Position numbers and translations under genes: made by a program. From Dehalococcoidia bacterium (lineage in GTDB: Bacteria; Chloroflexota; Dehalococcoidia; Lucifugimonadales; HRBIN23), in the NCBI GenBank assembly GCA_025060295.1, contig JANXCH010000007.1:1-64000 (forward strand): a DNA stretch of 64,000 bases, written 5' to 3'. Each line of letters begins with the position of its first letter. Positions within the stretch are counted from its first letter, which is position 1. Shown here one piece after another: positions 1-64,000 of this stretch. The notes below the pieces were generated by a model. The model searched no databases. It saw nothing but the letters and a program-made list of their open reading frames with translations, and was not told the origin of the DNA.

Positions 1-83
1 CCCTCCGCGATGGCCCCGTCCCCCAGCACCACCACCCTGTCGGCCATGCGCGCCACCACCGGGGCGTCGGCCTGCCACTGTCT
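1..83 (-). pseudogene. C-terminal remnant of an ABC transporter ATPase
   Basis: Read on the minus strand, this edge fragment encodes PVVARMADRVVVLGDGAIAE. That is the stretch just after the H-loop of a LolD/MacB-type ATPase. Bases 1-67 match bases 772-838, inside the intact ATPase gene at 738-1460, with only about five differences. Upstream of the match the reading frame runs straight into a TAG at 84-86, so the rest of the gene is missing. The fragment may continue left of the window. It is either debris of a duplication made when the neighbouring toxin-antitoxin pair was inserted, or the end of a truncated paralogue. Confidence 0.6.
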
Positions 84-117
84 CTAGAAATCTTCCTTCG
101 AGCGAAAGCGGGGTGCG

Positions 118-474
118 TTACCACACCTTGCGCAAGCGATAGCGGTTCTGCCCAATGATGATGAGATGTCCTTGCAGATCCCCCAAACGCACTCTCTGAA
201 AGAAGTCCTGTAGAACCGGGTGGAGATTCTCGAAGGTCTGAGGGGAAACCCGTATCAGGAGCAGGGCGGGCAATCCCCCACGACCACGGAACAGGGCTGC
301 AAAGCCAGTATTGCAGGTTATCACTGCGAAACCTCTCTCCTGGGCGAAGGCATAAATCCTTTCGTCGGTTGCACCCGCTAACCCGAACTCCCGAACGTCG
401 CATGCCTCAATCCCTAGGCTCTTCAAGAACGCCGTTGTCTTGGGCGACAAGTTCTGGTCTAGAAGAAAGCGCAC
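118..474 (-). CDS. DUF5615 family PIN-like protein (putative toxin)
   Basis: A 118-residue protein beginning MRFLLDQNLSPKT, the hallmark of DUF5615 PIN-like proteins. The early Asp (residue 6) belongs to the predicted metal-binding site, and a second acidic/Thr cluster follows (CDVREFGL, ATDERIYAFA, ITCNTGF). DUF5615 proteins usually pair with a DUF433 partner and are predicted ribonuclease toxins. Here the DUF433 gene lies immediately upstream, with three bases between its stop and this GTG start, so the two are co-translated. ITCNTGF replaces the more usual T.D.DF, so the last acidic residue looks lost and activity is uncertain. The family call is firm; the toxin role is inferred. Confidence 0.8.
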   Translation of the reverse strand: MRFLLDQNLSPKTTAFLKSLGIEACDVREFGLAGATDERIYAFAQERGFAVITCNTGFAALFRGRGGLPALLLIRVSPQTFENLHPVLQDFFQRVRLGDLQGHLIIIGQNRYRLRKVW

Positions 475-477
475 CCC

Positions 478-702
478 TTACCGCTCCATAATCATTTCTT
501 CCTCCCGCACGACCCGCAGGGCATACTCTAGAGCCGCCCGCACATCCTCCTCGCTCAATTCCGGATAGTATTCCAGAATTTGCCCAATGGTATAGCCCCC
601 AGCCAGCAGGCTGAGAATGTTCTCCACCATAATACGTGTCCCCCGCACCACCGGCTTCCCATGACAGATAGCGGGGTCTATGACGATGCGCGCCTGCTCC
701 AT
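478..702 (-). CDS. DUF433 domain protein (putative antitoxin)
   Basis: A 74-residue protein with the whole DUF433 domain: IVIDPAICHGKPVVRGTRIMVENIL, then a helix-turn-helix-like tail (GYTIGQILEYYPELSEEDVRAALEYA). Members are small helical proteins encoded next to DUF5615 PIN-like proteins and are thought to act as antitoxins or DNA-binding partners. The ATG is preceded by GGAGG with six bases of spacing. The gene is first of a two-gene unit with the DUF5615 gene and follows the ABC operon by only 35 bases, so it could also be reached by read-through. Confidence 0.85.
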   Translation of the reverse strand: MEQARIVIDPAICHGKPVVRGTRIMVENILSLLAGGYTIGQILEYYPELSEEDVRAALEYALRVVREEEMIMER

Positions 703-737
703 CCCCTTCCTCCAGAGTCTGTGAGGCGGTTAGGCTC

Positions 738-1460
738 TCACGCGTCTACGCCGCGTCCTGCGGGCGGTGTGCCCTCCGCGATGGTTCCGTCCACCAGCAC
801 CACCACCCGGTCGGCCATGCGCGCCACCACCGGGTCGTGGGTGGCTGTAACCACCGTCACCCCCTCCTGGTGGGCCAGCGACTGCAACAGAGTGGCGATC
901 TGCATCCCCGTCGCCGTATCCAGTTCCCCTGTCGGCTCGTCGGCGAACAGCACCAGGGGGCGGGTGGCGATGGCCCGCGCAATGGCCACCCGCTGCTGTT
1001 CGCCCCCCGACAGCTCATAGGGACGATGCTGGGCACGGTGGGCCAGCCCCACCTTCGTCAAGGCGTCCAGCACCCGTTGGCGTCGCTCCCGTGCGGGCAC
1101 CCCGTTCACCCGCAGGGGCAATTCCACATTCTCATAGGCCGACAGCAAGGGCAACAGCCCGTAAAACTGGAACACAAAGCCAATTTTCTTGCGCCGCACC
1201 TCCACCACCTCCTTCTCGCCCAAACGCGTCAAGTCCTGCCCATCCAGAAGCACACGGCCCTGGGTGGGGCGATCCAAAGTCGCCAGAATGTTGAGGAGGG
1301 TGGTCTTGCCCGAGCCCGAGCGCCCCATAATGGCCAGGAACTCCCCGCGCCGCACCTGCAGGTCCACCCCCCGCACCGCCACCACCTCTTGCCCCCCACT
1401 GCGGAACACGCGCCACACCCCCTGCGCCTCCAGGACAACGGGCTGGCTCTTAGGGGGCAT
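738..1460 (-). CDS. ABC transporter ATP-binding protein, LolD/MacB type
   Basis: A 240-residue ATPase subunit of a FtsX-type exporter. Walker A is GRSGSGKTT (residues 46-54), the Q-loop Gln is residue 98, the signature LSGGEQQRV starts at 150, Walker B is LVLFADEP (169-176) with the GELD D-loop, and the H-loop is TATHD. This full-length set is typical of MacB/LolD ATPases, which couple to FtsX-like permeases for lipoprotein, peptide or drug export. The gene is last in a four-gene operon and overlaps the upstream ATPase by 11 bases. It should act at the inner face of the membrane with the two permeases encoded upstream. The substrate is unknown. Confidence 0.93.
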   Translation of the reverse strand: MPPKSQPVVLEAQGVWRVFRSGGQEVVAVRGVDLQVRRGEFLAIMGRSGSGKTTLLNILATLDRPTQGRVLLDGQDLTRLGEKEVVEVRRKKIGFVFQFYGLLPLLSAYENVELPLRVNGVPARERRQRVLDALTKVGLAHRAQHRPYELSGGEQQRVAIARAIATRPLVLFADEPTGELDTATGMQIATLLQSLAHQEGVTVVTATHDPVVARMADRVVVLVDGTIAEGTPPAGRGVDA

Positions 1461-2337
1461 GGCTTCCCTCCTGGGCAGGGGCGATGATGGCCCTCCCCTC
1501 TTGCACAGTCAGACGGGTGCGCCCCTTTAAACCCAAACTCTGCACCACCTCCAGGGGCAGTTGCATCCGCCCCACCTGGTCCACCACAAGGAACTCCTCC
1601 TCCCGCCCCTCCTCGCCGGCGCGGAAGGAGGGGAGATGCACCCGCTCACTGGCGATGCGGCCATCGCGGATGCGCACCACCCGATCGGCCCAGCGCCCGG
1701 CGCCGGGGTAGTGAGTTACCAGCACGATGGTAGTGCCGTAGGTGGTGTTCACCTCCCGCAAAGCGCGGAACACCTCTTCAGCCGTGCGGGTGTCCAGTTC
1801 CCCCGTCGGCTCGTCGGCCAAAAGCAGAGGGGGCTGATTGGCCATAGCCACGGCGATGGCCACCCTCTGCTGTTCGCCCCCCGACAGTTGATGGGGGAGG
1901 CGACGGGTCTTATCCCCCAGGCCCACCCGCTCCAGCAGTTCCCGCGCCCGCTTGCGTCGGGAGAAGATGCCCACCCCCGCCAGCGCCATAGGCAGTTCCA
2001 CCTGCTCCTGGGCCGTCAGATAGGGGAGCAGGTTGCGCCCCGCCGACTGCCACAGGAACCCCACCTCCTTGCGCCGGTAGGCGATACGGTCGGCCTCGGT
2101 CATAGCCAGCAGGTCCCGCTGGCCCACCCATACCTTCCCGGCCGAGGGACGGTCAAGTCCTGCCAAGATGTTCAGGAGGGTGCTCTTGCCGCTGCCACTG
2201 GCCCCAATGATGGCCAAAAACTCCCCCTGATGCACCACCAGGTCAACGCCCCGCAGGGCCACCACCTCCAAGTCGGCCCGCTTGTAAATCTTGAACAGGT
2301 CTTGGCAGACGATGAAGGGTTTGCCGTCGCCTTCCAT
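1450..2337 (-). CDS. ABC transporter ATP-binding protein with AbrB-like C-terminal tail
   Basis: A 295-residue ATPase with Walker A GASGSGKST (45-53), signature LSGGEQQRV (from 151), Walker B PLLLADEP and H-loop VTHYP. The ABC core ends near residue 235. A tail of about 40 residues (248-287) reads VVDQVGRMQLPLEVVQSLGL and then TRLTVQEGRAIIAP. This resembles the swapped-hairpin AbrB/SpoVT fold (D.VGRIvlP.elr..lGi..), here probably a regulatory or dimerising module. The gene lies between permease 2 and the second ATPase, so the operon encodes a heteromeric exporter. The ATPase call is firm; the tail assignment rests on motif resemblance. Confidence 0.9.
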   Translation of the reverse strand: MEGDGKPFIVCQDLFKIYKRADLEVVALRGVDLVVHQGEFLAIIGASGSGKSTLLNILAGLDRPSAGKVWVGQRDLLAMTEADRIAYRRKEVGFLWQSAGRNLLPYLTAQEQVELPMALAGVGIFSRRKRARELLERVGLGDKTRRLPHQLSGGEQQRVAIAVAMANQPPLLLADEPTGELDTRTAEEVFRALREVNTTYGTTIVLVTHYPGAGRWADRVVRIRDGRIASERVHLPSFRAGEEGREEEFLVVDQVGRMQLPLEVVQSLGLKGRTRLTVQEGRAIIAPAQEGSHAP

Positions 2338-2455
2338 TGGTGTTCTCCTTTCCCCTGTGTCCAGACACCCCCGGCGGAGCGTGGGAGGCGGGGAGGCGTT
2401 GCCCCTCCGCCCTGCCCCGTGCCCTCACCCCTGGGGGCCATCCCCAGACCCCCGC

Positions 2456-2478
2456 CCGAAGGGGCTCTGCCCCTTCGG
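2456..2478 (-). terminator. Perfect 10-bp hairpin in ABC operon spacer
   Basis: CCGAAGGGGC, a TCT loop and GCCCCTTCGG form a perfect ten-pair hairpin in the 215-base gap between the second permease and the first ATPase. No T-tract follows on either strand, so it may be a transcription attenuator, an mRNA stabiliser/processing site or a dispersed repeat rather than a true intrinsic terminator. The rest of the gap is GC-rich with no supported gene. Confidence 0.5.
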
Positions 2479-2552
2479 CGCTTCCCCGAGCCACCAGCCG
2501 CCCACAGCGACACCCCACCCCCCAAGTCTTGTGCAGGGTGGGCATTCCTTCT

Positions 2553-5500
2553 CTACTCCCCCCTCCTTAGGACGCCCTGCAGGTCCAGACGGGCAGCGAC
2601 CCACGCCAGGACAGCCGCCGCCACACCTGCCCCCAGGGCCAGCACTCCATACACCGCCAGCAAGCCCAGCCAATGGGTCTCCAACACCATGGGCGGAGTG
2701 ATACGCCGCCCCGTCTCCGCCACCTCCAGCAGAGGGAGCAAACCCGACGCCATCCGATGCCCTGCCCAGGTGCCTAGCCCGATGCCCACCACAACGACCA
2801 GGATAAAGTTGAACCACACCACCCCCGTCAACTGCCGACGGGTGAAGCCTATCGCCCGCAGAAGGGCATATTCCCCCTCCCGGGCGCGGGTATCCAGGAA
2901 CAGATAGAGGCTGATGGCCGAAGCGCTGGCCATAACGGTTACGCCGAAGGCCAACAGCACCAGACCCGCCCACCCCGCTGTGAGCAAGGGGTCGTGCTGC
3001 CGCCTCTGCATCGCCTCCCGCGCCGACATAATGGACGAGGGGCGTATCCCCACCCGCTCGAGGGCCTGACGAAGCACCTGGGGGGAGAGGTGTGCTCCCG
3101 GCTCGGCGCGCACCCAGGCCTCCACCGTCGTTTCCAGCAGGCGCGGGGCGTGCAGGGCTAAGTAATGGATCAAGGGCTGCAGGGGAACGACCAGGAAAGG
3201 CTCCTCCTGCGGGTACAGGGTGGGGAAGTAGTCCACCTGCCCCACGATGCGCAGGGGCACCGCCGTGGACAGCACGCTGGCCGTGACGCGTTCCCCCACC
3301 TCCAGACGGGCCGCCTCCCGCAGCGTCCTGCTGAACAGGGCGGGAATGGGCTCCGCAGGGGGGCCGGGGCGGATGCCTCGCGCCCCCAGGAACCCCCCAC
3401 TCCAGGTGAACAGGGCGGTGGGCTTTCCCTCCGTGCGGGGCGATGCACTGCTCATGCTCAGGGTCTGCACCCCCGGCTGGGACGGGTCCTCCAACACGCT
3501 CCACCCCTGCACATCCGCAAACCCCTCCAGGAGCACCTCCCCCTCGCGCCCCAGAGCCACGATACCATCCAGGAACACGGCCCCCGGCTCGTTCTCGTTG
3601 CGCTGCACCACAACGGTCAGGGCCTGCAGAGTATAGGGGGGGTGCAGGGGGAGCACCTCCTCGCGCGGCAGACGCCCCAGGCGCGTGGGGACAATGGGGG
3701 CCTCCAGACGCCTCCACCCCCGATACCCCAGACCTCCCACCACCACATCAAACCACTGCCCCTGCGCATCGGTGAATCGGGCCACCAGACGCGCCCAGGG
3801 GAGGGGACGCCCCGGCATCGCCCATACCCCGATGGCTGTCGCCGTCGGGGGAAGGGTTATCCCCCCTGTGGGAGGGGACGTGGAGAGAACCTGCACCCTG
3901 TGGCGCAAAGAGGAGCCTACCAGCCCCTCCCGATCCCACGCCACCAGCCCAATGGTGGAGGGGTCAACAGCCAGCAGGCTCGCTGAACGCCCGAACCCTT
4001 CGGACATAATCCCCACCGAGGCCCGCAGGGCATCCGATACCTCCGCCACCCCCGGCACCTCCCGCAAAGCCCGGCTGGCTGGCCGACGGGAAAGCAACCG
4101 CTCCAGCCCCGTATAGGCGATGCGGTAGTCGGCGCCCACTTCATACAGGGCCTGCTCCCGCTGGCTGCGCTCCTGGGTGGTGCGAAAGGCGGTGCCAAAC
4201 ACTCCCAAACTGGCCGCCAGAATGAGGAGCACCACCAGGCTCCCACTGGGCAGGGGATCCCGGGCCGCCCGACGAAAGCCCTGCACCAACCACACCGGCC
4301 CCCTCCGCTCCGCCACCGTGCTCAAGAGGGCAACAAAGAGGGGGAAGAAGCGGAGCACCAACAGCCCCACAGCCACCAGCCCTAACACCGGACCCAGAAG
4401 CAGGGTCAGATCCACGTGCAGGTCGCCCCCCAACGGGCGCACCAGGAAGGAGCCTCGGCTCCGCAACTGCCACCACAGCATCCCCATCAACCCCAGCAGG
4501 AGGATGTCCAGAAAGGTGCGATGCAGGAAAGGCAGGGGATTGGGGCGGGCCAAGGACAAGCGCAAGTCCACAATGCTCCAACGGGAGACGCTGAGCATGG
4601 ACAGGGCCAGCACCAAGGCGCTCAGGAAGGCCCCCAGCACCCCTAACCCCAGCACCCGCCACGAGAAGGCCGACCACACCACCTCCCGCACCCCACTGGC
4701 GGGGAACAGGGTTCCCACGGCCATGGCGAACCCCACGGCTAGCAGAGGCCCCCCCACCAGCGCCGGCACCGCCAGCACCGCCCCCTCCAGGAACGCCATC
4801 AGCAACACCTGCCCCCGCGATGCCCCGCGGCTCCGCACAATGGCCACCTCCCCCGCACGGGCGCGAGCCAAAAACCCCCCCACTAGGGACAGGTAATACA
4901 GGATGATCCCTACCACCAGGAACACTAAAAGGAACAGGGGGATGCGCGCCACCACGACCCGCTCCTGGTAGCGGGTTAGGATACGGTCCAGGCGCGTCTG
5001 GACGGAGCCGTTGGCACGTTGATGGTGCACCGCCCCAATGGCCCCCAGCAGAGTCGCCTTCAAGGGAGCCACCTGGGCAGGCTTCAACCCCTCCCGATTC
5101 AAGTAGACATACCACAGAAAGTCGGTGAAAAGGCCGTGCCACCGCGTCGCCACCTCCCCCAGCAGGACCGTGGGATGCACCCACAGGGGCACCGTCGTCC
5201 ATGTCCCCCCCACCTGGGTGAACTTATCCGTGGGGGTGTACCAGAACTCTTCGTTGGGATCTGTCGGCTCAAAAACCCCCACCACCGTAACCGGCTGGGC
5301 CTCCTGGGGGCGATTGGTAACCGCCGGGTAGATGAAAAAGGTGTCCCCCGGGCGCAGGCCCAAAACCTGGGCTCCCTGGGCATCCACCATCACCTCCAGA
5401 CCCGCCCCTGGCTGGGGCAAGCGCCCCTCTCGGATGCGGATGTGGGCCTCTATCCTCTCCATCGCCAGCAGAGGCCCCCGCGGGCGGGTGGAATCGTCCC

Positions 5501-5885
5501 CCTCCAGGGAGGGCTTCCCCCGGAAGAAAAAGGTGGCGGTCTGGGCGAACTGGACACTGTCTCGGACATAGGGAGCCAGGGGACGGAGCACCGTCTCCTG
5601 CACCCAACGGCTATCGCTGGCGTACAGGTCGCGGTCCAGGGGGTTGAAGATGCGCACCGCCAGGTTGGTCTCCCGTGGGGGTGTGGTGCGCAAGGTGTGG
5701 CGCAGGGCCGACTCCTCCAGAGCCGAGCCGTAGATCACCCCACTGGCCATCAGCGCCACCGCCAGGAGCACACCCCCGCCCGCCGCCGCCGTCAAACGCC
5801 AGTGGGCCGCCAGACGACGCACGGCCATCCCCAGGGACGCCTCCAACAGGGCCAGAGGGCCAGGGCCGGGCAGACGGGGGGGCAT
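2553..5885 (-). CDS. FtsX-like ABC transporter permease (1110 aa)
   Basis: A very large permease. A transmembrane segment follows the basic N-terminus (AVRRLAAHWRLTAAAGGGVLLAVALMA), then a long extracytoplasmic region, a central membrane bundle (VARIPLFLLVFLVVGIILYYLSL) carrying the FtsX/MacB motif IVRSRGASRGQV, a second outer region and a C-terminal bundle with LLRAIGFTRRQL. Two FtsX modules are therefore fused, as in large lipoprotein or peptide exporters. The chosen ATG at 5885 has a strong GGAGGAGG upstream and starts two bases after the stop of permease 1; a longer start at 5939 would overlap that gene. It is homologous to the upstream permease. Cargo unknown. Confidence 0.9.
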   Translation of the reverse strand: MPPRLPGPGPLALLEASLGMAVRRLAAHWRLTAAAGGGVLLAVALMASGVIYGSALEESALRHTLRTTPPRETNLAVRIFNPLDRDLYASDSRWVQETVLRPLAPYVRDSVQFAQTATFFFRGKPSLEGDDSTRPRGPLLAMERIEAHIRIREGRLPQPGAGLEVMVDAQGAQVLGLRPGDTFFIYPAVTNRPQEAQPVTVVGVFEPTDPNEEFWYTPTDKFTQVGGTWTTVPLWVHPTVLLGEVATRWHGLFTDFLWYVYLNREGLKPAQVAPLKATLLGAIGAVHHQRANGSVQTRLDRILTRYQERVVVARIPLFLLVFLVVGIILYYLSLVGGFLARARAGEVAIVRSRGASRGQVLLMAFLEGAVLAVPALVGGPLLAVGFAMAVGTLFPASGVREVVWSAFSWRVLGLGVLGAFLSALVLALSMLSVSRWSIVDLRLSLARPNPLPFLHRTFLDILLLGLMGMLWWQLRSRGSFLVRPLGGDLHVDLTLLLGPVLGLVAVGLLVLRFFPLFVALLSTVAERRGPVWLVQGFRRAARDPLPSGSLVVLLILAASLGVFGTAFRTTQERSQREQALYEVGADYRIAYTGLERLLSRRPASRALREVPGVAEVSDALRASVGIMSEGFGRSASLLAVDPSTIGLVAWDREGLVGSSLRHRVQVLSTSPPTGGITLPPTATAIGVWAMPGRPLPWARLVARFTDAQGQWFDVVVGGLGYRGWRRLEAPIVPTRLGRLPREEVLPLHPPYTLQALTVVVQRNENEPGAVFLDGIVALGREGEVLLEGFADVQGWSVLEDPSQPGVQTLSMSSASPRTEGKPTALFTWSGGFLGARGIRPGPPAEPIPALFSRTLREAARLEVGERVTASVLSTAVPLRIVGQVDYFPTLYPQEEPFLVVPLQPLIHYLALHAPRLLETTVEAWVRAEPGAHLSPQVLRQALERVGIRPSSIMSAREAMQRRQHDPLLTAGWAGLVLLAFGVTVMASASAISLYLFLDTRAREGEYALLRAIGFTRRQLTGVVWFNFILVVVVGIGLGTWAGHRMASGLLPLLEVAETGRRITPPMVLETHWLGLLAVYGVLALGAGVAAAVLAWVAARLDLQGVLRRGE

Positions 5886-5887
5886 CC

Positions 5888-8800
5888 TCACACCACCTCC
5901 TCCCGCAGAACCTGCCCCAGGGATAGGCGCACCGTCCACAGAGTGGAAAGCCCCCAGGCGACCGCCCAGGTCAGGAGAAGGGCCAGAGCCATCCCCGCCA
6001 GGAGGGTGGCGTCACCCACAGGATAGGGGGGAGGCACCAAAGGACGCCCCCCACTTGTGATAGCCAGGAAGCCCAGGCTCCAGCGGGCCAGCCACAGCCC
6101 CAGGAAGAAGCCCCCCGCCACACCCCCCACCAACACCACGCCGTGCTCCACCCCAAAAGCCCACGCCACTTGCCTTCGCGAAAAGCCCATCACCCGCAGG
6201 AGGGCCAAATCGGTGCGTCCACGGTGCACCGCCAGGGCCACCGACAGGAGCCATCCCAGCAGAAGCGCCCCAGCCAGAGCCATCAGGGCCAGGATACCCA
6301 GCCCCCTCCATCCGGCCCCTGTAAGGGGATCCCGTGCCTCCTCTTGGGCAAAAGCCTCCCGATCCTCAATGGAGGCGAAGAAGGGCAAGCTCTGCCCCAC
6401 GCGTTCCAAAACCTCCTTCCGGTCGGCCGTGGGGTCAAGCCCCAGCCAGAACTCGTTGGCGAAGGGCGGGAAGCCCAAAGGCATGGAGCGTATGTATTCG
6501 TCCAGTTGCTCAATATTCAGCACCATAAAGGGCGTAAAAGTGGGGTCCAGGGTCGGGAAAAAGCGGGCCTGCTCCCGCACCACCACGGGCACCAGGTGGC
6601 GTCCCAGGCCCAGGTGGAAGGTCTGCCCTACCCCTACGGCGGGGCTCGCCAGAGCAGGCAACGGAATAGGCACCTGGGGGATGAAGATTCCCCGCGCCTC
6701 CTGGCCAATAGGCTCCGTCCAGGCCAACTCCAGCCCCAGGCGCCCCTCCCGGGCGGCGGTGGGCACCAGACGCATCTGATCGGGGGCCACACCCGGGTTG
6801 GGCAGGGGGGTCCAGGGGCCGGGGCCTTCAAACCCTTCTACCAGCACCTGCTTTCCGTGGGGCAGAAGGGCCACCACCCCATCCAACGCCAGGTTCCCAG
6901 TGGCGGCGGCCGTCATCCCTATCCCTATCAGGAAAAAGCCCGTGAGGGAGAGGGGGCGCTCCCCCCGCTCGGGCAGGTCTACCGTGAGGAAAGTCCAATC
7001 GGGGTGGGACAGGGAACCCGCCCGCACCCAGCGGTAGCCGCCGCCCGCATCCTTGAACTGAATCCAGAGGTTCACCAGGGGCATAATGCGCTGCGGGCGC
7101 ACCCATACCCCTACCCCCGTCGCCTCCTCGGGGAGCACAATGCCCTTCTTGGGCGTGGACGGCCCCCGTAAAGCGGAGAGGAGGGTCGCCATATCCTTCT
7201 CAGCGAAGTCAGGGCGTGTCCAGGCGGTGGCCAGGAAGGAGCGGGGAGTAATGGCCAGCACCTGGATGGGCGGAGCGGTAGGGCTGGCCCCCAGGCGTCC
7301 CTCGGTGCGATAGACGGGGCTCACCACCTCCACACCCCGCACCCCTGCCAAGTCAGCGTGGACGAAGGGGCTGTCGGCTGAGAAGTTCGGCCCTAGGATG
7401 CGCACCACCACATCCCCGCCGATGGCGTAGCGCGCCTGCTCCCGACGGGCCTGCACCAGGGTGCTACTGTAGGTAGCGGCGAACACCCCCAGCGCAGTGG
7501 TCAATAGCACCAACACCAGCAAGGCGGCCGCAGGGAAGGGGTCGCGGGCGATGCGCCGCCCCACCACGACCATCCACGAGGGGCCGACCTCCGTTAGGCG
7601 GGCCAGTCCCCGGGCCAACAGGGGGAAAAGGCGCAGAGTCAACAGGGCACAGGCCACCAACACCGCCGCCGGTGCCAGGAGCGTTGTGGGGTCGGCGGTT
7701 ACCCCCTCCCCGAGCACCCGCTCCGTAACGAACCCCCCCCGCCCCCGCACCTGCCACCACAACAGCCCCCCCACTCCCAGGGCCAAAATGTCCAGGTTCC
7801 AGCGGTAGATCAGAGGAATCCCCGGAGGCCGCGCCCGCTCCCGCAGGAAGGCGACGATTCCGTGCCGTGCCGACCCCGCTGCCGTCAGCACAAACACCCC
7901 TACCGCCACCACCGCCGCCGACGCCCCATACAGGAAGGCGCGGGTGGTCATGTGCAAAGGGGAGCCAGCCGTGAGGGCGGGGAAGGCTTTCAACACCCCA
8001 TAGGCCACGAGGGGGCCCAGCACCAGCCCAGGTACGGTGATCAATAGGCCGTCCCCCAGAGCCAACACGAGCCCCGCCTGCAACGGCGTCGCACCCCGGC
8101 TCTGGAGCACCGCCGCCTCACTGCGTCGGTTGTAGGCCAGCAGGCCCGCCGCCAGGAACAAATAGTACAGGAGCACAGCCGTCACCAGGGAGGTGAACAG
8201 GAACAGGGGCACCCGCGCCAGAGAGAGGCGTCGCTGGTACTCCCGCAAAGTGGTATCCAAAGCCGAAAGGAACAGGGTGCCGGGGTAGTCTTGGTTGAGG
8301 GCTTTCTCCAAGGATGTCAGCGTGTCCAACCAGTAGGGAACGGTCTCCGGGCGCACAACGAAGGGGTTCAGGTAGGCGTGCCACCAGAACACGCCCAACA
8401 GGGTGGGGAACGCCTCGGCCAGCCCCCCAAAGAAGTGCTCCTCCTGCACGAAGAAGCCCACCACCTCCTCCTCCAGCCCCTGCACATAGAAGTGGCCGGT
8501 ATAGCCCACCCAGAACTCCTCCGTTGGGTCTCGGGGCTCCACCAGGCCCACCACGGTGATGGCGATGCGGTAGTCGGTGTCGTCGTTATAGGGGAAAAGG
8601 TAGCGGGTATCGCCCAGGCGGAGGTTCATGCGGCGGGCGGCAGGCGCGCCCACGGTAACCTCCAGGGCCACCTCGCCCCGGGAGAAGCGGGGAGGCGCAG
8701 TGGGCCAGCGCCCCTGCACCAGACGGGCATGGGCAGGGAAATCGGCATAGAAGATGAGGTATCCGCTGGGCGAGCCTTCGGGTGGCCACACATGTGGGGA

Positions 8801-9145
8801 CAAACCCAACGGCATAGTCGGCCCGTGCCCGGAACGCCCAATGCCTTTGACCATCGGCCCTAACAGGGTCGTCAGGTGTCCTTCTACCCGCTGGCGCGCC
8901 TGCTGGTAGTCGGCGGAGGCTAGGGGGCGATTGCGCACCACCACCTGACCGTTGAGGGGGTCCCGCCCCCGCCGCTCCAGGGCATACTTCAGCCCCCCCT
9001 CGGCCAGGGCACGGGAGGCCAGGCCGGCGGCGGTCATCATGGTTACGGCCAGCAAAACGCCTACGGACGCCGCCACCAGAAGGGGCCAGGAGTCGCGGAG
9101 GCGTCGGGCGGTGAGCCAGACCAGCAGGGGCAGGCGCAAACCCAA
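5888..9145 (-). CDS. FtsX-like ABC transporter permease (1085 aa)
   Basis: First gene of the exporter operon. It has the same architecture as its neighbour: an N-terminal membrane anchor (SWPLLVAASVGVLLAVTMMTAAGLA), a large outer domain, a central bundle (VPLFLFTSLVTAVLLYYLFLAAGLLA) with SEAAVLQSRGATPLQ, a second outer domain and a C-terminal bundle with LLRVMGFSRRQVAW. The start is a TTG with a weak GAGGGTGGG ribosome site and no better in-frame codon upstream. Together with the second permease and the two ATPases it makes a heteromeric MacB/LolCDE-like system. The two permeases are diverged duplicates. Confidence 0.9.
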   Translation of the reverse strand: MGLRLPLLVWLTARRLRDSWPLLVAASVGVLLAVTMMTAAGLASRALAEGGLKYALERRGRDPLNGQVVVRNRPLASADYQQARQRVEGHLTTLLGPMVKGIGRSGHGPTMPLGLSPHVWPPEGSPSGYLIFYADFPAHARLVQGRWPTAPPRFSRGEVALEVTVGAPAARRMNLRLGDTRYLFPYNDDTDYRIAITVVGLVEPRDPTEEFWVGYTGHFYVQGLEEEVVGFFVQEEHFFGGLAEAFPTLLGVFWWHAYLNPFVVRPETVPYWLDTLTSLEKALNQDYPGTLFLSALDTTLREYQRRLSLARVPLFLFTSLVTAVLLYYLFLAAGLLAYNRRSEAAVLQSRGATPLQAGLVLALGDGLLITVPGLVLGPLVAYGVLKAFPALTAGSPLHMTTRAFLYGASAAVVAVGVFVLTAAGSARHGIVAFLRERARPPGIPLIYRWNLDILALGVGGLLWWQVRGRGGFVTERVLGEGVTADPTTLLAPAAVLVACALLTLRLFPLLARGLARLTEVGPSWMVVVGRRIARDPFPAAALLVLVLLTTALGVFAATYSSTLVQARREQARYAIGGDVVVRILGPNFSADSPFVHADLAGVRGVEVVSPVYRTEGRLGASPTAPPIQVLAITPRSFLATAWTRPDFAEKDMATLLSALRGPSTPKKGIVLPEEATGVGVWVRPQRIMPLVNLWIQFKDAGGGYRWVRAGSLSHPDWTFLTVDLPERGERPLSLTGFFLIGIGMTAAATGNLALDGVVALLPHGKQVLVEGFEGPGPWTPLPNPGVAPDQMRLVPTAAREGRLGLELAWTEPIGQEARGIFIPQVPIPLPALASPAVGVGQTFHLGLGRHLVPVVVREQARFFPTLDPTFTPFMVLNIEQLDEYIRSMPLGFPPFANEFWLGLDPTADRKEVLERVGQSLPFFASIEDREAFAQEEARDPLTGAGWRGLGILALMALAGALLLGWLLSVALAVHRGRTDLALLRVMGFSRRQVAWAFGVEHGVVLVGGVAGGFFLGLWLARWSLGFLAITSGGRPLVPPPYPVGDATLLAGMALALLLTWAVAWGLSTLWTVRLSLGQVLREEVV

Positions 9146-9239
9146 CCCACCCTCACACCGTACTTATGCTGGCCTCATGGTGCCTGAAAATCCCCCCCTT
9201 GGCAAGGCGCCACCCAGGAGCGGGGCAGATGGCGCCCTC

Positions 9240-10349
9240 TCAGCGGAGCAAAGCGTCGGGAAAGCGGGAGGGACGATAGGGCTCCAGCAGCGGGGAGGGA
9301 CGCCCCTGGGCCACCTCCTGAGCCACCGTTTGCCCCACTAGCGCCGCCAGGGTAACGGCACTGTGCATCACCGCCACATAGGCCCCCTCCACGCCCGGCA
9401 CCGGCCCAATGATGGGGAGGCCGTCCTTGGGCACGGGGCGCACCCCGATGCGCAGTTCGGCCACAGTTGCCCCCTGCAGGGCGGGGATATCCCGCTGGGC
9501 CTCCCCCAGAAGGCGGTGCGTCCATGAGGGCGGAGGGGTGCTCACCGTCTCCTCGCTCACGAGGCGGTCGTAGGGGATGGCCCCAAGGACCAGCCGTCCG
9601 TCGTGGGTGGGATGGATGTGGTAGTGGCCGGGGTAGACAGCGCGGCGCACCAGGCCCGGCACCGGGGAGGTGTAGATGACCACGCCGATCACCCGCTCCA
9701 CAGGGGGGCGGTAGCCCAAGGGGGCCAAAAGGCCCACCGAGGCAGTGCCCCCCGCCACCACCACCTGCCGCGCCGCAATGAACCCCGCGCTGGTGAGCAC
9801 CCCTTCCACACGCCCGTTGGTGGTACGGATTTCGTGCACCGCACATCCCAGGTGCACCTGTGCGCCCCGCCCCTGCGCCCGGCGCACCAGCACCTGGGCC
9901 AAGCGGTCGGCGTCCGTCCAACGCTCCTGGGGGAAGAACAGGATAGGCCCCTCAGCGTGGAGGGGGTGCACCGCCGGCTCCAGCTCCGCCGCCTCCCGGG
10001 GGGACAGGCGCTGAAAAGGGTAACCGAAACGGGTCAACTCTTGGGCCAGGCGCTCGGTCTCCGCCGGGCCACCCAGGGAGGCGGGCCAGTGGAGCACGCC
10101 CGTGCCGATGAGCACCTCCTCCCCCACCTCCTCGGCCAGGGGGCCGTAGGCGTCAATAGCCATACGGCTGAAGCGGTGGTAGTGCTCGGGGCGTTTGCGG
10201 GCGGCGTTGATCAGCCCGAAGGACGCCCATGTGGTATACCCCCCGGGCTGATGGCGCTCCAGAAGAGTTACCTGTGCCCCCGCCTTAGCCAGGTAATAGG
10301 CGATGCTGGCCCCGGCCACACCAGCCCCAATGACCACGATATCGGGCAT
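9240..10349 (-). CDS. FAD-dependent oxidoreductase, DAO family
   Basis: A 369-residue flavoprotein of the D-amino-acid oxidase/glycine oxidase/sarcosine oxidase family. The N-terminal dinucleotide fold is IVVIGAGVAGASIAYYLAKAGAQVTLLER, and the C-terminus has the second FAD motif (GLPIIGPVPGVEGAYVAVMHSAVTLAAL). The start MPDIVVIGAG at 10349 puts the GxGxxG at the usual place; the reading frame stays open upstream, but that part is CoA-transferase sequence in another frame. It lies 13 bases after the CoA-transferase stop, so the two are probably co-transcribed. The substrate is not evident. A ThiO-like glycine oxidase role is possible, since a thi operon at 54-56 kb has no thiO. Confidence 0.85.
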   Translation of the reverse strand: MPDIVVIGAGVAGASIAYYLAKAGAQVTLLERHQPGGYTTWASFGLINAARKRPEHYHRFSRMAIDAYGPLAEEVGEEVLIGTGVLHWPASLGGPAETERLAQELTRFGYPFQRLSPREAAELEPAVHPLHAEGPILFFPQERWTDADRLAQVLVRRAQGRGAQVHLGCAVHEIRTTNGRVEGVLTSAGFIAARQVVVAGGTASVGLLAPLGYRPPVERVIGVVIYTSPVPGLVRRAVYPGHYHIHPTHDGRLVLGAIPYDRLVSEETVSTPPPSWTHRLLGEAQRDIPALQGATVAELRIGVRPVPKDGLPIIGPVPGVEGAYVAVMHSAVTLAALVGQTVAQEVAQGRPSPLLEPYRPSRFPDALLR

Positions 10350-10362
10350 AGACCTCTCCCCG

Positions 10363-11577
10363 CTAGGCCAAGGCCCCTTCGGCCTTATACGCCTCGTACT
10401 CCTCTTGGGAGATGCCCAACAGGTGGGTGAACACGAACGCGTTGTCCTCGCCCAGGCAGGGGGCGGCCTTACGCAGGTATCCCGGTGTGCGGGAGAGGCG
10501 GAAGGGGATGCCGTCGTAGTGGTGGTCCCCGATTTCGGTATGGCGCAGGCGGACAAAGTGGCCCCGATGGGCCAATTGGGGGTCGCGGAACAGATCCTCC
10601 TGGCTCTGCACCACCCCACAGGGGACACCATAAGACTGCAGGAGGGTCATCAGGGCATAGGCGTCGTACTGGCGTGTCCACTGGGCGAGGCGCTGTTCCA
10701 AGGCGTCCTCGTGGGCCTTGCGCCCGAGGAAAGTCGCGTAGGAGGGGTCAGTGGCCCAGGAGGGCGAGCCCATAGCCCGCACCAAGCCCTCCCAGTGGGC
10801 ATCGGTGAAGCAGGCGATAACCACCCAGCGGTCGGTGCCCTGGGCGGGGAAGGCCCCGTGGGGGCAGGCCAGGGGGTCGCGGTTGCCCTGGGGTTCGGGG
10901 TCGTGGCCGTTGTTCAGGTAATCCATCAGCAGAGGCCCCAGGAACTGGATGCCCCCCTCCAGCTGGGAGAGGTCAATATACTGCCCCTGGCCGGTGCGCC
11001 GGCGGTATTCCAGGGCAGCCAGGATGGCGAAGGCCCCGAAGCGGGGGTTAATGAAGTCGGTGTAGGCTCCATAGGGACCGGCGGGGGCACGGTCGGGCCA
11101 GCGGGCCAGGTGGTAAAACCCCGAAAAGGCGGAGAGTTGCACCCCATAGCCGGGCTGGCGTGCCCAGGGGCCGTCCTGCCCCAGTTGGCAGGTGGAAAAG
11201 TATATGACATCCGGCTTCCACTGGCGGACGCTGGCGTAGTCCAGGCCGAACTTGGCCATCACACCCGGAGTGAAACTTTCGGCCACCACATCCGCCCAGG
11301 CGATCAGCCGGCGGGCCAGGTCGCGTCCCCGAGGGTGAGCCAGATTGAGGCTCACGCCGTACTTACTAGCGTTGTAGTTGGCGAAGAAACCGGAGCGGTT
11401 GATGCCCACCTCCCGGTCTTTGAAGGGCGGAGCCAGGCGCAGGACATCGGGGTGGGTGAGGCTTTCAATATGCACCACCGTGGCCCCGTGGTCGGCCAGA
11501 TATTTGATGGTAACCGGCCCCACGCCCACCCAGGAGAAGTCGGCCACCTTGATGCCTTCCAAAGGCAGGGCACCCAT
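10363..11577 (-). CDS. CaiB/BaiF family CoA-transferase
   Basis: A class III CoA-transferase of 404 residues from the preferred ATG at 11577 (MGALPLEGIKVADFSWVGVG). A TTG at 11607 would add ten residues but lies in the -10 box. Family marks include GVGPVTIKYLADHGATVVHIES, DVVAESFTPGVMAKFGLDY and IDLSQLEGGIQFLGP. At the position of the catalytic Asp in formyl-CoA transferase (usually GYD...QA.SG) this protein has PGYGVQLSAFSGF. It may form its covalent intermediate differently or belong to a subgroup of unknown chemistry. Co-transcribed with the FAD oxidoreductase. Substrate unknown; a role in acyl-CoA activation is inferred. Confidence 0.88.
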   Translation of the reverse strand: MGALPLEGIKVADFSWVGVGPVTIKYLADHGATVVHIESLTHPDVLRLAPPFKDREVGINRSGFFANYNASKYGVSLNLAHPRGRDLARRLIAWADVVAESFTPGVMAKFGLDYASVRQWKPDVIYFSTCQLGQDGPWARQPGYGVQLSAFSGFYHLARWPDRAPAGPYGAYTDFINPRFGAFAILAALEYRRRTGQGQYIDLSQLEGGIQFLGPLLMDYLNNGHDPEPQGNRDPLACPHGAFPAQGTDRWVVIACFTDAHWEGLVRAMGSPSWATDPSYATFLGRKAHEDALEQRLAQWTRQYDAYALMTLLQSYGVPCGVVQSQEDLFRDPQLAHRGHFVRLRHTEIGDHHYDGIPFRLSRTPGYLRKAAPCLGEDNAFVFTHLLGISQEEYEAYKAEGALA

Positions 11578-11603
11578 ACCGCGTCCCCCCCAGAGATGCT
11601 GGA

Positions 11604-11618
11604 GCAATTATACTCCAA
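11604..11618 (-). promoter_or_regulatory. Promoter -10 region for CoA-transferase gene
   Basis: On the minus strand TTGGAGTATAATTGC contains a perfect TATAAT. A TTGACG lies 13 bases further upstream, closer than ideal. The same 15-mer occurs at 43606-43620 in front of radA. The predicted start of transcription gives a leader of about 20 bases before the ATG at 11577. Confidence 0.65.
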
Positions 11619-11627
11619 CCCCCCGCG

Positions 11628-12434
11628 TCAATGGGTGTGGGTGTGCCCCCCGCCGTTGGGCAGCAGGAGGGCCGTCGCCATTCCCAGGGCGACGCCGATG
11701 ACGACGGGGACGAGCCCCCCCAAACCCCGCTCCCGCACAGCGACGGGGATAAGGGAGTGGGCCGCAATGTACAGGAAGGAGCCCGCCGCCAGCCCCAGGA
11801 GGGCAGCGGGGACCTCGGGGGCGATTTCGCCCAACAGGAAGGGGATGGGCACCGCCGCCACGGTAACAAGGCCGATGGCCGTGCCCGCTGCCAGGGCGGC
11901 CAGACGCCCCCGCCCCGACCCGAGCATCAGCGAGGCCACGGCCGCCCCTGCCGGCACCTCGTGGAGCAAAACGGCTAACAAGAGGAACACCCCCAACCCC
12001 TCCCCTTCAGCGAAGCCCGCCCCAATGCCCAAGCCATCCACAAAGTCGTGGAGCAGGAAGCCTGCCAGCGCCACCACCCCCGCCACAGGCGTCAGGGGCG
12101 AGTGAGGATGCTCCAACTCGTGGGGCAAGGTATGCTCGTGGGGAGAAACGGGGGTGGAGGCATGGGCACGAGCAGCGAACAGACGCTCCAGGCTGAACAG
12201 GAGCAGATATCCCCCCACGGCCAGCAGGGGGCCCCAAAGGGGGGCCTCCTCTATGCTATGAGGGAACACCTCCACCAAAGCACCAGCCAGGATAAACCCC
12301 CCGGCAAACCCCAACAGGACGCGCAAGCGGGCTTGCCCCCGTGCATCGGTTCTCACCCCCAGGACGGTGAGCACACTCCCCACCACATTCCCCAGGGTAG
12401 TCAACAGGGTCAAACCGACGGCGACACCAAGCAT
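11628..12434 (-). CDS. ZIP family divalent metal transporter
   Basis: A 268-residue inner-membrane protein with the ZIP/ZupT pattern: LLTTLGNVVGSVLTVLG, GFAGGFILAGALVEVFPHSIEEAP, a His-rich cytoplasmic loop (residues near 105-135, STPVSPHEHTLPHELEHPH) and the metal-path helices LAGFLLHDFVDGLGIGAGF and LLLAVLLHEVPAGAA. ZIP proteins move zinc and related metals into the cytoplasm. The ATG at 12434 lies inside the end of the Fur-family gene (25-base overlap), so the two are translationally coupled. A Zur-controlled zinc uptake unit is the simplest reading. It ends with the His-rich tail GGGHTHTH. Confidence 0.9.
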   Translation of the reverse strand: MLGVAVGLTLLTTLGNVVGSVLTVLGVRTDARGQARLRVLLGFAGGFILAGALVEVFPHSIEEAPLWGPLLAVGGYLLLFSLERLFAARAHASTPVSPHEHTLPHELEHPHSPLTPVAGVVALAGFLLHDFVDGLGIGAGFAEGEGLGVFLLLAVLLHEVPAGAAVASLMLGSGRGRLAALAAGTAIGLVTVAAVPIPFLLGEIAPEVPAALLGLAAGSFLYIAAHSLIPVAVRERGLGGLVPVVIGVALGMATALLLPNGGGHTHTH

Positions 12435-12877
12435 AGGTCCTCCTTCTCTTTTGCCTGGCACCATGCGCACAGGCCGTAGATCTCCAAGCGGTGCCCCAAC
12501 ACGCGGAACTGACGGGGCTGGGCCAAGCGGTGCACCAGGGCCTCCACTTCGGGGGGGACAAAGTCCTGCACGCCCCCGCAGGCGACGCACACCAGGTGGT
12601 GGTGATGTAAGCGGGAGGCAACCCCATAGCGGGGTGCACCGTGTTCCAACGAGACCCGACACACCAGGCCGGCGCTGACAAGGGCCTTCAGGGTGCGGAA
12701 CACTGTGGCCCGCCCCACGTCGGGCACCTGGCTGTGTAGAGCCTCAGCGGTGAACAGGCCCTTCTGGCCGGCGATGGCCTGGACCAAACGTCGGCGCGGC
12801 CCAGTCAGGCGCATCCCCCGCTGAGCCAGGGCCTCCAGCAGGGCCTCAGGCCCCCCAATATTGATACCAGGTATCAT
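12410..12877 (-). CDS. Fur family transcriptional repressor, Zur-like
   Basis: A 155-residue Fur-superfamily protein: winged helix MRLTGPRRRLVQAIAGQKGLFTAEALHSQVP...GRATVFRTLKALVSAGLV, the metal-sensing cluster RLHHHHLVCVACG, and two CxxC pairs (CVAC, CAWC) that form the structural zinc site. The downstream, overlapping ZIP transporter points to zinc sensing (Zur) rather than iron. The start ATG at 12877 (MIPGINIGGPEALLEAL) is fixed by a consensus promoter 47 bases upstream and by the length of the family. A palindrome over the start codon suggests autorepression. Fur, Mur and Zur cannot be told apart with certainty from sequence. Confidence 0.88.
   Translation of the reverse strand: MIPGINIGGPEALLEALAQRGMRLTGPRRRLVQAIAGQKGLFTAEALHSQVPDVGRATVFRTLKALVSAGLVCRVSLEHGAPRYGVASRLHHHHLVCVACGGVQDFVPPEVEALVHRLAQPRQFRVLGHRLEIYGLCAWCQAKEKEDLCLVSPSV
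12862..12876. promoter_or_regulatory. Putative Zur operator palindrome
   Basis: TGATACC-A-GGTATCA is a perfect 15-base inverted repeat. It lies across the start codon of the Fur-family gene and 48 bases downstream of the promoter -10 box. A related half (TATACCAG) overlaps the -10 box at 12926-12933. The size, symmetry and position fit a Fur/Zur-type operator for autoregulation of the zur-ZIP operon. Confidence 0.6.
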
Positions 12878-12923
12878 TTTGCCCCCCTCTCCTACCCATT
12901 CCGAGCAAGAGGGGTGGACATTT

Positions 12924-12952
12924 TTTATACCAGAACCCGTCAAACCTGTCAA
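12924..12952 (-). promoter_or_regulatory. Sigma-70 type promoter of zur-ZIP operon
   Basis: On the minus strand TTGACA, exactly 17 bases, then TATAAA. Both hexamers are at or one base from consensus. The predicted leader is about 40 bases and contains GGAGAGGGGGG before the ATG. Confidence 0.85.
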
Positions 12953-13073
12953 GGCGCGCCAGGCTGTGGGGAAAGAGTCAGGGGAGCGACCAGGGGCGGC
13001 CTTTGCCCGTGCAGGGGGGCGGGGGCCCGCAGGGCACCCTCTGGGGGAGAACCCGTGGCAACGCCCCGCGCCC

Positions 13074-13102
13074 TTGACGCCCCCCTGTCGGCGTGCTACC
13101 CT
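13074..13102 (+). promoter_or_regulatory. Promoter for A-type Fe-S protein gene
   Basis: TTGACG, 17 bases, TACCCT. It lies 40 bases before the ATG, which has an AAGGAGGAG ribosome site. Confidence 0.6.
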
Positions 13103-13141
13103 GAGCCTACAGGCGCAGGGACGGTTCGGGAAAGGAGGAGC

Positions 13142-13477
13142 ATGGTTACCCTCACCCCCTCCGCTATCGCCCAACTCAAGCAGGTGCTCAAAGAGGAAAA
13201 CGCCGAAGATGCCGCCGTGCGGGTGGTCATCGTCCCCTCCGGCCACGGGGTGCAGTACATGCTCACCCTGGAGCGGGAGCCGAAAGAGGACGATCTGACC
13301 CTGGAGCACGACGGCCTGCGTATCGTGGTAGACCAGGACAGCGCCCCCCTTCTGGAAGGGGCGGAGATCGACTATGTGGAGGACTTCCCCCGCGCCGGGT
13401 TCGTCATCAGCAACCCCAACATCCCCATAGGTGGGGGATGCGCCTGCGGGGGGCACTGCGCCTGCGGGGGCCATTAG
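13142..13477 (+). CDS. HesB/IscA/ErpA-like A-type Fe-S protein, variant
   Basis: A 111-residue protein aligned with A-type Fe-S carriers: LTPSAIAQLKQVLKEENAEDAAVRVVI, then YMLTLEREPKEDDLTLEHDGLRIVVDQDSAPLLEGAEIDYVEDFPRAGFVISNPN. The family carries clusters on three Cys (one central, plus CxC near the end). Here the central site reads VVIVPSGHGVQY, with no Cys. The C-terminus is a repeated GGCACGGHCACGGH, richer in Cys/His than usual. It may bind a cluster or metal in a different way, or be a HesB-like protein with a new role. The start has AAGGAGGAG three bases upstream and its own promoter. Confidence 0.8.
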   Translation: MVTLTPSAIAQLKQVLKEENAEDAAVRVVIVPSGHGVQYMLTLEREPKEDDLTLEHDGLRIVVDQDSAPLLEGAEIDYVEDFPRAGFVISNPNIPIGGGCACGGHCACGGH

Positions 13478-13502
13478 ACCCCTTCTTACGGCACGGGTCC
13501 AC

Positions 13503-13533
13503 GGCCCCTGGGATCTCCAGGGGCCTTCCTTTT
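13503..13533 (+). terminator. Intrinsic terminator after A-type Fe-S gene
   Basis: GGCCCCTGG, a GATCT loop, CCAGGGGCC, then TTCCTTTT: a nine-pair GC-rich stem with a T-rich tail, 26 bases after the stop codon. Confidence 0.85.
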
Positions 13534-13577
13534 GCTCGGGGCGTTCTGTTTGGGGGCAACCGCCTTTCAGCCTCGTC

Positions 13578-13586
13578 TGATATACT
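13578..13586 (+). promoter_or_regulatory. Extended -10 promoter for decarboxylase genes
   Basis: TGATATACT is an extended -10 element (TG-n-TATACT). No good -35 is visible. It lies about 50 bases before the ATG at 13635, which has a GGAGG. Confidence 0.5.
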
Positions 13587-13634
13587 ATGCTCGGCTCCCC
13601 CACACACCCACTGCGCCCACAGTAGGAGGCATGT

Positions 13635-14168
13635 ATGCAGGAGACAGGAGGCATCAGCGCCGATCGTGTGGTCGAGGCCTTTCGCCAGTGTGGAGTCACC
13701 CATATCGTCTGGCTTCCGGATAGTGAAACGGGGTTCCTCTATGAAGCCCTGCGGGAGGAAAAATCCATCACTTTGGTGCCCGTAGCCCGGGAGGGGGAAA
13801 GTATGGCGGTGGCAGCGGGGCTGTGGATGGGGGGGAAAGTGCCCCTGGTGTTGATTCAAAGCACGGGCTTTTTTGAATCGGGGGATAGCATTCGGGGGGT
13901 GGTGCTGGACTTGAACCTGCCGCTGGTGATGTGTGTGGGATATCGGGGATATGAGAAGCAGACACCCCGCACCCAACGGGCCGACTCGGCGGCGGTGTAC
14001 CTGGAGCCTATCGTGCAGGCGTGGGGGATTCCCTACTACCTGGTGGAGAACGACGAGGATACGGGGCGCATCGTGCAGGCCTTCCAAGAGGCCCAGCGGC
14101 GGCAAGGGCCCGTGGCGGTGCTCATGTGCACGGAATACACCGCCCAGCGCCGCAGGAGGGGAGCATGA
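13635..14168 (+). CDS. Sulfopyruvate/phosphonopyruvate decarboxylase-type alpha subunit
   Basis: A 177-residue TPP-enzyme N-terminal (pyrimidine-binding) domain encoded as a separate subunit. Marks are VVEAFRQCGVTHIVWLPDSETGFLYEAL and VAREGESMAVAAGLWMGGKVPLVLIQSTGF, with the Glu of REGE expected to activate TPP. Split alpha/beta decarboxylases of this size are typical of ComDE sulfopyruvate decarboxylase and the related phosphonopyruvate enzymes, giving sulfoacetaldehyde or phosphonoacetaldehyde plus CO2. The stop overlaps the beta-subunit start (ATGA). Sequence alone does not choose between the two substrates; the nearby aldehyde dehydrogenase gene at 15722-17134 would suit either product. 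Confidence 0.8.
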   Translation: MQETGGISADRVVEAFRQCGVTHIVWLPDSETGFLYEALREEKSITLVPVAREGESMAVAAGLWMGGKVPLVLIQSTGFFESGDSIRGVVLDLNLPLVMCVGYRGYEKQTPRTQRADSAAVYLEPIVQAWGIPYYLVENDEDTGRIVQAFQEAQRRQGPVAVLMCTEYTAQRRRRGA

Positions 14169-14743
14169 TAGACTCCTTTGAAGCCACGCGCCTTATCCAC
14201 CAGCACGCCGGGAGCGCCTCCGTCATCCCCACCATGACCGCTCTGCGCCTCTGGCGCGCCCTGGGCTTCCGCCACGACCGCGACTACCCCCTGGTGGGAG
14301 CCATGGGCAAGGCGTCCTCGGTGGGCTTGGGATTAGCCCTGGCCCAACCCCAGCACAAGGTCATCGTCCTGGACGGCGACGGGAGCCTCCTCAACAACCT
14401 GGGCACCCTGGTAACCATCGGCCACATGGCCCCCCCCAACCTCTACCACTTCGTCTACCAGGACGGGGCCTACACCACCACGGGGGGCCAGCCCATCCCC
14501 GGGGCCACCATCATCCGCTTCGCCGAGATGGCCAAAGCCGCCGGCTACCGCGCCGCCTACGACTTCCACGACCTGGAAGCCTTTGCCACCGAACTACCCC
14601 GCATCCTGTCCCAGCCGGGGCCGGTGCTGGTGTGCCTGCGGGTGCGCCATCCCCAGAACCTCCCCCCCATGGACTTGGCCCAGATTGACCGACGCAAGGC
14701 TATCCGCCAGATACGCCAGACCCTTACGGGCAAGCCCGCCTAA
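14165..14743 (+). CDS. Sulfopyruvate/phosphonopyruvate decarboxylase-type beta subunit
   Basis: A 192-residue C-terminal TPP-binding half. The diphosphate/Mg motif is LDGDGSLLNNLGTL, preceded by GAMGKASSVGLGLALAQPQHKVIVL and followed by YHFVYQDGAYTTTGGQP. It starts on an ATG that shares ATGA with the alpha stop, so the subunits are translationally coupled. It ends four bases into the convergent dUTPase-like gene. Together the subunits form an alpha/beta thiamine-dependent decarboxylase of small sulfonated or phosphonated 2-oxo acids. The family is firm; the exact substrate is inferred. Confidence 0.82.
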   Translation: MIDSFEATRLIHQHAGSASVIPTMTALRLWRALGFRHDRDYPLVGAMGKASSVGLGLALAQPQHKVIVLDGDGSLLNNLGTLVTIGHMAPPNLYHFVYQDGAYTTTGGQPIPGATIIRFAEMAKAAGYRAAYDFHDLEAFATELPRILSQPGPVLVCLRVRHPQNLPPMDLAQIDRRKAIRQIRQTLTGKPA

Positions 14744-15261
14744 CGGCCCAAATTCTCCCCCTGGTAGCGCCCGCGATAGCCCTGGGACGTGGGACGCTCC
14801 AGGCGGAAAAACACCATGTGCACCAAACGGGCGTTGCGGGCCACCCGAAAACCCCCAGGGTTGAACACCACCAGCAAGGCCTGGGAGCGCCCGTGGTAGC
14901 CGGCGTCCCATACGGCGTTGTGCACACTCACCCCACACCGCAGCAGCGTGGAGCGGGGAAAGGCCAATGCCATCAGGTCGCGGGGCAGGCGCACCACCTC
15001 GTTGAAAGTCATCAGATACGCCCCCGGCGGGAGGTGCAGGCTCCCGTCGGCTCCAAAGGGAAGGGGCGAGGTGGGAGCCACCTCCCGCTCCCCACCCGCT
15101 CCCACCCATCCCGCCCTCTGGAAGGACGCCACCTCCCGCAAGGAGAGGTCAAAGCCGTGGGGCTGGAGTTGGGCGTCCAGGTCTACCCACCCCTCCAGGA
15201 GAGGAGGGCACGCCTGAATCAAGGCGTAAAGCGTCTCCCGCTCCAGGATAGCCCCTGTCAT
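14740..15261 (-). CDS. dUTPase/dCTP deaminase family protein
   Basis: A 173-residue protein with the trimeric dUTPase fold signature: RDLMALAFPRSTLLRCGVSVHNAVWDAGYHGR, then LLVVFNPGGFRVARNARLVHMVFFRLERP. FPRSTLLR corresponds to motif 2 and AVWDAGYHGR to motif 3 with its catalytic Asp. A Gly-rich motif-5 tail is represented only by SQGYRGRYQGEN. Such proteins hydrolyse dUTP or deaminate dCTP, keeping uracil out of DNA. The start ATG at 15261 overlaps the upstream short ORF stop (TGATG); a GTG at 15264 is also possible. Some archaeal-type homologues are of unknown activity, so function is only probable. Confidence 0.82.
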   Translation of the reverse strand: MTGAILERETLYALIQACPPLLEGWVDLDAQLQPHGFDLSLREVASFQRAGWVGAGGEREVAPTSPLPFGADGSLHLPPGAYLMTFNEVVRLPRDLMALAFPRSTLLRCGVSVHNAVWDAGYHGRSQALLVVFNPGGFRVARNARLVHMVFFRLERPTSQGYRGRYQGENLGR

Positions 15262-15524
15262 CACGGTGCCCCCGGGGACGCAAGGACCCTTTCACCCCGC
15301 AGGCGTAGGAGCAAGGCGAGGGCATAGGGCGAGAGGCCCGGGGCGGGGCGACGCTGCACCGGCGCAAACCGCAAGCAGTGGGAGGTGGGCAGAGTCGCCC
15401 GTCGAGGGGGCTTCACCGGACAGGCATAGGCATACACGCAGTAGTGGGGTAGGCAGACCGTCCATCGCACCGGCGCGTGACGCACGCCGTCCTCCGTCCC
15501 GCTGGCCACAGGCCAGCTGCGCAT
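15261..15524 (-). CDS. Small Cys-rich hypothetical protein coupled to dUTPase-like gene
   Basis: An 87-residue ORF starting MRSWPVASGTEDGVRH. Its stop and the dUTPase-like start share TGATG, an arrangement typical of real coupled genes. The middle has four Cys and two His in a short span (VCLPHYCVYAYACP, then SHCLRF) that could make a zinc site. No family is recognised. A TTGACA at 15563-15568 lies upstream, but the -10 and the ribosome site are weak. It may be a small zinc protein or a chance ORF in GC-rich DNA. Confidence 0.4.
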   Translation of the reverse strand: MRSWPVASGTEDGVRHAPVRWTVCLPHYCVYAYACPVKPPRRATLPTSHCLRFAPVQRRPAPGLSPYALALLLRLRGERVLASPGAP

Positions 15525-15607
15525 TTACATCGGGGGTTATCCTGATACATAGTTTTTGTCTTTGTCAAGGGCTTGATGATCCCCTAAAAACCCTTTTTTG
15601 CTGACCC

Positions 15608-15640
15608 AAAAACGAGCGGGGCAGGCCGATGGCCCACCCC
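15608..15640 (-). terminator. Intrinsic terminator after aldehyde dehydrogenase gene
   Basis: On the minus strand GGGGTGGGCC, an ATC loop and GGCCTGCCCC (ten pairs, two of them G-U), then GCTCGTTTTT. It lies about 80 bases after the aldehyde dehydrogenase stop. The rest of the 15525-15721 gap holds only the TTGACA noted for the small ORF. Confidence 0.75.
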
Positions 15641-15721
15641 ACCCGTTTCCCCCTTCTGCAATGCCCCGTGTGCTTGACCCGGCGGGGAAGCGCCTCCCGC
15701 CTTTCCGAACGGGCACACTTT

Positions 15722-17134
15722 CTACAAGTGGAACACCACCATCTTCTCTTCCGTCATCTCCCGGATGGCGTATTTTGGGCCCTCTTTGCCGAACCCGCTC
15801 TCCTTCAGCCCCCCGTAGGGCATTAGGTCGGCCCGCCACTGGGGCCCCCAGTTGATGTGCAGGTTGCCCGCCTCCACCTCCCGCACGAAGCGCATGGCCC
15901 ACTCCAGGTTCTGGGTGAAGATACCCGCCGACAGCCCGTAGATGGAATCGTTGGCCAGGGCGATGGCCTCGTCAATGGAGTTGACGGGGGTCAGGGCCAC
16001 CGCCGGCCCGAACAGTTCCTCGCACGAGATGCGCATCTGGGGGCTCACATCGGCCACCACGGTGGGAGTAACAAAGGCCCCCTGGCGCTGGCCCCCGGTG
16101 ACTAGACGCGCCCCGCTCTGCACCGCCTCCTGAATCCAAGCGTGCACCCGCACCGCATCCCGCTCCCGCACCAGGGGGCCCATGCGCGTCGTCTCCTTCA
16201 GCGGATCCCCCCAGGTGATGGCCTCCACCGCCGGCTTCAAAGCGCTCACCAGGTCAGCGTAAATGGGGCGCAGGGGAATCACCCGCTGGGTGCTGATGCA
16301 CACCTGCCCGGCGTTGCTGTAGCCGGTGGCCACGATGCCCTCCACCACCTTCTTCAGGTCGGCATCGGGCATGATGATGAGGGGGGAGTTGCTCCCCAGT
16401 TCCATGGTTACCCGCTTCAGCCCCGCCACCTTGCAGATGCGCTCCCCCACATCCCGACTCCCCGTGAAGGTAATTTTGCGCACCCGCCGGTCGGTGCACA
16501 GGGCTTCCCCGATCTGCCCGCCGGGACCTGTGAGACACTGAATTGCCTCTGGGGGAAGGCCCGCCTCCAAGAGCACCTCCGTCAACTTCAGGGCGGAAAG
16601 GGGAGTGTCCGAAGCGGGCTTGAGGATGACGCTGTTGCCCCCCGCCAGGGCCGGACCCACCTTGTGGCACACCAGGTTGAGGGGGAAGTTGAAGGGGCTG
16701 ATGGCCACCACCACCCCACAGGGCACCCGGATGGTGAAGCCGAACCGATTGCCCGCCCCCGGGGAGCCGTCCAGGGGCACCACCTCGCCCCCAATGCGCT
16801 TGGCCTCCTCCGCCGAGACGGTCAGGGTCTGCACCGCACGGCTCACCTCAAACCGGCTCTCGGCGATGGTCTTCCCCTCCTCCAGGGTGATAGTGCGGGC
16901 GAACTCCTCGGCCCGCCCCTCTATCAGGTCGGCCGCCTTCTTGAGGATGTTATAGCGGTCGTATCCCGATAACTTGCGCATCGCCTGGGCACCCCGCACC
17001 GCCGAGGTGATGGCGCGGTCCACATCCTCCAAGTCCGCCTTGGGCACCGTGTCCACCACCCGCCCGTCGTAGGGGTGAATGATGGGCATGGTGTGGGGCT
17101 TGGTGATCCACTCGCCCGCCACGTACATGCGCAT
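15722..17134 (-). CDS. NAD(P)-dependent aldehyde dehydrogenase
   Basis: A 470-residue ALDH-superfamily enzyme with the Rossmann segment AISPFNFPLNLVCHKVGPALAGGNSVILKPASDTP, TFTGSRDVGERI, the general base in VTMELGSNSP, the nucleophile in NAGQVCISTQRV and the C-terminal EELFGPAVALTPV. It oxidises an aldehyde to an acid (or acyl-CoA). The close variant family includes lactaldehyde, glycolaldehyde and non-phosphorylating glyceraldehyde-3-phosphate dehydrogenases. Nearness to the ComDE-like decarboxylase makes sulfoacetaldehyde or phosphonoacetaldehyde a candidate substrate, but the genes are not in one operon. The start has AAGGAGG five bases upstream. Confidence 0.9.
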   Translation of the reverse strand: MRMYVAGEWITKPHTMPIIHPYDGRVVDTVPKADLEDVDRAITSAVRGAQAMRKLSGYDRYNILKKAADLIEGRAEEFARTITLEEGKTIAESRFEVSRAVQTLTVSAEEAKRIGGEVVPLDGSPGAGNRFGFTIRVPCGVVVAISPFNFPLNLVCHKVGPALAGGNSVILKPASDTPLSALKLTEVLLEAGLPPEAIQCLTGPGGQIGEALCTDRRVRKITFTGSRDVGERICKVAGLKRVTMELGSNSPLIIMPDADLKKVVEGIVATGYSNAGQVCISTQRVIPLRPIYADLVSALKPAVEAITWGDPLKETTRMGPLVRERDAVRVHAWIQEAVQSGARLVTGGQRQGAFVTPTVVADVSPQMRISCEELFGPAVALTPVNSIDEAIALANDSIYGLSAGIFTQNLEWAMRFVREVEAGNLHINWGPQWRADLMPYGGLKESGFGKEGPKYAIREMTEEKMVVFHL

Positions 17135-17311
17135 GGGTAGCCTCCTTGCGTTTGTATGTTGGGACACCTGTGCGTCCACGAGCACCGAGAGCATCGCCCG
17201 CACGGCCACAGCGCCTCGCCGAGCACCCCCCGTGCACCTGTATGGTAACACGGTGGGAGCACTCCCGAGCAAAGGCGAGAGGAGGGGGGTGGCAAAAAAG
17301 GGGAGAAAACC

Positions 17312-17341
17312 TTGTCGGGATAGCCCCCCATGCACTATAGT
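17312..17341 (+). promoter_or_regulatory. Promoter for ferredoxin reductase-like gene
   Basis: TTGTCG, 18 bases, TATAGT, located 73 bases before the ATG at 17414. Confidence 0.55.
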
Positions 17342-17413
17342 GAAAAGCAGAACAGACCCCAGAGGCCTTCCCCGTCAGGCCCCCGAGGGGTTTTGGGTGC
17401 AAGGAGACCGCCG

Positions 17414-18163
17414 ATGGCCGACGAAGTGGCTGTATCAAAGCCCTCCCGCCCACAGATCGCCCTCCCCAAAGCCACTATCGTTCGCCGCCACGACCTGACC
17501 CCCGACCTCTGGAAGATATGGCTCCAGCCGCAGGTGCCCTACACCTTCAAGCCCGGCCAATACTGCACCATCGGGCTGGAGGGCATTGAGCGGGCCTACT
17601 CCATCGTCTCCGCCCCCCACGAGCCCTATGTGGAACTGTTCATTGAGTTGGTACCTCACGGGGAGTTGACCCCCCGCCTGTGGAAACTGGGGGAGGGCGC
17701 CCAGGTCTCCTTCCGCCCCCGGGCCAAGGGTATCTTCACCTTTGAACCCCAATGGCCCAACCATGTCATGGTGGCCACCGTGACCGGGGTGGCGCCTTAT
17801 GTGAGCATCCTGCGGGATTACCTCTACCATCGGCGCACCGGCCACCGCTTCTTCGTCCTGCAGGGGGCCAGTTACCACGACGAGTTCGGCTACGATGGGG
17901 AACTGGGGGAGTATGCCCGCCAACACCCGGACTGGCTCACCTACATCCCCACGGTGAGCCGCCCCCAGGAGGAGCGCAATAAGGGCTGGAGGGGGCAAAC
18001 GGGGCGGGTGAACCTCATCCTGGAGGGCTACCTCCAGCGGTGGGGCCTCTCCCCCCAGGACACGCTTCTCTACGCCTGTGGCCACCCGGGGATGATTGAG
18101 GATGTGAAGGCCCGCTTTATCCCCAAGGGCTGGAAGGTGAAAGAGGAGCGCTTCTGGAAGTAG
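17414..18163 (+). CDS. Ferredoxin-NADP reductase-like flavoprotein
   Basis: A 249-residue FNR-fold protein. The FAD-binding barrel has YTFKPGQYCTIGLEGIERAYSIVSAP (RxYS motif), and the NAD(P) domain has MVATVTGVAPYVSILRDYL and LYACGHPGMIEDVKARF. It transfers electrons between NAD(P)H and a ferredoxin, flavodoxin or oxygenase partner. The start MADEVAVSKP at 17414 follows AAGGAGA by seven bases; the longer ORF from 17330 begins in the promoter. There is no ferredoxin domain in the protein and none encoded nearby. It is convergent with ftsH, 26 bases away. Confidence 0.87.
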   Translation: MADEVAVSKPSRPQIALPKATIVRRHDLTPDLWKIWLQPQVPYTFKPGQYCTIGLEGIERAYSIVSAPHEPYVELFIELVPHGELTPRLWKLGEGAQVSFRPRAKGIFTFEPQWPNHVMVATVTGVAPYVSILRDYLYHRRTGHRFFVLQGASYHDEFGYDGELGEYARQHPDWLTYIPTVSRPQEERNKGWRGQTGRVNLILEGYLQRWGLSPQDTLLYACGHPGMIEDVKARFIPKGWKVKEERFWK

Positions 18164-18189
18164 GGCGCCCGCCCCCTTGGCTCAGGGCA

Positions 18190-20142
18190 CTACCCGGCGG
18201 GGGCGGGGGCAGGGCCTTCCGAGGCGGGCTTGGGCTTAGCCGGAGCGGGAAGGGGGCCCGCCGAGGGCGCGGGCACCTTGGGGGCCTCGGGGGTGGGGGC
18301 AATGAGCCCGCTGGGCTTGACCTCTGCATCGGGCGGGGCGTTGAACAGGCGCTCCAAGTCCTCCCCCTCCACCGTCTCGTACTGCATCAGGTAGCGGGCC
18401 ACCTGGTCCAGTTTGGCCCTGTGGGTGCGCAGGATAGTCTCCGCCCGCTCCTTGGCCTGCCGCAGGAGGGTGTTCACCTCTTCATCTATCAGCTCCTCGG
18501 TGCGGGGGCTGTAGTCCCTCTGCTCGGCGATCTCCTTCCCCAGGAAGATCAGTTCCTCCCGCTTGCCGTAGACCCGCGGGCCGAGTTTATCGCTCATCCC
18601 GTAGCGGGTGACCATGGCCCGCGCCACGCGCGTGGCCTGCTCCAAGTCGTTGCTGGCCCCCGTCGTAACCTCTCCGAACACCAGTTCCTCGGCCACACGC
18701 CCGCCCAGGGCCACGGCCAGCATGGCCTCAAACTGGTTGCGGGTCCACAGGTGGCGGTCCTCCTGGGGGATCATGCGGGTGTAGCCCCCCATCATGCCCC
18801 GGGCCACGATAGATATCTTGTGCACCGGGTCGGCGTGGGGGAGCATGCGGGCCACCAGGGCGTGGCCGGCTTCGTGATAGGCGGTAATCTCCTTCTCCTT
18901 GGGGGAGATGACCCGGCTCTTGCGCTCGGGGCCGGCCACTACCCGGTCAATGGCCTCGGCAAACTCCCGTACGCCGATGGTCTTCTTATTGCGGCGGGCC
19001 GCCAGGATAGCCGCCTCGTTCACCAGGTTGGCTAGGTCCGCCCCGCTGAAGCCGGCCGTCTGCCGGGCAATGAGGTCCAGGGAGACATCGCTCTCCAGGG
19101 GCTTGCCCCGTGTGTGCACCTTCAGGATCGCCAGCCGCCCCTGCACATCGGGCAGGTCCAGCACCACCCGACGGTCAAAGCGCCCCGGGCGCAGCAGGGC
19201 CGGGTCCAGGATGTCGGGGCGGTTGGTAGCGGCGATGACGATAATGTTGGTGGAGGTGTCAAAGCCGTCCATCTCCACCAGGATTTGGTTGAGGGTCTGC
19301 TCCCGCTCGTCGTGGCCCCCGCCCAAGCCGGCCCCCCGGTGGCGTCCCACGGCGTCAATCTCGTCAATGAAGACGATGCAGGGGGCGTTGCGCTTGGCCT
19401 GGTCAAACAGGTCGCGCACCCGGGCGGCACCCACCCCCACAAACATCTCCACAAACTCGGAGCCGCTGATGGAGAAGAAGGGCACCCCCGCCTCGCCCGC
19501 CACCGCACGGGCCAGGAGGGTCTTGCCAGTGCCCGGCGGCCCCACCAGGAGCACGCCCCGGGGGATGCGTGCCCCCAGAGAGGCGAACCGCTCCGGGTAC
19601 TTCAGAAACTCCACCACCTCTTGCAGTTCCTGCTTGGCCTCGTCTACCCCCGCCACATCGGCAAAGGTAACGGTGGGGCGATTGGCCATAAACAGGCGTG
19701 CACGGCTCCGCCCAAAGGTCAAGGTCTGGGAGGAGGAGCCTTGCGCCTGCCGCAGCATGAACAACAGGAACAGGGCAAACAGGAGCAGGGGCAGGAAGTT
19801 CAGGGCCACGGTGAAGAAACTCCCCAGCCCCCCACCGCTCTTCACGGTAACCTTCACACCCCCCTCGCCGGTGGCCACCCCCTCCCGGGTGAGGGTCTCC
19901 AACAGGCTGAAGCCCTCCTCCTTGCGGGAGCGGAAGGTCTGCCCCTCCTTGGTGGTAACCGTGAGGTCGTCCCGCCGCACCTCTATGGAGGCGACCCGCC
20001 CCTGCTTCGCCCAGTCAATGACCGTGCTGACCGGCACCTCTTTGTTGCCGTAACTGGGCTGAAGCACCGTGGTGATGATGACCACAACGGCAACAATGAT
20101 GAGGAGCCAAATAAACCCGTTGCGAATGAAGCGTGCGTTCAT
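18190..20142 (-). CDS. ftsH: ATP-dependent zinc metalloprotease FtsH
   Basis: A 650-residue FtsH. Two N-terminal transmembrane helices (residues 8-27 and 110-130) flank a periplasmic domain. The AAA core has Walker A GPPGTGKT (201-208), Walker B IVFIDEID (256-263), the pore motif [13 protein letters not shown] and the arginine-finger region [21 protein letters not shown]. The protease zinc site is HEAGH (423-427). It degrades misfolded membrane and regulatory proteins at the inner membrane. The C-terminal 50 residues are an Ala/Pro-rich tail ([20 protein letters not shown]), probably disordered. Its own promoter lies 21 bases upstream. Confidence 0.97.
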
Positions 20143-20162
20143 CCCACCCTCAACCTCTTTCC

Positions 20163-20191
20163 ATCATACCCAAAAACCCTAGCCCACGCAA
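20163..20191 (-). promoter_or_regulatory. Promoter of ftsH
   Basis: On the minus strand TTGCGT, 17 bases, TATGAT, with a short leader containing AAAGAGG before the ATG at 20142. Confidence 0.7.
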
Positions 20192-20231
20192 AGGTGCCAC
20201 ACCACTGGGGGCATACAGGGGGAGTGGAGGC

Positions 20232-21035
20232 ATGTCTATCTTACCACACTGCCGATTGTATGATGGAAAACAGAGCACCCTGGAGCGCTGTGCTGTGTCC
20301 CCAGAGGACAAGATAGCGGTTGTCCTGGCAGCCTACAACGAGCAGGCCAACTTGGCCCTGCTTTTACCCCGCCTGTGCACCGTTCTGGAGGCCCTGGGCA
20401 TGCCCTGGGAGGTGGTGCTGGTGGTAGACGGAAACGACGGCAGCAAGGAGTGGGCCGAACGGTTCGCCCAGGGTTTCCCCGCAGGGAGGGTCAGGGTATT
20501 CTGGTCGCCTCGGCGTCGGGGCTTTGGGAATGCCCTGCGCCAGGGCTTTCACCTCGTCTCCCCCGATGTTACCCTGGTAACCACTATGGACTGCGACCTC
20601 AACCACCGCCCCGAGGAACTGCCCCGCTTCCTGGAGGCCTATCGCCAGACGGGCGCCCAGATGGTGGTGGGGTCCCGCTACATGCAGGGGGGACGGGTGG
20701 AGGCCCTCCCCTTCTGGAAGCGCTGGGCCAGCCGTCTGACCAATCGGGCTTTACCCCGCTTGGCGGGCCTGCCCCTCACCGACATCACCTCCAACTATCG
20801 CCTCTACTGCCGTGCCCTGACGGATCGCCTGGCCCAGGTCAGCCGCGCCAACGACTTTTCCGTGGCAGCCGAGACAATCTTGCAGGCGGCCCAGTGGGGG
20901 GCGCACATCGTGGAGGTGCCCATCGCCTTCCAGCGGAGGCACTCCGGGGCCTCCAAACTCCCCAAACTGGCCACCACCCTGGGATACCTGCGCCTGTTCG
21001 CCAAGCACCTGTGGGGACGGGCGACGGCCTCCTAG
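20232..21035 (+). CDS. Glycosyltransferase family 2 (DPM1-like)
   Basis: A 267-residue GT-A enzyme: IAVVLAAYNEQANLALLLPRL, VVLVVDGNDGSKEWAERF, the DxD-type site TTMDCDLNHRPEELPRFLEAY, VVGSRYMQGG and SNYRLYCRAL. This is the layout of polyprenyl-phosphate mannosyl/glucosyl synthases that charge a lipid carrier at the cytoplasmic membrane, without C-terminal membrane helices. The start at 20232 has GGAG seven bases upstream; a GTG at 20295 (VSPEDKIAVV) is a serious alternative because a TATGAT lies at 20259. It converges with the LLM oxidoreductase gene, overlapping by four bases. Confidence 0.87.
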   Translation: MSILPHCRLYDGKQSTLERCAVSPEDKIAVVLAAYNEQANLALLLPRLCTVLEALGMPWEVVLVVDGNDGSKEWAERFAQGFPAGRVRVFWSPRRRGFGNALRQGFHLVSPDVTLVTTMDCDLNHRPEELPRFLEAYRQTGAQMVVGSRYMQGGRVEALPFWKRWASRLTNRALPRLAGLPLTDITSNYRLYCRALTDRLAQVSRANDFSVAAETILQAAQWGAHIVEVPIAFQRRHSGASKLPKLATTLGYLRLFAKHLWGRATAS

Positions 21036-22012
21036 GCGAGGCCCTCGGCAAACCGCCGCGCCATGCCCAGCAAGGATTCCCCCACCTCCGGGCCGGAGGG
21101 CATCAGGAACAGGATGGGCCAGTCCACCCCCGCCTGGCGGTAGGCGGTAACCCGTCGGAGCCACCCGGGGGTGGTGGTCACGGTGAGAGCATCCAGCATG
21201 GTGTCGCTGACCGCCTGGGCCATACGGGCGGTGTCGCCCTGCACCCTGTGTATCGCCTCCACTTCCCGGGCAAAGCCACACTCCTGGAGCATGCGGGCGT
21301 AGAAGGGCAAGGTGGCGTAGCGCGCCACCGATCGGCGGAGCACCTCCTCCCCGGCCCTGTCCCCCTCTCCGGCCATCAGGTAGCATGCGGACACCACCTC
21401 CCCTTCCAGACGCCCCCCCTCGCGAGCCGCCAGGCGCATGGCACTGGTGAGTTCCCGCACATAGGCGGGGGGCATCAGGTAGAAGAGGGCACCATCGGCC
21501 AGGCGGCCGGCCAGGCTGGCCATACCCGGGCTCAAGGCCGCCACGAACAGGCGCGGGGGGATAGGCGGGGGAACAGGCAAACGCGCCCCCCGCACCTGCA
21601 CCACCTTCCCCTCGTGGCTCACTGTCTCGCCTTTGAGCAGGCCCCGCAGAATAACAAGGTAATCCTCCATGCGCCCGAGGGGTTGGCTAAAGGGGATGCC
21701 GTGCCCCTGGCTGATAGGCTCCCGGTGCCCGCTCCCCAGGCCCAGCAGGAACCGTCCCCCCGATGCCTCCTGCAGGGCCGAGGCGGTCATGGCCAGCAGA
21801 AGAGGCGTGCGGCTGTAGATATTCACGATGCCCGTGCCCAGAAGAATGTGTTGGGTGTGCAGAGCGCAGGCGGTGAGCTGGGTGATGGAATCCTTCCCCG
21901 CCCCCTCCGTGCACCAGAAAGAGTGGTAGCCCAGGCGATCGGCCTCCTCCGCCACCGCCAGGATGGTTTTCAACGGGTAGGTGGTGCCAACGGCAAGACC
22001 AAGGATGGGCAT
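21032..22012 (-). CDS. LLM-class flavin/F420-dependent oxidoreductase
   Basis: A 326-residue luciferase-like protein: GLAVGTTYPLKTILAVAEEADRLGYHSFWCTE, LGTGIVNIYSRTPLLLAMTASALQEASGGRFLLGLGSGH, and the central KVVQVRGARLPVPPPIPPRLFVAALSPGMASLAGRLADGALFYL. The LGLGSGHR segment and the overall pattern match the F420-dependent branch (methylene-tetrahydromethanopterin reductase-like) as well as FMN monooxygenases. It is the last gene of a four-gene catabolic operon and probably reduces or oxygenates an acyl-CoA pathway intermediate. An F420:NADP reductase gene at 47.9 kb supports F420 use by this organism. Substrate unknown. Confidence 0.86.
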   Translation of the reverse strand: MPILGLAVGTTYPLKTILAVAEEADRLGYHSFWCTEGAGKDSITQLTACALHTQHILLGTGIVNIYSRTPLLLAMTASALQEASGGRFLLGLGSGHREPISQGHGIPFSQPLGRMEDYLVILRGLLKGETVSHEGKVVQVRGARLPVPPPIPPRLFVAALSPGMASLAGRLADGALFYLMPPAYVRELTSAMRLAAREGGRLEGEVVSACYLMAGEGDRAGEEVLRRSVARYATLPFYARMLQECGFAREVEAIHRVQGDTARMAQAVSDTMLDALTVTTTPGWLRRVTAYRQAGVDWPILFLMPSGPEVGESLLGMARRFAEGLA

Positions 22013-22021
22013 ACAAACCTC

Positions 22022-22795
22022 CTAGGACGACTGCCAACGGGGGGCGCGCTTCTCCACCCAGGCGCGCATCCCCTCGTAGGCGTCGGGCGAGGCGAAGGAC
22101 TGCTCCCGGAGCGTCCGCTCCCGCAGGAAGGCCCGCGCCGACGGGGCCATCACCTGCAGGAGGTTCTCTTTGGTCATTTGGACGGCGCGGGGGGCGTGGA
22201 GGGCGATGCGCTGGGCCATCTCCAAGGCCGTCGGCACCAGACGCTCCAGGGGCACGACCATGTTGATCATCCCGAACTGCAGGGCGCGCTGGGCATCCAC
22301 CATCTGGGCGGTGAAGCACAGTTCGGCCAAAAAGCAGGTGGGGATGTTCTGGTAGCCGAAGGGGGTGCTCAAGGTCATGATCCCGCGGGCCACCTCGGGC
22401 AGGCCGAACTTGGTGCCCTCTGCAGCGATGCGGATGTCGCACCGCATGAGGACGAGGTTGAGGCCCGCCCCCAAGCAGTAGCCGTGCACCGCCCCGATGA
22501 CGGGCTTGGTGAGGGCGGGGGTGCCCCACTCGCTGGTGAAGACACGCCGATAGTGCCCCCCGAAGGCGGGGGCCTCCCCGCGCTCGGCCCACTCCTTCAC
22601 ATCCACCCCGGCACAGAAGGCCCTTCCTTCCCCCCGCAGGATAGCCACCCGCCCCTTGGGGTCATCGGCGAAGCGGGCGAAGGCCTCCTCCATCTCCTGG
22701 GCCATTTGGCTCCCCCAGGCGTTGAGGCGCTCGGGGCGATTGAGGGTGATGATACGGATGTGCTCCCCATACTCCTCGTAACGCACGAAGGGCAT
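22022..22795 (-). CDS. Enoyl-CoA hydratase/isomerase family protein
   Basis: A 257-residue crotonase: IRIITLNRPERLNAWGSQMAQEMEEAF, the oxyanion-hole segment GRAFCAGVDVKEW and the second segment KPVIGAVHGYCLGAGLNLVLMRCDIRIAAEGTKFGLPEV. The usual catalytic Glu pair is not clearly present (VFTSEWG, PEVARGI), so isomerase, hydrolase or decarboxylase chemistry is possible. The start MPFVRYEEYG at 22795 is ten bases after the UroD-family stop; a longer start overlaps it. It belongs to the same minus-strand operon as a second crotonase, a UroD-like protein and an LLM oxidoreductase. Confidence 0.88.
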   Translation of the reverse strand: MPFVRYEEYGEHIRIITLNRPERLNAWGSQMAQEMEEAFARFADDPKGRVAILRGEGRAFCAGVDVKEWAERGEAPAFGGHYRRVFTSEWGTPALTKPVIGAVHGYCLGAGLNLVLMRCDIRIAAEGTKFGLPEVARGIMTLSTPFGYQNIPTCFLAELCFTAQMVDAQRALQFGMINMVVPLERLVPTALEMAQRIALHAPRAVQMTKENLLQVMAPSARAFLRERTLREQSFASPDAYEGMRAWVEKRAPRWQSS

Positions 22796-22805
22796 ACCCG
22801 CCTCC

Positions 22806-23804
22806 TTAGGCGGCGATAGCCTCCCGCAGGGCACGGAGGTTGGCCTCGGGCGCTTGAGGGGGGAAGGTGCACCCCGGCCCCAGCATCCACCCCGTTGCCC
22901 CCAACTCCCCCCGCAGGGAGTGCACCGCCTCGGCCACCTGCTGGGGCGTGCCCTGCATCAGCAGGGTGCGGTGGGGAATGCCCCCCACCACGCATTTCCC
23001 CAAGAGAGCTTTCCCTTGGGCAAGGGAGGGATTGCCCGCGCCGTGGGCATCCCAGTTGACGGCGTGCACCGGGTAATCCCGGAACTCGGCCAGATAGTTG
23101 TAGTCGCGACACACATGGAGCAGGTGGAAAGGGGCAGGGGGCAGGGACTGCAACAGGCGCAGGTCGTAGGGACGGCCCCAGCGGGCATACTCGTCGCGAG
23201 ACAGGCGCAGGGCAGTGGCCCAGCCGGTGGTGGCGAAAAACAGGCCGCCGGCGCCAGCCTCTAGGCAGGCGCGGGCGAAACGGATGAAGGTATCGGTAAT
23301 CACATCCAAGGCGTAGGAGACCTTCTCGGGATAGAGGCGCAGGTGGGCGGCCACCACCTCGTCGCTGTTGGCCAGGCGCCCGGCAATAGCAAGGGGGGTG
23401 AAAACGGTCATGAGCACGGGCACCTGGGGGCCCACCCCGCGGATGACGGTCTTGAGGGCCTCCAGGTGCTGGCCCAGCACCCCCTGCTGGACATCCAGGG
23501 GCTTCAGAGCCAGCCAGTCCTGAGGCGTCTTCACAGGCCAGTCCACCACCTCCGGCTGGGCGAAGGGGTCGCTTTGGTAGCGCAGACGCACCCCCCAGTC
23601 CTCCCCATGGTAGGCGGCGCGGGGATTGACCTTGACAAAGTCCCAACGGTACGCCTGCTGGAAGGCCAGCATCGCCTGGGCCATGCGGGAGGGGTCGCTC
23701 TCCTCCAGGAAGAAGTGCCGCCACATGCTCACGGGGGGGCGGTCCACCGGCTGGCCGGCCAGGGCGGCCAGGACGCGCTCGCGGGGGGTCATCTGGTCGG
23801 GCAT
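22806..23804 (-). CDS. Uroporphyrinogen decarboxylase (URO-D) family protein
   Basis: A 332-residue URO-D-fold TIM barrel: MTPRERVLAALAGQPVDRPPVSMWRHF, PVLMTVFTPLAIAGRLA, a CLEAGAGGLFFATTG segment, HLLHVCRDYNYLAEFRDYPVHAVNWDAHGAG, and a final CTFPPQAPEANLRALREA. The last element is the PE.NL pattern of the family. In operons with acyl-CoA enzymes such proteins are often corrinoid-type methyltransferases or decarboxylases of unknown substrates rather than heme enzymes. No corrinoid protein is encoded nearby. The start at 23804 lies four bases after the upstream crotonase stop. Confidence 0.85.
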   Translation of the reverse strand: MPDQMTPRERVLAALAGQPVDRPPVSMWRHFFLEESDPSRMAQAMLAFQQAYRWDFVKVNPRAAYHGEDWGVRLRYQSDPFAQPEVVDWPVKTPQDWLALKPLDVQQGVLGQHLEALKTVIRGVGPQVPVLMTVFTPLAIAGRLANSDEVVAAHLRLYPEKVSYALDVITDTFIRFARACLEAGAGGLFFATTGWATALRLSRDEYARWGRPYDLRLLQSLPPAPFHLLHVCRDYNYLAEFRDYPVHAVNWDAHGAGNPSLAQGKALLGKCVVGGIPHRTLLMQGTPQQVAEAVHSLRGELGATGWMLGPGCTFPPQAPEANLRALREAIAA

Positions 23805-23808
23805 AGGG

Positions 23809-24582
23809 CTACCTCCCTTTGAAGACGGGCGTGCGCTTCTCCAGGAAGGCCCGCTGGGCCTCTCGGCGGTCTTCGGTGGCGTGCAAGAGGGTGCTGAACT
23901 CCACGGAGATACGGCGGTGGGCACCGTAGCCGGCCATGTCCAGGAGGGTGTTCATAGAGCGCTTCGTGTAGGCAAGGGAAAGGGGGGGCAAGGTGGCGAA
24001 AGTGTCCACATACTCCTGCACCACGGCGTCCAACTCCTCCGGGTGCACGGCACGCGTGACCATGCCCCACCGTTCGGCCTCCTCGGCGGTGAAGATGCGG
24101 CCGGTGAGGGTGAGGTCAAGGGAGCGCAGGCGCCCGATGTCAAAGAAGAAAGCCCCGCCCGCCTGGAGGCCAGCGTTGACCTCCCGAATGCCGAAGCGAG
24201 CGGTGCGCACGGCGATGACCACATCACATACCCCCAGTAGGGTAACCCCTGCGCCGTAGGCGTCGCCGTGCACGCGGGCGATGACGGGCTTGCTACCCCA
24301 ACGGATGGCCTCGTGCAACCCCGCCAGGGCCTCCCGATACCGGCGGTAGCCGGCGGTGTCTAACTCCAGGGCCATACGGAAGTCCAGGCCAGCCGAAAAC
24401 ACTGGCCCCTCCCCGGCGAACACAATGGCCCGGATGGCGAGGTCGTCCTCGGCGCGGCGCAGGGCGGCACTGGCCTCCTGCACCAGGTCCAGGTTGAAGG
24501 CGTTGCGCTTCTCGGGGCGGTTGAACGTGATCCACGCCCCCGGCCCACGCATCTCATAGCGCACCACGCTGGTGGTTGCCAT
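23809..24582 (-). CDS. Enoyl-CoA hydratase/isomerase family protein
   Basis: First gene of the catabolic operon: a 257-residue crotonase with AWITFNRPEKRNAFNLDLVQEASAAL, GPVFSAGLDFRMALEL and KPVIARVHGDAYGAGVTLLGVCDVVIAVRTARFGIREVNAGL, ending in the usual helix (RAFLEKRTPVFKGR). It probably acts on an acyl-CoA double bond together with the second crotonase. The ATG at 24582 is preceded by AGGAGG at five bases. The longer open frame runs into the region of the small CxxC peptide gene and is not supported. Confidence 0.88.
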   Translation of the reverse strand: MATTSVVRYEMRGPGAWITFNRPEKRNAFNLDLVQEASAALRRAEDDLAIRAIVFAGEGPVFSAGLDFRMALELDTAGYRRYREALAGLHEAIRWGSKPVIARVHGDAYGAGVTLLGVCDVVIAVRTARFGIREVNAGLQAGGAFFFDIGRLRSLDLTLTGRIFTAEEAERWGMVTRAVHPEELDAVVQEYVDTFATLPPLSLAYTKRSMNTLLDMAGYGAHRRISVEFSTLLHATEDRREAQRAFLEKRTPVFKGR

Positions 24583-24687
24583 ACACGCCTCCTGGGGTGG
24601 GCTGGCCCCAGTGTAGCCGTTGGCAAGCCCCCCTGCAACCCTCGCCCCCACAGGGGCACAATGCCCCCACCCCTCCCTTTTTCCCCC

Positions 24688-24716
24688 TTGCCGGCAGGGG
24701 CGGAATATGGTAGCAT
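24688..24716 (+). promoter_or_regulatory. Putative promoter of the small CxxC peptide gene
   Basis: TTGCCG, 17 bases, TAGCAT, about 30 bases before the peptide ATG. Confidence 0.45.
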
Positions 24717-24744
24717 CAGCCTCAGCGAAGGGAGGTGAGAGCCG

Positions 24745-24813
24745 ATGTGTAGATCGTGCGCAGCCCACGCGGGTAAGGCTCCCTCCACCGAGAAGGGGAA
24801 GCCCAAGAAGTAG
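24745..24813 (+). CDS. 22-residue CxxC peptide (small ORF)
   Basis: A short ORF with a full gene setting: a plausible promoter, GGAGGTGAG eight bases before the ATG, and a TAG after 22 codons. The product starts MCRSCAAHAG and ends in a Lys-rich KGKPKK. It has one CxxC pair, one His and six Lys, like small zinc-binding or nucleic-acid-associated peptides. No family is recognised. It lies in a 284-base gap between divergent genes that otherwise holds nothing visible. It could also be a leader peptide, although nothing follows on the same strand. Confidence 0.5.
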   Translation: MCRSCAAHAGKAPSTEKGKPKK

Positions 24814-24866
24814 GTTTCCCTTACGGTGTGGTGCCGGGGAACGGGGGCGCAGGCCCTCGTTTCTTT

Positions 24867-26078
24867 TTAGCGCAGGGCCAGCGCCCGGGCCACCCGGCGG
24901 AAGCCCTCCAGTGCCCCTTCAATCACCCCCTCCTCCACGCAGTAGGCGATGCGGAAGTGGCCGGGCGTCCCGAACCCACTCCCCGGCACCACCAGCACCC
25001 GCTCCTCTTGCAGCCTCTGCACAAAGGCGATGTCGTCGGGGATGGGGGAGCGAGGAAACAGGTAGAAGGCCCCCTGGGGCTTCACCACCTGGTAGCCCAT
25101 CTCCGTCAAAGCCGTGTAGAGCCAGTCCCGACGCTTCTGATACCAGCCGATGTCTACCGTGACATCCAAAAGGGAACGCACTAACACCTGCATTAGGGCG
25201 GGGGCGTTCACAAAACCCAAAACACGGTTGGCGAAGATGCAGGCGTCCACCACCTCGCTTTTGTCGGGGCAGTGGGGATGCACCGCCAAGTAGCCGATGC
25301 GCTCCCCCGGGAGGGAGAGGTCTTTGGAGAAGGAGGTGGCCACCAGGGTGCGGGGATGCGCAGCGAACACACTGGGCACCTGCACCCCGTCGTAGACCAA
25401 CTTGCTGTAGGGCTCGTCGCTAATCAGGTAGAGGGGACGGCCAAAGCGGGCCTCCCCATAGCGGAGCACTTCCCCCACGGCGCGCACAACCGGGGCTGTG
25501 TAGACCACCCCTGTGGGGTTGTGGGGCGAGTTAAGAATGAGGGCGCGGGTGTTGGGGGTGAGAGCCTGGCGGATGCGCTCCGGGTCGGGCTGGAAGGTGG
25601 CGTCGGTGGGCACGATGCGCACCACGCCCCCGTGGTTGTCCGCATAGAAGGGGTATTCGGGGAAGAAGGGCGACAGGATGATCACCTCATCGCCCGGGTC
25701 CAGCAGAGCCTTCAAGGCTACATTGAGTGCGCCCCCTGCACCGCAGGTCATCACCACATCCTCAGCGGTGAAGGGAAGGCCCGTCTGCCTCTGCAAGTAG
25801 GCGGCCACGGCAGCGCGGGTCTCCAGGAAGCCGGCGTTGGGCATGTAGCGGTGCATCCCCGGGCTGGGGGCGTGAGCCACTTCCTGCAGGAGACGTCGGA
25901 AGGCCTCGGGGGGCTCCAGAATGGGATTGCCCAGGGACAGGTCAAAGACCTTATCGGGGCCATAGCGCGCCTTCAGGCGCGCCCCCTCCTCAAACATGCG
26001 CCGAATCCACGAGCCTTGCTCCATGGCGTGGCGCACCTTCTGGGCAATGGCCAAGGGGCGGGTCTCTGGTCCCTGCAC
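24867..26078 (-). CDS. PLP-dependent aminotransferase, class I/II
   Basis: A 403-residue fold-type I aminotransferase: FDLSLGNPILEPPEAF, MPNAGFLETRAAVAAYLQ, the PLP phosphate site VMTCGAGGALNVALKALL, NSPHNPTGVVY, LISDEPYSKLVYDG and the Schiff-base lysine in SFSKDLSLPGERIGY, with the substrate Arg in HFRIAYCV near the end. It is closest to aspartate/alanine-type aminotransferases of the AspC/AlaT group. The start is GTG at 26078 with GGGAGG seven bases upstream. It is transcribed away from purF and appears monocistronic. The amino donor cannot be decided from sequence. Confidence 0.92.
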   Translation of the reverse strand: MQGPETRPLAIAQKVRHAMEQGSWIRRMFEEGARLKARYGPDKVFDLSLGNPILEPPEAFRRLLQEVAHAPSPGMHRYMPNAGFLETRAAVAAYLQRQTGLPFTAEDVVMTCGAGGALNVALKALLDPGDEVIILSPFFPEYPFYADNHGGVVRIVPTDATFQPDPERIRQALTPNTRALILNSPHNPTGVVYTAPVVRAVGEVLRYGEARFGRPLYLISDEPYSKLVYDGVQVPSVFAAHPRTLVATSFSKDLSLPGERIGYLAVHPHCPDKSEVVDACIFANRVLGFVNAPALMQVLVRSLLDVTVDIGWYQKRRDWLYTALTEMGYQVVKPQGAFYLFPRSPIPDDIAFVQRLQEERVLVVPGSGFGTPGHFRIAYCVEEGVIEGALEGFRRVARALALR

Positions 26079-26148
26079 AGTGGTGCCTCCCGTTCACTGG
26101 GTAAGAGGATAGCCCCTGTCCCCGCGGGCGTCTAGGGGATACCCCCCA

Positions 26149-26177
26149 TTGACCCACCGGAGGGATTGTGCTAGCAT
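26149..26177 (+). promoter_or_regulatory. Promoter of purF
   Basis: TTGACC, 17 bases, TAGCAT, 30 bases before the GTG start, with a GGAGG in the leader. Confidence 0.75.
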
Positions 26178-26207
26178 AAAACAGGATTCCCCCCTGGAGG
26201 CGACTGG

Positions 26208-27608
26208 GTGCACGACTCTCCCCGGGAGGCGTGTGGCATCTTTGGGGTGTACGCCCCAGGGGAGGATGTAGCCCGTATCACCTTCTTCGGCCTGTTTGCC
26301 CTCCAGCATCGCGGCCAGGAGAGCGCCGGCATCGCCACGGCTGATGGGGTCTCCCTCTTCCTGCACAAGGATATGGGGCTGGTCTCCCAAGTGTTCCGAG
26401 AGGGGGATCTGCACCGCCTGCGGGGGCATATGGCCATCGGCCACACCCGCTACTCCACCACCGGCTCCAGCCGCCCCCAGAACGCCCAGCCCATCCGTGT
26501 GGAGGGGGCCAACGGCGTCCTGGCCCTGGGGCATAACGGGAATGTCATCAACGCCAAGCAGTGGCGCACCCGCCTGGAGGCCGAGTGGGGGTGTCGGTTC
26601 ACCACCTCCACCGATTCGGAGGTGATTGCCCACCTGTTGGCCAACGCCCCTGGGCGGGACTGGGGGGAGCGGGCCGCCTTCCTTATGCGGACGCTGGAAG
26701 GGGCCTATTCCCTGGTGGTGCTGACACCCACTACCCTGCTGGCCATTCGGGATCCGTTAGGGGTGCGTCCCCTGTGCCTGGGGCGGTTCAATGGCGGATG
26801 GGTGGTCGCCTCGGAGACCTGCGCCCTGGAGCACATCGGGGCCACCTTCCTGCGGGAGGTGGAGCCAGGGGAGGTGGTGCAGGTGAACGCCCCCTTCCCC
26901 CACACCCTTTACAAGGCCCCCGCCCCCAAGCGCGCCCTGTGCGTGTTTGAGTTCATCTACTTCGCCCGGCCGGACAGCCGTATGGACGGCCTTCTGCTCT
27001 ACAATGCCCGCCGGCGCATGGGGCAAGAACTGGCGCGAGAGCATCCCGTGGATGCCGATCTGGTCATCGGAGTGCCCGATTCGTCCATTCCCGCCGCCCA
27101 GGGGTTTGCCGAGGCGTCGGGGATCCCTTATGCTGAAGGGCTTATCAAGAACCGCTATGTGTGGCGCACCTTTATTCAGCCCGACCAGCGCATCCGCGAC
27201 CTCGGGGTGCGTCTGAAGTTCAACCCCCTGCGGGAGGTGTTGGAGGGAAAGCGCCTGGTGGTGGTGGACGATTCCATTGTGCGGGGGACGACGACGCCCC
27301 ATGTGGTCAACCTTTTGCGCCGGGCCGGGGCCAGAGAGGTGCACATGCGCATCACCGCCCCGCCCATCTGCTGGCCCTGCCCCTTCGGTATTGATATGGC
27401 CACCCGTGCCGAACTCATCGCCGCCCACAAGAGCGTGGAGGAAATTCGCCAGGCCATCGGGGCCGACTCGCTGGGGTATTTGAGCCTCCCGGGGTTGTAT
27501 CGGGCCTTGGGTTTGCCCAGGGACCGCTTTTGCGACGCCTGCTTCTCGGGGGCATATCCCGTGGATGTGCAGTTGGAGATGGATAAACTGGCCCTGGAGC
27601 GGGTGTAG
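26208..27608 (+). CDS. purF: Amidophosphoribosyltransferase
   Basis: A 466-residue PurF, the first step of purine synthesis (PRPP plus glutamine to phosphoribosylamine). The glutamine-hydrolysing nucleophile is Cys9 after a short propeptide ([13 protein letters not shown]), so it is cleaved as in Bacillus PurF. Further marks are [23 protein letters not shown], the PRPP-binding [12 protein letters not shown], and the Fe-S ligand pattern [10 protein letters not shown] plus FCDACFSG. The Bacillus-type [4Fe-4S] cluster is therefore present. GTG start with GGAGG seven bases upstream. Confidence 0.97.
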
Positions 27609-27631
27609 CCCCGCACACCTCGCATAGGGGG

Positions 27632-29299
27632 GTGGCGGGCGTGCGCACCCTGGGGTGTGGCGTCCTGTTCTTGCTTGGGCTGGTGGGGGCCTTGGCGGGG
27701 GCGTGCACGGCCCCAGCAGCCTCCGTTTTGAGCCCCACCCCCTCTCCCCATTCTGCCCCCGCGCTGGTGCCCACGCCCACCCCCATGCCTTCTCCGCCTC
27801 CCCCTCCCATCCTTGTTACCCCCGCCCCCTCGCCTTCTCCCCTCCCTGTGCACCCCACCCCTACCCCATCCACCCCCCGCCTCATTCTGAACGGGCGCAC
27901 CTTTTACCTCGAGGTGGCCGACACCTGGGAGAGGCGTTTGCAGGGGCTGATGTTTCGGGAGAGCCTCCCCCAGGACTGGGCCATGCTGTTCGTCTTTGAG
28001 GAGGAACGGCACTGGCCCTTCTGGATGAAGAACACCCTTATCCCCCTGGACATCCTGTGGCTCTCCAGCGCCTTGGAGGTTGTGGACATCCAGACCATGC
28101 ACCCCCAGCCGGGGGCGTCGGATGCGGAGTTACGGGTCTATGTGCCCCGTGCCCCAGCCCTCTATGCGGTGGAGATGAACGCCGGCCTGGCCCAGGCCTA
28201 TGGCTTCGCCATCGGCATGCGGGCGGTGGTGGAGGGCTACACCCTCCCCCACGCCCCGGCCAGTCCGTCCTCGCCCACACCGACCCCAACACCTGTGCCA
28301 ACACCTACGCCCCCTCCACCACCAACGCCCACACCATCCCCCACCCCTACTCCAACCCCAACCCCTACGCCACTGCCTTCGCCCACGCCTACAGTAACCC
28401 CAACTCCTTCGCCCACACCAACGCCTTCTCCGACGCCGTCGCCCACCGCAACCCCAATGCCCTCTGCAACGCTGACACCCACGCCGACCCCAACACCTGT
28501 GCCAACACCTACGCCCCCTCCACCACCAACGCCCACACCATCCTCCACCCCTACTCCAACCCCAACCCCTACGCCGCTGCCTTCGCCCACGCCTACAGTA
28601 ACCCCAACTCCTTCGCCCACACCAACACCTTCTCCGACGCCGTCGCCCACCCCGCTCCCCACACCCACACCATCCCCCACGCCTACAGCAACCCCGACAC
28701 CTACGCCAACGGCCACACCCACACCGTCGCCCACGCCCACGCCGACCCCTCTGCCCACGCCTACGCCCACCCCTACTGCAACCCCAACTCCTACACCCAC
28801 ACCCACCGCGACGCCTACCCCAACGCCGATGCCCCCTCCCACGCCAACGCCAACTCCCTCCCCCATTCCGACGCCTACACCAACACCGACCCCCACCGCA
28901 ACACCTACACCCTCCCCGACCCCCTCACCGACCCCAACGCCTCCGCCGTCCCAGGGATATGGGGTGGTCATCCGCTGCATCTTCTACGATGGGCGGGTGC
29001 CCCGCACCGAGGCCGACGAGTATGTGGAGATTGAGCATCAAGGGCAGAGCCCCGTCAACCTCCAGGGGTGGGTGCTCAAAGACATCTCCGACGGCTCGCC
29101 CTCCTTTACCTTCCCCTCTTTTGTCCTTCAGCCCGGGCGGCGTATACGGGTGTATACCAACCAGGTGCATCCCGAGTGGGGCGGGTTCTCCTTCAACTGG
29201 GGACGCGCCATCTGGGATAACACCAACCCCGATACCGCCGCCCTCTACGATGCAACGGGGAACGAGGTCTCCCGCAAGAGCTACCCGCCAGGGTGCTGA
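27632..29299 (+). CDS. DUF192 / Pro-Thr repeat / lamin-tail lipoprotein
   Basis: A 555-residue predicted lipoprotein (signal LVGALAGAC, lipobox Cys at residue 25). A Pro-rich stretch leads to a DUF192 domain (about 84-200: [42 protein letters not shown]). A low-complexity Pro-Thr linker of some 230 residues follows, made of PTPTP-type repeats. The end (about 440-555) is a lamin-tail domain: [23 protein letters not shown], then [34 protein letters not shown]. Each domain is known, but the order in one chain is unusual. The linker suggests an envelope-spanning or surface-displayed protein. The start may be GTG 27632 or 27641. Function unknown. Confidence 0.85.
28258..28950 (+). repeat. Pro-Thr coding repeat with internal 204-base duplication
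   Basis: About 690 bases of imperfect CCNACNCC triplet repeats coding the Pro-Thr linker. Within it, 28280-28448 and 28484-28652 are almost identical, offset by 204 bases (68 codons), so a recent in-frame duplication enlarged the linker. The tract lies inside a CDS and has no spacers, so it is not a CRISPR array. Confidence 0.9.
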
Positions 29300-29369
29300 A
29301 GGGCGCTACCTTTGTGCCCGCTGGGGTATACTTGTGGGGGTAGCCTGGGCACAGGGGATTGAGAAGGTG

Positions 29370-29528
29370 GTGAGTATGCGCCTTTCTGCAGGGCAGGCGA
29401 CAGTAGTGCGGGAGGCCCTCCGCCTGCGGGTGCCTACGGTGATAGAAATCCCCATAGACCCCCAGGACCTCCCCTTCCCGGCGCGGGCAGCCGATGTGTT
29501 CCAGGGGCGACAGTCAACACGACGCTAG
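29370..29528 (+). pseudogene. Fragment resembling the C-terminus of a TPP-dependent enzyme
   Basis: The frame reads MRLSAGQATVVREALRLRVP then TVIEIPIDPQDLPFPARAADVF. This resembles the end of acetolactate synthase/benzoylformate decarboxylase-type enzymes (..REALASGRPTVIEIPIDP..). Only about 50 residues are left, with no matching catalytic domain upstream, where the lamin-tail gene ends at 29299. A GTG at 29370 or ATG at 29376 could start a small protein, but decay of a larger gene is more likely. It stops just before trpF. Confidence 0.4.
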
Positions 29529-29532
29529 GGCG

Positions 29533-30195
29533 ATGCTGGTGAAGATCTGCGGCCTGCGCTCACTGGAGGACCTCCACGCCGCTGCCGAGGCGGGGGCCGA
29601 CTTGGTGGGTATCGTGTTTGTGCCGGGGGTGCGGCGGCGGGTGGAGCCAGATGTGGCCGAGGAGATGGTAAAGCGCTTCCGCCGCGAGCGCCAGGGTGGG
29701 CACCTGCCCCGGGTGGTGGGCCTGTTCGCCCGCCAGCCGTTGGAAGAGGTGCAGGCCGTGGCGCGCCAGGTGGGCCTGGATATGGTGCAACTGTGCGGGG
29801 ACGAGGATATCCCCTTCGCCTTACAGGTGGGCCTGCCCGTCCTGAGGGCCGTGCATATCCTCGGCTCCGGCCCTACCTCTGTGGCCCAGGTGGAGGGGCA
29901 GGTACGGGCGCTGGAGGAGGCGGGGATCACCCCCCTTTTGGACCGGGGCGGGGGGCCACAGCCGGGGGGCTTGGGCAAGCCCTTTGACTGGACGGTGGCC
30001 CAGGCTCTGGCCCAGAAGGGGCGTCGCTTCTTCCTGGCGGGTGGTCTCACCCCTGACAATGTGGCCCAGGCAGTGCGCCTTGTGCGCCCCTACGGGGTGG
30101 ATGTCTCCAGCGGGGTGGAGACCAACGGCGTCAAGGACTACGACAAGGTGCGGGCCTTCGTGCGGGCAGCACGGGAAGCCAGCGCCACGTGCTAG
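29533..30195 (+). CDS. trpF: Phosphoribosylanthranilate isomerase
   Basis: A 220-residue TIM barrel. The catalytic Cys is in MLVKICGLRSLEDLHAAAEAGADLVGIVF, the catalytic Asp region is ITPLLDRGGGPQPGGLGKPFDW, and the phosphate-binding end is FFLAGGLTPDNVAQAV with GVDVSSGVETNGVKDYDKV. It isomerises N-(5-phosphoribosyl)anthranilate in tryptophan synthesis. The ATG at 29533 is the only start that leaves a normal N-terminus. trpB follows 430 bases downstream, separated by a decayed gene; trpC and trpA are not in the window. Confidence 0.95.
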   Translation: MLVKICGLRSLEDLHAAAEAGADLVGIVFVPGVRRRVEPDVAEEMVKRFRRERQGGHLPRVVGLFARQPLEEVQAVARQVGLDMVQLCGDEDIPFALQVGLPVLRAVHILGSGPTSVAQVEGQVRALEEAGITPLLDRGGGPQPGGLGKPFDWTVAQALAQKGRRFFLAGGLTPDNVAQAVRLVRPYGVDVSSGVETNGVKDYDKVRAFVRAAREASATC

Positions 30196-30582
30196 GGCTG
30201 ATCTCCAAGCCCCCTTTCCCTGAATCCGTTTGGACCGGGTGGGTGAAAGACAACACCCTAGTGATCGCCCCGCCCCTCCCCTATGCGGAGGTGCCGTCCG
30301 TCCTGCGCACGGCCGTGTTTCACAAACGCCTCACCGAAGAGAAGGGATGCGGCCTTCGGCGTCTGCTGCGCCCTGGGGATACGGACCGCCTCTCCGCCTG
30401 ACCTGCACATACGGGCCTGGCGCTTGGACAAGGAGTGTGGCCTTCCCCGTGTGTATGACATGCACTACGCCGCTGGCCGAGGGTCTGTCCACCCCCTCTC
30501 TACTGCCGACAAGCGCCTAGTGCACGCCCTAGCCCGCCGTCGCCCCTGGGCACCATGGGTGGGGCCCGAAGGCCTGTCCTGA
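30190..30582 (+). pseudogene. Frameshifted PIN-domain (VapC-like) gene
   Basis: Two frames each hold part of a PIN-domain protein. First frame: PPFPESVWTGWVKDNTLVIA, PLPYAEVPSVLRTAVFHKRL. After a shift near 30345 the other frame gives [37 protein letters not shown] and [10 protein letters not shown]...PWAPWVG. The order and the acidic residues (E of YAEV, D of VYD, D of TAD) match type II toxins of the PIN family. The usual N-terminal strand with the first Asp is missing, cut at the trpF end, and a second small shift may lie near 30470. No intact antitoxin is seen. This accounts for the 430-base trpF-trpB gap. Confidence 0.6.
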
Positions 30583-30610
30583 CCCGTCTAGGGTCTAGTG
30601 GAGGCTCCTT

Positions 30611-30619
30611 TGCTACAAT
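30611..30619 (+). promoter_or_regulatory. Extended -10 promoter immediately before trpB
   Basis: TGCTACAAT is an extended -10 (TG-n-TACAAT). Its expected start point, about seven bases on, falls at or next to the trpB ATG at 30627, implying a leaderless transcript. No convincing -35 is seen. Confidence 0.55.
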
Positions 30620-30626
30620 AGAGGAG

Positions 30627-31850
30627 ATGGTGCACACGCCCCTATCGTCCCTCCCCGATGCCCGTGGACGCTTCGGCCCCTATGGGGGGCGGTTCGTCCC
30701 CGAAACCCTCATGAGCGCCCTGGCCGAACTGGAGGAGGCCTACCGCGCTGTCCGCCACGACCCCTCCTTCCAGCAGGAGTTGGCCCACCTCCTCCGCACC
30801 TATGTGGGGCGTCCCACACCCCTTACCTTCGCCCGCAACCTCACCACCCACCTGGGCGGGGGGAAGGTCTACCTCAAACGGGAGGATCTGGCCCACACAG
30901 GTGCCCACAAAATCAACAACGCCCTGGGACAGGCCTTGCTGGCCAAGCGCATGGGCAAACGGCGCATCATTGCCGAAACGGGGGCGGGCCAGCACGGTGT
31001 GGCCACTGCCACCGCCTGCGCCGTCTTGGGCTTGGAGTGTGTCATCTACATGGGGAGCGAGGATATGCGCCGGCAGGGGCTGAATGTGTTCCGCATGCGC
31101 CTGCTGGGGGCCGAGGTGCGCCCTGTGGAGGGGGGGTCCCGCACCCTCAAAGACGCCATCAACGAGGCCATGCGGGACTGGGTTACCCATGTGCGCACCA
31201 CTTTCTACATCCTGGGAAGCGTGGTGGGGCCCCACCCCTATCCCATGATGGTGCGGGACTTCCAGGCGGTCATCGGGCGGGAGGCGCGCCAGCAAATCCT
31301 GGAGGCCGAGGGGCGCCTGCCCGATTACCTGGTGGCCTGTGTGGGCGGGGGGAGCAACGCCATGGGCCTCTTTTACCCTTTCCTGGATGACCTGGGGGTG
31401 CACCTGGTGGGGGTGGAGGCGGGTGGGAAGGGGCTGGAGACCGGCCAGCACGCCGCTTCCCTGACGGCGGGACGGCCGGGGGTGCTCCACGGCTCCTACA
31501 GTTACCTGCTGCAGGATGCGCATGGCCAGGTGCGGGAGACCCATAGCATCTCGGCGGGGCTGGACTACCCTGGCGTGGGCCCCGAGCACGCATGGCTGAA
31601 GGATACGGGGCGGGCCACCTACACCGCCGTTACCGACCAGGAGGCCCTGGAGGGCCTGCAGACCCTTGCCCGCCTGGAGGGCATTATCCCCGCATTGGAG
31701 CCGGCCCATGCGGTGGCCTATGCGTTGCGGTTAGTGCCCACCCTACCTCCCTCGGCCTTGGTGGTGATTGGAATCAGCGGGCGGGGGGATAAGGACATGG
31801 AGACGGTGGCCCGCGCCCTGGGCATGGGGAACAGGCAGGCAGATTTATGA
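30627..31850 (+). CDS. trpB: Tryptophan synthase beta chain
   Basis: A 407-residue Trp[27 protein letters not shown], the PLP lysine K95 in [45 protein letters not shown], the phosphate loop [17 protein letters not shown] and the C-terminal [12 protein letters not shown]. It is the conventional TrpB1 type, which works with TrpA to join indole and serine. The trpA gene is not in the window. The start ATG follows GAGGAG with no spacing and lies at the predicted transcript start; a GTG three bases on is an alternative. The stop overlaps the next gene as ATGA. Confidence 0.96.
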
Positions 31851-32347
31851 GCCTGGAGTGTGCCTTCCACCCCGGGGTAGAGACGGCCCTGCGCTGTGGG
31901 CGCTGTGAACGGCCCATCTGTCCCCGCTGCGTGGTGCATACCCCTGTGGGGGCGCGCTGTCGGCAATGTGCCCAGGTGCGGCGCCTGCCCACTTACACCC
32001 TGACGCCCGCCTATGCCCTGCGGGGGGTGCTGGCGGGGGTAGGCGTGGGGGTAACGGTGGGGCTGGGCATCAGCGGCCTCCTGCGCCTGGTGCCGATGCC
32101 CTTCATGCTGATAGGGTGGCTGGTGCCCCTGTACTTCATTGGGGCGGGGTTTGCGGTGGGGGAGGCGGTCAGCCTGGCCACCAACCGCAAGCGGGGGGCG
32201 TGGCTGCAGGGCATAGCCCTGCTGGGCTTCCTCATCGCCTTCCTCGTGCCTGCCCTGCTGGTGCCCTCCTTTATGCTGTGGCGCGACCTGTTCTCGTTGG
32301 CGGGGCTGATCGTGGGCATCGCTCTGGCCATCGCTCGGGTGCGGTAG
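31847..32347 (+). CDS. B-box-type zinc finger membrane protein
   Basis: A 166-residue protein with an N-terminal B-box-like zinc finger ([38 protein letters not shown]) and three or four hydrophobic helices ([73 protein letters not shown]). Similar zinc fingers precede rhomboid proteases, but the catalytic Ser/His motifs of rhomboids are absent. It starts on the ATGA shared with the trpB stop, so the two are coupled. Function unknown. Confidence 0.75.
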
Positions 32348-32389
32348 GGGGCGTTCCTTTCGCCCTCCAAGCGGTGCGCTCCGCACTCC

Positions 32390-32418
32390 TTGACAAGCCT
32401 TGCAGCCACTGCTATAAG
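32390..32418 (+). promoter_or_regulatory. Promoter of the TRAP transporter operon
   Basis: TTGACA, 17 bases, TATAAG. The leader is about 23 bases, with GGGGGAGG before the dctP ATG. Confidence 0.85.
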
Positions 32419-32447
32419 ATGGAGCAAACTGCCGGGGGAGGTAGACC

Positions 32448-33563
32448 ATGAATCAGCGGAGCGGGATGCATCTTGTGGGTGTGGTGATTAGTGTATTGCT
32501 CGCTCTTTTTGCGCTTTCGTGCGCCCGTGCCGCGACGCCGACGCCCTCCCGTCCCGCGCCCGCTGCGCCGGTGGCTCCGGCCGCTGCCCCCACCCCTGCT
32601 CCCACCCCGACACCAGCTCCCGTCCAACCCGAGTTTCGCCTGAAGTTTGTGGGCACCAACCGCACCTTTCCCCAGTTCCAACTGATGCAATGGTGGGGGG
32701 ATGAACTCACCAAGCGCACCAACGGGCGCGTGGTAGTGGAGTATACCAGCCTCCCCGAACTGGGGCTGACGGGGTTTGAGATGGTGCGGGTGATGCGGGC
32801 AGGGTTGGTGGATGTGGCCGATGTACTTCCCGGCTATGTGTCGGGCGACTTGCCTTTGCTGGAGGGGGCCGACATCGCCGGCCTGTTCCACTCCTACGAC
32901 ACCTACCAGCCGGCCTTCCAGGCGTGGTTGAAGGTGCTGAAGGAGAACGAGGAGAAGATGGGGGGCAAGTTCATCGGTGCCCACGCCTGGTCCAACCAAT
33001 ACCTGTTCAGCCGTAAACCCATCCGCGACCTGTCGGACCTCAAAGGGATGAAAGTGCGCATCTGGTTCACCTCGCTGGCGGACTACTTGCGTGCCTTGGG
33101 AGCCGAGCCTGTAACCATCCCGTTTGCCGAGGTCTACACCGCTATGGAGAGGGGAACAGTGGACGGGGTTGTCACAGGCTCCGACGCGGGCTATAACGCA
33201 AAACTCTACGAGGTGTCCAAGTACTTGGTGGATATCGGGGTCGGCCCCAAGATGACGGCGGTGGTGATCAGCAAGAAGACATGGGATAAACTGCCTCCCG
33301 ATGTGCGGAAGGTGATTGAAGACCTGGAGCCTGAGTTGATACGGCGGGGCTTCCAAATGGGGCGCGAAACCACCGAGACGGGCATCAAAGGGAACATAGA
33401 GAAGGGGATGGAGTTTATCCCCGCCAAGCCGGAGTGGTACGCCACTTTCAAGGAGATCGTGGAGAAGCAAGTGGTGCCCGCCTGGGTGAAACGGGCCGGC
33501 GCCGACGGGAAGAAGGCGTTTAACAATGTGCTGGGCCCCCTAGTGGGATATACCATCCCCTAA
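32448..33563 (+). CDS. dctP: TRAP transporter solute-binding lipoprotein DctP
   Basis: A 371-residue extracytoplasmic binding protein. The signal ends at the lipobox Cys (LLALFALSC), followed by an Ala/Pro-rich linker to about residue 60. The DctP fold has FPQFQLMQWWGDELTKRTNGRVVVEY, DLPLLEGADIAGLFHSYD, the signature RKPIRDLSDLKGMKVRIWFTSLADYLRALGAEPVTIPFAEVYTAMERGTVDGVVTG, and a long C-terminal helix. It captures an organic acid or related solute. It is the first gene of a complete dctP-dctQ-dctM operon with a near-consensus promoter. The ligand cannot be read from the sequence. Confidence 0.92.
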   Translation: MNQRSGMHLVGVVISVLLALFALSCARAATPTPSRPAPAAPVAPAAAPTPAPTPTPAPVQPEFRLKFVGTNRTFPQFQLMQWWGDELTKRTNGRVVVEYTSLPELGLTGFEMVRVMRAGLVDVADVLPGYVSGDLPLLEGADIAGLFHSYDTYQPAFQAWLKVLKENEEKMGGKFIGAHAWSNQYLFSRKPIRDLSDLKGMKVRIWFTSLADYLRALGAEPVTIPFAEVYTAMERGTVDGVVTGSDAGYNAKLYEVSKYLVDIGVGPKMTAVVISKKTWDKLPPDVRKVIEDLEPELIRRGFQMGRETTETGIKGNIEKGMEFIPAKPEWYATFKEIVEKQVVPAWVKRAGADGKKAFNNVLGPLVGYTIP

Positions 33564-33600
33564 GGGGGTGGCTGGCTCCCCACGGTGTAGGCACACGACC

Positions 33601-34176
33601 ATGCGTCTCGCCCCGGCACAGGCGCCTCCCCGCCTCGCACAGGTGGTGATGCGTGTCTATCGGATGGTGGGGTATGTGGCGGAGGGGATGGCCTTGTTCA
33701 GCGGGGCATTGTTCCTGCTGGTCGCTTTCTATACCACGGCCGATGTCATCGGCCGGCGTTTCGGCACCTTCTCCGGCGTTACCGATGAGGTGAGCGCCTA
33801 TGTGCTGGTTACGGGGGCCATGTGGGGGCTGGCCTTCGCCTTACGCACAGGTGCCCATGTGCGCATTGATGTGCTCCTGCCGGTGCTCCCGCGCCCCGTG
33901 CGCCAGGGCTTGGACATTGTGGCGACCCTGTTGATGGGCCTCTTCGCTGGGATTCTGGCTTTTTACGCCTGGCGGATGGCTATGGTCTCGTGGGACCTGA
34001 AGGCGAAGGCCCTGGGGCTGTTGGGCGCGCCCTTGTATATCCCCCAGTGGATGATGGCGTGGGGCCTCTCGGTGCTGGTGCTGGAGGCGGTTCTCCTCGT
34101 CGCCGTCAAGCTAGTGTCTGTGCTGTTCCTGGGAGGACAAGAGGTCGCCGGCTCCCCGCCACAGGAGGAGGGGTAG
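33601..34176 (+). CDS. dctQ: TRAP transporter small permease DctQ
   Basis: A 191-residue protein with four membrane helices: GMALFSGALFLLVAFYTTADVIGRRFG, VSAYVLVTGAMWGLAFALRTGAHVRIDVLL, GLDIVATLLMGLFAGILAFYAWRMA and MAWGLSVLVLEAVLLVAVKLV. DVxxRxF and the Asp in HVRIDVL are family marks. ATG 33601 is used; 33649 or GTG 33568 cannot be excluded. The stop codon abuts the dctM ATG. Confidence 0.9.
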   Translation: MRLAPAQAPPRLAQVVMRVYRMVGYVAEGMALFSGALFLLVAFYTTADVIGRRFGTFSGVTDEVSAYVLVTGAMWGLAFALRTGAHVRIDVLLPVLPRPVRQGLDIVATLLMGLFAGILAFYAWRMAMVSWDLKAKALGLLGAPLYIPQWMMAWGLSVLVLEAVLLVAVKLVSVLFLGGQEVAGSPPQEEG

Positions 34177-35496
34177 ATGGCGGTCCTGGCCTTGGCCCTG
34201 GCGGGTGGGCTGATGCTGGTATTCTTCCTGCTGGGGCTGTATGTGGCCGTAGCCCTGGGGCTGATCGCCTTTACCCTGATGTTCTTCCTGAGCGATCGCC
34301 CCGTATGGGAGAGTGTAGCCCAGATTGCATGGAATGTGAATGTCAATGTAGTGCTGGTGGCCATCCCCCTGTTCGTGTTGATGGGAGAGTTGCTCCTGCG
34401 CAGCGGCCTCAGCGAACGGCTCTACCAGACCATGTCCAAATGGGTGGGGCGCTTGCCGGGGGGCTTGTTGCACAGCAACATCGCTGCGTGCGCCGTTTTT
34501 GCAGCGGTGTCGGGGTCCAGCGTGGCCACGGCGGCCACCATCTCGTCGGTTGCCCTTCCCCACTTCCGCGCCAAGAACTATAACGAACGGATGGTCATCG
34601 GGTCGCTGGCGGCGGGGGGCACTTTGGGCATCCTCATCCCCCCCAGTATCAACATGATCGTTTACGCCTTGCTGGCCGACGAGTCTATCGGGCGGTTGTA
34701 TATGGGGGGTGTGTTCCCGGGGCTGCTCCTCACCCTATCGTTCATGGGGGTGATCGCCGTCATCGCCAAGATATGGCCCCGAGTGGCTCCGGTGGAGCCG
34801 CCCGTGCCCTGGCGGGAGCGGTTGTTGGGGCTGGTGAGCATGCTCCCCATTGTGGGGCTGATCTTTTTGGTGCTGGGGACGATCTATTTCGGCGTGGCCA
34901 CGGCAACAGAGGCGGCCAGTTTCGGGGTGGCGGGGGCGTTTCTGCTGGCCCTGGTGAACCGCAGGGTGTCCTGGTCCATGCTGCGGGAGACGCTCCTCTC
35001 TACGGTGATGACCACCTCTATGATCATGCTCATCCTGTCGGCGGCGTTTATCATCAACTTCATCCTGGCCCATTTGGGAGCGCCCGCAGCCTTAGCGCGA
35101 GCAGTGTCCGATGCGGGCTTCACTCCCCTGCAGATGGTGCTGGTCCTCATCGGGTTCTATATCCTGCTGGGGACCTTTATGGACGGCTTCTCCATGATGG
35201 TGATTACTATTCCCATCCTCGTGCCCATTCTGCAGGATTTAGGCATCAACAAGGTGTGGTTCGGCATCCTGGTGGTGATGCTGACGGAGGCCGCCCTGAT
35301 CAGCCCGCCGGAGGGGTTGAACCTGTATGTTCTGCACGGGTTGCGCAAACGCGCTATAGGGATGCGCAAGGGGACCATCGTGGATGTGTGGATTGGGGTG
35401 CTCCCCTTCTTGGTGGCTATCATCCTCACTCTGGCCCTGGTGGTGTTGTTCCCCGACATCGTGCTGTGGCTTCCCAATACCATGAAGGGGCGCTAA
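34177..35496 (+). CDS. dctM: TRAP transporter large permease DctM
   Basis: A 439-residue permease with about 12 helices. The DctM signature is here (VSGSSVATAATISSVALPHFRAKNYNERMVIGSLAAGGTLGILIPPSINMIVYALLADESIGRLYMGGVFPGLLL in pieces along residues 109-190), with a later LLGTFMDGFSMMVITIPILVPI. It imports the solute delivered by DctP using a sodium gradient. It starts directly after the dctQ stop and is followed by an intrinsic terminator. Confidence 0.94.
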   Translation: MAVLALALAGGLMLVFFLLGLYVAVALGLIAFTLMFFLSDRPVWESVAQIAWNVNVNVVLVAIPLFVLMGELLLRSGLSERLYQTMSKWVGRLPGGLLHSNIAACAVFAAVSGSSVATAATISSVALPHFRAKNYNERMVIGSLAAGGTLGILIPPSINMIVYALLADESIGRLYMGGVFPGLLLTLSFMGVIAVIAKIWPRVAPVEPPVPWRERLLGLVSMLPIVGLIFLVLGTIYFGVATATEAASFGVAGAFLLALVNRRVSWSMLRETLLSTVMTTSMIMLILSAAFIINFILAHLGAPAALARAVSDAGFTPLQMVLVLIGFYILLGTFMDGFSMMVITIPILVPILQDLGINKVWFGILVVMLTEAALISPPEGLNLYVLHGLRKRAIGMRKGTIVDVWIGVLPFLVAIILTLALVVLFPDIVLWLPNTMKGR

Positions 35497-35502
35497 ACAG
35501 GA

Positions 35503-35534
35503 AAGGGGCCTGCCCTCTTGGGGGAAGGCCCCTT
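35503..35534 (+). terminator. Terminator after dctM
   Basis: AAGGGGCCT, a 14-base loop, AGGCCCCTT, only seven bases after the dctM stop. The T-run is short. It also lies just past the 3' end of the 5S rRNA on the other strand and may serve both transcripts. Confidence 0.65.
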
Positions 35535-35544
35535 ATGCTTGCGG

Positions 35545-35672
35545 TGTGCCCCCGGCCACGGCCTATTTTCCCAGCCCCTTGCGAGGCCAGTATCGTCGGC
35601 GCTGGGGCGTTTCACGACCGTGTTCGGGATGGGAACGGGTGGGTCCGCCCCGCTCTAGTTACCGAAGGCACA
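35545..35672 (-). rRNA. rrf: 5S ribosomal RNA, stand-alone
   Basis: Read on the minus strand, the region has the 5S core (CACCCGTTCCCATCCCGAAC, GTGAAACGCCCCAGCGCCGA and GCTGGGAAAATAGG). The two ends form helix I over 11 pairs (TGTGCCTTCGG with CCGGGGGCACA). Length is about 128 bases. No 23S or 16S sequence precedes it: upstream on its strand is only a promoter, then the larE gene on the other strand. Ends are placed from helix I and could be off by a few bases. Confidence 0.92.
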
Positions 35673-35685
35673 CCAGCACTCAGAT

Positions 35686-35714
35686 ACTATATCCCCTCTG
35701 CCCTTGGGCGTCAA
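35686..35714 (-). promoter_or_regulatory. Promoter of the 5S rRNA gene
   Basis: On the minus strand TTGACG, 17 bases, TATAGT. The start point would fall about 7-10 bases before the mature 5S end. This shows that the 5S gene is expressed by itself. Confidence 0.8.
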
Positions 35715-35731
35715 GCCCCCAAGGCTTGACG
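35709..35731. repeat. Inverted repeat carrying two opposed TTGACG boxes
   Basis: CGTCAAGCC, CCCAA, GGCTTGACG: a perfect nine-pair inverted repeat. One arm is the -35 of the 5S promoter; the other gives a TTGACG pointing toward larE, although no clear -10 follows at 16-18 bases. It may be an operator, a bidirectional promoter element or a hairpin. Confidence 0.6.
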
Positions 35732-35793
35732 GAAAAGGCCCCCCAGGGCACACTGGGCATAGTGCGGGGCCGAGTGTGCGCCCGGCTGGGGAA

Positions 35794-36654
35794 ATGGGCG
35801 TGTACCCTCTACCCGACCTGACAGCGGAGACGCAAGGCAAAGAGCGCCGCCTGAAGGCCCTCCTGCAGGAGATGGGGTCGGTGTTGGTGGCCTACTCGGG
35901 AGGGGTGGACAGCACCTACCTGGCAGTGGTGGCCCACGATGTGCTGGGGGAGCGGGCCTTGGCCGTTACAGCCGTCTCCCCGGCGGTACCTCCCGAGGAG
36001 GTGGCCGAGGCCCAGCGCCTCGCCCAGCAGTTCGGCTTCCGCCACCGCCTGGTCCAGACCCACGAGGTGGACGATCCCCGCTACCGCGCCAACAGCCCCC
36101 TGCGCTGTTACTTCTGTAAGACGGAACTGTACACCGTGCTGCGCCCACTGGCCCAGGCGGAGGGGCTGGCATGGATTCTCAACGGCACCATCACCGACGA
36201 TTTGGGCGACTATCGTCCGGGCCTGCAGGCAGCGCGGGAGCACGGTGTGCGCGCCCCTCTGGCGGAGGCGGGGTTGAGCAAGGCGGAGGTGCGCGCCCTC
36301 TCCCGCGCCCGGGGTTTACCCACCTGGGATAAGCCCGCTATGGCGTGCTTGTCGTCCCGCATCCCCTACGGGACGCCCGTGAGCGTGGAGGCGTTGCAGC
36401 GCATTGGACGAGCGGAGGCGGTTGTGCGCTCCCTGGGCTTTCGCCAGGTGCGGGTGCGCCACCACGAGAGCATCGCCCGCATAGAGGTGGAGCCGGCCGA
36501 CATCCCCCGCCTGGTGGAGCCGGGGGTGCGCACCCGCGTGGTGGAGGCCCTGAAAGCCCTGGGATATAGGTATGTAACGGTGGACTTGGTCGGGTATCGC
36601 ACGGGAAGTCTCAACGAGGTTTTGCATCCTCATCCAACAGAGGAGAGACGATGA
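35794..36654 (+). CDS. larE: LarE, nickel-pincer cofactor sulfur insertase (three-Cys type)
   Basis: A 286-residue PP-loop ATPase: VLVAYSGGVDSTYLAVVA (P-loop), LNGTITDDLGDYRPGLQAAREHGVRAPLAEAGLSK and the conserved SSRIPYGTPVS. LarE adds sulfur to the pyridinium dicarboxylate adenine precursor of the nickel-pincer nucleotide used by lactate racemase-type enzymes. It has Cys105 and Cys108 (RCYFCK) and Cys185 (MACLSSR), the three-Cys arrangement known from [4Fe-4S] LarE rather than the single sacrificial Cys of Lactobacillus LarE. It overlaps the next gene by ATGA and is in one unit with larC; larB is not in the window. Start ATG 35794 has a weak GGGG. Confidence 0.93.
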   Translation: MGVYPLPDLTAETQGKERRLKALLQEMGSVLVAYSGGVDSTYLAVVAHDVLGERALAVTAVSPAVPPEEVAEAQRLAQQFGFRHRLVQTHEVDDPRYRANSPLRCYFCKTELYTVLRPLAQAEGLAWILNGTITDDLGDYRPGLQAAREHGVRAPLAEAGLSKAEVRALSRARGLPTWDKPAMACLSSRIPYGTPVSVEALQRIGRAEAVVRSLGFRQVRVRHHESIARIEVEPADIPRLVEPGVRTRVVEALKALGYRYVTVDLVGYRTGSLNEVLHPHPTEERR

Positions 36655-37154
36655 CCACACCACACCGTTTGATGGGCATCAACGACTTTGTAGAGGAACT
36701 AGCCCGCACCCTTCTGCGGGCCCCCCTCAGAGACCGCTACAGCGACCACGAGGAGTTCAAAAGCCACCTGAAGGCCCTGATGGAGACCTTTCTGAAAGAT
36801 TCCCTTGCTTCTGCCCAGACACCCTATGCGGTGTGGAGCGGGGTGGCCGAGCCGGGTGCCCATGGGATCGTACCCACCCGCGCCTTCGGGCAGACCTATA
36901 TTCCCGACTTGGTGGTGGACATCGCCGGGCGTCCGACCCTGGCTTTCCTGGGGCGCTTTTTGGGCAACCGGCGCACCGCTGGCGACCATCTGGCCGAAGC
37001 CCTGGGCAAAGCCCTGGTCCTCTCCGCCGCCTATCCCGCCGTCTTCCTGTTCTGCTATGCCCCCGATGGGGCAGTGCACCCCAGCGGGTTGATGGACCGG
37101 GAAATTCTTTTGGACCTCTGGTCGCGCCATAAGGTGCGCGTGGTGTTGCGGTGA
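36651..37154 (+). CDS. Unknown protein between larE and larC
   Basis: A 167-residue soluble protein not recognised from any family. It begins MTTPHRLMGINDFVEELART, has a mixed alpha/beta pattern with a hydrophobic strand DLVVDIAGRPTLAFLGRFLG, then a basic TAGDHLAEALGKALVLSAAY helix and a YPAVFLFCYAP strand. The strand-helix-strand order loosely recalls restriction-endonuclease-like or nucleotide-binding folds, but no catalytic set is clear. It overlaps both neighbours by four bases (ATGA at its start, GTGA at its end), so it is tightly coupled to nickel-pincer cofactor synthesis. A scaffold, metal carrier or regulator role is possible. Confidence 0.75.
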   Translation: MTTPHRLMGINDFVEELARTLLRAPLRDRYSDHEEFKSHLKALMETFLKDSLASAQTPYAVWSGVAEPGAHGIVPTRAFGQTYIPDLVVDIAGRPTLAFLGRFLGNRRTAGDHLAEALGKALVLSAAYPAVFLFCYAPDGAVHPSGLMDREILLDLWSRHKVRVVLR

Positions 37155-38326
37155 AGGTGCGGGCTGCCTATCTGCACCTCATCGGGGGCGTCAGCGGGGA
37201 CATGCTGCTGGCGGCCCTGGTGGATGCGGGTTTGCCCCTGTCCGTCCTGGAGGGGGCCTTCCGCGCCCTGGGGGTCGGGGGATGGCGTCTGGAGACCACC
37301 CGCGCCCAGCGGGGGGGCGTGGTGGGCACCCATCTCCGTATCCAAACGGACTCTTCAGCCCGCGTGGAGTCGTGGGACGCCTTCCGCCGCATTCTGACCG
37401 CATCCACCCTGCCCCGTCCCCTTGTAGAGAAGGCTTTGGCCGCACTAGAGCGTTTGGAACAGGCCGAGGCCCACGCTCATCGCCAGCCCAGGAGCCACCT
37501 CCACGAGTTGGGAAATCTGGACACCCTGCTGGATATCGTGGGTGTGGTAGTGGGGCTGGCCCATTTTGGCGTGGAGCGTGTGTACGCCTCGCCCCTGCCG
37601 GTGGGCAGTGGGTTGGTGCGCTCCGAGCATGGCCTCCTGCCCGTGCCGGCGCCCGCCACCCTGGCCCTTATAGCAATGGCCCAGGCCCCTGTGGTCCCCC
37701 CAAGTGCCACCGAGGTAGGGGAACTTGTAACCCCCACGGGCGCTGCCCTGGTAACCACCCTGGCCACCTTCACCCGCCCCATTATCCAGGTGGAGCGCTA
37801 CGGCTACGGCCTGGGGACGCGGGAGGTGCTCCCCGTCCCCAATGCGCTGGCGATATGGATGGGCACGGTGGAGGAGGAGGTGCCCCCCCTGGTGCTTTTG
37901 GAGACCAACATAGACGATATGAACCCCCAACTGTTCGGGTATGTGCAGGAGCGCCTGTTTGCGTTGGGGGCGCGGGATGTGTGGTTGCAACCCTTGCAGA
38001 TGAAGAAGGGGCGGCCGGGGGTGCTTCTGTCGGCGTTGGTGCCGGCCGCGCTGGAGGCGGAGGCGGTGGCCCTGCTCTTTCGGGAGACCACCACCCTGGG
38101 GGTGCGGACGCGTCCTGTCTACCGCCACGAGGCCCAGCGAGAGATACGAACGGTGTCCACCAGCCTGGGGGCGGTGCCCGTGAAAGTGAAGGTGTGGGAG
38201 GGGCGGCCTATTACGCTGGCCCCCGAGTATGAAGCCTGCAAACGCATCGCCCAGGAGCGGGGCCTGCCCCTGCAGCAGGTTATGCGGCAGGTGGCGCGAG
38301 AGGCAGAGCAGGCCCTGGGGCTGTAG
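37151..38326 (+). CDS. larC: LarC, nickel insertion protein for nickel-pincer cofactor
   Basis: A 391-residue LarC (DUF111): LHLIGGVSGDMLLAALVDAG, the His-rich segment AEAHAHRQPRSHLHELGNLDTLLDIVG, SPLPVGSGLVRSEHGLLPVPAPATL, then VLLETNIDDMNPQLFGYVQERLFALGARDVWLQPLQMKKGRPGVLLSAL and the C-terminal domain. LarC is a CTP-dependent nickel insertase that completes the cofactor. The gene is one uninterrupted frame, unlike the frameshifted larC1/larC2 of Lactobacillus. GTG start on GTGA with the upstream gene. No LarA is in the window, so the target enzyme is elsewhere. Confidence 0.93.
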   Translation: MKVRAAYLHLIGGVSGDMLLAALVDAGLPLSVLEGAFRALGVGGWRLETTRAQRGGVVGTHLRIQTDSSARVESWDAFRRILTASTLPRPLVEKALAALERLEQAEAHAHRQPRSHLHELGNLDTLLDIVGVVVGLAHFGVERVYASPLPVGSGLVRSEHGLLPVPAPATLALIAMAQAPVVPPSATEVGELVTPTGAALVTTLATFTRPIIQVERYGYGLGTREVLPVPNALAIWMGTVEEEVPPLVLLETNIDDMNPQLFGYVQERLFALGARDVWLQPLQMKKGRPGVLLSALVPAALEAEAVALLFRETTTLGVRTRPVYRHEAQREIRTVSTSLGAVPVKVKVWEGRPITLAPEYEACKRIAQERGLPLQQVMRQVAREAEQALGL

Positions 38327-38366
38327 AACGGTTCTCCCCCACCGGGCACAGGAGTAAGGCGAGGCA

Positions 38367-39938
38367 TTACTCTCCGCGCCACTCCAGGACGATGATGGTG
38401 TCGTTTTCTAAGGCGGGTGTGAACCCCGCCGTCACGAGATGGCTTGTCTCCTTAATGACGCGTTTGTCCAAAAACAGGTAGCGGATGCGGTGCTCCCGCA
38501 CCAGGGAGACGATGTCATCCGTTGAGGTGCTGTGGACAAGGCGAAGTGCTACGGCGTTCTGCCACACCTCGTCCTTGAGAGCCATCCATTTGGGGTCGCT
38601 GGCGCTAAAGGCAGGGAGGCGGGCATAGCCCTCCACCCACCAGAAGTATTGGAAACCCCGGGGGTTGTCCGAGGCTACCACCACGCTGCGGGGGACGCCG
38701 TTCACTCGTAGCCACTCTAGGGCCTGGTGCACCTCGGGGGTAACCACCTTATACCACTCGTGGGCAGCGACGGTGCGCTGGTGCCCGCGCACCACAAGGA
38801 AAAGGACAAAAGTGAGCGTTACAGCAAGCACTACACCTTGCCCCAGCACCCGGTGCAACGGCTGGAGGTCTTGGAGAGAGGCCCACAAGTCATTCAGAAC
38901 GGCGCAGAGCCCCACGACTATCCCCACCTCTAACAACCCCAGGAACCGAGACTCCCCCGTAGGGATATAGAGAGCGAAGGCGGTTGCAATAATGGGCACA
39001 GTGATGGCGTGCAGAACTGTTATGCGTCCCCATGGTAGGAGACAATAGGTGACCAACCCTGTCGCCAGGGGAATAACCAAAAAAACTGATCCTGCATGGC
39101 CCGGCCACTCCCGGAACACGAAGGCTACCGATTCGCCGAAGGCAAGGCCACCAGGGTTGAGGGGCACCTCAGCAAAGGAGGAGAAGTAGATCCCATATAT
39201 GGGAGCCAAAAGCATTCCACCGAGCAGAAAAGGCACACCCCACCATTGGAAAATGGAGCGCAAGACCTTAGGATGCACCCAACGATACCAGATGGCGAAG
39301 GTAAACAGAAGAGGGGCAGCGACGCCGAGGCTGGCTACAGTCCACACCGAGGTGAACAAACCGAGCACGCCCAACAGTGCAGATAGGAAAAGAAGGGTCT
39401 TTGAGCCGCCCCGGGCCAGGGCTGTGCCCAGTGTGGCCATACACCCCAGCATCAGCCCCTGTCCCAGCATCTGAGGATACCCACCCCACCCCAATGCCTC
39501 TCCCACGCTGTAGGGGAGAAAGAGCACCGCCAGCGTAACCAGCCCCCCCCACACAATACCTCCGGCTTGATAACCCAGAAAAAATACTGCCGGTCCCGCT
39601 GCCACCGAGGCCAATGCCCCCACCAACGCCAACCCAGGCAAGGGGGACAACACAGCACTCGCCCCCTTGGATAGAGCCGGCACCAGAGGCGGTACGACGG
39701 TATATGCTGCCCGCACCCGTTCCCCGAACAGGTCGTGCCCCAGGGCAAGCCAGTCGCCCGGGTCGGGGCCCGACGGCCCCCCTTGCGCTAAAATCCACCC
39801 GAACCGCCATGCCCCAATGCCCACGCACAGGGCAATCCCCACGATCCAAGCGCGCCAGCGCCAGAGCCCCTCCGGCACACGCCGAGCACGCACCGTAAGG
39901 GGCACAGCGAACGTCGCCGGGTAATGGACACCGGCCAT
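38367..39938 (-). CDS. Polytopic membrane protein, GT-C-like
   Basis: A 523-residue protein with about ten to twelve membrane helices and a soluble C-terminal domain (from about residue 400). The first outer loop has GGPSGPDPGDWLALGHDLFG, an acidic motif placed as in GT-C glycosyltransferases such as ArnT/PMT relatives. The tail (LEWLRVNGVPRSVVVASDNP, YLFLDKRVIKETSHLV) resembles the periplasmic end of such enzymes. The start ATG 39938 is one base after the stop of the GT4 gene; the open frame above it is GT4 sequence. A role in transferring lipid-linked sugars is inferred. Confidence 0.65.
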   Translation of the reverse strand: MAGVHYPATFAVPLTVRARRVPEGLWRWRAWIVGIALCVGIGAWRFGWILAQGGPSGPDPGDWLALGHDLFGERVRAAYTVVPPLVPALSKGASAVLSPLPGLALVGALASVAAGPAVFFLGYQAGGIVWGGLVTLAVLFLPYSVGEALGWGGYPQMLGQGLMLGCMATLGTALARGGSKTLLFLSALLGVLGLFTSVWTVASLGVAAPLLFTFAIWYRWVHPKVLRSIFQWWGVPFLLGGMLLAPIYGIYFSSFAEVPLNPGGLAFGESVAFVFREWPGHAGSVFLVIPLATGLVTYCLLPWGRITVLHAITVPIIATAFALYIPTGESRFLGLLEVGIVVGLCAVLNDLWASLQDLQPLHRVLGQGVVLAVTLTFVLFLVVRGHQRTVAAHEWYKVVTPEVHQALEWLRVNGVPRSVVVASDNPRGFQYFWWVEGYARLPAFSASDPKWMALKDEVWQNAVALRLVHSTSTDDIVSLVREHRIRYLFLDKRVIKETSHLVTAGFTPALENDTIIVLEWRGE

Positions 39939-39939
39939 C

Positions 39940-41127
39940 CTAAAATCTCTCCCTGTGCACAAGGGCAGTGAGAAGATGTTCCCAGCGGGTAGTGAAGCGT
40001 TCCCAGTCCATACTGAGAGCTTGCGCACGGGCGGCGGCCCCCAGACGGGGAGCCAGACAAGGGTCCTGCTTGAGATCAGAGAGGACGGCCGCCAAGGCCT
40101 CCGGATCTCCTGGAGGCACAAGAAAGCCCGTCCGCCCGTTTTCAACCACCTCTCGTGCACCTCCGAGGGGGGTGGCGATCACGGGCAAACCGCTCGCCAT
40201 CGCCTCCAGGATGACCAGCGGGAACCCCTCTCCCGTCCGGGATGGGAGAACAAAAGCGTCGGCGACACGGTAGAGGTCAGACATTGTCTGCATCGGTGCT
40301 GCACCCCAAAAGCGCAGACCTGTCAGCCCGTGCTCGGACGCCCGCTTGACAAGAGCAGGACGGGCAGGGCCATCCCCCACTATCAAAACCTGTAAGTCAG
40401 GTTGCGCGCGCAAAATAGTGCACGCTTCCACTAAAACATCAAAGCCTTTCTTAAAGGTCAAACGACCCACCGCAAGAACAATAAACGCCTCCTCAGGCAA
40501 TCCCAAACGCCGGCGCAGAGACTTCCGCTCCTCCACAGAGGCTATCGGTGCAAAGCGTTCCGTATCCACACCAGGGTAGATAACGGCCTCAACGGGACGG
40601 CCCCTCTCTTTTTGCACATAGTCCGCCACGGTGCGACTCACGCCCACCACTGCCGCCGCCCATCGGAGGGGCCAGCGTCCCAGCACGGCGTCGGCCCCGC
40701 GCTCCATTAGACCCCAGGGGAAAGGGTAACGGATGAAGGGCGTGTGCTGGTAGACTACAAGAGGCTTGCCGTATCCACGGGCCATCCAGGCACCCACAAC
40801 CGAACTCATGAAGACATGGGTGTGCACCAAAACCAGGTCGTACTGGGGCACAAGACGGCGCAGAGTGGACACCAGGGAGGGGGCAAAAAGGGGGTAAGGG
40901 ATACCCCACCACCGCTCCAGACCATCCCAGGCGGGGATGCGAAGAATATGAACTCCTTCCTGGGTGCTGGAAAAAGGGATGGCCCCGGTGCGGGGCAAAC
41001 CAACGGTTGAGGTAACCACAGTTACCTGGTGTCCCCGGTGGGCAAGGCGACGGGCCATTTCCCAAGCGACAATTTCCAGCCCCCCAATATTGGGGAGCCA
41101 ATGGTGGGTGAGGACAAGAAGACGCAT
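39940..41127 (-). CDS. Glycosyltransferase family 4
   Basis: A 395-residue GT-B enzyme: MRLLVLTHHWLPNIGGLEIVAWEMARRLAHRGHQVTVVT, AAAVVGVSRTVADYVQ, VIYPGVDTERFAP, LAVGRLTFKKGFDVLVEAC, LIVGDGPARPALV and the donor-binding VLPSRTGEGFPLVILEAMASGLPVIATPLGGAREVVENGRTGFLVPP. It uses a nucleotide sugar to extend a glycan or glycolipid. It is one base from both neighbours, with the GT2 gene upstream and the GT-C-like gene downstream, a compact cell-surface glycan unit. Confidence 0.93.
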   Translation of the reverse strand: MRLLVLTHHWLPNIGGLEIVAWEMARRLAHRGHQVTVVTSTVGLPRTGAIPFSSTQEGVHILRIPAWDGLERWWGIPYPLFAPSLVSTLRRLVPQYDLVLVHTHVFMSSVVGAWMARGYGKPLVVYQHTPFIRYPFPWGLMERGADAVLGRWPLRWAAAVVGVSRTVADYVQKERGRPVEAVIYPGVDTERFAPIASVEERKSLRRRLGLPEEAFIVLAVGRLTFKKGFDVLVEACTILRAQPDLQVLIVGDGPARPALVKRASEHGLTGLRFWGAAPMQTMSDLYRVADAFVLPSRTGEGFPLVILEAMASGLPVIATPLGGAREVVENGRTGFLVPPGDPEALAAVLSDLKQDPCLAPRLGAAARAQALSMDWERFTTRWEHLLTALVHRERF

Positions 41128-41128
41128 C

Positions 41129-41941
41129 CTACAATTTGTGCAGGCGCTGAGATGAGGATACCTGGAGCGATCGCCTGGCGGGTGGACGCCAAAACAAGAA
41201 ACGGAGGATGGCACCCATATCTTCCAGCCCAGCTTTGATACCGCTCAGTTTGGTTCGGCCGATGCGCGGGCGGTAAACGATGGGCAAGTCCATCATCCGT
41301 AGGCGCATGCGTCCCGCCTTCATAGCAATCTCCGGTTCAATGGCGAAGCGGCGCGCTTCTAAAGCCATGCGCTGGATATGCACTGCTTTCACCCCGCACA
41401 ACCCCGTGCAGGGGTCCTGAGGAGTAAAGCCATACAGGTTCCGTATCAGAAAACGGAAAAGGGCCAGGCCCACACGATTGAACAGAGGTATGTGCTCCCG
41501 CCCACCCTGGCGGGATGCATAGACCAGGTCTGCCCCGTTGCGGAGCGCTTCGGCTATATCGGGGATGCGCTCGGCAGGATAGGTGTCGTCGGCGTCTATC
41601 CAAATAATGTTCTCCCCCTGGGCGTGAGCGATACCCGTCTTCAGCGCCTCCCCCTTGCCCCGATTGACGGGGTGGCGAATCACCCGGCACGGGAACCTGC
41701 TCGCGACAGCGGCGGTGTTATCCGTGGAGCCATCGTCCACCACGATGACCTCATACCCCTCGTCTATCGCCCGGAAAATCTTCTCCAACACCACCCCAAT
41801 CCCCTGCTCCTCGTTATAAGCTGGGACGATGACGGTGGTCGTGGGGCGGCGTGGGAGGAGCGGAGATGTGCTCTTTTCTGTATCCTCCGACAAGGAGGAG
41901 CCTTCACTACCCACCATCGCCGGAATGAGCGCCCTCCACAT
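41129..41941 (-). CDS. Glycosyltransferase family 2
   Basis: A 270-residue GT-A enzyme: TTTVIVPAYNEEQGIGVVLEKIF, VIVVDDGSTDNTAAVASRF, RHPVNRGKGEALKTGI and the DxD site IIWIDADDTYPAERI, then DLVYASRQGGREHIPLFNRVG. This is the polyprenyl-phosphate glycosyltransferase pattern. The ATG at 41941 has GGGGAGGG eight bases upstream and overlaps the end of radA by 35 bases; an ATG at 41917 has no such site. It is expressed with radA and two more glycan genes. Confidence 0.92.
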   Translation of the reverse strand: MWRALIPAMVGSEGSSLSEDTEKSTSPLLPRRPTTTVIVPAYNEEQGIGVVLEKIFRAIDEGYEVIVVDDGSTDNTAAVASRFPCRVIRHPVNRGKGEALKTGIAHAQGENIIWIDADDTYPAERIPDIAEALRNGADLVYASRQGGREHIPLFNRVGLALFRFLIRNLYGFTPQDPCTGLCGVKAVHIQRMALEARRFAIEPEIAMKAGRMRLRMMDLPIVYRPRIGRTKLSGIKAGLEDMGAILRFLFWRPPARRSLQVSSSQRLHKL

Positions 41942-43592
41942 AATCAGCACCCTCCCCATATGAAAAGTGCGCCTCTGGCTGGATAGGATTCTCCATCTTC
42001 TTCAAAGCGCGGCGCACCGCCTCCGGGTCCTTCAGGCGGTAGTAGGTGGAGGAGTTGGTCTTCAAAGTAACCTCCACCAGTGTGCCTACCAACTTCTCCA
42101 ATGTTTCTTTCCGCGCCTCCACCTCATACCATTCAAATCCCAACCAGCCCCTTGGCGTCCTCTCCTCCAGAGCCAAAGCGTTGCGGGCGATGCGCATGGC
42201 CTCTGCATCCTTGCGGAATAGGGCAACAAGGGGATCCACAGGGTCTCGCTTTTTGGGGGGAATGGCCAGCGCCAGAGCCTGGCGCAGGGTGCGCACACGG
42301 TGCACCGTCATCTCGGGCACTGCTCCCCCCTCCCCAGGGGGAACCAGGGCGGAGGTGAATCCCAGGCGGGCCGCCTCCCGCAGACGGCGTTCGGTCTGGG
42401 GCACCCCCCGCAGTTCCCCCGTTAGCCCCACCTCCCCCAGGAAGACGGTGTGCGGGTCTAAGGCGGTGTCCCGGGCACTGGAGGCGATGGCCAGAGCCAC
42501 GGCCAGGTCTGCGGCGGGATCATCCACCCGCAGGCCCCCCACCACCTTCACCGTAATGTCCTGGTCGCTTATGGGGAAATGGGCGCGCTGGGAGAGGGTA
42601 GCAACAATGCTCCGCAAGCGGCGTTCGTCATACCCCACTGCATCCCGCCGTGGGGAGGAGCCGCTGGCCGGGCTGGTAAGGGCTTGCACCTCCACCAGGA
42701 GGGGGCGGTCGCCCACCAGCAGGGGTGCCACCGCCGAGCCGGGAGCAAGGGAGCGCCCCTCCAACAGATAGCGGGAGGGGTCGGCCACCTCCCGCAGGCC
42801 CTGGGCCGTCATCTCCAGCACCGCCACCTCCTGTGTGGAGCCGAAGCGGTTCTTGTCGGCCCGTAGCAGGCGCAGGGCGGTGCGCCGTTCCCCCTCCAAG
42901 AACAGCACAGCGTCTACCATGTGTTGGAGCACCTGGGGGCCGGCCACATCCCCCTCTTTGGTTACATGCCCCACCAGGAGCACCGGCACCCCACGGGGCT
43001 TGGCCCAGTGCAGAAAGCGGCGCGTGCACTCCCGCACCTGGACGATGCTCCCCGGGAACCCCTCGGCCTCCTGGGTGAACACGGTCTGGATGGAGTCCAC
43101 GATGAGCAGGCGGGGCGACAGGGTGTCCAAGTGGCTCCCCAGGGTGTCCAGGCAGGTGTCAGAAATCAGGATGATGCCCTGGCCGGGGATGCCCATACGC
43201 CGGGCGCGGGAGGCGATTTGCTGGGGGGATTCCTCGCCCGCTAGATAGACCACCCGCCCCTGCGCGGCTAAGGCAGATGCGATCTGCAGCAAAAGGGTGG
43301 ACTTGCCGATGCCCGGCTCGCCTGCCAGAAGGATGATGCTCCCCGCCACTATCCCCCCACCCAGGACGCGGTTGACCTCGGGAAGCGGCAAGGGGAGGCG
43401 AGGTGCTCCCTCTCCCTCAACATGGGCCAGTTCTATGGGCGCTCCACCCGCTGTTACCCAAGGGGGAGGCGTGGAAGGAGAAGCCTCCACCAGGGGCTCC
43501 TGAACACCACACGCCCGACAGAAGCCCAACCATTGGGGGCTTTCCCACCCGCAGTGGACACAACTGTAGAGACGGCGCTCCTTGGGCGGCAT
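41907..43592 (-). CDS. radA: DNA repair protein RadA with extra C-terminal domain
   Basis: A 561-residue RadA/Sms: zinc finger C11-x2-C14...C25-x2-C28, Walker A GEPGIGKS (91-98), the RadA-specific KNRFG (247-251) and a Lon-like C-terminal domain (SPRRDAVGYDERRLRSIVATLSQRA...GEVGLTGELRGVPQTERRLREA). RadA is a RecA-like helicase that helps process recombination intermediates. Normal RadA ends near residue 448. Here about 110 residues follow (449-561), including GWLGFEWYEVEARKETLEKL and TLKTNSSTYYRLKDPEAVRR, a domain not recognised. The start has almost no leader (see promoter). It leads into the glycan genes. Confidence 0.95.
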   Translation of the reverse strand: MPPKERRLYSCVHCGWESPQWLGFCRACGVQEPLVEASPSTPPPWVTAGGAPIELAHVEGEGAPRLPLPLPEVNRVLGGGIVAGSIILLAGEPGIGKSTLLLQIASALAAQGRVVYLAGEESPQQIASRARRMGIPGQGIILISDTCLDTLGSHLDTLSPRLLIVDSIQTVFTQEAEGFPGSIVQVRECTRRFLHWAKPRGVPVLLVGHVTKEGDVAGPQVLQHMVDAVLFLEGERRTALRLLRADKNRFGSTQEVAVLEMTAQGLREVADPSRYLLEGRSLAPGSAVAPLLVGDRPLLVEVQALTSPASGSSPRRDAVGYDERRLRSIVATLSQRAHFPISDQDITVKVVGGLRVDDPAADLAVALAIASSARDTALDPHTVFLGEVGLTGELRGVPQTERRLREAARLGFTSALVPPGEGGAVPEMTVHRVRTLRQALALAIPPKKRDPVDPLVALFRKDAEAMRIARNALALEERTPRGWLGFEWYEVEARKETLEKLVGTLVEVTLKTNSSTYYRLKDPEAVRRALKKMENPIQPEAHFSYGEGADYVEGAHSGDGG

Positions 43593-43605
43593 GGGCGGGA
43601 ACAGT

Positions 43606-43620
43606 GCAATTATACTCCAA
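43606..43620 (-). promoter_or_regulatory. Promoter -10 region of radA
   Basis: On the minus strand TTGGAGTATAATTGC, with perfect TATAAT (43609-43614), identical to the 15-mer before the CoA-transferase gene at 11604-11618. The start point lies about ten bases before the radA ATG and there is no ribosome site in that leader. Confidence 0.65.
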
Positions 43621-43678
43621 AATGCTCTTCATTGGCGCCCACGGGCTTGCCAGAGTGGTATCGAGGTATGATAGGGGT

Positions 43679-44986
43679 GTGCATCGGTCGTGGTGGAGCC
43701 TCATCCTGCTGGTGCTGGTGGTAGGCGGTGCCCTTGTCCCCCTTTCTCCGCACAGCACACCCCAGCCCGAGCCCCCCTCCCCCCTCGCTATAGAGGTGGT
43801 CGCCCAGGGGCTGGAGGTGCCTTGGGCGTTGGCCTTCGCCCCCGACGGACGCCTCTTCCTGACGGAGCGGCCGGGGCGGGTGCGGGTGGTGGAGGGGGGG
43901 CGTCTGCGGGAGGAGGCGTGGGCGGTGCTCCCCGTGGCAGCCATCGGCGAAGGGGGGCTGATGGGCATCGCCCTGGACCCCCTTTTCCCTGCCCAACCCT
44001 TCATCTACTTGTGCTACACCTATCGCCGCGCCGACGGCTCCCTGGCCAACCGCATCGTGCGCCTCCAGGAGCAGGACGGGCGGGGCATCAACGAGCAGGT
44101 GCTGGTGGACAACATCCCCGGGGCGGACATCCACAACGGCTGTCGCCTGAAGTTTGGGCCCGATGGGATGCTATGGGCCACCACAGGGGACGCCCGCCGC
44201 CCGGACCTCTCCCAAGACCCCACCTCCCTGGCAGGCAAAGTTCTGCGCATGCAGAAGGATGGCTCGCCCCCGTCGGACAACCCCTTCCTCGGCTCCCTGG
44301 TGTATACCCTGGGGCATCGCAATCCCCAGGGGTTGGCCTTTCACCCCCGCACGGGGGAGGCGTGGATCACCGAGCACGGCCCCATAGGTAACGACGAGGT
44401 CAACCGCCTGACGCCGGGGGCGAACTACGGCTGGCCTCGGGTGCAGGGACGAGCGGGCGACCCCCGCTTTGCGGACCCCGTCGCCGCCTACACCCCCAGC
44501 ATTGCCCCAGCCGGGGCCACCTTCCTTACCAGCCCCCGTTACCCCCAGTGGCGGGGCGATTTCCTTTTCGTAACCCTGGGATTCGGGGGCGGGCAATCTC
44601 ACCTGCGCCGCCTGGACCTGGACGACGCCGGCACCCTCTTGGGACAGGAGGCCTTGCTGACGGGTGTTTTGGGACGCCTGCGGGACATCGTGGAGGGGCC
44701 GGACGGCTATCTGTACATCACCACCAGCAATCGGGACGGGCGAGCAAGCCCCCGCCCAGGGGATGACAAGGTGGTGCGCCTGGTGCCGGACCCAGCCCCG
44801 CCTGCGGAGACACTCCCCGTCCTCCTCACCCCAACGCCGACCGCCCCAACACCCCCTCCCGAAGCCCCGATGAGACGCACAGGGGCGAGCGCAGTGGTGC
44901 TCATCGGCGGAATCCTGGGGGCAGGGGCGGTGGTGGGACTTCTGCTGCTCCTGGCCCTGCGGTGGCGGGGGGAGCGCAGGGGTTAA
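43679..44986 (+). CDS. PQQ-dependent sugar dehydrogenase family protein (GSDH)
   Basis: A 435-residue secreted or membrane-anchored beta-propeller. The N-terminal helix WWSLILLVLVVGGALVPL is followed by VPWALAFAPDGRLFLTERPGRVRVVEGG, GEGGLMGIALDPLFPAQPFIYLCYTYR, LAGKVLRMQKDGSPPSDNPF, YTLGHRNPQGLAFHPRTGEAWITEHGP and DEVNRLTPGANYGWP, marks of the glucose/sorbosone dehydrogenase family. A Pro/Thr linker and a C-terminal membrane helix (VVLIGGILGAGAVVGLLLLLAL) hold it in the membrane. It oxidises an aldose outside the cytoplasm, if PQQ is available. The start used is GTG 43679; ATG 43622 is in the same frame. Confidence 0.88.
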   Translation: MHRSWWSLILLVLVVGGALVPLSPHSTPQPEPPSPLAIEVVAQGLEVPWALAFAPDGRLFLTERPGRVRVVEGGRLREEAWAVLPVAAIGEGGLMGIALDPLFPAQPFIYLCYTYRRADGSLANRIVRLQEQDGRGINEQVLVDNIPGADIHNGCRLKFGPDGMLWATTGDARRPDLSQDPTSLAGKVLRMQKDGSPPSDNPFLGSLVYTLGHRNPQGLAFHPRTGEAWITEHGPIGNDEVNRLTPGANYGWPRVQGRAGDPRFADPVAAYTPSIAPAGATFLTSPRYPQWRGDFLFVTLGFGGGQSHLRRLDLDDAGTLLGQEALLTGVLGRLRDIVEGPDGYLYITTSNRDGRASPRPGDDKVVRLVPDPAPPAETLPVLLTPTPTAPTPPPEAPMRRTGASAVVLIGGILGAGAVVGLLLLLALRWRGERRG

Positions 44987-45486
44987 GCGGAGTCCTTGTT
45001 CTTCTGTTTGGCTTGCTCCTGCGCCCGGGCGGCTTTGCGGGCCTTCTGGATGTGCTCATAGACGGTGCGGGCCAAAGTGCGGGCGGCCTCACTGCGGGTG
45101 TCGTCCAGACGCCAGAGCGCCTGTTGCTCCTTCGTAAGGGTGGGGCTGCGGAACTCTAGGAAGAACTTGCGGGTGAAGAAGCCGTAGAGCACTAGACCCG
45201 CCCCCGCCACCACCAACACCAGGGCAAGCGTTTGGAAGACCTGCTGGCCCTCGGGCTGGGGGAAGAGCAGGCCCACCAACGCCAGGCCCAGCCCCCCGAA
45301 CAGCAGGGCCAAGCGCGTCCGCACCCCCAGGCGAATGCCGGTGATCTGCTCATAGGTCAGGGACTGCACCGGCTCGGAGGCGGTGGGGTCATCGGTGTAG
45401 CGGATGAGGCGACGGTCGGTGGCGTGGAAAGCCCCGCAGGACGCCAATACCTTTTCGCCCGCTTGGAGGTAGCGTTCAACACCCAT
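44983..45486 (-). CDS. Small membrane protein with PH-like N-terminus
   Basis: A 167-residue protein. The first 60 residues (LQAGEKVLASCGAFHATDRRLIRYT, then YEQITGIRLGVRTR) resemble the bacterial PH-like domain that precedes membrane helices. Two helices follow (LALLFGGLGLALVGLLF, TLALVLVVAGAGLVLYGFF), then a charged helical tail ending in many Lys/Ala/Gln. Its stop overlaps that of the convergent sugar dehydrogenase. No specific function is known. Confidence 0.7.
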   Translation of the reverse strand: MGVERYLQAGEKVLASCGAFHATDRRLIRYTDDPTASEPVQSLTYEQITGIRLGVRTRLALLFGGLGLALVGLLFPQPEGQQVFQTLALVLVVAGAGLVLYGFFTRKFFLEFRSPTLTKEQQALWRLDDTRSEAARTLARTVYEHIQKARKAARAQEQAKQKNKDSA

Positions 45487-45540
45487 GCTATCCCCCCGTA
45501 TGCTTATGCCTCTGGGAGAGGGGGCTCATCCCTACCAGCA

Positions 45541-47829
45541 TTATGCCACAGCCCGCCCCTGACGCAGAGCGTGAACCTCCGCCTCGGTATAGCCCAGTTC
45601 CCTGAGCACTTCGTCGGTGTGCTGGCCCAGGGCGGGCGCCGCGCCCCACAAGCGCCCCGGCGTCTGGGAGAAGTGGAAGGTCAACCCCACCTGATGCACC
45701 GTCCCCACCTCGGCTGCAATGTGCTCCACCAGACGCCCCGACTCCCACAGCACCCGCTCGCCAAAGAGGTCCTGCGACAGGCGCGCCGGGGCACAGGGCA
45801 CGCCTGCCTGGGTCAGAAGGGAGAGCCACTGGGCCACCTCCCCCTGGCGGAAGCGCTCCTCCAGCAGGGTGCACAGGCGCCGCCCCTCGGGGGTATCCCC
45901 TTCGGCAGGGGGCGGAGGCTCCATCCCTAGCGTGCGCCACAGAGCACGCCACTGGGCCGCCTCGGTGCAGGCGACGAACAGCCATCCATCCCTAGCCTGG
46001 TACAGGCGATAGCCCGGCCCTGTGCCCACCTGGTCTATCGGCGTGGGGCGGGGCTTGGCTGGGGCAAAGAAGAACTCCCCCGCCTGGATGGCGAAGGCTG
46101 CATTGAGGAGGCAGGAGTCCACCCTCTGGGCCTGGCCCGTGCGGGCGCGGTGCCACAGGGCCAGCACTACCCCCCACGCCCCCAGCATGGCGGCGGCGTA
46201 GTCGGTGATGGCGACCCGCAGGAACACGGGAGGATGCCCCTGGGCGCGCATGGCCCCGCTTTGGGCTTGCAGAAGGGGGTCAAAGGCAGGGCGGTCGCTA
46301 AAGGGGCCGTGGGGGCCATACCCCGTGACGGTGCAGTAGATGATGCGCGGGTTGATGCGGCGCAGGGAGGCTTCGTCGGCCCCCAGGCGCTCCGCTACGC
46401 CGGGGCGGTAGTTCTGCACCACCACATCCGCCCGCCCCACCAGACGGGCCAGCACCTCCCGCCCCTGGGGACGGGTCAAATCCACCACCATCCCTCGCTT
46501 GCCCCGGTTCCACCCCTGGAAGGCCCCCGCATTGGGGCGGAAGGGGTCGCCTGTGGGGGGCTCCACCTTCACCACCTCCGCCCCCAGATCAGCCAGCAAA
46601 GCGGAACAGTAGGCCCCAGCGATATACATGGCCAGATCCACCACACGAATGCCCTCCAGGGGCGCAGAGGGGAAGGGACGGGCAGGGGGCACAGGCTGGG
46701 GAGGCAGGTGCGCCTCGGCCCGCACCTGGGCGGTGTGCTGGCCGGGCAGGGGGGCTGGCCCCCGCACCCGCCCCGGCGTATGGGACAGGGCCACCGGCAC
46801 CCCCATCTGGCGCGTGGCCCCCAGCAGGGGGTCCTCCACCGCGAGCAGGATGCCGTTGTGGGCCACCTGTGGGTGCTCCAGGAACTCCTCTCGGGTCAGG
46901 GCCGGGGCACAGGGGATGTCATGCCGCCGCAACAGGTCCAACCAAAAGGCACGGGGCTTCTGGCGGAAGATGTCCGTCAGGGCAATGGTGAGGGGTTCAT
47001 AGGCGTCGGGGGGCAAGCCCCACGGGGCGTGGGCCAGGGCGGGATTCGCCGCCCAATCCATCCGCTCCAAAGCGATGCACAACTTGTTCCAGAAGGTGGT
47101 GTTACCGCAGGCCAGGAAGAACCACTCCCCATCGCTCCCCGCGTAGAGGCGGTAGATGGGGTTGATGCCCTGGGGGGAGCGCTTGCCTCCCGCCAGGGGG
47201 CGGATGCGTGGCCCCGCCACGATGGTGCCCGTTTGCAACGCCAGGGCGCCATCCACGAGGGAGACCTCCACCTCCTGCCCCCGCCCACACCGCTGGCGCA
47301 CCAAAAGAGCGGCGGTAACGGCGATAGCGGCCTGGAGCGCCGCCCCGTAACTGGGCAGAGGGAGAAAGACACAAACGGGGGGACTCTCCACCCCGCCCTG
47401 GTCGCCATAGATGCCTGTCCAGGCGGAAACGATGGCATCGTCGGCAGGCTGGGAGGCCTGGGGCCATCCCCAGGGAAAGGGGGGCATGCGACAGGCGACC
47501 AGATACGGAAAGCGCTGGGTCAGAGCCGGTCCCGTGATGCCCAGGGCTTCGGCCTCCGCCAGGGAGAGATCGTGCAGGAGCACATCCGCTCGCCCCAGCA
47601 CGCCATACAGCACCTCCCGTCCTGCGGGGGCGTGCACATCTAGCAAGGCGCTCTCCTTCCCCCGGTCAAAAAAGCGGGCCAAAAAGGGGTGCCACAGGCC
47701 GGCGGGGGGTGGCTCCCCCCGCTCCAGGCGCACCACCCGCGCCCCCATATCCCCCAGCAGCAGAGCGGTATACCGGGGGGCCAACGCCTTGCCCATGTCA
47801 ACCACCAGAAGACCGTCCAGGGGTTGCAC
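45541..47829 (-). CDS. Tandem-fused CaiB/BaiF CoA-transferase (two domains)
   Basis: A 762-residue protein made of two complete class III CoA-transferase units, about 1-370 and 388-762. Unit 2 keeps the catalytic pattern SDRPAFDPLLQAQSGAM with Asp517, while unit 1 has ASQPADDAIVSAWTGIYGDQGG around Asp130/131. Each has its own DLGAEVVKVE- or DMGARVVRLE-type segment. Class III enzymes normally work as interlocked dimers of one chain, so the fusion may be a single-chain dimer with one divergent half. The GTG start has GAGGAGG four bases upstream. It converges with the small membrane-protein region. The acyl-CoA substrate is unknown. Confidence 0.9.
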   Translation of the reverse strand: MQPLDGLLVVDMGKALAPRYTALLLGDMGARVVRLERGEPPPAGLWHPFLARFFDRGKESALLDVHAPAGREVLYGVLGRADVLLHDLSLAEAEALGITGPALTQRFPYLVACRMPPFPWGWPQASQPADDAIVSAWTGIYGDQGGVESPPVCVFLPLPSYGAALQAAIAVTAALLVRQRCGRGQEVEVSLVDGALALQTGTIVAGPRIRPLAGGKRSPQGINPIYRLYAGSDGEWFFLACGNTTFWNKLCIALERMDWAANPALAHAPWGLPPDAYEPLTIALTDIFRQKPRAFWLDLLRRHDIPCAPALTREEFLEHPQVAHNGILLAVEDPLLGATRQMGVPVALSHTPGRVRGPAPLPGQHTAQVRAEAHLPPQPVPPARPFPSAPLEGIRVVDLAMYIAGAYCSALLADLGAEVVKVEPPTGDPFRPNAGAFQGWNRGKRGMVVDLTRPQGREVLARLVGRADVVVQNYRPGVAERLGADEASLRRINPRIIYCTVTGYGPHGPFSDRPAFDPLLQAQSGAMRAQGHPPVFLRVAITDYAAAMLGAWGVVLALWHRARTGQAQRVDSCLLNAAFAIQAGEFFFAPAKPRPTPIDQVGTGPGYRLYQARDGWLFVACTEAAQWRALWRTLGMEPPPPAEGDTPEGRRLCTLLEERFRQGEVAQWLSLLTQAGVPCAPARLSQDLFGERVLWESGRLVEHIAAEVGTVHQVGLTFHFSQTPGRLWGAAPALGQHTDEVLRELGYTEAEVHALRQGRAVA

Positions 47830-47909
47830 AGCACCTCCTCGGAAGGGGAGTATAGCGCACCCCTCCCTGGTAGGATAGAGGTGTGCACCGTGGCGACCGA
47901 AGGAGGCAT

Positions 47910-48584
47910 ATGCGTATCGGCATTCTGGGAGGCACCGGCCCCGAGGGGAAAGGCCTGGCGGTGCGCTGGGCCCTGGCGGGAGAGGAGGTGCTCATCGGCT
48001 CGCGGGATGCCACCCGCGCCCACCAGGCTGTGCAGGAGGTGTTGGCCCTCTGCCCAGGGGGCAAAGTCCACGGGATGCTCAACAGCGCCGTGGCCCAACA
48101 GGCGGAGGTGGTGGTGGTGGCCGTCCCCTACGAGGGGCAGAAGGAGACGCTGACAGCCCTACGCCCCTCTTTAGCGGGCAAGATCCTGGTGGATGTGGTG
48201 GCCCCGTTGACCTTCATACGGGGGCGGGCGCGGGCGGTGCTGGTGCCCGAGGGGTCAGCGGCCCAGCAGGCCCAGGCGGTGGTGCCCGAGGCGCGGGTGG
48301 TGGCGGCCTTCCACACCATTAGCGCCCACGACCTTCTCCACCCCCCTGCGCCCATCCCCTGCGATGTGCTGGTATGCGCCGACGACGCCGAAGCCAAGCG
48401 CACCGTTATGGCTCTGGCGGAGCGCATCCCCGGTGTGCGGGCGGTAGACGCCAACGGCCTGGAATGTGCCCGCTATGTGGAGGAGATGGTGGCCCTGCTC
48501 CTGAACATCAACCGCATCTACAAGGGGAGCAGGAGCATGGTGCGCATCGTGGGGTTAGTGGGGGCACCGCCCCCGCAGGGTTAG
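47910..48584 (+). CDS. fno: NADPH-dependent F420 reductase (F420H2:NADP oxidoreductase-like)
   Basis: A 224-residue protein: MRIGILGGTGPEGKGLAVRWALAGEEVLIGSRD with the NADP-binding fold, VVVVAVPYEGQKETLTALRP, KILVDVVAPL, and ALLLNINRIYKG near the end, the form of the Fno/NpdG family. It moves hydride between NADPH and the deazaflavin F420, supplying or draining reduced F420 for enzymes such as the LLM oxidoreductase at 21-22 kb. The ATG at 47910 follows AAGGAGG closely. It diverges from the CoA-transferase and overlaps the end of the convergent eRF1-like gene. Confidence 0.88.
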   Translation: MRIGILGGTGPEGKGLAVRWALAGEEVLIGSRDATRAHQAVQEVLALCPGGKVHGMLNSAVAQQAEVVVVAVPYEGQKETLTALRPSLAGKILVDVVAPLTFIRGRARAVLVPEGSAAQQAQAVVPEARVVAAFHTISAHDLLHPPAPIPCDVLVCADDAEAKRTVMALAERIPGVRAVDANGLECARYVEEMVALLLNINRIYKGSRSMVRIVGLVGAPPPQG

Positions 48585-49756
48585 CCCGCGCCTTTCTGCT
48601 GGCGGGCCAGGCGGCGCGCCCGCAAGCTGTGGCGTGGCTCCCAGGTGAGGAAGGCCCCCATCCCCCCCACACCCAGCAGGCGCTCCCGTGCGGGCCCCTT
48701 CACCCACTCAATCCCGACGCCTTGGGCGATGGCCTGCTCAGCGGCGGCGTCGGCCAAGTCGGGGATGGGTGCCAGGTTCCCGCCACACAGGGGGCACGGC
48801 CCCCGCATGGAGGGGGTCAAGAGTGCGCACCCCGTGCACCGCGCCCCCGAGGGATGCCACCCGTGCGCCACCACCAGCAGGTGCACCTGACGTGCGTGCA
48901 GGGCAAAAAGCGTCCGTTCGGGCGAGAGCACCGCCGCCCCCCGTTTGGCGGCGGCGGTGATGAGTTCCTCCACCAGGTCGGCCTCGCGGCGGCGCTCCAC
49001 CTCCTCCTCAATGGTGCGGGATGCCTCCAGCACCTCTTGGGGAGTGGTCTGGTTGGGGTGAAGGGAGAGGGTGCCCACCACCCGCTGGCGCAGGGCGGGA
49101 GAGAGAGCCTCCTCCAAAGCGGTGCGGGCCTCCACCGGCCCCCCTAGAATTAGGCGGTCAAAACGCCGTTGGCGGAGCATCTCCTCCAAGCTTTGGACAA
49201 CGGCGCGGACATGCTCCTTGACGGACTCCTCGTGGTGGCGTTGGAAACGGGGGGCCGACCATCCCCCCTGGGCGTGCTTCTGGGGGACGGGGGTAAGCAC
49301 CAGGGCCTCCTCCTCCACCTGCCCCAGGTGCACCAGGAACAGGCGTGCCCTCTGCTTCTCCACCAGCACCACCCCATACCGCTCATACTCATCCAGCAGG
49401 TTCAGCAGAGGCGTGGTGTAGGCCGTCTCCTGGAAGCGCACCAGGTCGGGCACGGGGACAGGCAGGTGCCAGGTGCGCCAGAGGTCCAGAGGCTCGGCGG
49501 TGAACAGCACCAGCCCCCGCCCCTGGGGGGTCCACTGGGCGAACCACTCGTCCAGGCGCTCCCACTCTTTCAGCAGGGCCTTGCGATAGGTGGGGGTGGG
49601 GGCGCTCGCCTCCAGGGCTTTGATGGCGTTGGAGACTTTCGTCCGGGGTGCGGGCCACACGGTGTGGGTGGGGTCCACGGTCAAGTACACCGAGAGCACC
49701 CACACCCCAGGACGGTGCAGATGCTCCAGTGCGCGTACCTCTTCCACGGAGATCAT
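48581..49756 (-). CDS. Bacterial eRF1-like protein (baeRF family) with zinc ribbon
   Basis: A 391-residue protein similar to archaeal/eukaryotic peptide release factor 1 and Vms1-type proteins in bacteria. It has the loop KHAQGGWSAPRFQRHHEESVKEHV, which takes the place of the GGQ motif, a middle domain (FDRLILGGPVEARTALEEAL), a C-terminal RAAVLSPERTLFALHARQVHLLVVAHGW region and a zinc ribbon (CTGC...CPLCGG). Such proteins probably act on stalled ribosomes or their peptidyl-tRNA. The start ATG at 49756 (MISVEEVRALEHL) has AGGAG seven bases upstream; ATG 49762 and GTG 49774 are too close to it. A TraR/DksA gene lies upstream. Confidence 0.75.
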   Translation of the reverse strand: MISVEEVRALEHLHRPGVWVLSVYLTVDPTHTVWPAPRTKVSNAIKALEASAPTPTYRKALLKEWERLDEWFAQWTPQGRGLVLFTAEPLDLWRTWHLPVPVPDLVRFQETAYTTPLLNLLDEYERYGVVLVEKQRARLFLVHLGQVEEEALVLTPVPQKHAQGGWSAPRFQRHHEESVKEHVRAVVQSLEEMLRQRRFDRLILGGPVEARTALEEALSPALRQRVVGTLSLHPNQTTPQEVLEASRTIEEEVERRREADLVEELITAAAKRGAAVLSPERTLFALHARQVHLLVVAHGWHPSGARCTGCALLTPSMRGPCPLCGGNLAPIPDLADAAAEQAIAQGVGIEWVKGPARERLLGVGGMGAFLTWEPRHSLRARRLARQQKGAG

Positions 49757-49784
49757 AGGCATACTCCTGTGCACACAACCGGCG

Positions 49785-50267
49785 TTACTTCTCTTCCGAT
49801 GGGGTGGTGGGCCGTCCTTCGGGTTCGGGGGTTACCAGGGGTTTGGGGAAGCGTCCGAGGGGGCTGGGGGCAGGGGAAACCTGGGCCTTGCTCTCGTAGG
49901 CGCGTTGGCACTGAATATCGCGCAAGGCCGTGGGCATGGCGCGCAAACGGGCGAGGGGAATAGGCTCCCCGCAGTCCACACAGTAGCCGTAGGTGCCGGC
50001 GTCCATGCGTTCCAGAGCCTCCTGCACCTGCACCAGGGCCGTCTCCAAGCTTTGGCGCTCGGCCAGAAGCACCTCCTGCTGGTGTGTCTCGCTGGAGACA
50101 TCAGCCAGGTGGGTGCCGTAGCCGTTCTCCTCGCCGTGGGCCTCGGCCATGGCCTGCAGGTCGCGCTGGACACGTTCCAGCGTGGTGCGTAGGCGGGCCT
50201 GCTCCTGCTCCAGGGCGGTGCGCAAAGCCATAAGGGTTTTGGGGGCAAGGATGCGTTTGCGCGGCAT
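49785..50267 (-). CDS. TraR/DksA family zinc-finger protein
   Basis: A 160-residue DksA-like protein: a coiled-coil region (LEQEQARLRTTLERVQRDLQAMAEAHGE, ETHQQEVLLAERQSLETALVQVQEALERMD) and the finger YGYCVDCGEPIPLARLRAMPTALRDIQCQ. DksA binds the RNA polymerase secondary channel and changes promoter use. The usual C-x2-C...C-x2-C has one Cys missing: the third position reads D in ALRDIQCQ. A Pro-rich tail follows. The start MPRKRILAPK has AAAGGAG five bases upstream. The longer frame above it is not supported. Confidence 0.85.
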   Translation of the reverse strand: MPRKRILAPKTLMALRTALEQEQARLRTTLERVQRDLQAMAEAHGEENGYGTHLADVSSETHQQEVLLAERQSLETALVQVQEALERMDAGTYGYCVDCGEPIPLARLRAMPTALRDIQCQRAYESKAQVSPAPSPLGRFPKPLVTPEPEGRPTTPSEEK

Positions 50268-50424
50268 AGGCACTCCTTTCTCTCGTTTCATGCTACCATG
50301 ACCTCTTTGGAGGGGAGACAAAAGGTGGTGTACCCCCTTTGCAGAGGGGGCACGATGCGCTATCCTTGTCCTTTGCCAACCTTGTCTGTGCACCGTATCC
50401 CCAGGGCACCGGAGAGGAGCATCG

Positions 50425-51186
50425 GTGGAGAAAGGTGTTCTCTCGCGTCGGCGGCAGCAGTTGAGCAAGGAGGCCATAGACCTGGCCCTGCGGGGCCAGT
50501 GGGAGCAGGCGGTTGCCATTAATCGGGAAATCCTCCAGAGCTTCCCCGAGGATGTGGAGGCGTGGAACCGCTTGGGGCGCGCCCTGATGGAGTTGGGGCG
50601 CTACGAGGAGGCCACCCAGGCTTACCAGAAGGTGTTGGACATCTCCCCCAGCAACACCATCGCCCGCAAGAATCTGGAGCGCCTGAAGCACCTGCAGGGC
50701 ACCCAGCCCCAAGTGCCCCCTAGCGCCGCCCCCACCACCGTTTTCCTGGAAGAGGCAGGCAAGGCCACCACAACGGCCGTTCGCCCCCAGGTTTCTCGGG
50801 AGGTGCTCCTGCAACTGGACCCGGGCGACCCCCTAGACCTGCGGGTGCAGGGCAACCTGGTATCTGTGGCCACAGCGCAGGGGCTGACATTGGGGTATTT
50901 GGAACCCCGCATCGCCCATCGCATCCGCACCCTGATGGAGAAGGGCGACCGCTTCAGTGCAGCGGTGGCGTCGGTGGGCGACCAGCGCCTGACCGTCTTG
51001 GTGCGTGCGGTGGCCACCCCTTCGGGCGAAACCCCCTTCCCCCTCAGCGACTACCCTCTGACCCAAGCCTTGGAGGAGGTGGACCTGGAGGAGGAGACCA
51101 CATCCCCCGTGGCAGAGGAATCGGAAAACCCAGACGAGGGTGCCGAAGAGACCCCCGAAGAAGAGGAGGCCGAAGAAGGGGTGTAA
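50425..51186 (+). CDS. TPR protein with HIRAN-like segment and acidic tail
   Basis: A 253-residue protein. Residues 17-90 are about two tetratricopeptide repeats (AIDLALRGQWEQAVAINREILQSFPEDVEAWNRLGRALMELGRYEEATQAYQKVLDISPSN in pieces). Residues 127-200 (LQLDPGDPLDLRVQGNLVSVATAQGLTLGYLEPRIAHRIRTLMEKG) resemble a HIRAN-like fold. The last 40 residues are almost all Glu/Asp. It may be an adaptor for protein or nucleic-acid complexes. GTG start with GGAGAGGAG upstream. No function is known; the HIRAN link is weak. Confidence 0.72.
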   Translation: MEKGVLSRRRQQLSKEAIDLALRGQWEQAVAINREILQSFPEDVEAWNRLGRALMELGRYEEATQAYQKVLDISPSNTIARKNLERLKHLQGTQPQVPPSAAPTTVFLEEAGKATTTAVRPQVSREVLLQLDPGDPLDLRVQGNLVSVATAQGLTLGYLEPRIAHRIRTLMEKGDRFSAAVASVGDQRLTVLVRAVATPSGETPFPLSDYPLTQALEEVDLEEETTSPVAEESENPDEGAEETPEEEEAEEGV

Positions 51187-51190
51187 CCCC

Positions 51191-51586
51191 CTACCCACCC
51201 CTCCTGTACTCGCGCAAGAGGTGCTCTGCCCGCTCTAACAAAGCCAAGGGGCTGAAGGGCTTGGCGAAGAAGGCATTCCCCCCCGCCCCATAGACCTGTA
51301 ACTCGGCACCCGGGTCTGCCCAAGCGGTTATCACAATCACGGGCACCCGCCCCAGCACGGGATCCTGGCGCAGCGCACGGGTAAGAGCCAAACCGTCCAT
51401 ACGGGGCATGCGCAGATCGGTGATGACCAAGTGGGGGCGTATGTGGTAGGCCATCTCCAGGGCTTTTTGGCCGTCCCGCGCCAGGTGCACCTCAAACGGG
51501 CCCCCCGAGAAAGTCAGGGCCAACAGGTCGCGCAGGTCTTCCTGGTCCTCCACGATGAGGATGCGCCAGACCCCCGATGCGTCCAT
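51191..51586 (-). CDS. Single-domain response regulator
   Basis: A 131-residue receiver: WRILIVEDQEDLRDLLALTF (acidic pocket), phospho-Asp in LVITDLRMPRMDG, the Thr/Ala of VIVITAWAD, and Lys of NAFFAKPF. No output domain is present. The start ATG at 51586 has GGGGGGA seven bases upstream; in-frame starts at 51610 (ATG) and 51673 (GTG) could add an N-terminal piece. No histidine kinase is nearby. It could relay a signal to another protein by contact. Confidence 0.88.
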   Translation of the reverse strand: MDASGVWRILIVEDQEDLRDLLALTFSGGPFEVHLARDGQKALEMAYHIRPHLVITDLRMPRMDGLALTRALRQDPVLGRVPVIVITAWADPGAELQVYGAGGNAFFAKPFSPLALLERAEHLLREYRRGG

Positions 51587-51780
51587 CAGACCATCCCCCC
51601 CGAAGGGCATAGACAGGGCACCGGGAGTGTGGCTGTCCAGGATAACCGTTCGCAGCAGGGCATCATCGCTCACCTTTGCCCCCTGGTGCAGGATCCCGTC
51701 TTTTTCCTTATCATAGTCCTCACCAGGGGTGCCCCAGACTCCGTACAAACCCCCAACTTCCCTGAGGGGAAAGGAGCGTC

Positions 51781-52209
51781 GTGATTCGCTTGACCGAGGA
51801 GATGCGGGAGGCCATCAACCCCGCCCTGGCCCGAGGCATGCCCTGCCTGCTCATCACGGCGTGGCAGGATGGGTGGCCCGCCGCCGGCTTCCGGGGGAGC
51901 ATGATGGTCTATGACGAGGAGCACCTGGCCTATTGGGAACGCACCCACGGGCGGGAGTTGGCCGCCCTGCGCCAGAACCCCCGGGTGCTGGTCATTTTTC
52001 GCGACCCCGTCAAACGCATTGGCTGGAAGTTCTACGGCACCGCCACGGTGCACGAGGCCGGGCCGGTGCGGGAAGCGGTGCTGGCCCGCACCGTGCCCGA
52101 GGAACTGGAACGCGACCCCGAGCGGAAGGGGGTGGCCGTCCTGATACGGGTGGACCGGATCACGACCCTGGGGGGACGGGTTGTGCAAGAGCGGGAGCCT
52201 GGGGCGTAA
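51781..52209 (+). CDS. Pyridoxamine 5'-phosphate oxidase family protein
   Basis: A 142-residue split-barrel flavin/F420-binding protein: MPCLLITAWQDGWPAAGFRGSMMVY, LAYWERTHGRELAALRQNPRVLVIFRDP and a final VAVLIRVDRITTLGGR. PPOX-fold members bind FMN, heme or F420. The substrate is unknown. Start GTG with AAGGAG four bases upstream. Its last 50 bases overlap the 3' end of the convergent acyl-CoA synthetase gene, an unusual depth of overlap. Confidence 0.82.
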   Translation: MIRLTEEMREAINPALARGMPCLLITAWQDGWPAAGFRGSMMVYDEEHLAYWERTHGRELAALRQNPRVLVIFRDPVKRIGWKFYGTATVHEAGPVREAVLARTVPEELERDPERKGVAVLIRVDRITTLGGRVVQEREPGA

Positions 52210-53620
52210 CCAGACGCTCCCGCCGCTCCCTGTAGTAGTCCCACACCTTGCGGTAGGCGGTGGCCGCCCGCAGGAAGGAGGGGAAGGCCGGCACCCCCCG
52301 TCGCGCCAGGGCCAGGCGCACCTCCCGCTCCTCCCCCTCCCGATGCATCGGCGTCAGGACGCACAGGAAGGGGCGCTCATACCGCTCCCGAAACGCCCCC
52401 AGCAGGTCCACCAGGCGGTCTAACCCCCTCTCCCCCCGTGGCACAAACGCCAGGTTCACCTCGTAGCAGATGGCGTCAATGTGGGCATCCCGCGCCAGGA
52501 TGTCCAACACCCTCTGCACCAGGTCCAGGTTGCGGATGGTGGGGGTCATGTCCATAGGATTGCGGTAACTGCCCCCTACCGTGCTGTAGAAGGTGGCTAA
52601 CTCCTGGTAAGAAGCAGACGAAAGCAGGGGCACCTGCAGCCCCGCCTTGGCGAAGGCATCGGTGATGACCACCGATTGCCCCCCGGTCATGGCCACCAGC
52701 CCCAGGCGAGGCCCCACCGGCTCCTTCAGGTAGCAGAGGGCTTTGACCAGATCCAGGGTCTCCTCGAAGGAATCGGCCCAGAGGGCGTTAGCCTGGCGCA
52801 CCGCCCCCTGCCACAAAGCGGTGGAGGCAGCCAAGGAGGCGGTGTGGGACTGCGCTGCCCGTGCCCCCTCGCTGGTCTGCCCCCCCTTCCACACCACGAT
52901 GGGTTTGCGGGGGCTAATCGCCTGCATCAGGTGAAAGAGCCTGCGGGCGTGGGGCACCCCCTCCAGATACATGGCGATCACCTGGGTTTGGGGGTCCTGC
53001 CCCAGGTAGTCCAGGTAGTCGTCGGCGTGGAGGATGATGCCGTTGCCCATGCTCACCGATTTGCTGATGGTGATCCCGTGCTGGTAGCCCACCAGGCTGA
53101 AGGCGTTGGCGTGGGTGCCGCTTTGGGAGATGAAGCCCACCGGCCCCCCCTCGCCATAGTATTGGTCCACATGGTGGCGCAGGCCCCAGCGGGGGTTGAA
53201 CAGCCCCATGCAGTTGGGGCCAACGACCTTCATGCGCGCCGCACGGGCCATCTCGGTGAGCACCTGTTGGAGGCGGATGCCCTCCTCCTCGCCCGTTTCG
53301 GCAAAGCCCGCAGTGAAGAACATCACGGCGTGGACACCTTTGTGAATGGCGTCCTGGAGCACGCGGGGGGCCACATGGCGGGGCACCGCCACGATGACAT
53401 AGTCCACCGCCTCGGGGATGTCCCGCAAACTGGGATAGTTGGGGAAGCCCAGGGCGCGGATGCCCTCTATCTCCTGGGGGTCCACCTGCACCGAGTACAC
53501 GCGCCCTCGGATAGTGCTGACCGAGCGGAGCCACATGTAGTCCCGATCCCTCTTATCCCCCACCACAGCCACCACCCGGGGGTGGAACATGCGGTCCATC
53601 TCCTCAAAGGTCCAGCCCAT
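52160..53620 (-). CDS. Acyl-CoA synthetase (NDP-forming), alpha/CoA-binding subunit
   Basis: A 486-residue subunit of an ADP-forming acyl/acetate-CoA ligase. It has a CoA-binding Rossmann domain (VVAVVGDKRDRDYMW, VDYVIVAVPRHVAPRVLQDAI, VVGPNCMGLFNPRWG), the succinyl-CoA-synthetase-like domains (GFISQSGTHANAF), and the phospho-His site ARAAQSHTASLAAS. It makes acyl-CoA from an acid and ATP, or the reverse for ATP gain. The ATP-grasp partner is upstream, two bases away. N-terminal part shows FHPRVVAVVGDKRD where others have PksVAviGAS. Substrate unknown. Confidence 0.88.
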   Translation of the reverse strand: MGWTFEEMDRMFHPRVVAVVGDKRDRDYMWLRSVSTIRGRVYSVQVDPQEIEGIRALGFPNYPSLRDIPEAVDYVIVAVPRHVAPRVLQDAIHKGVHAVMFFTAGFAETGEEEGIRLQQVLTEMARAARMKVVGPNCMGLFNPRWGLRHHVDQYYGEGGPVGFISQSGTHANAFSLVGYQHGITISKSVSMGNGIILHADDYLDYLGQDPQTQVIAMYLEGVPHARRLFHLMQAISPRKPIVVWKGGQTSEGARAAQSHTASLAASTALWQGAVRQANALWADSFEETLDLVKALCYLKEPVGPRLGLVAMTGGQSVVITDAFAKAGLQVPLLSSASYQELATFYSTVGGSYRNPMDMTPTIRNLDLVQRVLDILARDAHIDAICYEVNLAFVPRGERGLDRLVDLLGAFRERYERPFLCVLTPMHREGEEREVRLALARRGVPAFPSFLRAATAYRKVWDYYRERRERLVTPQAPALAQPVPPGS

Positions 53621-53622
53621 CC

Positions 53623-54345
53623 CTACCCTCCTGTGGGGGTCAGGATAGCGCTCTCCTCCAGCACCACGCGGGCATCCACAGCCAGACAGCCCTGGGGATA
53701 GGCGAACACAGGGTTGAGGTCAATCTCCCGCACCTCGGGGTGTTGTTCCAAGAAGGCAGAGAGGGCCAACAGCGCCTTCTCCAAGCCCTCCAGGTCTACG
53801 GGGGGCTGTCCCCGGTAGCCCGCCAGCAGAGGGAAGCCCCGAATCTCCCGGACCATCTGGCGGGCATCCCGCGGGGTCAGGGGCACCAGACGGAAGGAGA
53901 CATCCTTCAGCACCTCCACAAACACACCCCCCAGCCCGAACATCAGGTAGTGGCCGAACTGGGGGTCTTTGCCTGCGCCCAGGATGACCTCCACGCCGGG
54001 CGGGGCCATGCGCTGGACGGAGACACCATGCAGGCGGGCCTGGGGAGCTCGGGTGCGGGCGCTCTCCATCACATCGCGATACGCACGGGCAACGGCCGCC
54101 CCGCTGGTAAGGTTCACCTTCACCCCGCCGATGTCGCTCTTGTGCACGATGTCGGGGGAGACGATCTTGAGGACGACGGGCCATCCCAGGGTGCGGGCGA
54201 TGCGCACCGCCTCGGGGGCGGAGCGGGCCAGGTGCGTGGGGACGATGGGGATGCCACTGGGAGACAAGAAGGTTTTGGCTTCTACCTCGGTGAGGAGGGT
54301 GCGCCCCTCCCGGCGCAGGGTGGCGAAAAGGTCGGCAGTGGACAC
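53623..54345 (-). CDS. Acyl-CoA synthetase (NDP-forming), ATP-grasp beta subunit
   Basis: A 240-residue ATP-grasp protein: LTEVEAKTFLSPSGIPIVPTHLA, PVVLKIVSPDIVHKSDIGGVKVNL, VQRMAPPGVEVILGAGKDPQFGHYLMFGLGGVFVEVLKDVSF and the end EIDLNPVFAYPQGCLAVDARVVLE. It is the nucleotide-binding half of an ADP-forming acyl-CoA synthetase and pairs with the alpha gene just downstream. The two polypeptides correspond to domains fused in many bacteria. The start ATG has GGAGGGGGC nearby. It diverges from the thi operon. Confidence 0.9.
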   Translation of the reverse strand: MSTADLFATLRREGRTLLTEVEAKTFLSPSGIPIVPTHLARSAPEAVRIARTLGWPVVLKIVSPDIVHKSDIGGVKVNLTSGAAVARAYRDVMESARTRAPQARLHGVSVQRMAPPGVEVILGAGKDPQFGHYLMFGLGGVFVEVLKDVSFRLVPLTPRDARQMVREIRGFPLLAGYRGQPPVDLEGLEKALLALSAFLEQHPEVREIDLNPVFAYPQGCLAVDARVVLEESAILTPTGG

Positions 54346-54412
54346 GCCCCCTCCTTGACGGTATCGTTCCCAGGGTAGCAGAGGGGGCGGAGGGCGTCAA
54401 CGGTTGCACGCG

Positions 54413-54441
54413 TTGACACCCCAGGGCGACTGTGCTATAGT
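54413..54441 (+). promoter_or_regulatory. Promoter of the thi operon
   Basis: TTGACA, 17 bases, TATAGT, with TG-n ahead of the -10 (TGCTATAGT). The transcript would begin about 10 bases before the riboswitch. Confidence 0.85.
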
Positions 54442-54457
54442 GGGGGCGGACAAGCGC

Positions 54458-54557
54458 AGAGGGCACGACGGGAGCTGGGGGAACCCGGCTGAGAGGGTGG
54501 CTGATACCGCTGCCGACCGTCATCACCTGATCTGGGTAATGCCAGCGCAGGGACCTG
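54458..54557 (+). promoter_or_regulatory. TPP (THI-box) riboswitch
   Basis: The conserved elements are in order: GGGAGC...CCGGCTGAGA, a variable GGGTGGCTGATACCGCTGCC arm, then ACCTGATCTGGGTAATGCCA and GCGCAGGGA. CTGAGA binds the pyrimidine side, and the ACCTGATCTGG...AATGCCAGCG part the diphosphate side. It stands between the promoter and thiG, so thiamine diphosphate should turn off thiG-thiE-thiS. Confidence 0.95.
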
Positions 54558-54569
54558 GGGCGAGAGACC

Positions 54570-54600
54570 ACAGCGCCGCTGGCATGCCCAGCGGCGCTGT
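54570..54600 (+). terminator. Expression-platform hairpin of TPP riboswitch
   Basis: ACAGCGCCGCTGG, loop CATGC, CCAGCGGCGCTGT: 13 perfect pairs right after the aptamer and 20 bases before the thiG ATG. Only CGTTTC follows, so the T-run is poor. It may terminate weakly or act by hiding the ribosome site. Confidence 0.75.
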
Positions 54601-54619
54601 CGTTTCGGGGAGGGGCGCT

Positions 54620-55411
54620 ATGGACGACCCGCTGGTCATTGCTGGCAAGGCCTTCCGCTCCCGCCTCATGGTCGGAACGGGCAAGTTCCGCACCCCCCAG
54701 GAGATGGTGGACGCCATCGCCGCCTCGGGTGCCGAGATCGTTACTGTGGCCATTCGCCGCCTGGACCTGTCTCACCCCAACCAGAAGACCATCCTGGACT
54801 ACCTGGACTGGACGCGTTACACCATCCTCCCCAACACGGCGGGGTGCCGCACGGTGGAGGAGGCCCTGTTCATCGCCCGCCTGGGGCGCCAGGTTACAGG
54901 CTCTCCCTGGGTGAAACTGGAGGTGGTGCCCGACCCCAAGTACCTCCTCCCTGACCCGGTGGGCACCCTGCGGGCCGCCGAGCAGTTGATCAAAGAGGGG
55001 TTTGTGGTGCTCCCGTACATCCACGCCGACCCGGTGTTGGCCCGCCAGTTGCAAGAGATAGGGTGCGCCACGGTGATGCCATTGGGCTCGCCCATCGGCT
55101 CGGGGCGGGGCATCCTCACCAAAGAGGAGATCGAAATCATTATTGAGCAGGCGACGGTGCCTGTGGTGGTGGATGCGGGCCTGGGCGCCCCTTCGGACGC
55201 CTCGTTGGCCATGGAACTGGGGGCGGATGCGGTGCTGGTGAACACCGCCATTGCCCAAGCCCAGAACCCCGTGCTGATGGCCGAGGCCTTCCGCCTCGGG
55301 GTGGAGGCCGGGCGCAAAGCCTACCTGGCTGGGCGCATCCCCAAGCGGGCCTACGCCTCGGCCACCAGCCCCTTGGAGGGGGTGCCCCAGCCCGTGCGGC
55401 GCGGCCCCTAG
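54620..55411 (+). CDS. thiG: Thiazole synthase ThiG
   Basis: A 263-residue TIM barrel: [34 protein letters not shown], the Schiff-base lysine at residue 99 (WVKLEVV), [16 protein letters not shown]-like segment [35 protein letters not shown] and [29 protein letters not shown]. It forms the thiazole phosphate of thiamine from DXP, ThiS thiocarboxylate and dehydroglycine. The start follows GGGGAGGGG. It is first of thiG-thiE-thiS under a TPP riboswitch. Confidence 0.97.
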
Positions 55412-55420
55412 CCCCCCGCC

Positions 55421-56077
55421 ATGCCCCTGCCCCGGCCGTGCCTGGCCCTGGTAACCGACCGTCGTCTCTACCCCACCCTGGAAACCCTGGTGGAGGCGGT
55501 GGCCCAGGCGGTGGAGGGGGGCGTAGACCTGGTCCAGGTGCGAGAGAAGGACCTGCCCGGCGGCCCCTTGCTGGAGGTGTCCCAGCGCTTGCGGGAGGTC
55601 ACGCGGGGGCGCGCCCTTCTCTTTGTGAATGAGCGGGTGGATGTGGCTCTGCTGTGCGGTGCCGATGGGGTGCATCTTCCGGAGGCGGGCCTTCCGCCAA
55701 GGGGGGTGCGCCGCCTGGTGGGGGCGCGCCTCCTCATCGGGGCGTCGGTGCACAGCGTCCCCTCCGCCCTGCGCGCCCAGCAGGAGGGGGCTGACCTGCT
55801 CATCGCCGGCACCATCTTCCCCAGCCGCTCCCACCCCGGCCAGGAGGCGGTGGGGGTAGGCCTCTTGGCAGACCTGCAGAAGGCGGTTACCCTGCCGGTG
55901 CTGGCCATTGGGGGGGTAACGCCCCAAAACGCGGGGGCGTGCATTCAGGCGGGAGCCAGTGGGGTGGCCGTCATCACGGCCATCCTGGGCCAGCCCGACC
56001 CCCGCGCTGCGGCCCAGCGCCTGAAGGAGGCCATACGCCAGGCTTGGGAGAAAGGGGGGTGGGCATGCTGCGCCTGA
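55421..56077 (+). CDS. thiE: Thiamine-phosphate synthase ThiE
   Basis: A 218-residue TIM barrel: CLALVTDRRLYPTLETLVEAVAQAVEGGVDLVQVREKDLPGG, LLFVNERVDVALLCGADGVHLPEAGLPPRGVR, GTIFPSRSHPGQEAVGVGLL and VLAIGGVTPQNAGACIQAGASGVAVITAIL. It joins the pyrimidine and thiazole units. It is nine bases after thiG and overlaps thiS by 13 bases. Confidence 0.96.
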   Translation: MPLPRPCLALVTDRRLYPTLETLVEAVAQAVEGGVDLVQVREKDLPGGPLLEVSQRLREVTRGRALLFVNERVDVALLCGADGVHLPEAGLPPRGVRRLVGARLLIGASVHSVPSALRAQQEGADLLIAGTIFPSRSHPGQEAVGVGLLADLQKAVTLPVLAIGGVTPQNAGACIQAGASGVAVITAILGQPDPRAAAQRLKEAIRQAWEKGGWACCA

Positions 56078-56268
56078 CGGTCAATGGGCAACCCCGCACC
56101 CTAGAGCGCCCCATGAGCATCCTGGAGTTCCTCCAGTCCCTAGGAGTGAACCTAGCCATCGTGGCGGTGGGATACAACGGGGAGGTGCTGGACCGCCAGG
56201 CGTGGGCCACTACGGTTCTGCAGGATGGGGATGTTCTGGAAATTGTGCGCCCCGTGGGAGGGGGATAA
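56065..56268 (+). CDS. thiS: Sulfur carrier protein ThiS
   Basis: A 67-residue ubiquitin-like protein ending in GGG: MLRLTVNGQPRTLERPMSILEFLQ, VAVGYNGEVLDRQAWATTVLQDGDVLEIVRPVGGG in parts. The family normally ends in Gly-Gly, the site of thiocarboxylate formation; one more Gly is here. The ATG lies inside the end of thiE. ThiF, the adenylating partner, is not in the window. Confidence 0.92.
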   Translation: MLRLTVNGQPRTLERPMSILEFLQSLGVNLAIVAVGYNGEVLDRQAWATTVLQDGDVLEIVRPVGGG

Positions 56269-56310
56269 CTCCCCCTCCCCCGGGGCGGGCGTGTGTGGTG
56301 TCCTGGCGTC

Positions 56311-57516
56311 TTACTTGCGGGGCCAGTAGTAGTCGGCGGCCAGGTCGTAGGGCGGGTTAATCAGACGCTGGTAGGGGACGAACCACGAGGCGAACTGACG
56401 CTGGGACTCGTAAATTTTGGCGAAGTCGGGGTTGCGTGCCGCCTCCCGTGCAGCCACACGGTCCCACGCTTTGAGCATCTCCAGAAGGATCTCCCGTGGG
56501 GTTTCCACCACCGTAACGCCTTCCTTCGTCCGCAGGTCCTCCAGCGCCTCATAGTTCATGCGCCATGCCTTGCTCCAGTTGAGCACCAAGGCCTCGTGGG
56601 CAGCCATTTCGATGATCAACTTGAGGTCATCGGGCAGTTGGTCCCACTTGGCCTTGTTGAAGATCACCTCCCCCACCCCCGTGGGCTGGTGAATACCGGG
56701 GATGTGGTAATACTTGACCACATTGGGGAAGCCCAGGCGGTAGTCGGAGTGGGGGTCGCTGTACTCCGCGCCATCGATGACGCCCCGTTCCAGGGCGGGG
56801 ACGATCTCGGCGGCGGGGAGGGTAACAACCGACGCCCCGAATTCCTTAAACACTTCGGAGGCCAGGCCGGCGGCCCGCATCTTGACCCCGCGCAGGTCGG
56901 CCACCGAGCGAATCGGCTTCTTATACCATCCCAGGGGTTCAGGCATCTCTCCCCAGATAGGGAACCAGACCACCTGATACCCTAACTTGGCCACCAGTTC
57001 GCGATAGAGCTCTATCCCCCCGCCGGCGAGGAGCCACGCCGTAAAGTCCCAGTTGTTCATCCCGAAGGGCCCCCCCGTGGCACTGGCAAAGAGGGAGAAG
57101 GCGGTGTTCTTCCCCACCCAGTACCCGCTCCACGAGATTCCCCCGTCCAAGACTCCCTTGTGAACCGCATCCAGCACGTCAAAGGCGGGCACCACCGCCC
57201 CCGCAGGGAGCAACTTAATGACCAAGCGCCCCTTGGCCGCCTCGTTCACCCGCTTGACAAAGTTCTCCCCCCACATGTAGTCCCAGATACCGGTGGGGAA
57301 GGTGCTCTGCACCACCCACTCAATCGGCTGAGCAGCCGGGGCAGCAGGGGCGGCAGGTGCAGGCGGAGGGGGTGCTGCTGGAGCAGGGGTCCCAGGCACC
57401 GAGGCAGGAGCAGCGGGCTGGCGCGCCGGCTCAGGTTGACGTCTACATCCCCCTGCTATCACGACGAAGACGATTAAAAAGACGAGGGGAATAAAAAGGA
57501 GTTTCGTCGCTTTCAT
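56311..57516 (-). CDS. TRAP transporter solute-binding lipoprotein, orphan
   Basis: A 401-residue DctP-type protein with lipobox Cys (FVVIAGGC) and a long Ala/Pro linker to about residue 66. The fold shows [109 protein letters not shown] and [20 protein letters not shown]. No dctQ/dctM gene flanks it, so permeases must come from elsewhere. This subgroup often binds 2-keto acids, but the ligand is not proven. ATG 57516 with GGAGG eight bases upstream. Confidence 0.9.
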
Positions 57517-57547
57517 ATCCACCACCTCCAGCCGACACTTCGCCCCG

Positions 57548-57577
57548 AATTTAGCAAACTCCCCCTTTTACTGTCAA
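57548..57577 (-). promoter_or_regulatory. Promoter of orphan TRAP binding-protein gene
   Basis: On the minus strand TTGACA, 18 bases, TAAATT, 32 bases before the ATG. Confidence 0.7.
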
Positions 57578-57662
57578 GGCCAACAGAGGCTGTGGGCGAG
57601 GGGCCTCTGCCCTTGTCATATTGGCGCTCGGGCCGCAGCGCCGAGTGGTGGTGCCCCTACCC

Positions 57663-57692
57663 TTGACCCCCCCGTCCCCGTTGGGCTAGCAT
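57663..57692 (+). promoter_or_regulatory. Promoter of rny
   Basis: TTGACC, 18 bases, TAGCAT, in the 241-base divergent gap. The same TAGCAT -10 occurs before purF and the 22-residue peptide gene. The leader is about 60 bases and contains GGAAGGAAGG. Confidence 0.65.
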
Positions 57693-57757
57693 GGAAACGT
57701 CCCCCCATCCTTCGGGGGAAGCACCTTAACAGCATAGGACGGAAGGAAGGTGAGCCT

Positions 57758-59287
57758 ATGATACCCCTTGTGTTGCTCGTCCTTGCCGTCCTAGCGGCCA
57801 TGGGGATAGGAGTTGTCGGCGGCTATCTTGTGCACAAGGCCCGCGCCGACCGACGCCTGGCCGAGGCGGAGGCCCGGCTCCAGGAGGTCCAGCGCCAGGC
57901 CCAAGAGGAGCATAAGCGCCTTCTGCTGGAGGCCAAGGAGGAGGCCCTCAAAGCGCGGGCAGCAGCAGAGGCCGACCTACGGGAGCAACGGCGGGAGCTC
58001 CAACGCCTGGAGGCCCGCCTTAACAACCGGGAGGAGGCCTTGGAGCGGCGGGCGGAGGTGTTGGAGCGACGGGAGCGCGCTGTGGCCCACAAGGAGAAGG
58101 AGGTGGAGCAAGCCCTGGCGCACGCCGAGGAAGCCAAGGCTCAATATCTCAAGCAGTTGGAAAGCCTGGCGGGCCTGTCGGTGGACGAGGCACGCACCCT
58201 ACTTCTGAAACGGGTGGAGGCCGAGGCCGAAAGTGATATCGCCCGCCGCCTCTGGGAATTGGAGCAGCAGTTCCACGAGGAGGCCAACGAGAAGGCCCGC
58301 CGCATCATCGCTCAGGCTATCCACCGCCTTGCTGCTGATGTCACCGCCGAATCCACCGTAACCGTGATCCCTATCCCCAGCGAAGAGATGAAGGGCCGTC
58401 TCATCGGCCGCGAAGGACGGAACATCCGGGCCATTGAGCAGGCCACGGGTGTGGACCTCATCATCGACGACACCCCCGACGCCGTCACCATCTCCTGCTT
58501 TGACCCCGTGCGGCGGGAGGTGGCCCGCATCGCCTTGCAGAAGCTGATTCAGGATGGGCGCATCCACCCCGCCCGCATTGAGGAGACGGTGGCCCTGGCC
58601 CGGCAAGAGGTGGAGGAGACCATCCGCCAGGCGGGGCAGCAGGCCTTGTTCGCCGTGGGGGTGGGTGGTCTGCATCCCGAACTGGTACGCCTGCTGGGGG
58701 TGCTCCACTACCGCACCAGTTACGGCCAAAATGTCCTCAAGCACAGCATAGAGGTGGCCCTCCTGGCCAGTATGATGGGCGCGGAGATCGGCGCCCATGT
58801 GGAGACCTGCAAGGTGGGGGGGCTTCTGCACGACATCGGTAAGGCCCTCACCCACGAACAGGAGGGCCCCCACGCCGAAATCGGTGCCGAGGTGGCGGCC
58901 AAATATGGCGTCCCCGAACCAGTGCGCCGCGCCATCTTGGAGCATCACAACGACCAGCCCAGTTCGGTGGAGGCTTTCCTGGTGGCCGCCGCCGATGCCA
59001 TCAGCGCCTCCCGCCCCGGGGCCCGCAAGGACACCCTGGAGCACTATGTCAAACGCCTGGAGGCGCTGGAAGCCGTAGCCTCCTCCTTCCCCGGCGTGGA
59101 GAAGTGCTACGCCATCCAGGCCGGGCGCGAGGTGCGGGTAATGGTCAAACCCCAGGAGGTGGACGATATCGGGGCCACCAAACTGGCCCGGGACATCTCC
59201 AAGAAGATCCAAGAGACCGTCGTCTACCCCGGCCAGGTGAAGGTGGTGGTCATTCGGGAGACGCGGGCGGTGGAATACGCCCGCTAG
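57758..59287 (+). CDS. rny: Ribonuclease Y
   Basis: A 509-residue RNase Y. The N-terminal membrane anchor is [24 protein letters not shown], then a long coiled coil (residues 25-190), a KH domain ([30 protein letters not shown]) and an HD domain ([37 protein letters not shown]). It is the main membrane-linked endoribonuclease that begins mRNA decay in bacteria without RNase E. Its stop overlaps prmA by four bases, and its terminator lies inside prmA. Confidence 0.97.
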
Positions 59288-60192
59288 CGTTTACCTGCGT
59301 CGGGCCCACACTCCATCCTTCGGGGCAGGGAGGTGCCTCCCTGCCCCGTGCTTTTTTCCGACGGACGCCCCGTCCGCATGGCCACCCACTCCCCCTCCCG
59401 ACGCACCTGGGGCGGAGGGAAACCCACACCTCCCAGGGCGTGTGCCACCTCCTCCTGCTGCTCCTGGAGGATGCCGCTGGCCAGGAGCCAGCCCCCAGGA
59501 TACAGCGCCTCCCACAGGGCAGCAGCCAAACGGCACACCACCTTGGCAGAGATGTTGGCCACAATGCCGTGGAACTGCCCCCCCTCACGCCACGGCAGGC
59601 TCCCCCTCTGCACCCGCACGCAACCCGACAGACCATTGAGGCGCACATTGGCCCGCGCCGCACGCACCGCCATCGCATCAATATCCAAACCCACTACCCG
59701 CTCCGCCCCCAGCAGACCCGCCGCAATGGCGAGAATCCCCGAGCCCGTCCCCAAGTCCAGAATGCGCCGGCCAGCGACGGGCAACTCCTGCATCCACGCC
59801 AGGCAGAGACGGGTAGTGGGGTGGTGGCCTGTGCCAAAGGCCAAGCCGGGCTCCAAGCTCAGCACCAAGTCGCCCGGCTGGGGGGTATGGGTTTCCCACA
59901 CAGGGCGCACCACGATCCGCCCCACCCGCACAATTTGGAACCCCTCCTTCCACACTTTCTCCCACTGGGCCTGCTCCACCAGACGCTCCGCCAAAGGGGG
60001 CAGGGGTGTAATAAGGGAGAGGAGGCGCCATGCAGTATCCAGACGGGCGCGCCGTCGGGGGAGGGTCCTATCGGCAGGGAGGTAGGCACGGAGGGTGAGG
60101 GGGGCGTGAGGCGGGGGGGACTCCCCCTCATCGGGGTTCCAGCCCCCCTCCTGCTCCACGCAGGTGCGGGCGCCCACTCGCCCGAAAGCCAC
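59284..60192 (-). CDS. prmA: Ribosomal protein L11 methyltransferase PrmA
   Basis: A methyltransferase with the SAM motif [40 protein letters not shown], the PrmA pre-motif [23 protein letters not shown] and [13 protein letters not shown]. It trimethylates ribosomal protein L11. The first canonical codon (GTG 60192) gives 302 residues, but WVEFSLTVSPELVDPLL, the usual PrmA N-terminus, is encoded upstream of it. The only matching start is an ATT at 60255, with GAGAGGAAAGG ahead, 16 bases after acpP. The true protein is probably 323 residues. The last 25 residues ([19 protein letters not shown]) cover the rny terminator. Confidence 0.93.
59321..59357 (+). terminator. Terminator of rny, inside prmA coding sequence
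   Basis: CGGGGCAGGGAGG, TG, CCTCCCTGCCCCG (13 pairs) then TGCTTTTTT. A strong intrinsic terminator, 33 bases after the rny stop. The same bases encode part of the PrmA tail on the other strand. Confidence 0.9.
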
Positions 60193-60271
60193 AAGCAGAG
60201 GGTCTACCAGTTCAGGAGAAACAGTCAGGGAGAACTCTACCCACCGGCGGGGAATGGGCGCGCCTTTCCTC

Positions 60272-60535
60272 TCAGGGGGTATCCTTGATGCCCTTAGCCT
60301 TCAGGAAGTTCACCGCATCCTGGACGGTGATAATCTTCTCCGCCTCCTGGTCGGAGATCTCTATCTTCTGTCCGTCCTTGCTGAACTCCTCCTCCATAGC
60401 CATAATCAGTTCCACCAGGTCTAGGGAGTCGGCCTTCAAATCATCCCGGAAAGAGGCTTCGGGGCGCACCTGGGCCTCGTCCACGCCCAGGCGGTCTACC
60501 ACGATTTGCTTCACACGGGTGTAGACATCGGGCAT
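60272..60535 (-). CDS. acpP: Acyl carrier protein
   Basis: An 87-residue ACP with the phosphopantetheine serine at residue 37 ([19 protein letters not shown]), an acidic helix II, and [32 protein letters not shown]. It carries growing fatty-acyl chains. ATG 60535 has GGAGGTGA six bases upstream; a GTG at 60541 is closer to the site and less likely. It lies between nusB and prmA in a leftward operon with fabD. Confidence 0.95.
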
Positions 60536-60608
60536 GGGCACTCACCTCCGTGCGTCGTATCTGTGGTCAAGCCTCGGGTATATGCGGAATGGCCGGTGCA
60601 CGCCTCTG

Positions 60609-61094
60609 CTACGAGGATGAGGTGAGGCGCTGGGAGGCCTCTACCACGCATCCCAGTACCCCATTGACAAAGCGGGGGGAACTATCGCCCCCATAGACCT
60701 TAGCCAGCTCCACCGCCTCATTGATGACCACTTTGGGCGGGGTTTGCATGTCTGCGGTGAGTTCATAAATCGCCAGGCGCAAAAGGTTACGGTCCACAGT
60801 GGCCAATTGGGGCACGGGCCAGGCAGGAGCACACCGCTGAATGGTCTGGTCAATGCTGGGGAGGTGCTCCAGAGTGCCCAGCAAGAGCCTCTGGGCGAAG
60901 GCGACCCCCTCCGGGGCCAGACCTGCCTCCCGGGCGATCCAATCCAGGGCCTTGTGGGGGTCGTGGCGGGCCAAGTCCACCTCACACAGGGCCAGGAAGG
61001 CCACGGCGCGGGCCCGGCGGCGCAGGGAGAACCCCTCGCACCCCAAACCCTCTTCTTCTATCTCCTGGTCCGGCTCTTGGGAGATTACCACCAC
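60609..61094 (-). CDS. nusB: Transcription antitermination factor NusB
   Basis: A 161-residue helical protein: RRRARAVAFLALCEVDLARHDPHKALDWIAR, ATVDRNLLRLAIYELTADMQTPPKVVINEAVELAKVYGGDSSPRFVNGVLGCV. NusB binds the boxA RNA with NusE to help rRNA transcription. The N-terminus is about 20 residues longer than most NusB. GTG start, overlapping the end of fabD by ten bases. Confidence 0.95.
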   Translation of the reverse strand: MVVISQEPDQEIEEEGLGCEGFSLRRRARAVAFLALCEVDLARHDPHKALDWIAREAGLAPEGVAFAQRLLLGTLEHLPSIDQTIQRCAPAWPVPQLATVDRNLLRLAIYELTADMQTPPKVVINEAVELAKVYGGDSSPRFVNGVLGCVVEASQRLTSSS

Positions 61095-62038
61095 GGGGCC
61101 GTTACTCCTGCCAGACTCCGAGCATCGGCGATGGGGAGCAGGCGCACCTCACGGGACATCTGGCGGAGCATGCCACTCAGCACCCTCCCCGGCCCCAACT
61201 CCACAAAGGTCTTGATGCCACGGGAGAGGAGGAACTGCATGGAGTGCTTCCAGCGCACGGGGGCGCACAGTTGCTCCACCAGTTCCTGGCGCACCTCCTG
61301 GGCGGTGGTGATGGGGCGGGCCGAGGCGTTGGCCACAATGGGCACCTGGGGGTCGCGGATGGGAACCTGGGCCAAAGCTTGCGCCAACCCCTCCCGCGCG
61401 CTAGCCATCAAAGTGGTATGGAAAGCCCCAGCCACCTGCAAGGGCACCAAGCGGCGAGCACCCCGCAGGGCGCACAGGTCGGCCGCACGGGCCACCGCCA
61501 AATGATCGCCCGCGATGACGATCTGCTCCTCGGTGTTGACGGTGGAGATCTGGGCACCCGTCTCCCGGCAGACCTCCTCCACCGTCATTTCATCCAGCCC
61601 CAGCACCACCACCATTGTGCCGGGGCAGCGCTCGGAGGCCTCCTGCATCAGGCGCCCCCGCAGGCGCACCAGGCGCACGGCGTCCTCCACCGTCAGGGAG
61701 CGGGCAGCCACCAGGGCGGTGTATTCGCCGAGGCTGTGGCCGGCGGCGTAGGCGGGTGGGGGCAGGGCCCCCTTGCCCACCACCTCCTCCAGGGCCGCCA
61801 GGCAGGCCAGGCTGGCCACCAGGATGGCAGGCTGGGCATTGTCGGTGCGGGTGAGATCGGCCTGGGGGCCTTCAAACATCAGACGGGAAAGGGGAAATCC
61901 CAGGGCCTCATCGGCCTGCTGGAACAGCGCGCGCGCCGCAGGCGAGGCCTCGGCCAGGTCCCGCCCCATGCCCACAAACTGCGTCCCCTGCCCGGGGAAG
62001 AGGAAAGCAAACGGTGCTGGCGTTAGCCCTTGGCTCAC
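61085..62038 (-). CDS. fabD: Malonyl-CoA:ACP transacylase FabD
   Basis: A 317-residue transacylase: FAFLFPGQGTQFVGMGRDLAE, the nucleophile Ser102 in GHSLGEY, IVIAGDHLAVARAADL, and the catalytic His in VAGAFHTTLM. It loads malonate onto ACP, encoded two genes downstream. The GTG start has a GGAGG 12 bases upstream, a little far. Located between rpmF and nusB in the operon. Confidence 0.96.
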   Translation of the reverse strand: MSQGLTPAPFAFLFPGQGTQFVGMGRDLAEASPAARALFQQADEALGFPLSRLMFEGPQADLTRTDNAQPAILVASLACLAALEEVVGKGALPPPAYAAGHSLGEYTALVAARSLTVEDAVRLVRLRGRLMQEASERCPGTMVVVLGLDEMTVEEVCRETGAQISTVNTEEQIVIAGDHLAVARAADLCALRGARRLVPLQVAGAFHTTLMASAREGLAQALAQVPIRDPQVPIVANASARPITTAQEVRQELVEQLCAPVRWKHSMQFLLSRGIKTFVELGPGRVLSGMLRQMSREVRLLPIADARSLAGVTAPWW

Positions 62039-62090
62039 GGCTTCTGTTGCCTCCGGGTATCAGGTATTGGGATGGGAGCGCCACCCTTGC

Positions 62091-62279
62091 CTACTGCTGG
62101 TGCTCCCCCTGCAACACCTTCCGTCCCTTGTAGGTGCCGCAGAAGGGGCAGACATGATGGGCCAGGCGTGGACGCCGGCACTGAGGACAAGGGACAACCG
62201 CCATCGCACGGAAGCGGTAATGGGCAGCCCGCTTGCGCTGCTTAGATTTGGAGAGTTGTTTTTTCGGAAGAGGGGGCAT
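62091..62279 (-). CDS. rpmF: 50S ribosomal protein L32
   Basis: A 62-residue L32: MPPLPKKQLSKSKQRKRAAHY, then a zinc finger CPQC...CPFC and GTYKGRKVL. The zinc-binding form of L32. It follows the YceD gene by eight bases, the common yceD-rpmF arrangement. ATG with AAGGAG four bases upstream. Confidence 0.97.
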   Translation of the reverse strand: MPPLPKKQLSKSKQRKRAAHYRFRAMAVVPCPQCRRPRLAHHVCPFCGTYKGRKVLQGEHQQ

Positions 62280-62287
62280 AGCACTCC

Positions 62288-62833
62288 TTAGGGTTTGTCT
62301 GCCGCATCGGGTGGCAGGAGACGCCGAAGGGCCTCCCACCGGGGGTCAGAGACGGGGGCTGGGCAGGTGCAGGGGCCACTGTTCAAATCCGCCCCACAGG
62401 TGGGGCACAGGCCTCGGCAGTCGGCGCGGCAGAGGGGCTTCATCGGGATGCTCACCAAAGCATATTGGCGCATCACCTCGGTCAGGTCCAGGAGGTGATG
62501 GGCATCGATAGTGAAGGACTCCTGTTCCGGAGGAGGGAGGGGCAAACGGGCGCCCGTATGCACATCCACCGTTGGGAAAAACTCTTCGTCAAAAGTGAAC
62601 TGCAAACGCTGGGAAAACTCGGCCAAGCATCGGCTGCAGGTGGATGCCACCGCCGTATCCACACGGGCCTGCACCCAGATGCCCTTCTCCGTGCGGGTGA
62701 AGCGCACCCAACTGTGGAAAGGGGCCACCAAAAGGTCATCCAGGCGCACCTGCTCTTCGTCCAGGGTATAAACCCGCGCCGACCCCACCGGCTCCTTCAA
62801 CAGGGTTGCCACATTGAACTGCATGCCCACCAT
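62288..62833 (-). CDS. yceD: DUF177/YceD family protein
   Basis: A 181-residue YceD protein: VAPFHSWVRFTRTEKGIWVQARVDTAVASTCSRCLAEFSQRLQFTFDEEF, a CRADCRGLCPTCGADLNSGPC cysteine cluster and a final DPRWEALRRLLP. It is needed for normal 23S rRNA levels in several bacteria and sits before rpmF. First gene of a six-gene operon. ATG 62833; an ATG at 62824 is also possible. Confidence 0.92.
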   Translation of the reverse strand: MVGMQFNVATLLKEPVGSARVYTLDEEQVRLDDLLVAPFHSWVRFTRTEKGIWVQARVDTAVASTCSRCLAEFSQRLQFTFDEEFFPTVDVHTGARLPLPPPEQESFTIDAHHLLDLTEVMRQYALVSIPMKPLCRADCRGLCPTCGADLNSGPCTCPAPVSDPRWEALRRLLPPDAADKP

Positions 62834-62873
62834 CCCCCGGGGGGCCGCTCCCGCCCCCCGCCCACAGGCACCT

Positions 62874-62903
62874 ATGGTAACCCACCTCGGGGAATTGTGT
62901 CAA
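62874..62903 (-). promoter_or_regulatory. Promoter of the yceD-rpmF-fabD-nusB-acpP-prmA operon
   Basis: On the minus strand TTGACA, 18 bases, TACCAT, about 40 bases before the yceD ATG. Confidence 0.75.
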
Positions 62904-62933
62904 GGGGCACAAATCCCCCCTCCCACGCCCCTG

Positions 62934-62962
62934 TGCACACCCTCCCCCCCATTGGCTATAAT
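62934..62962 (+). promoter_or_regulatory. Promoter of UPF0173 hydrolase gene
   Basis: TGCACA, 17 bases, perfect TATAAT, 38 bases before the GTG start. Confidence 0.7.
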
Positions 62963-62999
62963 AGGAACGCCACAAGCCTCTACCCTGAGGAGGTGCTCT

Positions 63000-63680
63000 G
63001 TGCCCAGCACCGTCTCCATTGACGGCGTAGAGTTCACCCGCTATGTGCAAGCCACCTTCAAAATCAAGAGCAACCGCCTGACCATCTGGGTGGACCCCCA
63101 CCGCGTCGGCGAGAAGGAGGTGGGGGCCGATAAGGCTGACCTGATCCTCATCACCCACCCCCATTTTGACCACCTGGATCCCGCCTCCATCAAGGCATGC
63201 GCCAAGAAGGAGACGGTCATCGTTACCAACCCCGTGGTGGCCGGCCACCTCCCCGAGGATGTCAAGAACACCTGGAAGGTGGTGGCCATCAAGGCTGGCC
63301 AGTCCACCGACCAGAAGGGGAGCCACATCAAGGCCTTCCCTGGCTATAACCAGTACCACCCCAAGGAGCAAGGCTTCAACACCATGTTCCTGTTCACCAT
63401 TGGAGGGAAGATCGTCCTCCACTGCGGGGATACCAATAAGGTGGACGAGATGGGGCAGTTGGGCCCGGTGGATATCGCCCTGGTGCCCATCGGGGGCACC
63501 TATACCTGTGATGAAACGGAAGCGGCCGCCGCCGTCAACGACCTCATCAAGCCCAAGGTGGCCATCCCCATGCACTATGGGTATGCCACAGGGGGCGACC
63601 CGCACAAGTTCAAGAGCCTGGTGAAAGGGGCACGAGTGGAAATCCTGGACCCCGTGCTCCCTGTGCGCTTCCAGGGGTAG
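63000..63680 (+). CDS. UPF0173 metal-dependent hydrolase (MBL fold)
   Basis: A 226-residue metallo-beta-lactamase-fold protein with the motif THPHFDHLDP, VLHCGDTNKVDEMGQLGPVDIALVPIGGTYTCDETEAAAAVNDLIKPKVAIPMHYGY. UPF0173 proteins are close to YtkL-type hydrolases whose substrate is unclear. GTG start with GAGGAGG six bases upstream and its own promoter. The second MBL gene starts two bases after the stop. Confidence 0.93.
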   Translation: MPSTVSIDGVEFTRYVQATFKIKSNRLTIWVDPHRVGEKEVGADKADLILITHPHFDHLDPASIKACAKKETVIVTNPVVAGHLPEDVKNTWKVVAIKAGQSTDQKGSHIKAFPGYNQYHPKEQGFNTMFLFTIGGKIVLHCGDTNKVDEMGQLGPVDIALVPIGGTYTCDETEAAAAVNDLIKPKVAIPMHYGYATGGDPHKFKSLVKGARVEILDPVLPVRFQG

Positions 63681-63682
63681 GT

Positions 63683-64000
63683 GTGGAGACGATACACCAG
63701 GACGATACAGCGCTCCTCCTGCGGGTAGTGTGCGGGCGCTACAGCAACAACGCCTACATCCTGGCCTGTCGTGCCACGGGGGAGGGTCTGCTTATTGACG
63801 CCCCAGAGGAACCTCACAAGGTGCTGGACGCCCTCGGGGGCATCCCAGTGCGCACCATCCTGCTTACCCACCGCCATCCCGACCACTGGGCAGGCCTGGC
63901 TACCCTCAAGAGCGCCCTTGGGGTGCCTGTAGCCATCGGCTCCGCCGATGCGGAGGGCCTCCCCTTCCCTCCTGACATCCTCATCGCCGATGGACAGGTT
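63683..64000 (+). CDS. MBL-fold hydrolase, cut by the window edge
   Basis: From GTG 63683 the frame stays open to the edge: 106 codons. It encodes VVCGRYSNNAYILACRATGE, LLIDAPEEPHKVLDAL, and THRHPDHWAGLATLKSALG, the HxHxDH metal motif of the glyoxalase II-like MBL family. It is expressed with the UPF0173 gene upstream. The C-terminus and hence the subfamily are outside the window. Confidence 0.85.
   Translation, partial: METIHQDDTALLLRVVCGRYSNNAYILACRATGEGLLIDAPEEPHKVLDALGGIPVRTILLTHRHPDHWAGLATLKSALGVPVAIGSADAEGLPFPPDILIADGQV

Follow-up and report, generated by a model that had tools for sequence, protein, structure and literature searches.

A probable AUU start codon in the ribosomal protein L11 methyltransferase gene prmA of a Dehalococcoidia genus

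The gene prmA, which encodes the ribosomal protein L11 methyltransferase, is probably translated from an AUU codon in the genus of this Dehalococcoidia bacterium. The codon lies at 60255-60253 on the minus strand of the window, the whole 64,000-nt stretch of DNA that was analysed, and comparison of the sequences gives this reading a probability of roughly 0.85. A Shine-Dalgarno-like sequence that overlaps the stop codon of the upstream gene acpP would position a ribosome on the AUU, in many cases probably the one that has completed translation of acpP, and the initiator fMet-tRNA on the AUU would start full-length PrmA. The first-pass annotation had proposed a start at this ATT, and the proposal stands: the ATT and the Shine-Dalgarno-like sequence are kept in a sister species, the homology to PrmA extends to the N-terminus, a usable canonical start is absent, and the bases upstream of the ATT are predicted to pair with 16S rRNA.

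Gene identity and genomic setting of prmA

Read from the ATT, prmA (59284-60255, minus strand) encodes 323 amino acids, and residues 5-294 correspond to positions 2-292 of the 296 positions of Pfam PF06325 (E=4e-65), a full-length profile match. The score against NCBIfam TIGR00406 (182.7 bits) is just below the cut-off of 183.15, and the orthologue from Bacterium HR23 reaches 190.5 bits. The genome holds one copy of prmA, which is the final member of the minus-strand gene order duf177(YceD)-rpmF-fabD-nusB-acpP-prmA. The upstream gene acpP (60272-60535, minus strand; Pfam PF00550) encodes acyl carrier protein and most likely starts at the ATG at 60535, 8 nt 3´ of GGAGGT; the ORF lister gave the GTG at 60541 instead. 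Extra residues were observed at the C-terminus of AcpP in both genomes of the genus (60272-60282 here; L031:5972-5985 in Bacterium HR23). At its other end, prmA is convergent with the gene for RNase Y (57758-59287, plus strand), and the prmA 3´ end and the RNase Y stop codon overlap by 4 bases. The intrinsic terminator of the RNase Y gene (stem at 59321-59348, with a T-run on the plus strand only) lies within the 3´ end of prmA (59284-59350). The PF06325 match excludes the last ~29 residues of PrmA, and both the hairpin and the tail are similar in Bacterium HR23.

The place of prmA behind acpP is particular to the genus. In most other relatives, prmA lies close behind a dnaJ-like gene, which was verified by Pfam in three of them and, in the rest, identified by visual inspection of the ORF upstream. 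The dnaJ-type genes of the present genome are located on contigs C11 and C6, whereas prmA is on contig C7, which indicates that the place of prmA is derived in the genus. The AUU start goes with this derived place, and it probably arose when prmA left its usual position behind dnaJ for the one behind acpP.

The ATT codon and its conservation

The TGA stop codon of acpP occupies 60274-60272 (minus strand) and is separated from the ATT by 16 bases, which agrees with the placement of the ATT at 60253-60255 in the first-pass annotation. The open prmA frame extends from 60300 to 59284. Upstream of the ATT it contains 15 open codons and no ATG, GTG or TTG, and downstream the first canonical codon is the GTG at 60192-60190, codon 22. 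The PrmA N-terminus IPRRWVEFSLTVSPELV is encoded from the ATT, which supplies the first I of this reading. That an N-terminus typical of PrmA precedes the first ATG, GTG or TTG, as had been claimed, was thus borne out, because the PF06325 match begins at residue 5. When the product is instead read from the GTG, the highest-scoring part of the match does not start before profile position 87. A run of ~36 codons that lacks a canonical start is by itself not rare, with an estimated frequency of ~1 in 4 in a random frame at 66% GC. What goes beyond chance is the conserved protein sequence ahead of any canonical codon, together with the same ATT, spacer and Shine-Dalgarno-like sequence in a second species.

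The second species, Bacterium HR23 (contig BEHZ01000076.1), supplied the one further genome of the genus that was compared. Its prmA has an ATT at the same place (L002/L031), and the 16-base spacer between acpP and the ATT, GAGGAAAGGCGCGCCC in the present genome and GGGGAAAGGCCCGCCC in Bacterium HR23, is identical at 14 of the 16 positions. The two PrmA proteins share ~70% identity, compared with 85-96% for the products of fabD, nusB and acpP, and the two prmA genes differ along their whole length at 25%, 17% and 43% of first, second and third codon positions. The spacer and the ATT are therefore more conserved than the third positions of prmA. In codons 2-21, one, two and seven differences fall at first, second and third positions, respectively. 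This is the pattern of translated sequence, which suggests that translation begins before these codons. The first canonical in-frame codon is codon 22 here and codon 17 in Bacterium HR23, and the first one shared by the two species is codon 27. Since the ATT is found in these two genomes only, it counts as one evolutionary event.

Comparison of the start region in relatives, which the first-pass annotation had suggested as a check, places the start at the same point. In the other relatives of the same order, ATG, GTG or TTG occurs at an offset of -4 to +2 codons from the ATT position in 28/28 cases, and three of them (L005, L010 and L019) have ATG exactly at this position. A W-x-E-x-S motif is common to most relatives and present in both species of the genus; its tryptophan is at most 8 codons from the start across the 28 relatives. 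In G002, the only other genome of the family that was compared (82% complete), no prmA match was found. G002, G013, G022 and G030 lack a convincing PrmA, with either no match or weak methyltransferase matches, which suggests repeated loss or incomplete assemblies.

Among the 63 ORFs of the window that were compared with Bacterium HR23, prmA alone lacks a plausible canonical start once the automatic flags had been inspected, and no general use of odd starts was seen. The other flags reflect alignments that run into overlapping or conserved upstream DNA, and the inspected ones have canonical starts, as exemplified by a response regulator flagged at 51206-51787. Two other non-canonical codons in the prmA frame were considered and rejected as starts because they are not conserved: an ATA inside acpP (60282-60280) is ACA in Bacterium HR23, and a CTG at codon 10 is CTT.

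The prmA ATT is preceded by the Shine-Dalgarno-like sequence GAGGAAAGG. The longer element GAGAGGAAAGG (60263-60273, minus strand) overlaps the acpP stop codon, and its AAAGG ends 7 nt 5´ of the ATT. In this genome, the 16S gene has GGATCACCTCCTTTCT at its 3´ end, and the pairing was predicted with the tail CACCUCCUUUCU. The predicted duplex of the bases upstream of the ATT with this tail has an energy of -10.3 kcal/mol (-9.5 kcal/mol in Bacterium HR23), comparable with the duplexes predicted for nusB (-7.6), fabD (-9.5) and acpP (-13.8 kcal/mol, at its likely ATG start) in the same operon. Random sites of the window pair as strongly with the 16S tail in ~8% of cases (12% for Bacterium HR23), so that the pairing is supporting evidence and not proof. 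In both species, a small hairpin (GGAA...UUCC) encloses the Shine-Dalgarno-like sequence and the AUU. As a candidate regulatory hairpin it was rejected: its folding energy of -4.8 kcal/mol is no better than that of shuffled sequence (z 0.5), and the value in Bacterium HR23 is modest (-11.8 kcal/mol, z -1.7).

Alternative explanations of the prmA start

An ordinary GTG further into the gene, at codon 22 in the present genome, at codon 17 in that of Bacterium HR23 or at codon 27 in both, would yield a shortened PrmA. Such a start would begin with a codon acceptable to gene finders and leave the catalytic domain in place. The GTG codons 22 and 17, however, do not coincide between the two species; the GTG at 60192-60190 is replaced by CAC in Bacterium HR23 and its predicted duplex with the 16S tail is -2.9 kcal/mol, at the strong end of the range for the GTG alternatives (-1.1 to -2.9 kcal/mol). 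Moreover, codons 2-16 precede all of the GTGs and encode an amino acid sequence that the two species conserve, the W-x-E-x-S motif included. A GTG is thus rejected as the main start, and the shortened protein is regarded as very unlikely. The assembly that contains the window is a draft in 23 contigs, and the ATT might be a misread ATG or other canonical codon. That another species, assembled independently and also as a draft, has the identical ATT argues against this possibility and, together with the 14 shared spacer bases and the similar 16S pairing, makes a sequencing error not credible; the chance of one is close to nil. The first-pass annotation had set an ATG at another aligned position in relatives, combined with such an error, against the ATT, but the ATG of the relatives, at the aligned codon or near it, supports the position of the start.

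A different route to PrmA would pass through acpP itself. If the ribosome slipped by +1 at the acpP CCC_UGA onto CCU and continued via GAG AGG AAA, PrmA would be made only as an AcpP-PrmA fusion, with the ATT as an internal Ile codon. In both species, prmA is read in exactly the +1 frame relative to acpP, no stop codon interrupts that frame between CCC_UGA and the ATT, and acpP ends with ACC CCC TGA; CCC TGA is absent from the other 28 of the 30 acpP loci examined. This ending and the position of prmA behind acpP are both specific to the genus, however, and may go back to one rearrangement. Both differences in the spacer (AGG/GGG and GCG/CCG) fall at first codon positions of the prmA frame, a pattern unlike that of codons 2-21 and of coding sequence, but two differences are too few for a firm reading. 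We know of no fusion of an acyl carrier protein with PrmA. CCC_UGA is a known +1 site, with 15% frameshifting in E. coli pheL and a further case in the Listeria phage gene tsh, but many E. coli genes end with CCC_UGA and leave the site unused (PMC5009743). The end of acpP resembles pheL and tsh in its CCC_UGA and in the +1 frame downstream; it differs from them in that PrmA could be reached more simply, through a Shine-Dalgarno-like sequence, conserved in both species, and a start codon spaced for initiation. Because these two elements account for the data more simply, and because the spacer differences are not at third positions, an obligatory fusion is given only a slim chance, and the milder version, in which a programmed +1 shift would deliver part or all of PrmA as a fusion and the AUU would be an additional, weak entry point, an equally small one. 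If true, an AcpP-PrmA fusion would link fatty acid synthesis with an enzyme that methylates a ribosomal protein.

Initiation at the AUU, the favoured reading, also has a stronger form in which the codon is a regulatory device, such that the level of IF3 would set the amount of PrmA and hence the methylation of L11. In E. coli, non-canonical starts are repressed by IF3, and so is the GTC start of Streptomyces sigR, with a physiological effect (PMC5472188); infC of the present genome also apparently has a non-canonical start. The two genomes show no sign of selection for regulation, though, and the faster divergence of prmA and the missing prmA match in G002 fit relaxed constraint, with the AUU as a weak start that is tolerated, equally well. 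The regulatory form is considered unlikely.

Known non-canonical starts and expected PrmA output

The ATT start of prmA adds a case to a kind of start that is known but seldom found. Confirmed starts other than ATG, GTG and TTG are few outside infC. AUU starts are established for E. coli infC and pcnB (PMC9410913) and for S. aureus cvfC1 (PMC13009471). In a published reconstruction, a switch to AUU was counted once among 61,358 ancestral AUG starts and once among 5,080 GUG starts (PMC5622118), which marks AUU starts as very rare and counts against the ATT reading. A literature search returned no paper in which the phrase 'non-canonical start codon' occurs alongside 'ribosomal protein L11 methyltransferase'.

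Non-canonical starts are already in use in the lineage, as infC indicates. The infC gene of this genome (L034) has ATC at the conserved start position, and the closest canonical codon upstream lies at a distance of 29 codons. Across the order, at least 20 of 30 infC loci contain no ATG, GTG or TTG between the preceding stop codon and the conserved region and have ATA, ATT or ATC at the start. The analogy with infC that was drawn in the first-pass annotation is apt in this respect: infC (AUU/AUC/AUA) and prmA share a non-canonical AUN start behind a Shine-Dalgarno sequence, and initiation on infC is weakened by IF3 in the species tested. The autoregulation of infC, whose product is IF3 itself, does not carry over. 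PrmA is a methyltransferase and not an initiation factor, so that at most control by IF3 in trans might apply.

Closer parallels are genes that do not encode initiation factors. E. coli pcnB is such a gene with an AUU start, which limits its expression according to Binns and Masters (2002), as cited in PMC9410913 and PMC13009471. Unlike the prmA start, which is proposed from sequence, the pcnB start was shown experimentally, in another gene and another lineage. S. aureus cvfC1 (AUU) and ccpN (AUA) likewise have conserved non-canonical starts, with a strong Shine-Dalgarno sequence and a reporter output of ~10% of that from AUG; in contrast to prmA, these starts were proved by ribosome profiling and reporters, and that of ccpN is conserved between S. 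aureus and B. subtilis (PMC13009471). Streptomyces sigR, also not an initiation factor gene, has a non-canonical start on which IF3 acts in trans, but its codon is GTC and the control by IF3 has been demonstrated (PMC5472188).

In other bacteria, AUU initiates weakly and is disfavoured by IF3, and the output of PrmA per mRNA is therefore expected to be well below that of acpP. Taken together, the ~10% of AUG output in S. aureus and the repression by IF3 in E. coli and Streptomyces lead to the expectation that PrmA output may be both low and IF3-sensitive, and an expression of prmA of this type is plausible.

The ATT start sits in the gene for a ribosomal-protein methyltransferase and is conserved between two species. 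Gene finders that accept three start codons would cut ~21 residues off PrmA, and comparison of starts across related draft genomes can reveal non-canonical starts of this kind. If the IF3 sensitivity is true, the level of an initiation factor would be linked to the methylation of ribosomal protein L11.
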